From positions 1-40,378 of the forward strand of contig MPMU01000013.1 in NCBI GenBank assembly GCA_002238665.1: a DNA stretch of 40,378 nt, read 5' to 3'. A program made the position numbers and the translations under genes. A model generated the notes under the pieces. The model ran no database searches and was not told the DNA's origin. It saw only the letters and a program-made list of their open reading frames with translations. The DNA comes from Gammaproteobacteria bacterium bin55 (GTDB taxonomy: Bacteria > Pseudomonadota > Gammaproteobacteria > Pseudomonadales > Azotimanducaceae). Positions 1 to 40,378 of this stretch are shown in pieces; position 1 is the first letter of the stretch; each line of letters begins with the position of its first letter.

Positions 1-166
1 TGTCAGACTTATGTTCGTCAATGATCTCCTGAACCACGTAGGCACAGCTCCCACAGGCCATACCAGCCCCTAGCTTCATACCTATCGCATATAGGTCATC
101 GCATCCTTCTTCGATAGCTTCCTGAATTTCTGTATCTGTGACAGCGTTGCAAATGCAAACGAACAT
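1..166 (-). CDS. bfd: Bacterioferritin-associated ferredoxin Bfd (3' end cut by window)
   Basis: Small [2Fe-2S] ferredoxin that docks on bacterioferritin and supplies electrons to release stored iron. Read on the minus strand from the ATG at 166-164, 55 codons are visible, beginning MFVCICNAVTDTEIQ. The four cluster cysteines are visible as C4-x-C6 and C38-x2-C41 (the latter in MACGSC), which is the Bfd/BFD-like [2Fe-2S] pattern. The C-terminus runs off the window edge, though most of a usual ~60-70 residue Bfd is present. It diverges from bfr. A Fur-box-like sequence lies only 13 nt upstream of its start codon, which fits induction under iron starvation. The identification is strong; the true end is not visible. 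Confidence 0.93.
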   Translation of the reverse strand, partial: MFVCICNAVTDTEIQEAIEEGCDDLYAIGMKLGAGMACGSCAYVVQEIIDEHKSD

Positions 167-179
167 AAAGTAATGTAAA

Positions 180-194
180 TGAGAATGATTATCA
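180..194. promoter_or_regulatory. Fur box between bfd and bfr
   Basis: TGAGAATGATTATCA matches the 7-1-7 inverted-repeat Fur model (TGATAATNATTATCA) at 14 of 15 positions. It lies 13 nt upstream of bfd and about 165 nt upstream of bfr, so the main target is probably the bfd promoter. The flanking bases 173-179 extend a 22-bp stretch that recurs exactly at 2122-2143. The match is seen directly; regulation by Fur is inferred. Confidence 0.85.
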
Positions 195-359
195 GTAATT
201 AACTTTAGCACACTTCTTGACGGATGTCAAGTGTTAATTTCTGCAAACTGAGCACAAAGTCTCAAATTGTCGATCGTGGTCAATTTCAGACTGACAACTT
301 TCAGTTGCCAATCGCCTTCTTAGAATTTAGATTTGTGCTTTGCTAGAGAAGGAAATGCT

Positions 360-833
360 ATGCAGCCGCGGAACACTACTGTAGTCGTTTACCTCAATCA
401 AGTTCTCAAAAACGAACTCACGGCGATCAATCAATACTTCCTGCATTCGAGGATGTTCAAGAACTGGGGCCTACACACGCTAGCGTCGCACGAATACGAA
501 GAATCCATTGACGAAATGAAGCATGCGGACCGACTGATTGAACGGATATTGTTCCTTGAAGGTTTACCTAATCTGCAGGAGCTTGGTGCTTTAAAAATCG
601 GTGAGACACCCGAGGAAGTGATCAACTGTGATCTGGTATTGGAGATGGACGCGATGCCGGTACTTCGGGAAGCTATTAGTTACTGTGAAACAGAGCAGGA
701 CTACGTTTCTAGAGAATTGTTTGAGTCGATACTTGAGTCAGAAGAAGAACATGTGGATTGGTTAGAGACTCAACTAGACCTAATGAAGAGATTGGGAGTC
801 CAGAATTATCTCTCTGAGAAAATGCACGAGTAA
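360..833 (+). CDS. bfr: Bacterioferritin (heme-containing ferritin)
   Basis: 24-mer cytoplasmic iron-storage protein that oxidises Fe(II) at a di-iron centre and stores ferric mineral. The ATG at 360 is chosen over an upstream in-frame TTG at 333 because an AGAAGGAA ribosome site at 347-354 sits just ahead of it; this gives 157 aa, the usual Bfr length. Family residues are visible one position later than in E. coli Bfr: ferroxidase ligands E19, E52, H55, E95, E128 and H131, and heme ligand M53 in the [12 protein letters not shown] segment. The segments [15 protein letters not shown] and [12 protein letters not shown] are near-identical to E. coli Bfr. It is divergent from bfd and 45 nt upstream of a co-oriented ankyrin gene, probably in one transcript. 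Confidence 0.97.
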
Positions 834-878
834 TCACCCAGCACAGCTTGTGTGATTGATTTTTCACTTCAGTAAATC

Positions 879-2003
879 ATGCCAAGTGCCTATCGACCTA
901 TCTGTGACGCGGTCGCTCAGAACGATCTCGGTCTTCTAAGACAAGAAATTGAACGCAACCCAAATGGCGCAACTGGCCATTGGAAACCACTGGTCGATGC
1001 GGCGTTTCTTGGTCGACGAGAATGTGTACAGATCTTGCTGGAATTTGGTACTGATCCGAATATTCGGGGTGGTGGACGGACCTCGCACACGGCGTTAACG
1101 CGAATCTGTCAGCCACATAAAACGATCTCTCGCAACTCAGATCATGCTGAAATAATCAAGATGCTCCTAGACGCAGGTGCGGATCCTCTGATTGCAGGTG
1201 GACACGATGAGCTGTTCCCATTATTTGCGGCATACATGGGAAGTAATCCGGACCTGATAGAAGCTCTAGAGCAACCCACACTCACCGAGTTTATCAAGCG
1301 AGAAGAACACCAGGAGCTGTTTGTGTATGCTGTGCAATACGCGCTGCCAGAATTACAAAAGTATCCCGGGTCGACTATATCTAGCTTGCGAGATCAATCT
1401 GGTAGAAATGTCATGCATTACGTAGCGCTCTCCAGCCGCTATCAGACTAGGGAGAAAGACGCATCCGTGCAGTGTGCTCGCTTTTTGTGTGAGGAAGTGG
1501 GAATGGATCCTGGAGAAGCGCAATTGATTCCAGAAGGCGATGAAGTGTTTATGGCGACACCTCTCTGGTGGACTCTATCTCGCCAACAGAACTACGCCTT
1601 AGCCAGGTATTTTTTGGATCTGGGCGTCGATCCTACACCGTGCGTCTTTATGGTCTCATTTTCAGGAGATCAGGAGGCAATTGAACTCCTGGATGCGTAC
1701 TCTCCAGATTGGAATCATCGATTCGAAGGCAAGACGTCACTGATGGAGCTGGTCATCTATAACCGGACAAGGCTCATTCCCTGGTTAATTGAGCACGGCG
1801 CGGACGTATCATTGGGAGACAACAATGGACGGACATTATTACACCACGCCGTACTCAGGGGGATCAAGACGGATTGGATTGAGTTGTTCATTAAACATGG
1901 GTGCGATCCCGATAAAACTGACGATGCAGGCCAGACTGCATTGGATCTAGCGTATCAGAAGAATCGAAAGAAAGCGATTGAATTTTTGACTTTAAGATCG
2001 TGA
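879..2003 (+). CDS. Ankyrin-repeat protein, 374 aa
   Basis: Function unknown. Ankyrin-type units run through most of the protein, for example PLVDAAFLGRRECVQILLE (about 36-54), EIIKMLLDAGADPLIAGG, MATPLWWTLSRQ, and a C-terminal pair with GADVSLGDNNGRTLLHHAV and GCDPDKTDDAGQTALDLA. No signal peptide, membrane segment or enzymatic domain is visible, so a cytoplasmic protein-binding role is likely. It follows bfr by 45 nt on the same strand, and its stop lies 125 nt before the second Fur box, so it sits inside the iron locus. A second, larger ankyrin protein is encoded at 32.2-34.5 kb. Whether this gene has any role in iron metabolism cannot be told from its sequence. Confidence 0.85.
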   Translation: MPSAYRPICDAVAQNDLGLLRQEIERNPNGATGHWKPLVDAAFLGRRECVQILLEFGTDPNIRGGGRTSHTALTRICQPHKTISRNSDHAEIIKMLLDAGADPLIAGGHDELFPLFAAYMGSNPDLIEALEQPTLTEFIKREEHQELFVYAVQYALPELQKYPGSTISSLRDQSGRNVMHYVALSSRYQTREKDASVQCARFLCEEVGMDPGEAQLIPEGDEVFMATPLWWTLSRQQNYALARYFLDLGVDPTPCVFMVSFSGDQEAIELLDAYSPDWNHRFEGKTSLMELVIYNRTRLIPWLIEHGADVSLGDNNGRTLLHHAVLRGIKTDWIELFIKHGCDPDKTDDAGQTALDLAYQKNRKKAIEFLTLRS

Positions 2004-2325
2004 AGTAGCGCGTTATTCGCAGAATTGAGATCATCGGCGGTTGATACACTCGAGCTCGCAACTCTGAGCTTGCAAACATGTAGCTGGTAACTTGCAGAAA
2101 TACATGGACTGAGCTTTCTAGATGTAAATGAGAATGATTATCAATACGAATAATTGTAAGACAAAAAGCTAGTCAAAGCAAGTTTTTTGGGAAATTAAGA
2201 GAGGATTCGGTTTTGGTACTGTCGTATATAACTCCCATACAACCCGCTAGAACGGAAGCAGAAGTGCCCACCTGGCAAGGTCACGCCCAACAGCGCAGAG
2301 CTGCAGGGAGAACGAGAGCAAAAAG
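2004..2325. other. Intergenic region upstream of rtcB
   Basis: This 322-bp stretch between the ankyrin gene and rtcB holds a Fur box at 2129-2143. I see no convincing gene, RNA or terminator in it. A short frame starting at a TTG near 2212 runs to a stop overlapping the rtcB ATG, but it has no recognisable content and I do not call it. Confidence 0.6.
2129..2143. promoter_or_regulatory. Fur box upstream of rtcB
   Basis: TGAGAATGATTATCA is identical to the box at 180-194, and the identity extends left to give an exact 22-bp repeat (2122-2143). It lies 182 nt upstream of rtcB and 125 nt downstream of the ankyrin gene. The only gene that could use it as a promoter operator is rtcB, which is not a usual Fur target. 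The sequence match is direct; a working operator is inferred. Confidence 0.72.
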
Positions 2326-3561
2326 ATGAAAAGTGATTATCAGGTCTTTCATACAAAGAGCAAAACTGAAGAACGCAACGGACTGGTAAAAGCCTGGATT
2401 GACGGCGTGCAGATTGACGAAAACACGCTGGAACAGGCTCAACGTATCTCACAGCTAGCCTTCATTCATAAGCATGTGGCACTTATGCCGGACGCGCACG
2501 TAGGTAAAGGCGCGACGATTGGTACCGTGATCGCCACCAAAGGCGCTATTGTCCCGGCAGCGACAGGTGTGGACATTGGCTGTGGTATGAACGCGGTTCG
2601 TCTAAACCTAACTGCTGAGGATATAGATGGCAGTATGCCAGCTAAATTCAGAGACGAGATCGAATCGCGAATTCCAGTTGGATTCAAAGACCGTACCAAC
2701 GACATTGCAACAGACGTTGAGCGAAAAGTGTGGACTGACGGGAACCTGGCAGAGGATCTACAACCCGTAACTGACGATCTTGGATTGAAAAACAAGCAGA
2801 CGAAAAAAGGCTTGAACCAGCTTGGAACCTTGGGGGGCGGCAACCATTTCATTGAGTTGTGCTTTGATGAAAACAACGATGTCTGGATCATGCTGCATTC
2901 AGGGTCTAGAGGACTAGGCAATATCATTGGCACACAATATATTCAACGAGCAAAAGAGGACATGCGCCGGCATTTCATCAACCTACCGGACGCGGATCTT
3001 GCATATCTGGTTGAAGGCTCGGAGCATTACAACGGCTATGTCCGTGCGGTAAGTTGGGCACAACGCTATGCTTCTGCGAACAGGTCAGCGATGCTAACGC
3101 ATGTGATGGAAGCAGTTCAGTCTGTAATGGGTGAGAGGAGAGTGGAAACGACGGATCATACAGTGTCTTGTCACCACAACTACATTGAGATGGAAAACCA
3201 CTTTAATCAAGACGTCTGGGTCACGCGCAAGGGCGCTGTACGCGCCCGTCAAGGCGACCGAGGGATCATTCCAGGTTCAATGGGCGCGAAGTCTTATATT
3301 GTGAACGGGAAAGGTAATCCTGAATCATTCCACTCATGCTCGCATGGAGCTGGACGGGCTATGAGTCGAACAGAAGCGAAGAGAAGATTCAGCAGGAAGG
3401 ATTTGGAAGCGGCAACAAGAGGTGTTGATTGTCCCAAAACCAGTGCGGTTGTCGATGAAATTCCTATGGCCTATAAGGACATTGAAGCTGTGATGAACGC
3501 ACAGAAAGAACTAGTTGACATAGAGCATACTCTTAAGCAGTTTGTCTGTGTAAAGGGGTAA
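2326..3561 (+). CDS. rtcB: RNA-splicing ligase RtcB
   Basis: RtcB joins RNA 2',3'-cyclic phosphate or 3'-phosphate ends to 5'-OH ends using GTP and Mn2+, and acts in repair of cleaved tRNA and other RNA. The 411-aa length matches the E. coli protein (408 aa). Signature segments are in order: metal-site VDIGCGMN with C86, GGGNHFIE with H174, HSGSRG with H191, CHHNY with H283/H284, and HSCSHGAGR with H340, which corresponds to the histidine that carries the GMP adduct (H337 in E. coli). The C-terminus EIPMAYKDIEAVM...VCVKG is also typical. No rtcA or rtcR is adjacent, unlike E. coli. A Fur-like box lies upstream. It converges on feoB. Confidence 0.97.
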   Translation: MKSDYQVFHTKSKTEERNGLVKAWIDGVQIDENTLEQAQRISQLAFIHKHVALMPDAHVGKGATIGTVIATKGAIVPAATGVDIGCGMNAVRLNLTAEDIDGSMPAKFRDEIESRIPVGFKDRTNDIATDVERKVWTDGNLAEDLQPVTDDLGLKNKQTKKGLNQLGTLGGGNHFIELCFDENNDVWIMLHSGSRGLGNIIGTQYIQRAKEDMRRHFINLPDADLAYLVEGSEHYNGYVRAVSWAQRYASANRSAMLTHVMEAVQSVMGERRVETTDHTVSCHHNYIEMENHFNQDVWVTRKGAVRARQGDRGIIPGSMGAKSYIVNGKGNPESFHSCSHGAGRAMSRTEAKRRFSRKDLEAATRGVDCPKTSAVVDEIPMAYKDIEAVMNAQKELVDIEHTLKQFVCVKG

Positions 3562-3753
3562 GCGAGGGGTCGATTGACACCATCAAGCGAATGGCGACCT
3601 AAATGTGGCAAACCAGCACAAGCACCAGGAGAATCGCCACACTATTGCAAGAGCACACGGAAATACCTGGAAAGGTCCGATCGAAAAGGTCCAACTCCCA
3701 CCTAAAGAGGACGGAATAGGATGCGATCAGTTGCGACTCAATCAGAGATCGTA

Positions 3754-5886
3754 CTAGTCAACGGTTCTGACTGCAATTAGTTCCGGTTGTTTGGCGACAT
3801 GACGGTTGGCTGAAAATAGCAGCAAGGCGAATAACCCTCCGCACACGACAAGCACCCAACCTATGTTGATTAGGCTCATCAGGGGGTTGTCCAAGATGGT
3901 CAGTAGCTGGAAGCAGAAGACCGCCGCACAATAGGCGATTACCAAGCTCCAAACGGTGCTAAAGACCGCCCAGAATCGCCCAATCTCCTTGTACACAGCG
4001 GCGATGGTTGCCACACACGGCATGTATAGGAGAATGAAAACAAGATAAGCAAACGCATTAACACTGCTTCCGAACAATTCTTGCATCGCAGAAATCGTAT
4101 TGATCTCGACTGAGTGTATATCAGCCGTTCCTTCGAGCGAGTCCGCTTCTTCGATATCCATGCCGAGCGGATCTAGAAACGCGCTCCCTAATCCAGCTAG
4201 ATTCTCCGGAATTGTTTGAAAAGCACTCGTGAGCTCACCAGTAAGACTGAATTCCTCTTCATTGCCACCAGACTCTGAATACAAAGCATCCAGCGTTCCC
4301 ACTACGACCTCTTTTGCAAACATGCCAGTGAAGATACCTACCGTCGCGGGCCAGTTGTCTTCTGTGATTCCCATGGGTGAGAAGATCGGTGTAATAGTCT
4401 TTCCAATCTCCGACAATACTGAATTTTCCGAATCTTGATTGCCGTAAGACCCATCTTTTCCAATGCTATTAACAAAGTTAAGGACGACAACTACCAGGAC
4501 GATTGCTTTGCCCGCTCTTAAAAGGAATCCGCTCAGTCGAAACCAAGTCTGAGTCAAAACACCACGAATCGTCGGCAAGTGGTAAGCGGGAAGCTCCAAT
4601 GTAAACGAAGGTTCAGAATTTGGCATCAATCTGCGTCTGACGATCCATGCAGACATGATTGCGACGGCTATACCCATAAGGTAGAGGCCGAAGATTATGT
4701 TCTGTCCGCCTGAAGGGAAAAACGCAGCTGCAAATAAAGCAAATACAGTGAGTCGAGCTCCGCAGGACATGTATGGAGCCATGATCGTGGTGAGTATGCG
4801 ATCTGGAGTGTTATCCAAATTTCGCGTGCCCATAACCGAAGGTACGTTGCAGCCAAAACCGATGATCAGCGGAACGAAAGACTTTCCTGGCAATCCGATT
4901 TTCTGCATGAGGCGGTCAAGGATAAACGCGACTCGACCCATATAGCCACAGTCTTCTAATGCAGACAAAAATAGAAACAGAAAAGCAATGACCGGGATGA
5001 AGGTGCACACAAGCTGTATGCCTCCGCCAACACCGTCGCAGACTAAGGCGATTAGCCATCCTGGAAGCCCTGCCATTTCCAGCAAACTTCGAGGTCCATC
5101 GACGAATAACGCCTGACCTGAAATATCGAAAAAGTCGATAAAAGCAGAACCGACATTGATGGTGAACAAGAACATCAAGTAGATCACCAACAGAAAGATC
5201 GGAAAGGCAAGGTAACGATTTAGGACTATGTTGTCGATCCGAGCTGTAAGACTCTGTTTAGAGACTTGATCTTGCTCTACGGATAAATTGACGATACTGT
5301 CGACGGTATCAAACCGATCCTTGGCACTCTGGTGTTTATCAAAGACGCTCACGTCGACTTCGGGAACGCCTTTAGCTTCAGGAGCGGGTTCGTCCCGTAG
5401 TTTTCCGATGTTCTGTACCAGTTCGTCGATTCCTCGTTTCTTCGATGCAACCATGGGTATCACGGGGCATTTCAGCGTAGAGGAGAGCTTTTGGTAGTCG
5501 ATCTGAACCTGATTCCTTTCAGCAACATCAACCATGTTGATACAAACTACCAGCGGTACTTGGAGTTCGCGTAACTCAGTCGTCAGGAACAGACTTCGAG
5601 CTAAAGAATTGGCATCGACGACGTTGACGATGATGTCTGGAGTTGCTTCTTCAAGATAATCACCGACGATTTTCTCATCAAGCGGTTGTGAGTCGCTTTT
5701 TTGGAGGTTGTAAAGACCAGGTAGATCGATTACTTCATAGGTTTGGTCTTCAGAGGTCAGTGTTCCTGTTTTCTTTTCGACAGTAACACCAGGCCAGTTT
5801 CCGATTCGTTGACGAGAACCGGTTAACGCGTTGAATAAAGTAGATTTGCCGCTGTTCGGATTGCCGATCAGCGCGACGGTAGTCAC
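3754..5886 (-). CDS. feoB: Ferrous iron transporter FeoB
   Basis: Inner-membrane Fe(II) uptake protein with a cytoplasmic G-protein domain. The 710-aa product starts at a GTG (5886-5884). G-protein motifs are clear: G1 GNPNSGKST at 8-16, G3 DLPG at 54-57 and G4 NMVD at 117-120. A linker follows, then multiple hydrophobic segments from about residue 215 onward (FPIFLLVIYLMFLFTINV, IQLVCTFIPVIAFLFLF, the Gate-type region with SCGARLTVFALFA, and FAYLVFILLYMPCVATIAA). It is somewhat shorter than E. coli FeoB (773 aa). It lies 4 nt after feoA, so the two are translationally coupled. No feoC is visible. It converges on rtcB with about 190 nt between them. Confidence 0.97.
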   Translation of the reverse strand: MTTVALIGNPNSGKSTLFNALTGSRQRIGNWPGVTVEKKTGTLTSEDQTYEVIDLPGLYNLQKSDSQPLDEKIVGDYLEEATPDIIVNVVDANSLARSLFLTTELRELQVPLVVCINMVDVAERNQVQIDYQKLSSTLKCPVIPMVASKKRGIDELVQNIGKLRDEPAPEAKGVPEVDVSVFDKHQSAKDRFDTVDSIVNLSVEQDQVSKQSLTARIDNIVLNRYLAFPIFLLVIYLMFLFTINVGSAFIDFFDISGQALFVDGPRSLLEMAGLPGWLIALVCDGVGGGIQLVCTFIPVIAFLFLFLSALEDCGYMGRVAFILDRLMQKIGLPGKSFVPLIIGFGCNVPSVMGTRNLDNTPDRILTTIMAPYMSCGARLTVFALFAAAFFPSGGQNIIFGLYLMGIAVAIMSAWIVRRRLMPNSEPSFTLELPAYHLPTIRGVLTQTWFRLSGFLLRAGKAIVLVVVVLNFVNSIGKDGSYGNQDSENSVLSEIGKTITPIFSPMGITEDNWPATVGIFTGMFAKEVVVGTLDALYSESGGNEEEFSLTGELTSAFQTIPENLAGLGSAFLDPLGMDIEEADSLEGTADIHSVEINTISAMQELFGSSVNAFAYLVFILLYMPCVATIAAVYKEIGRFWAVFSTVWSLVIAYCAAVFCFQLLTILDNPLMSLINIGWVLVVCGGLFALLLFSANRHVAKQPELIAVRTVD

Positions 5887-5890
5887 GTGT

Positions 5891-6118
5891 TCAGGGGGCC
5901 GCGAGCCTCAATACTTCTGCTGTTCGTTTGGAGATAGCTAGGCTATATCCGCGTACATTGACCTGAATTGGATCACCCAAAGGAGCAGCTCTGACTAGGG
6001 TCAGCAATGTCCCAGGTACGAGCCCCAAAGACTGTAGCTTCGCTACTTGCTCGTTGTGTTCTTGATATCCGACGATCTTCGCAGAATCGCCAATGTTTAA
6101 ATCGTTAAAAGCAACCAT
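5891..6118 (-). CDS. feoA: Ferrous iron transport protein FeoA
   Basis: Small cytoplasmic SH3-like protein that works with FeoB in ferrous iron uptake. 75 aa from the ATG at 6118-6116, the usual FeoA size. The sequence fits the family: an N-terminal LNIGDSAKIVGY segment, a central KLQSLGLVPGTLLTLVRAAPLGDPIQV segment split across two strands, and a C-terminal RGYSLAISKRTAEVLRL. It is the first gene of feoAB, and a Fur-box match lies 27 nt upstream of its start. Confidence 0.95.
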   Translation of the reverse strand: MVAFNDLNIGDSAKIVGYQEHNEQVAKLQSLGLVPGTLLTLVRAAPLGDPIQVNVRGYSLAISKRTAEVLRLAAP

Positions 6119-6145
6119 AGCTAGTAATCTTAAGCTAATTGAGAT

Positions 6146-6160
6146 TCATTTACATTATCA
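6146..6160. promoter_or_regulatory. Fur box upstream of feoAB
   Basis: The plus strand reads TCATTTACATTATCA; on the feo strand this is TGATAATGTAAATGA, a 7-1-7 inverted repeat whose first half is a perfect TGATAAT. The wider 19-mer at 6141-6159 matches the classic Fur consensus at 13 positions. It shares the string ATGTAAATGA with the other two boxes in this window. It lies 27 nt upstream of feoA, consistent with iron repression of feoAB. Confidence 0.8.
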
Positions 6161-6262
6161 ATTAAGAATTCGAAAGTTGAGGCAATTGACTTACTCCACG
6201 TCTCCGGCAGTTTTTTCAATTATTCTTAATAGGCTAGGACTCTATATTGTGAGGGAGATGAC

Positions 6263-7699
6263 ATGTCTCAAGCTGCCAAGTTACGCGCTTCGTTACCACA
6301 TCCTGTAATTGATGCCGACGGCCACTGGCTGGAATTTGGTCCGGTCGTTGCTATGGAAATGGAAAAGATTGGTGGGAAAATCGCGACCAAAGCGATGCAG
6401 ATGAACGGTGATCGGGTCAGGAGCAGTTTGAATATGAGCCCGGCACAGCGTCGCCATGCCAACGTTGCACAAGAAGCTTTCTGGGGATCGCCGACCAAAA
6501 ACACCATTGATCGTGCGACCGCCATGCTACCGAAACTCCTTTACGAAAGACTCGATGGGTTAGGTATTGATTTCTCCGTACTGTTCCCGACGATGGGCTT
6601 AGGTCTCCCACGCGTCAATGACACTGAAGCACGACTAGCCGCGTGTCGAGCGTTCAACATCTACACAGCCGAGTTGTTCGAACCTTTTAAAGATAGGATG
6701 ACTCCCGCTGCGGTTATTCCGATGCATACACCTGATGAAGCTGTTGCTGAGTTGGAACACGCCGTGAACGACCTCGGGTACAAGGTGGTGATGCTGAATA
6801 GCCTGATTGATCGACCAATTACGAAGATTGTTGAAGAACATCCAGATGCGGAAAACCTAGTATCGTGGATCGATACGTTCGGTATCGATAGTGCGTATGA
6901 CTACGATCCAGTTTGGGATAAGTGTCGAGAGCTTGGCGTTTCTCCAACTTTCCATAGGGGATCTCGGGGCAAGTTCTTACGGATTTCGGTTTCTAATTTC
7001 TGTTACAACCACATTGGCCATTTCGCGGCTGCATCTGAAGCGGTGTGTAAAGCACTGTTCCTAGGAGGCATCACGCGCCGATATCCCGACTTGAACTTTG
7101 GTTTTCTCGAAGGTGGAGTGGGTTTTGCCGTGTTACTTTTTGCGGATCTAATCAACCATTGGGAAATTCGCAACGGCGAGGCATTGGAATTTACCAATCC
7201 AGCCGCTCTTGATGTGAAATATTTAGAAGAGCTAGTTGAGCAGTATGGTGGAGACGAGATGCTATCGGCAATCAAGATGGGTCGAGGCGTGAGTACGAAG
7301 AACGGCACGAATACCACAGGTGGTCTGAATGAACTAGATGACTACGCGGCTTGCGAGATTGGCGCAGAAAAAGACTTTAAAGAGCTCTTTGTTGATCGGT
7401 TCTACTTCGGCTGCGAAGCCGACGACGCGAATAATGCACTTGCTTTCAACACGAAAAGTAATCCACTAAACGCGGAAATCAAGACGTTATTTGGTTCGGA
7501 TATTGGACATTTCGATGTTCAGGATATGCAGGGAGTTTTACCGGAAGCGTACGAGCTGGTAGAAGAAGAGAAAATCTCAGAACAAGATTTCAGACACTTC
7601 GTCTGTGATAACCCAATTCACTTTTGGGGTGAAACGAACCCGAAATTCTTTGAAGGTACTATCGTTGCAAACGCGGCAAAGGAATTGCTGAATCCCTGA
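6263..7699 (+). CDS. Amidohydrolase family protein (Amidohydro_2-like)
   Basis: Metal-dependent TIM-barrel hydrolase or decarboxylase of the ACMSD/amidohydrolase-2 group; substrate unknown. A GAGGGAG ribosome site at 6250-6256 fixes the ATG at 6263, giving 478 aa. The N-terminal strand-1 motif is VIDADGHWLE, the D-x-D-G-H variant common in this family. Later likely metal-site segments are SPTFHRGSRG, CYNHIGHFAAASE and FGSDIGHFDV near the C-terminus. No signal peptide is seen. It starts 144 nt from feoA on the other strand and is not obviously linked to iron. Its last ~40 codons are echoed at about 8545-8678 in a decayed second copy. The fold is secure, the reaction is not. Confidence 0.85.
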   Translation: MSQAAKLRASLPHPVIDADGHWLEFGPVVAMEMEKIGGKIATKAMQMNGDRVRSSLNMSPAQRRHANVAQEAFWGSPTKNTIDRATAMLPKLLYERLDGLGIDFSVLFPTMGLGLPRVNDTEARLAACRAFNIYTAELFEPFKDRMTPAAVIPMHTPDEAVAELEHAVNDLGYKVVMLNSLIDRPITKIVEEHPDAENLVSWIDTFGIDSAYDYDPVWDKCRELGVSPTFHRGSRGKFLRISVSNFCYNHIGHFAAASEAVCKALFLGGITRRYPDLNFGFLEGGVGFAVLLFADLINHWEIRNGEALEFTNPAALDVKYLEELVEQYGGDEMLSAIKMGRGVSTKNGTNTTGGLNELDDYAACEIGAEKDFKELFVDRFYFGCEADDANNALAFNTKSNPLNAEIKTLFGSDIGHFDVQDMQGVLPEAYELVEEEKISEQDFRHFVCDNPIHFWGETNPKFFEGTIVANAAKELLNP

Positions 7700-7850
7700 C
7701 TACTGCGGGAACTTACTACCCCCAGTAATCTTCTCCTAAATGGTGAGCCACAAGGTTTGCAAAAGAGTGGAGCATTGTTCAGGTGTATCAAAGTCCTTCT
7801 TCGTTAAGTGTGCAACACTATGTGAAATAGACTGTGCGCGGCTATTTACG
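7700..7850 (-). pseudogene. Decayed second copy of the aldolase 3' end
   Basis: On the minus strand this stretch reproduces the C-terminus of the class II aldolase encoded at 8679-9419: SRAQSISHSVAHLTKKDF here against GRAQPISHNAAHFAKQDL there, followed by DTPEQ in both. A one-base loss after DTPEQ shifts the frame. A compensating extra base in the run of G near the end lets the last ~30 bases match again, including the stop region. Homology ends at about 7850. It lies directly after the amidohydrolase stop, in the same position and orientation as the intact aldolase has relative to the amidohydrolase remnant at 8545-8678. Confidence 0.85.
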
Positions 7851-7971
7851 GCGACTCGGCGGAGTTGGCACCAGTTTTCTGAGTCGAGAGTAACGAATCT
7901 AGCGTCGCAAAGTACTCGATTGAACACAATAACTGTAATGACAGATCAGATGTGATTCTCAAGTTTTTACT

Positions 7972-8454
7972 TTAATCGTCGTCGTCCCGATAGTCGTCAT
8001 CACTTTCGTGGTACGCGTCACAATCGTCGTCATTGCGGTCATCGTCTTCGGTGCACTCCGCCAATTTTCGTGTTACCCATATTCGTGTTGCGTAACAGAT
8101 CTCACCGAGTTTCTTAGAGTCGTCCACGCGAACAGAAATCTCACGGCGATTCTCGAATGCGAACATGGCTAAATCGAAAGTACGAGACGGGACACCGTCT
8201 GTAGTTCCTCCGCACTTCATCGCAACCGCGGAACCGTCGCAGTTCACGTTCGTCGATGCTTCAGTCGAGATATCAACATCAAGCTGAACGACGCAAGTAT
8301 GTTGGGATGAATCTGAAGCATTGAGCCACTCAATTGTGGCATTCCTCACCACGCCAGTCTCAGCTTGAGTTACACAGGTGGTCGATAGCAATATGAGGAT
8401 TACGCTCCCTGCTAAGTAGGCACGTATACGTCTCAACGGTTCCCAATTTTGCAC
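7972..8454 (-). CDS. Predicted secreted protein with Asp-rich tail
   Basis: Unrecognised protein. A longer frame runs up to 8523, but the GTG at 8454-8452 is preferred: it follows a GGAGG, at a rather long 11-nt spacing, and puts a signal peptide at the N-terminus (PLRRIRAYLAGSVILILLS, then a likely cleavage near TQAE). The mature part has several Cys (HTCVV, NVNCDG, MKCGG, EICYA, AECTE, DDCDA), suggesting disulfides in the envelope. The last ~25 residues are dominated by Asp (DDDRNDDDCDAY, ending DDDD), a possible cation-binding tail. It lies between two duplicated segments and so was probably placed here by the rearrangement. Function unknown. Confidence 0.6.
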   Translation of the reverse strand: MQNWEPLRRIRAYLAGSVILILLSTTCVTQAETGVVRNATIEWLNASDSSQHTCVVQLDVDISTEASTNVNCDGSAVAMKCGGTTDGVPSRTFDLAMFAFENRREISVRVDDSKKLGEICYATRIWVTRKLAECTEDDDRNDDDCDAYHESDDDYRDDDD

Positions 8455-8544
8455 GAGTACGTCGACCTCCAATTCGGTTAATGTACGAAAAAGTATGGCG
8501 AATGAATAGGATTTATTGTACATCCGGTTTTTCTTAAATCGTTA

Positions 8545-8678
8545 TAGACCAAATCTCAAAGCAGGAATATAAGCACATCGTCTGTTATAAACCAATTCAC
8601 TTTTGGGGTGAAACGCACCCGAAATTCTTTGAAGGTACTATCGTTGCAAACGCGGCTGAGGAATCGCTGAATACCTGA
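8545..8678 (+). pseudogene. 3' remnant of a second amidohydrolase gene
   Basis: The plus strand repeats the last ~43 codons and stop of the amidohydrolase at 6263-7699, in frame: QISKQEYKHIVCYKP then IHFWGETHPKFFEGTIVANA, against KISEQDFRHFVCDNP and IHFWGETNPKFFEGTIVANA. Several differences are conservative (D/E, F/Y, R/K), which suggests this copy evolved as coding sequence before its 5' part was lost. Upstream of about 8545 the match ends and the start of the Asp-tail gene begins. Confidence 0.85.
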
Positions 8679-9419
8679 CTACTGCGGGAACTTACTGCCC
8701 CAGTAATCTTCTCCTAAATGGTGAGCCACGAGGTTTGCAAACGAATGGGTGGATTGTTCGGGCGTGTCTAGATCTTGCTTCGCAAAGTGCGCCGCATTAT
8801 GTGAAATAGGCTGTGCACGGCCATTGGTCAGGAGGTGTGCTTCAGCAACTCTCTCCATGAGTACGAATAGGCTGACTGATTGACGAACTGATTCTCCGAC
8901 GGTAAGCAACCCGTGATTGCGAAGGATCAGTCCTTTGTTCCGACCCAAAGACTTAGCAATCCGTTTTCCACAATCAGTGCTTAGAACCTGGACTTCCTCA
9001 TCATCAAAAACTGCGTGATCGTCGACAAAATAACACGCCTCTTGCGTAATCAAATCGAACGTGCGAGCTTCTGCAGAGAATGGTGTCCCCGAAGGTGTGT
9101 GCGTGTGAGCCACGCTCGTCAATTCAGGGCGTGCATTCAGGATAGGCCAGTGAATGTAGTAAGCGGGTAGATTTGGAACTCCTTGGCCGTCGACAACCTT
9201 TCCAAAAGAGTCAATCAACACTAGCCTTTCGGGGGATGCATTGATAAATGCAGTATTTCCGTCAAGTAGCCAGAAGCAATCAGTTCTTTCTGGGTCTCTA
9301 CCACTGATATGACCGTCACCTAAATCTCCCCAGCCTAGTTTCGCGAAAATGCGATAACCTAGTGCGATCTCGTGTTTGATTTTGTTTCGCGTTTTGGTGA
9401 AGTCGATATTGTCGGTCAT
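8679..9419 (-). CDS. Class II aldolase/adducin family protein
   Basis: Zn-dependent class II aldolase fold related to fuculose-phosphate aldolase and ribulose-phosphate epimerase; substrate unknown. 246 aa from the ATG at 9419-9417. Metal-site segments are visible: SVAHTHTPSGTPF (the H-x-H pair) and LRNHGLLTVG (third His). Before the H-x-H pair, where active aldolases usually carry a S-S-E or S-S-D motif with the catalytic acid, this protein has AYYIHWPI. The usual catalytic residue may therefore be absent and the reaction may differ. It ends head-to-head with an amidohydrolase remnant, and its own 3' end is duplicated at 7700-7850. Confidence 0.85.
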   Translation of the reverse strand: MTDNIDFTKTRNKIKHEIALGYRIFAKLGWGDLGDGHISGRDPERTDCFWLLDGNTAFINASPERLVLIDSFGKVVDGQGVPNLPAYYIHWPILNARPELTSVAHTHTPSGTPFSAEARTFDLITQEACYFVDDHAVFDDEEVQVLSTDCGKRIAKSLGRNKGLILRNHGLLTVGESVRQSVSLFVLMERVAEAHLLTNGRAQPISHNAAHFAKQDLDTPEQSTHSFANLVAHHLGEDYWGSKFPQ

Positions 9420-9563
9420 GTCGTTCTATCCAAGCAAATCAAGAGTTTAGGTGAACCAGGTAGGTGTGGAGTATGTGATTCACGAGAGTTCGTTTTTACC
9501 AGTGGATAGCCTAGGTTTTCTTGAGGGTTCGACGAAAAATCTAGCAAGTCACGAGAGCTATAT

Positions 9564-9640
9564 TGGCGCACCCGCAGGGACTCGAACCCCGAACCCCCAG
9601 GTTCGAAGCCTGGTGCTCTATCCAATTGAGCTACGGGTGC
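9564..9640 (-). tRNA. tRNA-Arg (anticodon UCG)
   Basis: The minus strand folds as a complete tRNA. Acceptor GCACCCG pairs with CGGGTGC, the D stem is GCTC/GAGC, the anticodon stem CCAGG/CCTGG encloses loop CTTCGAA with anticodon TCG (reads CGA), and the T stem CGGGG/CCCTG encloses TTCGAGT. The discriminator is G and CCA is encoded. The D loop carries GG. A possible promoter upstream (TTGCAC then TACAAT, near 9675-9715) has only 14 nt between the boxes, so I do not call it. Confidence 0.96.
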
Positions 9641-9908
9641 AGAAATAGCTGTTTGAAGGACGTAAATCATCCTTTTTGTGCGGGAAAATTGTAGTAATCG
9701 CTTCTGGGTGCAAACTCCTTGCATCAGCCAGATCTAGTCAAAGAGCTCTCGTTGGATGAATAGCTGCTAGGTAAACTTCAACTGCGAATTTCTTGTGGCA
9801 TCTCTACAGAGAGACAGCCTTAGTACGTTCTACCGCAGTGCCGATCATTGACTTTGCCGGCGGACGGCAGTGAAATACCCACCCATTCCTTAATCGCAAT
9901 ACGAAGCT

Positions 9909-11099
9909 ATGAATGAACAGCCACTTGAGGGCGTGACAGTCCTCGATCTTGGACAGATCTATAACGGACCTTATTGTGGATACCTGCTAGCCATGTCAGG
10001 TGCGCGAGTTATCAAGATCGAGTCCCCTCGTGGAGAAACCTTAAGAGGCGCAGATCTCAAGAGTGGGGAAGGTTATCCATTCTGCATGTTGAACGGCAAC
10101 AAGGAAGCCATTACTCTGAACCTGAAATCAAAGCAAGGACAAGATCTGCTGAAGGGATTGGTAACAAAGGCTGATGTATTGCTCGAAAACTACGCTCCGG
10201 GAACGATGAGCAAATATGGTGTCGGAAGTGACGAACTCACTAAGATAAACCCCAAGTTAATCTATGCCGCCGCCACAGGATTTGGCCAGCAAGGACCTCA
10301 TGCGGACTATCGTGCGATGGATGTCACGGTTCAAGCCATGAGCGGTGTCGTTGCAATCACAGGTCACGAAGGAGAACCTCCTTTGAAGAGTGGACCAGCA
10401 CTTTGCGATATTCTCGGTGGCGTTCATCTATACAGTGCGATTGTCACCGCACTTTTTCGAGCTGCTCGCACAGGGAAAGGTGCAGTTTTGGATGTCGCGA
10501 TGCAGGACTCCGTGATTCCGACCTTGTGTTCTGCACTTGGTGCCTACTATCGATTTGGTGAAGATCCACCAAGAACCGGGAACCATCACCAGGCTCGAGC
10601 GATTGCTCCTTACAACATTTATCCGACCGGCGACGGGCATGTGGCGATTATTTGTATCAGAGACGGCCACTGGCGAAAACTGGTACACGCAATGGGTCGC
10701 CTAGAGCTTTTGAGCGACGAGCGATTCAAAGATTCAAGGACTCGTTCGACACATATGGAAATCACCGACGGCATCGTGACCGATTGGACTACCTCACTCA
10801 CCACCCAAGAGGTTTTTGAGATTTGTCAAAAACATGAGGTCATTTGCGCGCCTGTGCAATCTCTGTCAGACGTTCTGAACGATCCACACTTGATTGCTAG
10901 AGGAGCATTGCAGCAATTACACCACCCGGCGTTAGGGGACTTGATGATTCCGAGTACGCCACTGCGATTTTCTGATGTCAAGCCTCCGGAAGCGGCATTG
11001 CCACGAAGTCTGGGGGAAGATAACAACTCGGTTTATGGAGAGCTACTTGACCTCAAGCCGGAAGAAGTGTCTGAATTACGAGAGTCAGAAGCAATTTAG
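9909..11099 (+). CDS. CaiB/BaiF (family III) CoA-transferase
   Basis: Moves CoA between carboxylic acids through a protein-aspartyl anhydride; the substrates are unknown. 396 aa, the normal family size, from the ATG at 9909. Family features are the start GVTVLDLGQIYNGPYCGYLLAMSGA (split here for the strand-1/CoA-binding region), IKIESPRGE, LLENYAPGTM, and YRAMDVTVQAMSG with D138 at the position of the catalytic aspartate. The C-terminal domain contains ICAPVQSLSDVLNDPHL, also typical. It converges with the GH51 gene, with only 7 nt between the two stops. No acyl-CoA dehydrogenase or hydratase is adjacent to suggest a pathway. Confidence 0.93.
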   Translation: MNEQPLEGVTVLDLGQIYNGPYCGYLLAMSGARVIKIESPRGETLRGADLKSGEGYPFCMLNGNKEAITLNLKSKQGQDLLKGLVTKADVLLENYAPGTMSKYGVGSDELTKINPKLIYAAATGFGQQGPHADYRAMDVTVQAMSGVVAITGHEGEPPLKSGPALCDILGGVHLYSAIVTALFRAARTGKGAVLDVAMQDSVIPTLCSALGAYYRFGEDPPRTGNHHQARAIAPYNIYPTGDGHVAIICIRDGHWRKLVHAMGRLELLSDERFKDSRTRSTHMEITDGIVTDWTTSLTTQEVFEICQKHEVICAPVQSLSDVLNDPHLIARGALQQLHHPALGDLMIPSTPLRFSDVKPPEAALPRSLGEDNNSVYGELLDLKPEEVSELRESEAI

Positions 11100-11106
11100 G
11101 TTTTAG

Positions 11107-12597
11107 CTACTGCAATTTGAATGTAGTAGCCACGAAGGAATGTGCTGGTAATTCGATAGTGGCTTGGTTCTGAATTTGCCAAGCATTCATCTCAACGGAC
11201 TTCACTTCGTTTGGATCGTCGAAACTGTTGGTAGCAGTCATATCCTGGTGGTGGAGTATTTCGCTGCTAGAAGCTGTCTGCAAATCCAAGTCAAGACTGT
11301 CAATTGAAATCTCCATTGACTCGTGGATGTTCCTGTTTAGTAGAAAAATCTTCAACTCGTCGTCATCAAGGATGCACGCGTAATCTAGAAATGGCACTTC
11401 GCCATGTTCTTTTGATTGGTAGGTTTCACAATCAAGTGTAGCTTGTAAGGCGGTACCACCTTTTCGAGACGAAATCATCCTGAATGCGTGGAATATGGTT
11501 TGCTTAAAGAGACCATCTGAGTTCGTGAAGATAGGTGCAATGACATTGACTAATTGTGCAAGATTCGCGATTTTCACGCTATCAGCGTGGCGGATGAAGC
11601 TCATAAGAAACATTGCAACTACCAATGCATCTGCGAAGGTATACTGCTCCTCGAGTAGCGGCGGTGCAAACTGACCTCTGCCGTCGGAGTAAACGCCGCC
11701 ACGAGCACGGTACCACACGTTCCATTCGTCGAAACAGAGGTAAGTCCTACGGCCTGATCTGTGTTTTCTGGAAGCAACTCGAGCGCACTCATCAATCGTT
11801 TCGATCTGGCTGTCGATTGAACTGGATATGGCCAAGTATTCTTGATCGTCACCGGGGTGACCCACGTAGCGGTGAAGGCTGATATAGTCGGCTAAACCAC
11901 CTAATTGCTCAATTACGGTTCGGTCCCAATCTATGAACGTAGGCATTTGCGGACCCGAAGAACCGCAAGCTACCGTTTGAATGGACGGGTCGCAGTCCTT
12001 CATCATCTTTGCGGCTTGTCTAGCCCGGTTTACGTATTCCTCGACGGGTACATGCCCTAGTTGCCAAGGACCATCCATCTCGTTACCCAGACACCAGAGT
12101 TTCACGTCGTAAGGGCTAGGGTTTCCGTTTTCTTCTCTCAGATTGGCAAATTTAGTTCCCGTAGGTGAGTTACAGTACTCAACCCAGCTCATAGCTTCTT
12201 CTGGCGTTCCTGTGCCTAAATTCGTGCAGAGCATAGGCTCACAGTTCAACTCTCGACAATAACGCAGAAATTCGTCAGTACCGAAGGTATTGGGCTCGGT
12301 ACTCTGCCATGCCAAATCGCGCGTGGTAGGCCGATGGCTTTGTGGACCGATTCCGTCCTGCCAGTGATAACCTGAAGCAAAGTTGCCACCCGGATATCGA
12401 GCAACTGAGACATTCATTTCTCTTAACGCTTGCAATACATCCGAACGAAATCCAGCTTCATTACTGAGTCGGTTTCCAGGCTCGTAGATGCCGTTATACA
12501 CGCAGCGGCCAAGATGTTCGATGAAACCGCCAAAGATGCGGTCGTCGACTTCACCGACTTGAAATTTTGAATGGAGATGTAGTGTTGCTTTGATCAT
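11107..12597 (-). CDS. Alpha-L-arabinofuranosidase, GH51
   Basis: Releases terminal arabinofuranose from arabinose-containing polysaccharides or oligosaccharides by a retaining mechanism. 496 aa, normal for GH51. The general acid/base is E173 in WCLGNEMDGPWQ and the nucleophile is E291 in CFDEWNVWY. Other family segments are IFGGFIEHLGRCVYNGIY near the N-terminus, NVSVARYPGGNFASGYHW, and DYISLHRYVG. The C-terminal part is the usual beta-sandwich, ending HSFVATTFKLQ. No signal peptide is seen, so it probably acts on imported oligosaccharides in the cytoplasm. No arabinose transporter or arabinose catabolic gene is adjacent, so it looks like a solitary gene. Confidence 0.93.
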   Translation of the reverse strand: MIKATLHLHSKFQVGEVDDRIFGGFIEHLGRCVYNGIYEPGNRLSNEAGFRSDVLQALREMNVSVARYPGGNFASGYHWQDGIGPQSHRPTTRDLAWQSTEPNTFGTDEFLRYCRELNCEPMLCTNLGTGTPEEAMSWVEYCNSPTGTKFANLREENGNPSPYDVKLWCLGNEMDGPWQLGHVPVEEYVNRARQAAKMMKDCDPSIQTVACGSSGPQMPTFIDWDRTVIEQLGGLADYISLHRYVGHPGDDQEYLAISSSIDSQIETIDECARVASRKHRSGRRTYLCFDEWNVWYRARGGVYSDGRGQFAPPLLEEQYTFADALVVAMFLMSFIRHADSVKIANLAQLVNVIAPIFTNSDGLFKQTIFHAFRMISSRKGGTALQATLDCETYQSKEHGEVPFLDYACILDDDELKIFLLNRNIHESMEISIDSLDLDLQTASSSEILHHQDMTATNSFDDPNEVKSVEMNAWQIQNQATIELPAHSFVATTFKLQ

Positions 12598-12821
12598 TAG
12601 GACAGGTGCATGGGTTCGTCGAGTGCAAATTATCTTATGCAGTTTCCGTCGTGATTGATATCGGTCGCTGGAGTTTCGGATAAGGCTGATTGACTCACCG
12701 AAAGAGTAGCAGACTGAGACGGAGAAGTACGGCTTGTTGCCCCATCTGCTACTCGGAATCCAGCCAAATAACGAGTCAATCTACTCAAGCTTTTAAACTT
12801 GATTGCCGATGTCTTTGGTAG

Positions 12822-13931
12822 GTGGTGATTCCCATTTCTGAATTTAATACGATCGGCGATGCCCTCGACGCCATTCGCGAAGGCAATCTTGTCGTTGTGG
12901 TGGATGATGCGGATCGGGAAAACGAAGGCGATCTAATCATGGCTGCTGCAAAGGCAACGCCAGAAAGCGTTGCTTTCATGGTTCGCCATACAAGTGGTAT
13001 TCTCTGCACGCCGATCACTATGGAACAAGCAACTCGACTCAACCTTGATCCCATGGTTGCTCGAAACGACGCACCGCTGGCCACAGCTTTCACCGTCAGC
13101 GTTGATTATCGACATGGACTATCTACGGGAATTGCGGCAGATGAGCGCGCCAATACGGTGCTTGCACTCGCCAGTAATAACACACAAGCAAATGATTTTG
13201 TGCGACCGGGGCATGTCTTTCCGCTTGTTGGCAGGAAGGGCGGAGTCCTGGTTCGTTCTGGACACACCGAAGCTTCGATAGATTTGGCGGAAGCTGCGGG
13301 ATGTGCTCCCGTAGGGCTATTGGCAGAAATCGTTAATGACGATGGAAGTGTGAAACGATTGGATGCTTTGCATATATTCGCCAAGGAGCACGGGCTACCA
13401 ATTATTTCTATTGCGGACTTAATCGCCTGGCGTCAGCAGAGAGAAAAGCTGGTCGAGAGGATTTCGCAGTTTCAAGTGAATACTGCGATTGGTAAGGCAG
13501 AAGGCGTTGCCTACAAGACTAAGTTCGAGGATGCCGAACACCTTGCGCTGGTGTATGGTGATATCAATCCAGATCGAACGACGCTGGTTCGGATTCACCG
13601 TGAAAAGCTGATTGAGGATGTTTTTGGACCTCAGGAAATGCAACATGAACAACGTCTGGTTGACATTGCACTAGAGCGAATAAAACGCCATGGAAGTGGA
13701 GTGTTTATCTACCTTAGAAGTGGCTTTTCGGGCGTGCCGTTAGATCGACTCAAGACCGAAAATCATGATTCAGAAATACGACGTGCCAATCAATGGCTCG
13801 AAATCGGTGTCGGCGCGCAGATTCTGCGCGAGCTAGGAATCAACAAGATAAAGCTTTTGGCAGGTCGAGAGATCGATTACGTAGGACTGGAAGGATTTGG
13901 ATTAACCTTGACTGGTACAGAGCTCCTTTAG
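12822..13931 (+). CDS. ribB: RibBX: DHBP synthase with degenerate GTP cyclohydrolase II domain
   Basis: The N-terminal ~200 residues are 3,4-dihydroxy-2-butanone-4-phosphate synthase (riboflavin pathway; ribulose-5-phosphate to DHBP plus formate). Active-site segments are DRENEGDLIMAA (31-42), RHTSGILC, RPGHVFPL and SGHTEASIDLA. The C-terminal ~165 residues align with GTP cyclohydrolase II (VRIHREKLIEDVFG, VFIYLRSG, ILRELGINKIKLL) but lack the three zinc cysteines: the usual CxCxEC-type region reads VRIHREKLIEDVFGPQE and MQHEQRLVD. The second activity is therefore probably lost, as in described RibBX proteins. Start is GTG 12822 or GTG 12825. No FMN riboswitch is seen upstream. It is first in a run with pdxA, 12 nt away. 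Confidence 0.92.
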   Translation: MVIPISEFNTIGDALDAIREGNLVVVVDDADRENEGDLIMAAAKATPESVAFMVRHTSGILCTPITMEQATRLNLDPMVARNDAPLATAFTVSVDYRHGLSTGIAADERANTVLALASNNTQANDFVRPGHVFPLVGRKGGVLVRSGHTEASIDLAEAAGCAPVGLLAEIVNDDGSVKRLDALHIFAKEHGLPIISIADLIAWRQQREKLVERISQFQVNTAIGKAEGVAYKTKFEDAEHLALVYGDINPDRTTLVRIHREKLIEDVFGPQEMQHEQRLVDIALERIKRHGSGVFIYLRSGFSGVPLDRLKTENHDSEIRRANQWLEIGVGAQILRELGINKIKLLAGREIDYVGLEGFGLTLTGTELL

Positions 13932-13943
13932 CTGACGATAGTC

Positions 13944-14906
13944 ATGTCCTCACAACAATTACCTCGAATTGGGATCACCTTAGGTGATCCAGCCGGGATT
14001 GGTCCAGAAGTCTTGGTAAAAGCTCTCCCTGAGATACAGAATCGGTGTCACCCGGTACTTTACGGAAGTAGGTGGGCCGCAGAGTTAGGAGCTGAAATTT
14101 CTAAGAAGAAACTGCCGAATGAATTGGAAGTGTCTGACGTAGACATTGATAAGCCTTCAGATTTCGAATTCGGTACCGTGCATGCTACCTGTGGTCAGAT
14201 AGCTATTGACTCGGTTACTCGTTCGGCAATTGATGCTCTGGAAGGTAGATTGGACGCAATCATGACCTGTCCGCTGAATAAGGAAGCGATTCATGCCGCT
14301 GGGTCAAACGATATAGGTCACCAGGAGATTCTTGGTCGGCTTGCTAACAGTACTGCTACGGCAACCATGCTGATGACACCAGGCCTACGGGTGGTTCACC
14401 TCTCAACTCATAAATCACTGGGTCAGGCAGTTGAATTTGTAACTCAAGATAATGTCCTTCAAAAAATCGTTCTCTGCGCGGATTCGTTTCGATCTTGGGG
14501 AATGGCTGATCCACGCATTGCTGTGTCGGCACTGAACCCGCACGGTGGGGAAGGCGGTCTATTAGGTAGGGAAGAAATCGAAGAATTGGCACCTGCTGTA
14601 GAACAAGCGCAGTCACAGGGTATCCATGCTGTTGGACCTATACCTGCTGATTCTGTATTCAATCGCGCAATCAATGGCGAATTCGACGTGGTAATCGCGC
14701 TGTACCATGATCAAGGACATATCGCAATCAAAGTACATAATTTTCACGAAAGCATATCCGCGACTTTGGGACTGCCGTTCATCCGCACTTCCGTAGATCA
14801 TGGGACTGCATTTGATATCGCCGGTAAAGGGATTGCGAATCCAAAAAGTACCATCGCTGCGATTGATGCAGCGATTGTCTTAGCCAACGGCCAGTTAGGA
14901 CACTAA
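13944..14906 (+). CDS. pdxA: 4-hydroxythreonine-4-phosphate dehydrogenase PdxA family
   Basis: NAD-dependent oxidation and decarboxylation of 4-phospho-hydroxythreonine in pyridoxal phosphate synthesis. 320 aa, near the E. coli length of 329. Metal-ligand histidines are H156 (VVHLSTHKSL), H200 (LNPHGGEGG) and H255 (ALYHDQGHIA), matching E. coli H166/H211/H266. Other hallmarks are GDPAGIGPEV, TCPLNKEAIHAAG, GHQEIL and VDHGTAFDIAGKG. It follows ribBX by 12 nt and precedes a dehydrogenase by 38 nt. Because of these catabolic-looking neighbours, a PdxA2-like role on another phosphorylated C4 acid is a real alternative. Confidence 0.93.
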   Translation: MSSQQLPRIGITLGDPAGIGPEVLVKALPEIQNRCHPVLYGSRWAAELGAEISKKKLPNELEVSDVDIDKPSDFEFGTVHATCGQIAIDSVTRSAIDALEGRLDAIMTCPLNKEAIHAAGSNDIGHQEILGRLANSTATATMLMTPGLRVVHLSTHKSLGQAVEFVTQDNVLQKIVLCADSFRSWGMADPRIAVSALNPHGGEGGLLGREEIEELAPAVEQAQSQGIHAVGPIPADSVFNRAINGEFDVVIALYHDQGHIAIKVHNFHESISATLGLPFIRTSVDHGTAFDIAGKGIANPKSTIAAIDAAIVLANGQLGH

Positions 14907-14944
14907 AGCTCTTAATAAACAAGCAACTCTTAAAGGAGACATAC

Positions 14945-16027
14945 ATGAAAGCAGCCGTATTCCGAGAGGTCAACGTACCTATGGAAGTCGAATCTGTTGA
15001 AATCTCAAAACCAGGACCTCGAGAGGTGCTTGTTCGTACGATGGCGGCAGGGGTCTGTCACTCAGACTTACATTTTTATAACGGTACATACCCTGGTCGA
15101 ACACCTTGCGTGCTTGGTCACGAGTCGGCGGGAATCATCGAAGAAGTAGGTAGCGACGTTAACTATGTTCAAAAAGGTGATCACGTCATTACTTGCCTTT
15201 CGGTATTCTGTGGGCATTGCGAGGATTGCTTAACGGGGCATATGTCTCGTTGTCAATCCCCAGAGGTCAGACGCGGTCGAGACGATGAATCTCGCTTAAG
15301 CATTGAAGGTGGCCACGTCGAGCAATTTGCTAATCTAGGGTCGTTCGCGGAGCTAATGCTCGTGCATGAACATAGCGTGGCGAAAATCCGTGAAGACATG
15401 CCGCTGGACCGCGCTGCGTTAATCGGTTGCGGTGTGACTACCGGTGTCGGCGCAGTGATTCACACTGCTGCTGTCGAGCCAGGAGCTACAGTAGCTGTTA
15501 TAGGTTGTGGTGGTGTGGGACTGTCGTGTATCAATGGTGCTGCATTAGCCGGTGCAGGTCGCGTGATCGCGGTGGACAGAATCCCCGCAAAATTGGAACT
15601 GGCTAGAAAGTTCGGTGCGACCGATACAGTCAACGCCAGCGATGGCGACCCGGTCGCGCAGGTCCGTGAACTTACAGAGGGTGGTGTGCACTACTCATTC
15701 GAAGCTATCGGCCTGAAAATCACGGCTGAACAAGCTTTTCAGATGTTAAGGCGAGGTGGTACAGCGACTGTAATTGGCATGATACCGCCGGGTCAGATGG
15801 TGACCTTGCACGGTCCGGATTTCTTAGCAGAGAAGAAAATACAAGGCTCCATGATGGGATCCAATCACTTTCGGGTAGACATGCCGAGATTCGTCGACTT
15901 CTATTTACAGGGTAAATTACATTTAGATGACATGGTTGCCAGCCGAATCAAGCTGTCGGAAATCAATGATGCCATGGCTCAGTTAGAGACTGGCGAAGTA
16001 GCACGCAACGTCATTATGTTTGACTAA
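14945..16027 (+). CDS. Zinc-dependent alcohol dehydrogenase (MDR family)
   Basis: NAD(P)-dependent medium-chain dehydrogenase; substrate unknown. 360 aa, with AAGGAG at 14933-14938 fixing the ATG at 14945. Catalytic zinc ligands are C38 (GVCHSD) and H59-E60 (LGHES). The structural zinc site has four cysteines, C89, C92, C95 and C103 (CGHCEDCLTGHMSRC). The Rossmann motif is VIGCGGVGLS, and IAVDR ends in an Asp that favours NAD. The sequence resembles the class III/arylalcohol type of MDR. It is followed 12 nt later by an FAH-family gene, which suggests that the two act in one catabolic route. Confidence 0.92.
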   Translation: MKAAVFREVNVPMEVESVEISKPGPREVLVRTMAAGVCHSDLHFYNGTYPGRTPCVLGHESAGIIEEVGSDVNYVQKGDHVITCLSVFCGHCEDCLTGHMSRCQSPEVRRGRDDESRLSIEGGHVEQFANLGSFAELMLVHEHSVAKIREDMPLDRAALIGCGVTTGVGAVIHTAAVEPGATVAVIGCGGVGLSCINGAALAGAGRVIAVDRIPAKLELARKFGATDTVNASDGDPVAQVRELTEGGVHYSFEAIGLKITAEQAFQMLRRGGTATVIGMIPPGQMVTLHGPDFLAEKKIQGSMMGSNHFRVDMPRFVDFYLQGKLHLDDMVASRIKLSEINDAMAQLETGEVARNVIMFD

Positions 16028-16039
16028 GGTAATTCAACA

Positions 16040-16882
16040 ATGCGATGGATGAGTTTTAAAAAGGACGATTGTGAGTCGTTCGGTTTTGTCACCTCAGATG
16101 AGCAGGTGGTAGATGTTGGTTCGGACAGTGATTACGCGACTTTGAAAGATGCGATCGCGGCGAATGCGCTGAGTGATCTAGCTCAACAATTCGAAGGTAG
16201 CGACGGTACAGCTATCCAAGAGGTTGAGTTTCTGCCACCTATCACGAATCCTGACAAGATTTTGTGTGTGGGTCTGAATTACAAAGATCACCAGGCAGAG
16301 ACCGGTAGAGGTGGTGAAGACTACCCAACCATTTTCGTGCGGTTTGCTGAAGCTCAGGTCGGGCACAACGGCAAGATGATTCGACCTCGCGAATCGAATA
16401 CCTTGGATTACGAGGGGGAAATTGTCCTAGTAATCGGACAGCATGGGCGACGTATCCCCAAAGACAAGTGGCAGGATTATGTTGCAGGCTATAGCTGCTA
16501 CAACGATGGTAGCGTTCGTGGATATCAACGACATACTTCGCAATTTACACCGGGAAAGAACTTCACCGCTACTGGTGGGTTTGGTCCTTGGATAATGACT
16601 CCAGACGAGGTCGGAGACCCCGACGAGCTGGAGATATTCACGCGATTGAATGGTGAACTCATGCAGAATGCCAAGGCTAGTTTGCTAGTTTTCGGCTTCG
16701 CAGAGCTAGTCGAATACTGTTCAACGTTTACCGATTTGAGGCCAGGCGACTTAATCGTAACAGGTACACCGGGCGGTGTGGGATCTGCACGTAACCCGCC
16801 CATATTTATGGACGAAGGCGATCAAATCGATGTATTTATCGAACCAATCGGAACGTTAAGCCATACAGTGACTGTCGGATAG
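16040..16882 (+). CDS. Fumarylacetoacetate hydrolase (FAH) family protein
   Basis: Mg/Mn-dependent C-C hydrolase, decarboxylase or hydratase of the FAH fold; the exact substrate is not readable. 280 aa. Motifs are KILCVGLNYKDHQAE, the metal pair E125-x-E127 in LDYEGEIVLVIG, D156 in YNDGSVRGYQ, GKNFTATGGFGPW, and the C-terminal VTGTPGGVGSARNPP. Its start lies 12 nt after the dehydrogenase stop, so they are probably cotranscribed. The region just past its stop is a junction with foreign, decayed DNA: a minus-strand methyltransferase relic reaches to within about ten bases of this gene. Confidence 0.93.
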   Translation: MRWMSFKKDDCESFGFVTSDEQVVDVGSDSDYATLKDAIAANALSDLAQQFEGSDGTAIQEVEFLPPITNPDKILCVGLNYKDHQAETGRGGEDYPTIFVRFAEAQVGHNGKMIRPRESNTLDYEGEIVLVIGQHGRRIPKDKWQDYVAGYSCYNDGSVRGYQRHTSQFTPGKNFTATGGFGPWIMTPDEVGDPDELEIFTRLNGELMQNAKASLLVFGFAELVEYCSTFTDLRPGDLIVTGTPGGVGSARNPPIFMDEGDQIDVFIEPIGTLSHTVTVG

Positions 16883-16889
16883 CGGTTAC

Positions 16890-17242
16890 AAACAGGATGT
16901 CTTCCGGTTACGGAAGGTGGATTCGTGATAATCCAGTTGTGCCTGTATGGTGTAACAAGCAGTTCACTCGCAAAGTCAATGCGGGGCAACTCTAAGTCCG
17001 CTGGACCGTGGTAGTCTGAACTCTAAACGAAACCAAATGTCTTTTCTAGCTCCTTGATCATATCGAGCGCACCAGCTACTGGTTCCCAGCAAGTCTGTTC
17101 CATCAGGTTGTCGTGTCTTTACCCCAACCATTCTAAGAATAGTCGAGTCGTACTAGGAGGCGTAGGGTAGAAGTCAACAGTGTTTTTTCCTCCCTTGCGT
17201 GACTGCCGCGCTTGAGTTGGTCTTCCTATTTGGTTTACTCAT
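16890..17242 (-). pseudogene. Decayed phage-type N6-adenine DNA methyltransferase
   Basis: Broken gene. From an ATG at 17242, preceded by GGGAGAAC, the frame begins MSKPNRKTNSSAAVTQGRK and is shifted by one base at a run of six A. The next frame then reads NTVDFYPTPPSTTRLFLEW, a stop TAA at 17121-17119, DNLMEQTCWEPVAGALDMI, then KELEKTFGFV, a stop TAG at 17025-17023, SSDYHGPADLELPRIDF and YRHNWIITNPPS. DFYPTPP..TR, the AdoMet motif WEPxAG and the catalytic NPPx motif occur in the order of phage-borne adenine methyltransferases. The tail after NPPS is missing where the relic meets the FAH gene. The start is 38 nt after the 90-aa zinc gene, as in a phage operon. Confidence 0.82.
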
Positions 17243-17279
17243 TGTTCGTTCTCCCATTGTTCCTGGCAGGGTAAATCTC

Positions 17280-17552
17280 CTATTTAGCCCTATCTCGCTT
17301 GTACTGGCGATGGTATGCGTTGTAGCGCTCCCGGTTTTCCGTATTCCACTTTTTTGTTCTGGCGATGTGCTTTTCTCTGTTCGTTTGGTGATATTTTTTT
17401 TTGTACTGTTTATACTCAGGTGAACTCCAACGTCTACGCAACTGCTTTCTAAGAGCTGTCTTCGCGCACTCAGCAGAACAGTATTTAGTCCGCCTTATAA
17501 CGGCCCTATCGTAGGAGTTACCACACTCTAAACACTCTTTAATTGCTGTCAT
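17280..17552 (-). CDS. Small phage-type zinc-ribbon protein, 90 aa
   Basis: No assigned function. The N-terminal third has a C-x2-C...C-x3-C zinc site (KECLECGNSYDR, then RTKYCSAECAK). The rest is highly basic and rich in Tyr, Lys and Arg, with a repeated N-R-E-K/N-R-E-R pattern (HQTNREKHIARTKK, NTENRERYNAYHRQYKRD). This resembles the leader part of phage HNH-type proteins, but no HNH motif is present. It lies immediately upstream of the decayed methyltransferase on the same strand. A mobile-element-like end begins 9 nt upstream of its ATG, so its native ribosome site and promoter have probably been displaced. It may be a relic that is no longer expressed. Confidence 0.65.
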   Translation of the reverse strand: MTAIKECLECGNSYDRAVIRRTKYCSAECAKTALRKQLRRRWSSPEYKQYKKKYHQTNREKHIARTKKWNTENRERYNAYHRQYKRDRAK

Positions 17553-17560
17553 TTAATAGA

Positions 17561-17693
17561 AGAGTCTGTTGAAAAATGTGGATTCTCAACAAAAATCGGA
17601 AATGTAAATCACTATAAATATTTGATATATAACGTTTTCAGGTAAATAATTCAACCGAGAATTCATTCAAAAGCGACTATTTCAACAGTCTCT
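17561..17693. mobile_element. MITE-like element, ~133 bp
   Basis: Terminal inverted repeats: the left end AGAGTCTGTTGAAAAA and the right end, read inward, AGAGACTGTTGAAATA. They agree at 14 of 16 positions. Such (G)AGxCTGTTGAAA termini are typical of insertion-sequence ends. The interior is AT-rich and too short for a transposase, so this is a non-autonomous element or a pair of IS ends left after deletion. No clean target-site duplication is visible; TAATA occurs near both ends but not in register. It separates the phage-like genes from the peroxiredoxin. Confidence 0.65.
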
Positions 17694-17777
17694 AATACCT
17701 CTTTAATATCCATGTGAAGTCCGGATATGAACTCCTCAACATCTGAATTATGGTTCCCAGTTTTACGATAATAGGGG

Positions 17778-18248
17778 TCAAGAATAAGCCTGAAGAGCTT
17801 CCAGCACCTTTGCCGGGTGATCAGCAGCTTTTGCCACTCGTCGCCAGTGTTTTTTCACGATACCTTCCGGGTCAATCCAGACCGTGGAACGGATTACGCC
17901 TTGGGTGACTTTTCCGTACATTTTCTTCTCACCGAATGCGCTGTATTCAGTCATGATCGATTTGTCCGTGTCGCACAGCAGTGTGAATGGCAGACCGTAC
18001 TTATCCGTGAACTTTCTATGTGCCGATTGGCCGTCAGGCGAAACGCCTAAGACTACAGTTCCTGTTTCTTCAATCTCTGACCAGAGATCGCGGAAGCCGC
18101 AAGCTTCCTTCGTTCAGCCAGGGGTGTCATCTCTAGGATAGAAAAAGACAACGACATTTGAACCTTTAAAATCGGATAATGAAACTACGTTGCCTTCGGC
18201 ATCCTCTAACGAGAAGTTAGGTGCAGGTTTGCCTTCCTCAATCGCCAT
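17778..18248 (-). CDS. bcp: Selenocysteine-containing Bcp-type peroxiredoxin (in-frame UGA = Sec45)
   Basis: Thiol peroxidase of the Bcp/PrxQ family, reducing hydroperoxides in the cytoplasm. Read from the ATG at 18248, the gene is 156 codons long, exactly the size of E. coli Bcp, with one in-frame TGA (18116-18114) at codon 45. The context is [22 protein letters not shown]. In Bcp proteins this position is always the peroxidatic Cys of TPGCT; C50 in KEAC is the resolving Cys. No other stop or frameshift occurs, and residues 46-156 keep family motifs (VVLGVSPDG, FTDKYGLPFTLL, IRSTVWIDPEG). A GGU-loop hairpin starts 23 nt after the UGA. Both point to selenocysteine, not decay. It is divergent from the transglycosylase gene. 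Confidence 0.88.
18071..18090 (-). promoter_or_regulatory. Bacterial SECIS element in the peroxiredoxin mRNA
   Basis: The mRNA strand reads CGATCTCT-GGTC-AGAGATTG: an 8-bp stem (seven Watson-Crick pairs and one G-U) closed by a GGUC loop. The loop starts 31 nt after the UGA, inside the 16-37 nt window known for bacterial SECIS elements, and has the G-rich GGU apex recognised by SelB in E. coli fdhF. A second perfect hairpin, GGAAGC-TTGCG-GCTTCC, lies between the UGA and this one (18092-18108). Confidence 0.82.
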
Positions 18249-18299
18249 CTAGTTCTCCGAGTAGTTGAATAAAGCTGTTAGTCAACAGGAAGTTGATTT

Positions 18300-18929
18300 G
18301 TGAATATTTCAAGGATGATCAGATATTCCCGTTGGTTTTTAATTGTATGCCTATTCATTTCGTTGTTAGGCTGTGGATTCGGAGGACCTCCTTCTAACAC
18401 GGCCGATGCTTGCAAGATCTTTCAGGAGAAACGGAGTTGGTACCGTGCCGCGGTCGCAACTGAACGCAAATGGCGGATCCCGGTTCCCATATTAATGAGC
18501 GTTATTAAAAAAGAATCCAGCTTTCAAGCGAAGGCACGCCCAAAACGCAAGAAAGGTTTTTTAGGACTGCCTGGTCCTAGACCGTCCACGGCGTTTGGCT
18601 ATGCTCAGGCAAAGAACGAAACTTGGGGTGATTACATCAAGAGAACTAAGAACCGGGGGGCATCTAGGAGCAATTTCAGAGATGCGATAGATTTTGTTGG
18701 CTGGTATTTAGACACTGCGGCAAGGACCAACGGTATCTCGCGTAATTCTGCACACAATCTCTACATCTCCTATCACGAGGGATTTACCGGCTATCGCATC
18801 GGTCGTTGGCGTAGCGGTGGCTTTGTAGTAGGAGCAGCCGCAGCAGTGCAAAAACAAGCTAACGTATATGCCCAGCAATTGCAAAACTGTCGGCGTGGTC
18901 CTGCGCGAAGATACCGTCGAATTCGATAA
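18300..18929 (+). CDS. Lytic transglycosylase-like lipoprotein
   Basis: Predicted outer-membrane or periplasmic lipoprotein with an SLT-type domain that cleaves peptidoglycan glycan strands. The start is GTG 18300 (AGGA 9 nt upstream) or ATG 18315. The N-terminus has a basic stretch, a hydrophobic core (WFLIVCLFISLL) and a lipobox LLGC. The catalytic Glu is in VIKKESSFQAKARP. Further SLT features are TAFGYAQAKNETW and NLYISYHEGFTGY. 209 aa, a short one-domain form with an unusually basic C-terminus (RRGPARRYRRIR). It is divergent from the peroxiredoxin gene with 51 nt between the starts. Confidence 0.85.
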   Translation: MNISRMIRYSRWFLIVCLFISLLGCGFGGPPSNTADACKIFQEKRSWYRAAVATERKWRIPVPILMSVIKKESSFQAKARPKRKKGFLGLPGPRPSTAFGYAQAKNETWGDYIKRTKNRGASRSNFRDAIDFVGWYLDTAARTNGISRNSAHNLYISYHEGFTGYRIGRWRSGGFVVGAAAAVQKQANVYAQQLQNCRRGPARRYRRIR

Positions 18930-19161
18930 GAACTTCTCTATGTTTCAATCAAAAGCAAAATAGAACGAGCGCTTGATCTGAGTAGACTTAACTGAGCGCG
19001 CGGAATTCGAGACTGGCATGAAGGTCCCTATTATTAGTCAGCTCGGTTGTAGTAGAGTAGATCAGTGGTTCTCTAGTATCAAGTGAGTCATTTGGTCTCG
19101 AGCGCACAACCCAATCAACCTTCCCACACTTGTATTCCCTGTTAAAAGTCGAATCTAACAA

Positions 19162-21258
19162 TTGAACTCAGAAGAATCGAGACAAGCAAAACAGGAGGCA
19201 ACAGACCTCTACCAAGCTTGGGTACGCAACAAAGGGGTTGAAACGCGGCCACAGCAGCTCGAGATGATCCATCAGATCGTAGACGCGCTCACTGGATCTG
19301 ATAATCGCACCATGCTCTTGGAAGCAGGGACCGGTATCGGTAAAACCATCGCGTATTTATGTGCGGTAATGTCAGTCGCCACCAACTCCACGCCCCCTAA
19401 GAAGGTTGTAGTGGTGACCAATACCGTTGCGTTGCAGGATCAGATGATCAAAGGTGAGTTGCCTGAACTGCACCGCTTACGTGAATTCAACTACGATGCA
19501 GCCAAGGGTCGGGAGCGGTATGCCTGTACGTATAGGATTGATCAAGTCGCGCGAGGCGCGGGCGAGCGGCTACGTTTTTCCGGTGGTGACCAATTCGAAA
19601 GCAAGTGTAACAAAGCGCTATCTCAGCTAGAGTCTAGGGAATGGGACGGCGATATGGATCGGCCTCCTGTTAGGTTCAGTAGCGAGGAACGCCGGCGGGT
19701 CACGACCAACAGTACGGGTTGTTTTCATCACCGGTGTAAGTACTTCAGGGAGTGCCCGTATTATGCTAGGAGATGGCCTCTACTTGACGTTGTGGTTACG
19801 AACTACAACCTGTTCCTGTTGGATATCAAGAACGATGGTGGGATATTGCCAAATCCAACCGATACGATCTATGTATTGGACGAAGCACACAATTTCCGAG
19901 ATAAGGTCATGCAGGCTTTTGAGATCAGTGCCAGCCTATTGAGCATCAGCGAGTTAACAAAATCCTCTGTGGACATTTTCAAGGGTTTTTATCGCTACTG
20001 GACTGCATTGGACCCCTTGAATTTAGACCCGACTCTAAGAAGCGTTGCCAATGTATTGCCAGAACGGGTTTCGGAAATTGAAGAGACCATCCAACAGAGT
20101 CAAGAGTCCCTGCCGGTCCTCTCGAAGCAACTGACGCAATTGAAATTCGATTCTTCTTTGATTCATCGACTAGCGTTGGGAATCGTGCCAGAGAAGTTAG
20201 TGAAGTGTCTCTCCCAGCTTGAAAATCGATTAAAAGTAGTCGAGAAGTATCTAGCCGCGGTGTCAGACTTTGTCTATAACGCAACCATCAATCAATCTGA
20301 TTCGAGAAATACTTGGGCTTCGGAAAATCTCGAGTTAGTGCGGGAAACGAGCAAGCAATGTAGAGATTATCTAGACCTCATCAGCGAGTGGTGTGTGAAG
20401 GACCAGGAAGGCACGACGGCACGGTGGGTAAAAAAGGAAGAACCATCCGGAGAATCACCGTACTTTAAATTGTTTTCGGTTCCGATCCTAGTTGACCAAC
20501 TCCTGAATGAGAATATATGGAATCGATGTTCTGGAGCCGTTTGCGTGTCAGCGACACTCGGTGGATTCGACGACTTCAAGACCATGAAAACAGAGTTTGG
20601 GCTTTCGGATCAGACATCTACTTTGAGCTTGCCCTCTCCCTTTGATCCAAATCGAGTGCGACTTCACATTCCTCGGATGAAAAACGAGGCAGGCAACCAA
20701 AAATACTACACGCGAGAACTTGCGAAGCTCATTCCGCAATGGTTTAAAGAAGACATTAGTGGACTGGTCTTGTTCGCTAGTCGAGAATATATGACAGAGA
20801 CCTGGAACGCTTTACAAGCAACATTCAAGAAGAAGTGTCTGATGCAAAGTCTAGGCGGCACGGATGAATTGCTGTCGATCCATAGGCATAGAGTAAGCAA
20901 TCAGCGGCCAAGTTTTATTTTCGGCCTCTCCACATTCCGCGAGGGAATGGATTTGCCTGGTGACCTGTGCCGGCATGTGGTTATTGCGAGATTACCTTTT
21001 CCGGTTCCTCAGGAACCAGTGCTTCAAGCTAGAAAAGAGCGAATGTTCCGAGAAGATCCAACCTCATATTTCGCTTGGCAATATTTCGACTTATTCGAGA
21101 CTACATTAAGAATACAGCAGGCTTGTGGCCGACTGATTCGTCATGAAGAAGATTTTGGAACCATTACTATTGCAGATAATCGCCTGCGAGGCGATATTGG
21201 CAAGAGGTATCGGCATACCGTTTTGCAAGCTCTGCCCTATGAAGTAGTCGAAAAGTAG
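19162..21258 (+). CDS. dinG: DinG-family ATP-dependent DNA helicase (XPD-like)
   Basis: Superfamily 2 5'-3' helicase with an iron-sulfur cluster, used in DNA repair and in resolving R-loops or blocked forks. 698 aa. The start is TTG 19162; a stop lies two codons upstream and no later start keeps the Q-motif-like RPQQLEMIHQIV. Walker A is LLEAGTGIGKT (52-62), cluster cysteines are C122, C187, C192 and C198 (RYAC, TGC, RCKYFREC), Walker B is VLDEAHNF (DEAH 240-243), and motif VI is CGRLIRHEEDFG near the end. E. coli DinG is 716 aa and YoaA 636 aa, so DinG is the better fit, but YoaA-type function is possible. It converges on the epoxide hydrolase. Confidence 0.9.
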   Translation: MNSEESRQAKQEATDLYQAWVRNKGVETRPQQLEMIHQIVDALTGSDNRTMLLEAGTGIGKTIAYLCAVMSVATNSTPPKKVVVVTNTVALQDQMIKGELPELHRLREFNYDAAKGRERYACTYRIDQVARGAGERLRFSGGDQFESKCNKALSQLESREWDGDMDRPPVRFSSEERRRVTTNSTGCFHHRCKYFRECPYYARRWPLLDVVVTNYNLFLLDIKNDGGILPNPTDTIYVLDEAHNFRDKVMQAFEISASLLSISELTKSSVDIFKGFYRYWTALDPLNLDPTLRSVANVLPERVSEIEETIQQSQESLPVLSKQLTQLKFDSSLIHRLALGIVPEKLVKCLSQLENRLKVVEKYLAAVSDFVYNATINQSDSRNTWASENLELVRETSKQCRDYLDLISEWCVKDQEGTTARWVKKEEPSGESPYFKLFSVPILVDQLLNENIWNRCSGAVCVSATLGGFDDFKTMKTEFGLSDQTSTLSLPSPFDPNRVRLHIPRMKNEAGNQKYYTRELAKLIPQWFKEDISGLVLFASREYMTETWNALQATFKKKCLMQSLGGTDELLSIHRHRVSNQRPSFIFGLSTFREGMDLPGDLCRHVVIARLPFPVPQEPVLQARKERMFREDPTSYFAWQYFDLFETTLRIQQACGRLIRHEEDFGTITIADNRLRGDIGKRYRHTVLQALPYEVVEK

Positions 21259-21303
21259 ATTCTGCGGCGTTCGTACTAATCACTCGTCTGTAGTCCTCGA
21301 CGT

Positions 21304-22443
21304 CTACATCTTACTAAAACAGGCTCTCAACTCAGAAACAAACAACTCAGGCTGTTCAAACGCGGCGAAGTGCCCACCCTTGTCGAGGATGTTGTAATAC
21401 CGTAAATCCTTATACCGACGTTTTGCCCACCGCTCAGAGACTTTAAAAATCTCTTTAGGGAATACCGAGATACCGGAAGGGACTTCCACAGGATTCCTGG
21501 ATCCACCACGCCCAAAACTCTCCCAGTAAATCCTGCCACTTGAAGCGCCACAGCCAGTTAGCCAATAGAACATTACGTTGTCAAGTAGCCGATCGCGGGA
21601 GATCGCATTCTCTGGATGCCCGTTACAATCAGTCCATTGGTAAAACTTCTCGATGATCCAAGCTGCTTGACCAATAGGTGAGTCCACCAGTCCATAACCG
21701 AGTGTTTGCGGTCTTGTACTTTGCTGTTTGGAGTAGCCGGAATCCCACTCTTGGTAGAACTGGCTAGAACGCATGGATTCTTGTTCGATAGGTAATGGAT
21801 CGTCCAAAGTGTCTCGGTCGGGTCCTACGGCTGCCATATTGGTATGCATCCCAACACAGTGGTCCGAGTGATCAGCGGCGAGTTCCGTGGTAATTCCTGC
21901 ACCCCAGTCACCACCTTGTGCGAGAAATTTGTCGTAGCCTAATCGTTGCATGAGTACGACCCAAGCGGCGGCGATCTTGCCAACGCCCCAGCCAGTTTCC
22001 GAAGGCTTACCAGAAAATCCGAATCCCGGAAGAGAAGGAATGACTAGATGAAATGCGTCTTTTTCTGAGCCTCCATGAGAGCTTGGGTCTGTAAGCGGCT
22101 CAATAACCGAAAGAAATTCAACTATGGAACCTGGCCAACCATGGGTCAATACCAAAGGTCTAGCGCTTTTTACCTTCGATTCGATGTGAAGGAAGTGAAT
22201 GTCTAGACCTTCGATTTCCGTCAGGTACTGCGGGAGACGGTTGATCTTGGCTTCACGCGCGCGCCAGTCGTACGTGTTACACCAATATTCACCGAGCTCT
22301 TGAACGTAATTAGCTGGAATCCCTTGCGTCCAATCTGCCACGGTTTCTTTTTCTGGGATGCGTCGCGTAAGCAAGCGCTGTTTTAGAAATTCAAGTTCAC
22401 TATCGGGTATTTCTAGTTTGAAAGGTCGTATCAATTCGCTCAT
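21304..22443 (-). CDS. Epoxide hydrolase (EHN domain plus alpha/beta hydrolase)
   Basis: Microsomal-type epoxide hydrolase that opens epoxides to diols; substrate unknown. 379 aa. An N-terminal EHN domain (about 5-110: PFKLEIPDSELEFLKQRL split across helices) precedes the alpha/beta hydrolase core. Core motifs are HGWPG at 101-105 (oxyanion hole), nucleophile D179 in AQGGDWGAG, and the catalytic His in DKGGHFAAFEQPE near the C-terminus. No signal peptide is seen. It is divergent from the P-loop kinase gene, with 72 nt between the starts. Confidence 0.92.
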   Translation of the reverse strand: MSELIRPFKLEIPDSELEFLKQRLLTRRIPEKETVADWTQGIPANYVQELGEYWCNTYDWRAREAKINRLPQYLTEIEGLDIHFLHIESKVKSARPLVLTHGWPGSIVEFLSVIEPLTDPSSHGGSEKDAFHLVIPSLPGFGFSGKPSETGWGVGKIAAAWVVLMQRLGYDKFLAQGGDWGAGITTELAADHSDHCVGMHTNMAAVGPDRDTLDDPLPIEQESMRSSQFYQEWDSGYSKQQSTRPQTLGYGLVDSPIGQAAWIIEKFYQWTDCNGHPENAISRDRLLDNVMFYWLTGCGASSGRIYWESFGRGGSRNPVEVPSGISVFPKEIFKVSERWAKRRYKDLRYYNILDKGGHFAAFEQPELFVSELRACFSKM

Positions 22444-22515
22444 TGCACTTTTTGGGTTGGATGTTGGTGGAATAATCTTAATGGTGTCATTTAGGCAAAT
22501 CTAAGGAAAGACGAC

Positions 22516-23376
22516 TTGCCATTTCTTGATTTACTGGAACCCCGCGATCGGTCTGCCGAAATTCAACAGTGCATTGATCACCTGAATCCAGATAGTCCAC
22601 AAGACTATCGAGAGTTAGCAGCTTACTTAGTTCACATTTGGCGAACACGTGGTCTCAAAACGATAGGCTTGGGAGGAGGCCAAGGAGCGGGAAAGACGAC
22701 GTTGTCACGTCTCATTGTTGAATCCGGCGCGTACTACGGTGAGCACATCCAAATTCTTGGTCTCGATGACTTTTATCACACAAAGGAAACGCGCAATCAG
22801 TTAGCCAAGACTGTACATCCATTACTTGAGACCCGTGGACCACCCGGAACCCATGACATTCAGCTACTAATCAATGCGCTGACGTCTCTGTCTGATGGCA
22901 AGACATTTCGAGTCCCGATTTTTAACAAGGGAACAGATGATCGAGAGGGGAGTGTGGTCGTTGAAGGTGGCGTTGATCGGATTGTCATCGAAGGTTGGTG
23001 CATTGGGGCTACGCCGTTCCCTGCTGAACAGCTAGCAGAGCCAGTAAATAGTCTGGAGCGACTGGAGGATGCTGATTGCGCGTGGCGAAGCCATATTCGG
23101 CTAGCGCTGGTTGAGCACTATCAAAAGCTAAATGAGACTATGGACTGTTTGGCATTCCTAAAGGTACCGAGCTTAGATTCTGTAAAAGCCTGGCGTTTAG
23201 AGCAGGAAAGAGATCGACTACCCGAACAACGAATGACAGCTGAGCAGGTGGACCGATTTGTTCAGTATTACGAGCGCATTACGCTATGGATGCTCGAAGA
23301 CACAACCCGAACAGCGGACATCGTGGTCGATCTGAACACCGACCACAATATCGACAAAATAGATACTCGAATCTAG
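22516..23376 (+). CDS. P-loop kinase, D-glycerate 3-kinase-like
   Basis: Predicted small-molecule kinase of the plant-type glycerate kinase/Tda10 group, within the phosphoribulokinase-uridine kinase superfamily. 286 aa. The TTG at 22516 is chosen because AGGAAAG (22504-22510) precedes it. Walker A is LGGGQGAGKTTLSRL (about 52-66), followed by ILGLDDFYHTKETR, PLLETRGPPGTHD and IVIEGWCIGA, the recognisable substrate and Walker B segments of the family. A C-terminal RLEQERDRLPEQRMTAEQV is also typical. Converting glycerate to 3-phosphoglycerate is the best guess; the substrate is not proved by the sequence. Confidence 0.82.
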   Translation: MPFLDLLEPRDRSAEIQQCIDHLNPDSPQDYRELAAYLVHIWRTRGLKTIGLGGGQGAGKTTLSRLIVESGAYYGEHIQILGLDDFYHTKETRNQLAKTVHPLLETRGPPGTHDIQLLINALTSLSDGKTFRVPIFNKGTDDREGSVVVEGGVDRIVIEGWCIGATPFPAEQLAEPVNSLERLEDADCAWRSHIRLALVEHYQKLNETMDCLAFLKVPSLDSVKAWRLEQERDRLPEQRMTAEQVDRFVQYYERITLWMLEDTTRTADIVVDLNTDHNIDKIDTRI

Positions 23377-23385
23377 TTTGCTAAT

Positions 23386-26124
23386 TCAAGCGTTGCTGAG
23401 CAGAACGTCAATAGCTTGACGAAATCTGGCTCGTAGAGATTGTTCACCGTGTGCAATGCCAACCCACTCTTTAATCAAACGTTCTGCGGTATCCTCTCTA
23501 GCTTCGGTGCCTCTGCCGATATTTTCCTTCAGGTACTCGACACGTAACACTAATCTTCGTTGATTGTCCTCTTCGTTTTTTGCAACAATCTTCGCACTCA
23601 TTTCAGCGCGCAACACCAAATCGTTCAGAGGCTCTTCGGCAGTATCTGGTAAACGGGTCTCAAAGAGCACAGAATCAGCGCCCACGGTCTCGAACCACTC
23701 ATCCGGTATGTCTTCCTCATTGGACTCACAACCGGCTAATTGAGCGTCTAGGTCCAAGAGTTCGAGCAATCGACTGTTTTTGCTCTGTTCCTGGGCTTTC
23801 TCGACCGACTGCTTTACCACGCCCCGTATGTCGCTGACTTTTCGCTCAATGCCTTGCCTGATGCGTTTAGGTAAGAATAGATCTTTAAGTCCCGCATTAC
23901 AGTTTGAAAACGCGGTGTTAAGAACCTGGCGTTCTGAGGCGTCGGTTTCTCTGACGAATCTCGCTAATTGGTCGACCAAGTCGTTGGCTTTCTTGATGTT
24001 TTCGTCTATAGACTCTCGCCTTTCGTTGCGAGCACGATTCATAGCCTCATAAGCAAGATCACACATGCCCCTAAATTCGTCCCACAGCGATTGCTCTTTC
24101 TTGTTGGCTGGTCCGACAGTTTTCCACTTTGCTTGAATCTGCTTTACTTGGTCAAGCATCTCGTGTTGGTCTAGCTCATTGTTGTCATAGACCGCCTTGA
24201 CTTCATCGATCAGCTCTTGCTTCGCTTTCGCGTTTTCTTTGAACTGATTGTTTATCCGTTTATGGATGCGTGAGGTCAATGCTCTGAATCGCTTATCCAA
24301 TGTGCGAATACCAGTCCGATCCACCGGAGTGATAGTACGATACGCTTCCTTGGCGGTCCGTAGCGTCTTGGATACAGCTTTCCAGTCAGGATTCTCCCAG
24401 TTGTTGCCTTCAACGTACCGTTCAAGTTCGTCGCAAACTTTGGTGCGCTCAATCAGGTTCGTCTTTTTCAGAGCATCCAGTTCGTCGTACCATTTCTTAC
24501 AAACCTTGTATGCCTCCTCTGCATGCGCGTTGTATTGCTCCTGTAAGGTGGCTTCTTCGGCATTGGCAACAGGACCCAGTTCATTCCACTGGACTCTCAA
24601 CGCCTTGACCTCGGCCGCTTGCTTTTGGGGTTCGAGCGGAGTTTGAGCGAGCTTCTGGATGGCTTCGCACAGTTCTACTCTCTTGGGTAACACCGCGAAG
24701 CTTCGCCACTTCAGGTATTCAACGATTTGCGCCGAATGAGGTGCGAGTCTAGCTTTGAATTGCTCGGCTGTATTGCTAGGTAATCGACGGATGAGATTTC
24801 GTACTTCCCGTTCCACCGGTATGGCCTTACTGAGTACCCCTTCTTCCGTTAGCTTCTGCAATCTTTGGAGTTGAGATTCCAGGATTTCCTCAGTTTTTTG
24901 CTCCAAGTCCTGGCATTTTTGGAATGCGTTCGCACATTCCTGTTTTACGGATGCTAATTCACCTAACCATGTCTCTCGAACCGTAGCATCTATCTGCGCA
25001 TCGATGAGTTCTTGTTCAAAGTCCTCAATGGCCTGACGTCGCTTTGTTGCATTGCGTTTTACGTTGCGTAGATTATTCCAATCGTCACGGTTCTTAGGCT
25101 CATTGAATTTGAATGGTCTAGAGAGTGATTGCATACGACTTTCTAATCTTTCCGCTTCTTCGTTCTGAAAGATTGTGCTTCTAGCAACTTGGACTAGCGA
25201 GTCGAATCGATCCGAAAGTTCGCGGTCTGGACGCTCGATTTTCAAGCCGTCTAACCAGTCTGATTCTGCCTGTTCGATTGCCTGTAAATCTTTAGCTGAT
25301 GATTCAAATACATTCAAGATTCGATTGAAGTCAGGAGCGGCGGTCTTTGGTCGATCCTCCACTGATTTACGCTCGGGAAAGTTTGCGCGTTCCAGTTCGA
25401 CATCTATTGCCGTGTTTCCAAAACTTACTAGACGTTCATTGAGCTGAGCTACTTCACCAACGGCGGCTGACCATCGCCGCTCGTGTGCATCGCGCAAAGA
25501 GTTGTACCGCGCCTCTGTTTCATCTAGCTTGGCTGCCGCTACTCGCAATTCATCAAGATGTTTGAGTTTTTCCTCGAGCTCTGATTGAATCTCTTTTATT
25601 GCAACAACACGCTCTCTAATCTTTTTAAACGTTTGTCGGTCGCTCTCTCTTGCAACAGTCTCGAATTTGCTCAGTGCAGCTTCAGACTTCAAGTTTGAGA
25701 TTAGCTTATCTTTCAGTTCCGTATCTGATTTGCTCAGAATTGAGGACACTACATGATCGGAAAGCTCAATATGTTCAAGTAGCTCAGTCAGAGTATCTGG
25801 ATCATCTTTCGCGGATATGAACGCAATAGCCAATTGCTCGTTCTTAAGCAACTCATCCCCAGGCTTCATTGAGGGCAGGAGTTTTTCGACGATTGAATCG
25901 GACAGATGGTTATCTCCAAGGAATTCCACCAGCTTATTGGGGTCGGAGATCTTTTCCAATGCAGTGAGTCGAACGGTGAGATCAGAGTCTTCTCTGACAA
26001 CACGAAGAAATTCATCCTGTTTACTCGAATCTAGTGCTTCTAGAGCTTCGAGGCGTTTCTTCGCATTGGGGTGGTCCAGACGAGGTTTGCTGGAAAAAAT
26101 TGAAAGCAAGTTGGATACTGTCAT
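23386..26124 (-). CDS. DUF349-repeat coiled-coil protein, 912 aa
   Basis: Large cytoplasmic protein without a known biochemical activity. The first ~180 residues have HEAT-like short helical repeats (RLEALEALDSSKQDEFLRVV, DSDLTVRLTALEKISD). Residues ~185-260 and later stretches are coiled coil (ELEEKLKHLDELRVAAAKL). Several DUF349 units follow, recognisable by the W-x(2-3)-G-P pattern: VQWNELGPVANAEEATLQEQ and AKWKTVGPANKKEQSLWDEF, each leading into Y/F...A-type helices. No signal peptide or membrane segment is seen. Such proteins are widespread in gammaproteobacteria and usually of similar size. It converges on the P-loop kinase gene, with 9 nt between the two stops. Confidence 0.88.
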   Translation of the reverse strand: MTVSNLLSIFSSKPRLDHPNAKKRLEALEALDSSKQDEFLRVVREDSDLTVRLTALEKISDPNKLVEFLGDNHLSDSIVEKLLPSMKPGDELLKNEQLAIAFISAKDDPDTLTELLEHIELSDHVVSSILSKSDTELKDKLISNLKSEAALSKFETVARESDRQTFKKIRERVVAIKEIQSELEEKLKHLDELRVAAAKLDETEARYNSLRDAHERRWSAAVGEVAQLNERLVSFGNTAIDVELERANFPERKSVEDRPKTAAPDFNRILNVFESSAKDLQAIEQAESDWLDGLKIERPDRELSDRFDSLVQVARSTIFQNEEAERLESRMQSLSRPFKFNEPKNRDDWNNLRNVKRNATKRRQAIEDFEQELIDAQIDATVRETWLGELASVKQECANAFQKCQDLEQKTEEILESQLQRLQKLTEEGVLSKAIPVEREVRNLIRRLPSNTAEQFKARLAPHSAQIVEYLKWRSFAVLPKRVELCEAIQKLAQTPLEPQKQAAEVKALRVQWNELGPVANAEEATLQEQYNAHAEEAYKVCKKWYDELDALKKTNLIERTKVCDELERYVEGNNWENPDWKAVSKTLRTAKEAYRTITPVDRTGIRTLDKRFRALTSRIHKRINNQFKENAKAKQELIDEVKAVYDNNELDQHEMLDQVKQIQAKWKTVGPANKKEQSLWDEFRGMCDLAYEAMNRARNERRESIDENIKKANDLVDQLARFVRETDASERQVLNTAFSNCNAGLKDLFLPKRIRQGIERKVSDIRGVVKQSVEKAQEQSKNSRLLELLDLDAQLAGCESNEEDIPDEWFETVGADSVLFETRLPDTAEEPLNDLVLRAEMSAKIVAKNEEDNQRRLVLRVEYLKENIGRGTEAREDTAERLIKEWVGIAHGEQSLRARFRQAIDVLLSNA

Positions 26125-26241
26125 GCAGAGGCGAAGTAGTTGAACTGCAACTACTCAATTGTGTCTTCTATAGGCGATGTAAATGGGATTTAATCATAAA
26201 GCAGATAGTGAGTTGCAACTACGGCGTGCTCACACTTTACG

Positions 26242-26265
26242 AGAATTGTCCGGCAATTCTTTTTT
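26242..26265 (+). terminator. Rho-independent terminator without an upstream plus-strand gene
   Basis: AGAATTG-TCCGG-CAATTCT followed by a run of T: a 7-bp stem, 5-nt loop and U-tract on the plus strand. The nearest gene upstream (DUF349) is on the other strand, and the alpha/beta hydrolase starts 100 nt downstream. It could end a small RNA transcribed from about 26150 or act as an attenuator in the hydrolase leader. A separate hairpin, GTAGTTG-AACTG-CAACTAC, lies at about 26132-26150. Confidence 0.5.
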
Positions 26266-26365
26266 GGAATAACCTCTTAGTGATATTCCGATTGATTTTG
26301 TTGCAGGTTCTCCTCCACACGTAATTACTCTTAAGATTTGCAGTATCCAATTCAGGTATCGTCAT

Positions 26366-27265
26366 ATGGCACGTTGGGATGCAAATCAGCAAGAAAACAT
26401 TCCCGATTGGTTTTGGGAAGCAATTGGTCACAAGTCGACACGGCATCAGGTTGAATTCGATGAGTGTGACGTTAATTACCGAGAATGGGGAGCAACTACA
26501 GGCGATCCTCTACTGTTTCTTCATGGCATGTATGGCCACTCGGGTTGGTGGGATTTCATCGCACCAAGCTTTCTTAACCAGTATCGGCCCGTTGCCATGG
26601 ATCTCACTGGCATGGGTGACTCGGACTATCGATGGGAGTACGACTCGTTCACGTACGCGAGTGAGATAAAAGCTGTCTGTGACGATGCAAATTTGAGTAA
26701 AGATGTCATCTTAGTTGCGCATAGTTTCGGTGGTAGGATGGCCGTTAAAGCATGTGCTCTATATCCAGACAGATTTAAGGCTCTTGTGCTCGTTGATTCA
26801 GGTATTCACAGCCCAGACGAGGAGATTCCTGACTACCCGCCATTGGGTGGCGGTCGAGCGAAGACTTATCCGTCCCGAGAAGCAGCAGAGTCCCGTTTTC
26901 GCCTCTATCCACCGCAACCTTGTACGAACCAGTATCTGTTGGACTATATTGCCAAAAACTCACTAATGCCCGTGGACGGAGGTTTCGCGTGGAAATACGA
27001 CGAGGATCTTGCTTCGTCTTTGACCGATGTCGAATCTGATCCAGATGATTTCAGGTCTCTTAATCTACCCGTATCGATCATCTATGGTGCTGACAGTCTT
27101 TCTTTCACTAAAGAGACCTTGGAATATACGATGTCGTTACTACCCAACGTAGTGTCGGTTCGCAGAATCGAAGATGCGGAGCACCATGTGTTCCTAGATC
27201 AGCCGCTGGAGTTCACGGAAACATTGTTGTCAGTACTTGCTGAACTGAAGGTAGTTGCTTCCTGA
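26366..27265 (+). CDS. Alpha/beta hydrolase
   Basis: Predicted cytoplasmic hydrolase (esterase, lipase or C-C hydrolase type); substrate unknown. 299 aa from the ATG at 26366. The oxyanion segment is LLFLHGMYGHSGWWD, the nucleophile S120 is in LVAHSFGGRMAV, an acid is likely in VSIIYGADSLSF, and the catalytic His is in EDAEHHVFLDQP. No signal peptide is present. A terminator-like hairpin lies 100 nt upstream. It converges on nrdB with about 90 nt between them, where an inverted repeat GGTTAAC...GTTAACC (27270-27293) lacks a T-run. Confidence 0.9.
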   Translation: MARWDANQQENIPDWFWEAIGHKSTRHQVEFDECDVNYREWGATTGDPLLFLHGMYGHSGWWDFIAPSFLNQYRPVAMDLTGMGDSDYRWEYDSFTYASEIKAVCDDANLSKDVILVAHSFGGRMAVKACALYPDRFKALVLVDSGIHSPDEEIPDYPPLGGGRAKTYPSREAAESRFRLYPPQPCTNQYLLDYIAKNSLMPVDGGFAWKYDEDLASSLTDVESDPDDFRSLNLPVSIIYGADSLSFTKETLEYTMSLLPNVVSVRRIEDAEHHVFLDQPLEFTETLLSVLAELKVVAS

Positions 27266-27356
27266 GACAGGTTAACTGTGGAGATTGTTAACCGACGGAG
27301 CTATACGAGGATCTGGAAGAACCTAGTCTGAAACTGCGTGGTAGTTGATCGTTGTC

Positions 27357-28598
27357 TTACGACCAGTCGACGGCACCACCAACTTGGTAATCAGTCACAC
27401 GTTTTTCAAAGAAATTCGTCTCGGTTACTGTGTCGAGCATCCCACTCAACCAAGGGAACGGATTCTCGTTTACGTCGTAATACTTCGGCAAATCAATTTG
27501 TTGAAGTCGACGATTGGCGATGAATTTGAGATAACGCTCCATCTGAACAGCATTGATATTCACTACACCTTCCGGCATGGTTTCTTTCGCAAACTGAATC
27601 TCTAAACCTGTACCCTCAACGATCATGTTGGTAGCCTCAGCACGCATTTCGTCGTTCCAAAGGTGGGGATTTTCATTCTTGATCTGGTTAATGACATCAA
27701 TCCCAAAACTCACATGTGCTGATTCGTCTCGGAGGATATACAGGAATTGCTTACCAAGACCTGTCATCTTGTCATCTTTCATCAGCCCCAATACTTGAGC
27801 GAATCCACAATAGAAGAACATGCCTTCCATGACGCAGTAGAACGCAATGAGGTTGCGAAGTAAGGTGCGATCATCTTCCTCAGTGTAATCGCCGTCTCGG
27901 TCGTTGTTGGTCTGAAGCGACGAAGTGTATCGTTCCGCCCACTGAGCTTTCGCTTGAATGCTCGGAATCTCATGGTACATGTTGAAGGTCTCTTCGCGGT
28001 TTAACCCCAGAGACTCGATACAGAACTGATAGGCGTGAGTGTGTAACATTTCTTCATCGATTTGGCGAATCAGATACAAGCGGCACTCTGGATTGGTGAT
28101 CCTGTCATAAACACTGAAAACCAGATTATTTCCAACCAGCGAATCTGCGGTGGAGAAGAAACCCAAACTACGTTCAACGATCAAACGTTCGTTCTTGGTG
28201 AGCCCATTCTTCCGATTCCAGAGAGCTTTGTCATCGCTCATGTCGATTTCATTAGGCATCCAGAAATTACTGCGCGAGTTCATGTACTTATCCCACGCCC
28301 AGTGATATTTGATCGGCTCTAGCTGATTGACATCCGCTCGACAATTGATGATGTGTTTATCATCCAGTCTGATTCTGCCTAACGTAGGTTGAGGAAGTGG
28401 TTTTGCTACGGGTTCGGGACGTTTACTAAGCAACTCATTGTCAATAAGTGGCGCTTGATTGCCGCGAATAGGTTCTAGCGAAGGTTGGCTTTTACGAGTC
28501 GCCGGCGGAGGATTTATGGTGGGTTGGTTATTCCGAACTTCTCGCGTTGAAGATACTTTCTGTGATACAGTCTCTTGTGGTGCCGACCAACTCCTCAC
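27357..28598 (-). CDS. nrdB: Ribonucleoside-diphosphate reductase beta subunit, class Ia
   Basis: Radical-generating R2 subunit for deoxyribonucleotide synthesis. A longer frame opens at TTG 28655, but GTG 28598 has a strong AGGAGG seven bases upstream and is preferred, giving 413 aa. Di-iron ligands and the radical Tyr are visible: QIDEEMLHTHAY (Glu, His and the Tyr spaced as in E. coli E115-x2-H118-x3-Y122), YCVMEGMFFYCG (Glu) and ILRDESAHVSFG (Glu and His). The first ~75 residues form a Pro-, Ser- and Gln-rich extension before LGRIRLDDKHIINCR, as in Pseudomonas-type NrdB. It lies downstream of nrdA on the same strand, with about 400 nt between. Confidence 0.95.
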   Translation of the reverse strand: MRSWSAPQETVSQKVSSTREVRNNQPTINPPPATRKSQPSLEPIRGNQAPLIDNELLSKRPEPVAKPLPQPTLGRIRLDDKHIINCRADVNQLEPIKYHWAWDKYMNSRSNFWMPNEIDMSDDKALWNRKNGLTKNERLIVERSLGFFSTADSLVGNNLVFSVYDRITNPECRLYLIRQIDEEMLHTHAYQFCIESLGLNREETFNMYHEIPSIQAKAQWAERYTSSLQTNNDRDGDYTEEDDRTLLRNLIAFYCVMEGMFFYCGFAQVLGLMKDDKMTGLGKQFLYILRDESAHVSFGIDVINQIKNENPHLWNDEMRAEATNMIVEGTGLEIQFAKETMPEGVVNINAVQMERYLKFIANRRLQQIDLPKYYDVNENPFPWLSGMLDTVTETNFFEKRVTDYQVGGAVDWS

Positions 28599-29000
28599 TC
28601 GCTTGCCTCCTTTCTGGTTTTGCGCGAATTTCGCTAGTTTTCTAGCCGTGACCAAATACTGAACGTAGCCAAAAACTGTGATTGCAAAGTTTCAAATCTT
28701 AGTGCAGTTTTTCTACATGAATTGGATTAAGGACCACGGAAGGCTAGGAAAGCGAAATTGGAATAAGTTCTCAAAGGAAGAGATTGGACTTACAAACCTA
28801 GAACAGCCGTAAGTTATGAGAGACTATTACTCTAAGTCGAAAGCGACTTACTCAAGTGTCCAACTTTTGATTGTGAACTAGGGGCGCACAGAAGAATTGA
28901 GGCGATTTGATCTATTTTTTGGGAGAACTTCCCATAAGTGAACTGAGCACCTTATGCCTAAGTGGTGCGGTACTTTCGCGGAAGGACTACATCTCGTTAC
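28599..29000. other. nrdA-nrdB intergenic region
   Basis: About 400 bp between the nrdA stop and the preferred nrdB start. An imperfect minus-strand hairpin (28947-28968, GCAC..CTTA-GGCA-TAAG-GTGC) lies about 30 nt past nrdA but has no U-tract. On the plus strand a 31-codon frame, 28717-28812 (MNWIKDHGRLGKRN...), has no ribosome site and is not called. No other gene or RNA is seen. Confidence 0.5.
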
Positions 29001-31985
29001 TTATTGGCAAGACTCGCATGTTGGGTCATCCATAAGGCAGATTGTGTCGTCTTGCGTTTCCGCAGTGGGTAGACTCGCAACCGATTCGCCATTCAAATGG
29101 GTCATCGAATGACCGTTCAGCTGACTCGTACCATTGGGTGAACTTGCTTGTTGAGCATTCGGAATAACGGAATTCAATTCACCGTCCTCAATCTCAATTC
29201 GCTCCACGTCGGACGCTGCTCGAGTTCGCAAATAGTAGGTTGTTTTCAGCCCACGCTCCCAAGCGATTCCATAGGTCTGATCGAGTACTTTTCCGTGCAC
29301 TTTACCTTTCTTAGGTGGCTGGATGTATATATTCAGAGACTGGCTCTGGTCGATCCATTTCTGTCTTCGCGCTCCTGCCTCTACGAGCCACATAGGTTCG
29401 ATTTCCCAAGCTCCTTGATAGAGTAATTTAATGTCCTCGGGGATACCCTCGATATCGTGTAGTTCACCTCGATTTCGCTTGATGATTGAGGCGACCTGCT
29501 CGTTCCACATGTCTAGATTCTTGAGATCTTTGACTAGATAGTGGTTCAGGAAGATGAAATTGCCTGATAGGTTCTCCTTGGCAAAAAAGTTCGAGAAAAT
29601 GGGTTCAATTGAAGATGTCACACCGCAGATTAAACCGATTGTCGCTGTTGGCGCGATTGCCATGACGTTGGAGTTTCGCATTCCTTGCGAAGTTACTTTC
29701 TGTCTTAGTGTTTCCCAATCTAGACGTTCTGTTGTATCTATGTCCAAGTAGGGACTGGTCTCATCGCGACGCTCTTCTGCCAGCAAATGTAGCGAATCAA
29801 TAGGGAGTATGCCTTTTGACCACAATGAGCCTTGGAAGGACTGGTACGCGCCGCGTTCGGTTGCTAGGTCAGTAGAGGCTTCAATGGCGTAGTAAGAAAT
29901 CTTTTCCGTGATTTCGTCTGCAAACTCTACTGCTTGCATAGAGCTGTATGGGATTCGCTTGCGTAGTAGTGCATCGTGGAAACCCATCAAGCCAAGACCG
30001 ATTGGTCGGTGCTTGAAGTTTGAGTTTTCTGCTTCTTGTACCGCATAGTAATTGATGTCAATCACGTTGTCTAGCATGCGGATAGCCAACTGCACCGTAG
30101 CTTTTAGCTTGGCATCATCTAGATAGCCGTTCTCGTCGATGTGGGCGGCTAAATTCACTGAACCTAGGTTGCATACAGCAATTTCATCGGTGGCGGTGTT
30201 AAGGGTGATTTCGGTGCACAGATTAGAAGAGTGTACAACACCTACATGTCGTTGCGGTGAGCGAATATTTGCAGGATCTTTAAACGTAATCCATGGATGC
30301 CCGGTTTCTAGCAGTGCTGTGAGCATGCTTTGCCAAAGCTTGGTGGCCGCTACACGCTTGAAGAGCTTCAGTTCACCGGTTTCCGTCTGGCGCTCGTATT
30401 CCTCGTAGCGACGCTCAAAATCTTTGCCATAGAGATCGTGTAAATCAGGGACATCTCCGGGATTGAATAGGGTCCAGTGCTTTTGTTCAGAGACCCGTTT
30501 CATAAACAGATCAGGTATCCAGGCCGCAGTATCAATGTCGTGCGTTCGAAGTCGGTCGTCTCCGGTGGATTTACGCAATTCGAGAAATGCCTCAAAGTCG
30601 AGATGCCAGTTCTCTAGGTACACACATACTGCACCTTTTCGTTTGCCTCCCTGATTGACTGCAATCGCGCCAGAGTCAACCATTTTTAAGAACGGCACAA
30701 CTCCTTTCGAGACACCATTCGTCCCTCTAATGTACGCATTATTTGAGCGAATAGGAGTCCAGTCATTACCTAAGCCACCTGCCCACTTTGCCAGTAGTGC
30801 ATTAGTCTTAATCGCTTCCATGATCGACTCTAGATCGTCGGTCACGGTGCTCAAGTAGCAAGACGAAAGTTGGGACCTTACGGTTCCAGAGTTGAACAGA
30901 GTTGGCGTGGAAGACATGAAGTCGAAATTTGCAAGAAGCGCATAGAACTGCGAAGCCGCCTCTTCTCGATGTTCCTCATTGAGGGCGAGCCCCATTGCAA
31001 CCCGCATGAAGAAGACTTGTGGCAATTCGTAAATCGTGCCATCGTGCCGGAGTAAATAGCGATCGTAGATCGTCTTCATACCGGGTAGATCAAATTTGAA
31101 ATCCAGCTCGTGACGCAAGCATCGTCCCAAGTAATCCAGGTCAAAACTGGCTAGTTCTGGATTCAGTTGACCTACTTCAATGCCGTGATGGATGGCTGTT
31201 TTTAAGAACGCGTCATAGCTACTTTCGAGCGTTGCTTGAGTACTGATAGTGACGGATTGACCGAGAACTTGGACCTGTAGTTTTTCGGCCACTTCTCGGC
31301 GGATTCTGGCAAGTAAAAGACGTCCACTGACATACTGATAGTTCGGTTCTGTATCAATATAAGCGGAAGCGCTATTCACCAGAGCTTTGAAAAAGCTCTC
31401 CTGCGGCATTTCGTCGTGAACTGACTGGCTGAATCTTGTCAATACTTGCTTAGCGCTTACGTCAGCGAGATTGTCACATGCTTCTTGGATTTCAAGCTCG
31501 ACGGCATCCCAATCGACCGCCAGCATTCCTGTTGGTGTTTCGATCCTTATCTCTGGAAATTTGGATCCAGAAATCAAGCGCTCTTCGGCTCGTTCTTGAT
31601 TGCGCTTATCTCGATAGTCTGAATAAGTCTTTGCAATGTATAGATGATTTAGGCTAACCAGCTGTTTGACGACTTCATTCTGAATGTCTTCAATGTACAG
31701 TACGCCACCTGAAGGGTAACGATTTTGAAGACTCTGGACTACGGCTTCTTTGACGCGCGCTATTTTTCGTTTTTCGACCGGTTTTAGCTCTGCCACTGCG
31801 GTAACAGACGGGTCTTTGCCATTATGGGCTAGCCAAGCCTTTGAAATAGCTGTCGTGATTCTGTCGCCGTCGAATGCATTAGCCTTCAAATCACGGTTGA
31901 TCACTACATAGATTTCGCCATCTTTCGGGACGGTATTGTTGTGTTCTGGTGTGGATTCTGTCTCTATTGTTGCGGCTTGCATCAT
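29001..31985 (-). CDS. nrdA: Ribonucleoside-diphosphate reductase alpha subunit, class Ia
   Basis: Catalytic R1 subunit that reduces ribonucleoside diphosphates. 994 aa. One ATP-cone domain lies at the N-terminus (about 25-135: EIYVVINRDLKANAFDGDRI, then GGVLYIEDIQNEVVKQL). The barrel carries QLSSCYLSTVTDD (first redox Cys), N588-L-C590-T-E592 (the catalytic N-x-C-x-E) and AVCNLGSVNL (second redox Cys). The tail ends in CESCQ, the shuttle cysteine pair that passes electrons from thioredoxin or glutaredoxin. It is slightly longer than common relatives, with a Gln/Ser/Asn-rich linker before the tail. nrdB lies downstream on the same strand. It is divergent from the large ankyrin gene. Confidence 0.97.
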   Translation of the reverse strand: MMQAATIETESTPEHNNTVPKDGEIYVVINRDLKANAFDGDRITTAISKAWLAHNGKDPSVTAVAELKPVEKRKIARVKEAVVQSLQNRYPSGGVLYIEDIQNEVVKQLVSLNHLYIAKTYSDYRDKRNQERAEERLISGSKFPEIRIETPTGMLAVDWDAVELEIQEACDNLADVSAKQVLTRFSQSVHDEMPQESFFKALVNSASAYIDTEPNYQYVSGRLLLARIRREVAEKLQVQVLGQSVTISTQATLESSYDAFLKTAIHHGIEVGQLNPELASFDLDYLGRCLRHELDFKFDLPGMKTIYDRYLLRHDGTIYELPQVFFMRVAMGLALNEEHREEAASQFYALLANFDFMSSTPTLFNSGTVRSQLSSCYLSTVTDDLESIMEAIKTNALLAKWAGGLGNDWTPIRSNNAYIRGTNGVSKGVVPFLKMVDSGAIAVNQGGKRKGAVCVYLENWHLDFEAFLELRKSTGDDRLRTHDIDTAAWIPDLFMKRVSEQKHWTLFNPGDVPDLHDLYGKDFERRYEEYERQTETGELKLFKRVAATKLWQSMLTALLETGHPWITFKDPANIRSPQRHVGVVHSSNLCTEITLNTATDEIAVCNLGSVNLAAHIDENGYLDDAKLKATVQLAIRMLDNVIDINYYAVQEAENSNFKHRPIGLGLMGFHDALLRKRIPYSSMQAVEFADEITEKISYYAIEASTDLATERGAYQSFQGSLWSKGILPIDSLHLLAEERRDETSPYLDIDTTERLDWETLRQKVTSQGMRNSNVMAIAPTATIGLICGVTSSIEPIFSNFFAKENLSGNFIFLNHYLVKDLKNLDMWNEQVASIIKRNRGELHDIEGIPEDIKLLYQGAWEIEPMWLVEAGARRQKWIDQSQSLNIYIQPPKKGKVHGKVLDQTYGIAWERGLKTTYYLRTRAASDVERIEIEDGELNSVIPNAQQASSPNGTSQLNGHSMTHLNGESVASLPTAETQDDTICLMDDPTCESCQ

Positions 31986-32202
31986 GCGTTGGCTCTGTGG
32001 TCTGATTTGAGCAAAATTGCAAATATTTCGCCCGAAATCAGACGTGTTCTCCTTGGATTTACTTCTGTATTTCTTCTGATTAGTTTAACTCTAACAAGGG
32101 GAAATTACCACCAAAACACTAGGAAATTTTCCTATGGAGATCGGGTGGTTCATCGTAAGATATATACTGTATAGTTATATAGTCCAATGGCAAGGATCAG
32201 AG

Positions 32203-34461
32203 ATGGCTAAAAATAAAGAATTGTTTTTAAAGGAAATATGTCTAGCGAAGCTAACAAAAGTAGAGGTCTTTGAAAGGATATTGATACTACAAAGCAAGTT
32301 AGAGGAATCGTCCAAGTTGGCAATCATTCTGCGTGCTGGCAAGCCAGAATCTAAAGGATCCCGTGGGAGTTTTCTTGCAGATGTCGTGGCAGCACAACTG
32401 GGTTTTGAAAATGACGATATTTTGAGCGAATTTTTTGACTCTGACGCGCTACCAGAAGCACAAGCAGAGCGCTTGATCGTGTTCGCCGCGTTCGCAGGTC
32501 GAGACGAAACTGTCGATAGACTGCTGGCTGCACATCCGAGTCTTGCAGAAACTTCCGTCGCGGTTGCTTTGGTATTAGGTAGACAGGAAGCGTTAAATCA
32601 CCTTGAGTCTGCAAAAGTTGACACTGTAATCACGCCTCTTGATCTGGCGCCGCTTTGTTACTTGTTGAATAGCAAGTACGACAGTCAAAATCCGAAGATG
32701 CGCGAAGTACGATTGCAGATAACTAGAAAATTGCTTAACTTAGGTGCAAGTCCGAATTCTGGCATGTATGAAACGGACTCAATTCGTGGATATAGAACGC
32801 TTTTAGGTATGTCCATTGAATGTCAAAAAAGTCCTGAATTAGCGCGCATTTTGCTCAAAAACGGAGCAAATATTGATGATGGACCGTCGTTGTACGAAGG
32901 CTCGGCCATGTGGGCTGCAGTCGAGCAGGATGATTTGCCTTGTCTGAAGGTATTAACTGAGCATGAGCCGCCACTTTGGCATTTGTGCCACGCACTCACT
33001 CATGCGATCTCGCTGTACCGATTATTAATGGTGCGGTGGCTCTTGGAACACGAAGCAAATCCTAATTGGAATCAGACAATACGCGGCTATAAGGGGAATG
33101 CCTTACATGAGGCTATCTTAATTTCTGCACCAGACTCTGATTTGAATCTGTTGATCGACAAAGGTGCCAAGCTGGACTTTGAGGATTGTATCGGTCGAAC
33201 TCCGATCGGAGTTGCTACAGCAATGGGAGCAACCAAGGTAGTCGATTTACTGCAACAACGTGGTGCCAGCACAGCTTCCATTCGTGCGGAGGACAATTGG
33301 ATCGGAAATATCGCACGATCGATGGATCAAGAAGAACAATCCATCAGTTTTGAAAACCTAGACCTGCGTTTAGAGGACCACCTTTGGGTGCATGAGGCGA
33401 TTCTTAGAGGAGACTTCCAACTAGCTCAAGAACTCGTGCAAGCTGGTCTAGACCCATTGGCCGTTAATTACGCCGGTCAAACAGCGCTACACCTTGCGGT
33501 AGCCGAAGGTGAATCTGAGCTTGTTGAGACGATAATGGAGAAGGTAGGAGATCGGGATATTGCGATCACGAATTTTGAAGGAGAGACACCTCTTTCTTTG
33601 TGCGAGATGCACCTCACGCTAGGTTCGCCCACCATTGTAGAGTCGTTAATGGCGGCAAAGTGTTATCAGACAATGCCAATGTCAAAAGGCGTGAGGAGAG
33701 CAACTTTCTCGGAGATGGAAGCGTTTGAAGCAGCAGCTACTGCCATAGCGGAAGGAGACTTAGAAGAGCTGCGCGATTTATTTAAATCACATCCAAGACT
33801 ATCTCAACTGCGGTCTTCGCGGCCACACCGATGCACCTTGATAAATTACGTAGGAGTGAATGGCTTCGAGGGTGAAAGACAAAAAACACCAGAAAACATT
33901 GTCGAAGTCATTAATTTCCTGATTGAGCAAGGGTGTGACCCAGAAAGTACATGCTTCACCTATCGCGGTGGACCTGGTGAAAACACAATCGGTCTTTTGA
34001 CATCAAGTGGTGTGCCACCCAGTGAGTTACAACTACCGATGGTACATGCGTTAGCAAAGGGTGGGGCATCAGTAGACAAAGGAACAGAGTTCCTGGTTCA
34101 GCTCTACGACGCCGACCAGGAAGGTGATGTTGCTAGATATTTAGCCGAGAGTGATTCCAACAAAAAAGACCGATCAGTAGCGCTAATTCAAGCGATCTCC
34201 ATGGGTCAGAAATCACTCGCTTTAAACTTGCTAAATTCCGACCTAGATGTCAACGTAAAAGTAGGGCCCGGCTTAACCGCTATCCATCAAGCCGCATTTA
34301 TTGGTGATCGTGAATTAGTAGATTTGCTACTGGAAAAAGGCGCGGATCCGACAATCAGAGATACTCAATTTGAAGGTACCGCAGCCGGTTGGGCTTTTGC
34401 AAACGAACAGCAAGAGCTAGGTAAATACCTTGAGCAGGTAATACAGAAATTACAGAACTAG
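32203..34461 (+). CDS. Large ankyrin-repeat protein, 752 aa
   Basis: Function unknown. The ATG at 32203 is preferred to an upstream in-frame ATG (32134) because AAGGA sits 6 nt before it and the upstream extension is hydrophobic and unlike the rest. Ankyrin units occur along most of the length, for example RLIVFAAFAGRDETVDRLL, RILLKNGANIDDGPSLYEGS, GNALHEAILISAPDSDLNLL, GQTALHLAVAEGESELVE, and LTAIHQAAFIGDRELVDLLL near the C-terminus. A segment with TLINYVGVNGFEGERQKTP and ENTIGLLTSSGVPP belongs to a recurring bacterial ankyrin subfamily. No signal peptide or enzymatic domain is seen. It is followed by the ABC exporter genes 26 nt later and may share a transcript with them. Confidence 0.85.
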   Translation: MAKNKELFLKEICLAKLTKVEVFERILILQSKLEESSKLAIILRAGKPESKGSRGSFLADVVAAQLGFENDDILSEFFDSDALPEAQAERLIVFAAFAGRDETVDRLLAAHPSLAETSVAVALVLGRQEALNHLESAKVDTVITPLDLAPLCYLLNSKYDSQNPKMREVRLQITRKLLNLGASPNSGMYETDSIRGYRTLLGMSIECQKSPELARILLKNGANIDDGPSLYEGSAMWAAVEQDDLPCLKVLTEHEPPLWHLCHALTHAISLYRLLMVRWLLEHEANPNWNQTIRGYKGNALHEAILISAPDSDLNLLIDKGAKLDFEDCIGRTPIGVATAMGATKVVDLLQQRGASTASIRAEDNWIGNIARSMDQEEQSISFENLDLRLEDHLWVHEAILRGDFQLAQELVQAGLDPLAVNYAGQTALHLAVAEGESELVETIMEKVGDRDIAITNFEGETPLSLCEMHLTLGSPTIVESLMAAKCYQTMPMSKGVRRATFSEMEAFEAAATAIAEGDLEELRDLFKSHPRLSQLRSSRPHRCTLINYVGVNGFEGERQKTPENIVEVINFLIEQGCDPESTCFTYRGGPGENTIGLLTSSGVPPSELQLPMVHALAKGGASVDKGTEFLVQLYDADQEGDVARYLAESDSNKKDRSVALIQAISMGQKSLALNLLNSDLDVNVKVGPGLTAIHQAAFIGDRELVDLLLEKGADPTIRDTQFEGTAAGWAFANEQQELGKYLEQVIQKLQN

Positions 34462-34487
34462 CCCTCAACAATACCCTCTAAGTATCC

Positions 34488-35438
34488 GTGCAAAGTCAAC
34501 CCAGAGAGTTCGAGAGCGCGGTATCCATTACCCAAGCTAGTAAGTTTTTTGGGTCAACAGTAGCAGTCAACCAGCTCAATCTAGACATACCCAAAGGCAC
34601 GATCCTAGGGTTAATAGGTCCCAATGGCTCGGGGAAGACCACCACGATTCGAATGATCGTCGGAATTTCTCCCCCCACGCAGGGCGAGGTGAATCTTTTC
34701 GGTCAACGCACTCCAGCAGAGGTCATCCCTCACATAGGTTATGTGCCGGAAACGAACGGGTTGATTCAACGACTCAAAGTGATTGACTACATCGTTTTCA
34801 ATGCCAGATTGCATCACATATCAAAGAAAGAAGCTGTGCGAAAAGCCGAACAGATGTTGGAACGCTTTGAGATTGCCGACACGAGAAATAAGGCATGTTC
34901 TGCGATGTCGAAGGGTATGGCGCAGAAAATACAGATGATCTGCGCCATGCTTCATGAACCGGCTCTTTTAATTCTTGATGAGCCTTTTAGTGGCTTGGAC
35001 CCAGTGAATATGGAATTGGTCAAGGATGCAATTCTTGAATTCAGAAGTCCTGAGCGGACTGTCCTGTTCTCGACTCACATCATGGAGCACGCGGAACAGA
35101 TTTGTGATTCAGTAGTCATGATCAACAAAGGACGAGTTCTGCTCAACGGTACTCTGGACGAAGTTCGTGCGAGTCGCGGGAACTGCCTATCCATTGAGTT
35201 TGAAGGCGACGCGGATGCACTTAATCAGATTCCAGGGATTACGGGTGTCACCAAGAACGGTTCGAGTGCACAACTGGATATCGACCAAGGTGTAGACCGG
35301 CAGCAGATCCTGCGGGATTTACTCGATCATGTCGAACTTAAGCAATTTGATTTTGGGCAGGTTTCACTGCACGATGTTTTCATCCATGCCGTGGCTCACG
35401 ACTCATCCAGCCAAGAGCAGAAGGACGGCGTTAATTGA
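34488..35438 (+). CDS. ABC exporter ATP-binding protein (NatA-like)
   Basis: ATPase of an ABC-2-type exporter. 316 aa from GTG 34488. Walker A is GLIGPNGSGKTTT, the Q-loop region is YVPETNGL, the signature is SAMSKGMAQK (a variant of LSGGQ), Walker B is LLILDEPFSGLDP, and the H-loop is FSTHIME. A ~75-residue C-terminal extension after the H-loop is usual for NatA/CcmA-like subunits. Its stop overlaps the start of the permease gene by 4 nt, so the two are translationally coupled and form one transporter. The substrate is unknown; Na+ export (NatAB) and lipid or peptide export are all possible. Confidence 0.92.
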   Translation: MQSQPREFESAVSITQASKFFGSTVAVNQLNLDIPKGTILGLIGPNGSGKTTTIRMIVGISPPTQGEVNLFGQRTPAEVIPHIGYVPETNGLIQRLKVIDYIVFNARLHHISKKEAVRKAEQMLERFEIADTRNKACSAMSKGMAQKIQMICAMLHEPALLILDEPFSGLDPVNMELVKDAILEFRSPERTVLFSTHIMEHAEQICDSVVMINKGRVLLNGTLDEVRASRGNCLSIEFEGDADALNQIPGITGVTKNGSSAQLDIDQGVDRQQILRDLLDHVELKQFDFGQVSLHDVFIHAVAHDSSSQEQKDGVN

Positions 35439-36988
35439 GTTCTTCGTTCCATAATCTCTGGGTACTCACGCAACGCGAATACCTGGACACCGTTAAGACT
35501 AAATTTTTCTGGATTTCGGTACTACTGGCACCGATACTAATCGTCGTTGCAGTTGTCGTTGTAGCACTTCTGTCGACAACTTCAGAGATAAAGAGCTACA
35601 AGATTCTCGACTCGAGCGGTTGGGCGGAAGAAGCTGTCAGGGAACGCATCGTCCGAACTGACATATCTCAATTTGTAGAGATGGTTCGGCAATCGGCTAA
35701 TCCACAGTCAGAAATTCCTGAAGAATTGCGAGTAGCAATTACTGAACTACAGGAAGAGGAACTACTACAGTTTAATTCTGTTGCTAGCTTCCTCGTCGTC
35801 AACGAAATACAGCAGCTCCAGGGCCGTGAATTCGTCAGTGAACAGGACCAAGGCAATTTGAATCCGAAGACTCAGAAGTTAGCGGATGATTTTGTGGCGT
35901 GGTGGACAACTGATACCGACCTCTCAGCTTCCATCCTGCAGAATTATCCGGCAAACGATTACAAAGAAGACGTGTCTGTGGATATCGCTACCAGTGACTA
36001 TCAGGAGATGCTGGAAGACGGCAGGCTAGACGGTTATTTCGTGATTCCAGAAAACGTAGCGGATTCCAATGAAGGTTTGCGATTTGTCGCTTTACGAGCT
36101 GGACAAAGCGAAGGTGCTCTGCAGTCTTTCTATGAACGGCATCTCGACGCTGTCGTGAAAAAACGAAGAGTTGAAGTGCTCGGACTTACCTCTGAAGATT
36201 ATCAATGGCTTCAAACGCCAGTGAGATTTGGTGCGGAAAAAGCAGTAGGTAGTGGTGAGATTCGACAAGTGACGACCAGAGACCGCATCACGCCTTACGT
36301 ACCAATCGTTTTTGTTTATGTGATGTGGTTCATTGTGTTTGTGGGTGCATCAACGCTTATCAATTCGACTGTTGAAGAGAAAAACTCGAAGGTCATTGAA
36401 GTGTTACTTAGCACACTGACAGCAGCAGAACTGATGTATGGCAAGATCATCGCCGCCGGGGCAAGTATTTTGACGATGCTGGGTGTTTGGGTGTTAATTG
36501 TTGTTCTGGCATTGTCGCTCTTGATTGGAATTACCTCCTTGCCTATCTCAGGAGATGTCTTTCTCGAAGTAGTTAAGCCGATTTATTTCGTCAAGTTCAT
36601 CGCCTATACCTTGCTGGGTTTTTGCTTGCTTGCGGCTCTGATGTCAGGTATCGGAGCGACGGCCTCGTCGCTGAAGGCCGCACAGACCATGATTACGCCC
36701 GTCTCATTGGTCATGGTAGTGCCTCTGATCGTCATGATGTTCATTGCAAACGATACGGACTCGCTATTGGCTCAAGTGCTCACCTTCATTCCGATCTACA
36801 CGCCATTTACACTCATGATGCGTGCAGCAGCTCCTCCTCACTTTTTGGTGGAGTTGTTGGCTTTTGGAATTGCCGTGGCCACGACCTATCTAATAAATAT
36901 CCTGTCGGTTAAGATCTATGAGAAGGCAATCCTTAGGGAGGGACCCACGCCAACTTACCGTCAGATGGTTGCGTTGGTACGGAACTGA
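35435..36988 (+). CDS. ABC-2 type exporter permease (NatB-like)
   Basis: Membrane subunit paired with the preceding ATPase. 517 aa from TTG 35435, which overlaps the upstream stop (TTGA); AAGGA lies 9 nt before it. One hydrophobic segment near the N-terminus (WISVLLAPILIVVAVVVVAL) is followed by a large extracytoplasmic domain of about 230 residues, then five to six hydrophobic segments (VPIVFVYVMWFIVFVGASTL, ASILTMLGVWVLIVVLALSL, FIAYTLLGFCLLAALMSGIG, and so on). The motif NSTVEEKNSKVIEVLLST is typical of NatB/ABC-2 permeases. It converges on argF, with 1 nt between the two genes. Confidence 0.92.
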   Translation: MSSSFHNLWVLTQREYLDTVKTKFFWISVLLAPILIVVAVVVVALLSTTSEIKSYKILDSSGWAEEAVRERIVRTDISQFVEMVRQSANPQSEIPEELRVAITELQEEELLQFNSVASFLVVNEIQQLQGREFVSEQDQGNLNPKTQKLADDFVAWWTTDTDLSASILQNYPANDYKEDVSVDIATSDYQEMLEDGRLDGYFVIPENVADSNEGLRFVALRAGQSEGALQSFYERHLDAVVKKRRVEVLGLTSEDYQWLQTPVRFGAEKAVGSGEIRQVTTRDRITPYVPIVFVYVMWFIVFVGASTLINSTVEEKNSKVIEVLLSTLTAAELMYGKIIAAGASILTMLGVWVLIVVLALSLLIGITSLPISGDVFLEVVKPIYFVKFIAYTLLGFCLLAALMSGIGATASSLKAAQTMITPVSLVMVVPLIVMMFIANDTDSLLAQVLTFIPIYTPFTLMMRAAAPPHFLVELLAFGIAVATTYLINILSVKIYEKAILREGPTPTYRQMVALVRN

Positions 36989-36989
36989 C

Positions 36990-37895
36990 TTAATGGGTTT
37001 GATGCTCTCGCAATAAGAATTCCATTAAAGCTTTCTGAGAATGTAATCGATTCTCTGCTTCTTGCCAGACGTAGGAGCGAGGATCGTCGAGCACAGTATT
37101 GTTGACCTCTTCACCACGATGCGCTGGGAGACAATGTAGGAAAATGACATCGGAATCAGCTTGATCTAATAGCTTTTCGTCGACCTGCAAGCCTTCAAAT
37201 GCCGCGAGTCGGTCTTCTTCTTCATGTCCCATTGAACTCCAAACGTCCGTGACAACCAAGTGAGCGTTTCGCACCGCTACTTGCGGCGATTCAACTAACT
37301 CAACGTTCTTCGCTAATGATAAAAAGCACTGATCCGGTCGATGGCTTTCAGGCGTACACACTCGCAAGTGGAAGTCGAACACACCTGCGGCTTCAATGTA
37401 GGAATTGCACATGTTGTAACCGTCCCCAATGAATGCGACCGTTTTGCCTCGGATAGACCCTCGTTCTTCGGCGTAGGTTTGAATATCGGCGAGTAATTGA
37501 CACGGGTGCAATTCAGAGCTCATGCCATTAATCACGGGTACGGAGGAGTACTGCGCGAATTGATCGATTTTCTGTTGAGAAAGCGACCTGATCATGACTA
37601 AGTCGATCATGCTGGAGATCACGCGCGCGGTATCGGAGATAGGTTCGCCTCGACCTAATTGAAGGTCATTGGCGTTCAGAAATAGCGTATTTCCGCCGAG
37701 TTGTGCAAATCCGGTTTCAAAGGCAACTCTTGTACGTGTAGAGCTGAGCTCAAAGATCATTCCCAGGGTGAATCCCTGACAGTACGGAGACGGCTCAAAA
37801 GGCTTGGTTTTGAGTTCTATGGCTCGATCAATGATCTCCAGTAACTGCGCTTCAGAAAAGTCGCTAAGACGGAGAAAATGTTGCACGGTTTTCAT
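36990..37895 (-). CDS. argF: Ornithine carbamoyltransferase
   Basis: Makes citrulline from ornithine and carbamoyl phosphate in arginine synthesis. A longer frame opens at 37916, but the ATG at 37895 overlaps the argD stop as ATGA and gives 301 aa beginning [14 protein letters not shown], a standard family start. Carbamoyl-phosphate site residues are in [13 protein letters not shown], the [11 protein letters not shown] segment binds carbamoyl phosphate as well, and the ornithine-side motif is [13 protein letters not shown]. The overlap with argD shows that they are one operon and translationally coupled. Confidence 0.96.
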
Positions 37896-39052
37896 CTGCT
37901 CTGTACGAGCTCGCACACCACGTTCACCATGGTATCTGCTTCTTCATCGGAGATGTTCAGGGGAGGTAGTAGACGAATGACCGAGTCAGCGGTGACGTTA
38001 AGGAGCAATCGCTTGTCCATCGCCTCCATGACTAACTCCGTACAAGGTTCATTTAGCTCGACCGCAACCATCATCCCTTTGCCGCGAATGTCCTTAACGA
38101 TATTTAGATCGCCTAGTGCATCTTTGAAGGCGGCGACCATTCGTTTGCCTGTTTGTTCTGCTTGAGCGATTACTCCGTTCTCTAGTTCCGCGATGGTGGC
38201 ATTGGCCGCTGCACAGGCTAGTGGATTACCGCCAAAGGTTGATGCATGGGTTCCGGCAACCAAGATTTCTGCAGCATGGCCCCGTGCTAGGCAAGCGCCG
38301 ATTGGGACGCCATTGGCTAAACCTTTTGCAGTAGTTACTACGTCAGGAAGAATATCTGTGTGCTGATATGCGAATAGACGACCGGTTCGGCCGTTTCCGG
38401 TCTGAACCTCATCAAGCATGAGTAACCAGTTATTCTGATCACAAATAGCTCTCAATCTAGGTAGGTAGTCATCTTCAGGAATTCGAAGACCACCCTCTCC
38501 GAGGATCGGTTCAACGAGAATTGCAACGATGTCAGAATAATCGCGTGATGCTTGTTCGATCGCGGCAATGTCGTTGTATGGTACATGGACGAACCCAGAT
38601 AGCACTGGTGAAAATCCAGCTTGAACTTTTGGCTGTCCTGTGGCTGAAAGTGTGGCCATCGTGCGCCCGTGAAAACTGCCTTCCATAGCCAGAACTTTCG
38701 GTTCAGCTATCCCTTGGTCGTTGCCGTATTTTCGTGCTAGCTTGATTGCCGCTTCATTGGACTCAGCGCCGGAATTACAGAAGAACACATTGTCCATGCC
38801 AGACAATTCGCACAACTTACTCGCGAGCTGTTCCTGATTGGGAATTCCGTAGAGGTTAGAGGTGTGAATCAATGTTTGTGCCTGATTCGCTAATGCAGCG
38901 GCAACTTTTGGATGAGAGTGCCCCAGCACACACACTGCAATACCTGACAGACCATCTAAATAGCGCTCGCCGTCGTCGGCAGTGAGATAAGCTCCCTCTC
39001 CACTTACGAATGTCACGGGGTATCTGTTATAGGTAGGCATGATGCCTGACAT
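37892..39052 (-). CDS. argD: Acetylornithine aminotransferase
   Basis: PLP-dependent transaminase of arginine synthesis (N-acetylglutamate semialdehyde to N-acetylornithine). 386 aa from the ATG at 39052, with GAGGA 6 nt upstream. Family segments are [62 protein letters not shown], the PLP lysine in [14 protein letters not shown], and [12 protein letters not shown]. It is first in an argD-argF operon. A rho-independent terminator lies only about 30 nt upstream of its start codon, within what must be its leader, unless the promoter is squeezed into that gap. Confidence 0.96.
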
Positions 39053-39080
39053 ATTGATTCCTCTTCTGATTAGTTGGAAT

Positions 39081-39108
39081 AAAAAAAGAAAGGTAGCCGC
39101 TGGCTACC
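39081..39108 (-). terminator. Terminator or attenuator just upstream of argD
   Basis: The minus strand reads GGTAGCC-AGC-GGCTACC, then TTTCTTTTTTT: a perfect 7-bp GC-rich stem with a long U-tract. It ends about 28 nt before argD. An upstream copy of AGGTAGC (about 39116-39122) could pair with the same 3' arm as an alternative. It may end the esterase transcript, regulate argDF by attenuation, or both. Confidence 0.8.
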
Positions 39109-39130
39109 TATCTGATGCTACCTGCGAAAA

Positions 39131-39153
39131 TCTAGGTCGTCTTTTAACCTAGA
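39131..39153 (-). terminator. Upstream hairpin in the argD leader
   Basis: The minus strand reads TCTAGGT-TAAAAGACG-ACCTAGA followed by TTTT: a 7-bp stem with a short U-run, 53 nt after the esterase stop. It may be a weak terminator for the esterase gene or the first stem of the argDF leader. Confidence 0.45.
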
Positions 39154-39178
39154 GATACAAGCAAATCCATTTTAGCAT
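39149..39178 (-). CDS. Possible 9-codon leader peptide upstream of argD
   Basis: The minus strand has ATG at 39178 followed by eight codons and TAG (MLKWICLYL), with AAGGTG 9 nt upstream of the ATG. Its stop codon falls in the 5' arm of the upstream hairpin, the arrangement seen in ribosome-dependent attenuators. It has no Arg codon, so arginine sensing in the classic way is not supported. This may be chance. Confidence 0.2.
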   Translation of the reverse strand: MLKWICLYL

Positions 39179-39205
39179 GAAGAATTGCACCTTGTGATCT
39201 GTCAC

Positions 39206-40042
39206 TTAATCGTTCAAAAGATGCTTTGAAAAGTAGGCCAGAGACAGTTCTTGTCCAGTGAAATGATCCTGTCCCTCAAATCCGTGTGCTGCGCCTTCCA
39301 TTACGTGCATTGCAACTTCGAGCCTTAACTCATCCATAGCCTTTTTGAGTTGATAGCTGTGACTGATGGGAACGAGCTCGTCTTGATCTCCATGAACCAG
39401 TAATACAGGAGGGTCATCTTCAGTGACGAACAACACAGGAGAAACCGAAGACTCAAGAGATGCTTCAAAATCGAAGGCGGGTACTCGATCATTAGGACCA
39501 GCTAATCCTCTTAAATCCGTGAGAGGATAGAACGCGACCACAGCTGCAACACGACTGGAAATCTGTTCAACTGGATCTTGACTGTTTGCATCTCCAAGAT
39601 CACTGTGCAGACCAAGCATTAGGCTTAAATGCCCACCGGCACTGAATCCTATCGCACCTAACCGGTCCGGGTCAACACCAAAGTTCTCTGAATGTAGACG
39701 AATGTGCCTGACCGCTCGTGTCACATCATTAACCGCGTCAGGAACTTTGAACAATGGCGCGCTGCCATGTCTCACAGCGAAAACGGTAAATCCCTCATCA
39801 AGCAAGTATCCGAACATGCTTGCGATGTGAACTGGTGGAAACCAGTTTGAATACCAACCGCCACTCACAATAAAGAGAACTCCTGCTCCGTTCGCATTGG
39901 GCGGTACAAGAGCATCGTAGGTCAGAGCCATACCTGCCTTATGGCCGTAGACCACATCTTCTTGTATGTGTAAGTCTTGCGAGAACGCGTTCGAGGTACT
40001 CAGCAAGAATACGAATAAAACTACACACTGGACAATTTTCAT
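39206..40042 (-). CDS. Secreted alpha/beta hydrolase (BD-FAE/esterase-like)
   Basis: Predicted exported esterase or peptidase-like hydrolase. 278 aa with an N-terminal signal peptide (MKIVQCVVLFVFLLSTSNAFS, cut after the AFS region; residues split here). The core has IVSGGWYSNW (oxyanion region), the nucleophile in GAIGFSAGGHLSL, the acid in VLLVHGDQDELVP and the catalytic His in EGAAHGFEG. The substrate is unknown. The gene upstream on the same strand is a close paralogue, 42 nt away, so the pair is a tandem duplication and probably one transcript. Confidence 0.88.
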   Translation of the reverse strand: MKIVQCVVLFVFLLSTSNAFSQDLHIQEDVVYGHKAGMALTYDALVPPNANGAGVLFIVSGGWYSNWFPPVHIASMFGYLLDEGFTVFAVRHGSAPLFKVPDAVNDVTRAVRHIRLHSENFGVDPDRLGAIGFSAGGHLSLMLGLHSDLGDANSQDPVEQISSRVAAVVAFYPLTDLRGLAGPNDRVPAFDFEASLESSVSPVLFVTEDDPPVLLVHGDQDELVPISHSYQLKKAMDELRLEVAMHVMEGAAHGFEGQDHFTGQELSLAYFSKHLLND

Positions 40043-40084
40043 CTCAGGGTACCATCAAGTTCACTCTAGCGTGGACAATGGAAC

Positions 40085-40378
40085 CTAGTGTTCCGACATC
40101 TCATTGCTCGATAGATGCTCTGCAAAATGTGCCACAGTAAGTTGCTGAGCCGTGGCTTGATGCTCACCACGGAAGCCGTGAGCAGCACCTTCTATCACAT
40201 GCAGAGACACTTCGAGTTCCAGCTCATCCATAGCATCTCGTAGTTGATAACTGTGACTAATCGGAACTAGCTTGTCCTCATCGCCATGAATCAATAACAC
40301 AGGAGGGTCATCTTCGGTGACGAACAACAACGGTGACACCGAAGGCTCAAGGGACTCTTGAAAATCCAGTGCGGGAAA
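40085..40378 (-). CDS. Second tandem hydrolase paralogue (5' part outside window)
   Basis: The frame is open from the window edge (FPALDFQESLEPSVSPLLF) to a TAG at 40087-40085; 97 residues of the C-terminal half are visible. It carries the acid motif VLLIHGDEDKLVP and the catalytic-His motif EGAAHGFRG. About 70% of visible residues match the neighbour at 39206-40042 by eye, with a divergent last ~15 residues (HLSSNEMSEH against HLLND). The nucleophile Ser and signal peptide lie outside the window. Confidence 0.88.
   Translation of the reverse strand, partial: FPALDFQESLEPSVSPLLFVTEDDPPVLLIHGDEDKLVPISHSYQLRDAMDELELEVSLHVIEGAAHGFRGEHQATAQQLTVAHFAEHLSSNEMSEH

Follow-up and report, generated by a model that had tools for sequence, protein, structure and literature searches.

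We found that a minus-strand gene at positions 17778–18248 of the window (the whole 40,378-nt stretch of DNA analysed here) very probably encodes a selenocysteine (Sec) form of a Bcp/PrxQ-type peroxiredoxin, in which SelB and tRNA-Sec would decode the UGA at codon 45 as directed by a predicted SECIS element with a GGUC loop 31 nt downstream. Because the genome carries the machinery to read UGA as selenocysteine, the gene is very probably intact despite its stop, and a standard annotation would label it broken or split.

The frame, read from 18248 to 17778, comprises 156 codons and a terminal TGA (17778–17780), and its sole internal stop is the TGA at codon 45 (18114–18116), the peroxidatic Cys position, where selenocysteine is predicted. 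The initial annotation had described a 156-codon Bcp frame broken only by this TGA, intact on either side of it and with the resolving Cys present, all of which we recovered on the minus strand, with TGC at codon 50 (18099–18101) as the predicted resolving cysteine (Cys50). Its coordinates were also correct but it had omitted the strand; a plus-strand reading of the same interval contains six stops in frame 1 and was ruled out. Past the terminal TGA the next in-frame stop is a TAA at the fifth codon, and a Shine-Dalgarno-like GGAG (18255–18258), read by eye, lies on the minus strand 6 nt before the ATG. A scan of 17550–18400 gave five promoter-like sites where 1.7 would be expected; one of the five is upstream of the gene and on its strand, minus. 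No terminator was found in this region, and the scan carries no weight in our reading. Downstream of the gene, a minus-strand frame of 90 codons (17280–17552) contains CxxC-type motifs and had no Pfam match at E 0.001.

Written with Cys at residue 45, the protein scored 134.1 bits against PF00578 (AhpC/TSA; cut-off 26). Bcp/PrxQ peroxiredoxins carry a PxxxT(S)xxC motif and, five residues further on, a resolving Cys; the window protein has both, with U replacing C. Its best match among solved structures was 5enu (E 3.1e-34, residues 1–154), and the structure matches ranking after it were chains named bacterioferritin comigratory protein. The protein remained below the NCBIfam cut-offs of PRK09437 (thiol peroxidase; 135.1 bits against 140) and PrxQ NF053650 (164.9 bits against 260), and since it reached neither, we named it 'Bcp/PrxQ-type', a relative and not an equivalog by NCBI's rule.

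Homologues were taken from among the matches listed for 293 genomes of the order and 200 genomes of the family, each set a sample of a larger group, and for 18 genomes of the genus; from named genomes, the 80 best of 574 relatives were retained. The alignment with Bcp homologues that the initial annotation had proposed placed the TGA at the peroxidatic Cys codon: among 163 aligned loci (148 distinct proteins), codon 45 was TGC in 106, TGT in 35 and TGA in 22, giving 141 loci with Cys. No stop other than the codon-45 TGA was seen in the aligned part of the 163 loci, and the TGA always occupied the catalytic codon, both in the window gene and in each of the 21 further TGA homologues of the alignment. 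Twenty of the 22 TGA genes were fetched because they were listed with TGA, the other two being the window gene and locus L108, and 22/163 is therefore no frequency. Within the genus, TGA was found in one of the 18 genomes, that of the window; the Cys-type Bcp proteins of this genus are 57–69% identical to the window protein but have TGC or TGT at codon 45 in all 17 other genomes.

Some entries changed on fetching. A locus first listed with TGA (genome G194, L183) proved to carry TGT as codon 45, and its aligned part is free of stops. Seven rows of the order search were listed with TAA or TAG. Of these, L027, L030 and L038 were fetched and showed no stop in the aligned part; the other four were G193, G253, G273 and G098. 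L108, a Bcp from Deltaproteobacteria bin85, belongs to clade A; it has TGA as codon 45, reads TSG in place of TPG and lacks Cys50, and its genome has selB over the cut-off.

The genome of the window is a 2.93-Mb draft of 183 contigs, 87.8% complete, with the window on contig C30. The initial annotation had called for a search of this genome for the Sec machinery and had tied its reading to the presence of selB and tRNA-Sec; the reading stands, as both were found together with selA and selD on a single contig, C133. The scores were 537.2 bits for selA (cut-off 267.9), 409.1 for selB (cut-off 242.25), 284.6 for selD (cut-off 125) and 69.1 for tRNA-Sec(UCA) (gathering score 47), and ARAGORN also found a tRNA-Sec with anticodon tca in this genome. 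On C133, selA and selB are adjacent, overlapping by their mechanical ORF ends, and tRNA-Sec lies about 50 nt beyond selB. All 18 genomes of the genus gave a selB match with an E value of 1e-60 or better. In the family, 16 of the 21 genomes with a TGA-Bcp have selB, as do 160 of the 200 genomes overall; since selB is common in the family, the co-occurrence carries little weight, and we dropped it as evidence. In five of the 21 (L154 in G385, L158 in G368, L165 in G408, L153 in G468 and L167 in G449), selB over the cut-off was not found; completeness is given as 93–96% for three of the five, one of the three being in 8 contigs.

Among eight AhpC/TSA matches in the 88% complete genome, one gene was Bcp-like, and the next-best match aligned to the window protein at the level of 28% identity over 108 residues. 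Two further genes of this genome (L186 and L192) have one in-frame TGA each, placed in a redox motif, and encode an AhpC/TSA protein with DWUPFC (Pfam 88 bits, cut-off 26; below every NCBIfam cut-off) and a UGSC family protein (Pfam 158.9 bits, cut-off 25; NCBIfam UGSC_fam 166.2, cut-off 125). Both are followed by a hairpin, read by eye, with a GU-holding loop that starts 20–21 nt after the UGA. The selD match (L010, 189–2378 of C133) falls within a frame of 729 residues that extends far on the N-terminal side, reminiscent of the Ndh-SelD fusions mentioned in a passage of PMC2398784, and it reads CGGCGAK, with Cys and not Sec. No Sec formate dehydrogenase appeared among the four molybdopterin matches of the genome, none of which has an internal stop. 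A 2006 statement holds that Sec decoders without FdhA have Sec-SelD (PMC1794560, in the part concerned), and given the Cys-SelD and the lack of an internal stop in the four molybdopterin matches, this genome, only 88% complete, may be an exception.

The predicted SECIS hairpin occupies 18071–18090 on the minus strand and reads CGAUCUCU[GGUC]AGAGAUUG from 18090 to 18071, with eight pairs, one of them G-U, and the apical loop at 18082–18079. This is the 8-bp stem with a GGUC loop 31 nt past the UGA that had been picked out from the letters alone, and folding of 18113–18071 by RNAfold, a check proposed at the same time, returned exactly this hairpin and a second one between it and the UGA (GGAAGCU-UGC-GGCUUCC, 18092–18108, minus strand). 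The fold has an energy of −17.4 kcal/mol (z −2.32), equalled by 2 of 200 dinucleotide shuffles, and the 21-nt hairpin alone has −7.7 kcal/mol, equalled by 9 of 200. The hairpin agrees in full with the published model of bacterial SECIS elements (4-nt loop GGUC, 8 bp, 31 nt), its energy of about −7.5 to −7.7 kcal/mol being borderline, just at the limit of the model. A second genome carrying this hairpin, from which covariation could be read, was not found.

We then counted GU-loop hairpins of at least this strength (limit −7.4 kcal/mol) with the loop 16–37 nt after the codon considered. None was found in the 101 distinct Cys homologues of the clade, and they arose in 27 of 10,000 synonymous recodings of the window stretch and after 53 of 9,100 codons (0.6%) in 20 window genes; slightly wider limits gave 21 of 10,000 recodings and none of 116 Cys loci. 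Under the published GG-or-GU loop rule, 2 of the 101 Cys homologues, 79 of 10,000 recodings and 61 of 9,100 window-gene codons passed; when a G at either of the first two places of the loop sufficed, 8 of the 101 Cys homologues and 395 of 10,000 recodings did. By these looser rules, SECIS-like hairpins are not rare in Cys relatives. The −7.4 kcal/mol limit was reached by only 2 of the 22 TGA genes, and the test is thus a demanding one of low sensitivity. Over the 57 nt that follow the UGA, the total folding energy was matched in 29 of the 116 Cys loci and in 53 of 2,000 recodings; since so many Cys loci fold equally low, the signal lies in the type of hairpin and not in overall folding. One Cys gene, L134, has nearly the same stem as the window hairpin with the loop GGAA. 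Codon 57 of the window gene, TCA (Ser), supplies half of the GGUC loop as well as one of the two bases that close it. This position is Asp, Asn, Ala or Gly in ten LW-bearing congeners and Thr in L058 (RW); Ser occurs in 11 of 103 clade-A proteins, encoded by TCA in two including the window gene, which is suggestive only.

The loop position sets the window gene apart. Its loop is at +32, compared with +20/+21 in the two other TGA candidates of its own genome and +22 for the best GU loop in all 20 fetched TGA-Bcp genes of the family (L149–L168), where the loop is CGUGA or CGUGAUC on several different stems of −2.3 to −8.3 kcal/mol. These family genes resemble the window gene in having TGA at the same codon and a GU loop after it, but they are 42–48% identical to it, lie on other branches of the tree, and lack Cys50, which the window gene keeps, in 9 of 20 cases. 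The scan found no GU-loop hairpin in L108. The hairpin at 18108–18092 possibly acts as a spacer.

The window gene shows no sign of relaxed constraint. At 52 columns conserved to at least 95% in clade A its protein has no departure, which holds for 75 further rows of the 103 as well. Its differences by codon position are like those between Cys pairs: compared with six relatives, 0.14–0.19 of second and 0.61–0.64 of third positions differ, against 0.19–0.22 and 0.57–0.69 in four Cys-Cys pairs. This state of the gene speaks against a recent nonsense mutation from TGC or TGT to TGA, which would have left a fresh pseudogene with a 44-residue fragment. Such a mutation would fit the restriction of TGA to one genus genome beside 17 with Cys, a SECIS spacing unlike that of other Sec genes and a total folding energy that is not unusual (29/116 Cys loci), but the TGA falls on the catalytic Cys codon out of 156 in a Sec-decoding genome, a SECIS-like hairpin stands at the published spacing, and no other damage is seen; we consider this explanation improbable.

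The codon-45 call is based on one genome, a draft in 183 contigs, and a sequencing or assembly error concealing a true TGC or TGT might be suspected. An error would not, however, create a GU-loop hairpin of a strength seen in none of the 101 distinct Cys relatives, and we regard it as more improbable still. The open frame obtained when TGA is read as a residue would also result if UGA were generally read as an amino acid such as Trp, with no selenium involved, but 7 of the 26 window genes taken as real end in TGA, as does this one, and selA, selB, selD and tRNA-Sec are present, so that this reading is scarcely credible. The initial annotation had taken the gene for that of a true selenoprotein, and the machinery, the TGA at the catalytic codon and the hairpin together support this view; from them we infer Sec decoding, by which the protein would incorporate selenium.

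The tree built from the 148 proteins requires five changes to account for the 22 Sec forms (bootstrap 4–5), and the starred branches alone force only two changes among the 22 TGA genes. One origin for all 22, as a single clade, was rejected (p-AU 0.00086). The window gene sits among Cys forms; its neighbour, weakly supported (87/63), is the congeneric Cys form L058. We searched for five window neighbour proteins at 103 loci of differing reach, the short congener stretches L169–L182 being left out. The Cys-type congener Bcp loci of five genomes share the transglycosylase and FAA-hydrolase neighbours with the window: both genes lie beside bcp at six loci (L023, L024/L146, L026, L105 and L106), all with Cys at codon 45, and the alcohol dehydrogenase is also kept in four of the six and the DinG-type helicase in three. 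None of the five neighbour genes was found at L108, nor at the locus of L058 and its longer copy L078.

Judged from sequence, a Cys-to-Sec switch at a kept bcp locus would be the simplest reading; alternatively, a related gene may have replaced the resident bcp, or the window gene may share its origin with L108, a constraint that the tree test did not reject (p-AU 0.372). Most likely the Cys codon became a Sec codon in a lineage already equipped with the Sec machinery, and both the direction and the recency of the switch are ones that we infer. The sulphur-to-selenium switch looks peculiar to one species of the genus. A fuller scenario, which we hold tentatively and rate somewhat short of probable, is a lineage-specific Cys-to-Sec conversion at an order-conserved bcp locus, in which the SECIS was newly built in the LWSEI codons, displaced 10 nt downstream relative to the family's other Sec-Bcp genes, the extra hairpin may return the loop toward the ribosome, and one species of 18 in the genus became selenium-dependent for its only Bcp. 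We weighed this scenario lower because L058, the nearest Cys form in the tree, is without the neighbour genes.

In E. coli Bcp and PrxQ enzymes, the peroxidatic residue is resolved by a second Cys, with recycling by thioredoxin. In the window protein, the selenolate at residue 45 would attack the peroxide, Cys50 would resolve the product and thioredoxin would recycle the enzyme. If the Sec reading is true, a redox enzyme exchanged sulphur for selenium inside a single genus, and comparison with the 17 Cys congeners allows the order of events (codon change and SECIS building) to be studied; the gene would, in addition, indicate how much latitude there is in SECIS position among selenoproteins served by one SelB.

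Sec peroxiredoxins have been described before. PrxU of Eubacterium acidaminophilum, reportedly described by Sohling in 2001, is like the window protein a Sec peroxiredoxin, but it belongs to a different Prx subfamily, the window protein scoring 48 bits against a cut-off of 270 for NCBIfam PrxU (NF040737). The selenoproteome surveys of the Sargasso Sea and of Global Ocean Sampling are said to have dealt with environmental sequence, genus-level context not being their subject. Sec peroxiredoxins of COG1225 (Bcp) have been catalogued from 2005 on, and in the passages concerned, Prx (COG1225, TxxU) counts 43 genes in the Sargasso Sea data, as the second most abundant known selenoprotein family (PMC1088965), and 253 genes in the Global Ocean Sampling data (PMC2398784). 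The general claim of the initial annotation, that Sec replaces the catalytic Cys in some bacterial peroxiredoxins, agrees with the entry 'Peroxiredoxin, COG1225 (Bcp), TxxU' in a table of a 2022 review (PMC9312934). Cys-to-Sec conversions have been counted as outnumbering the reverse, with 33 against 15 events, and 15 of the 17 families in that count are homologues of thiol redox proteins (PMC1794560, in the part on conversions). The marine Sec peroxiredoxins share with the window gene the same COG1225, TxxU with Sec at the peroxidatic position and a bacterial SECIS, as far as the relevant passages describe them (PMC1088965, PMC2398784 and PMC9312934), a likeness of family and motif and not of individual sequences. 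The type of enzyme is thus already known, and the unusual point of the window gene is the position of its SECIS.
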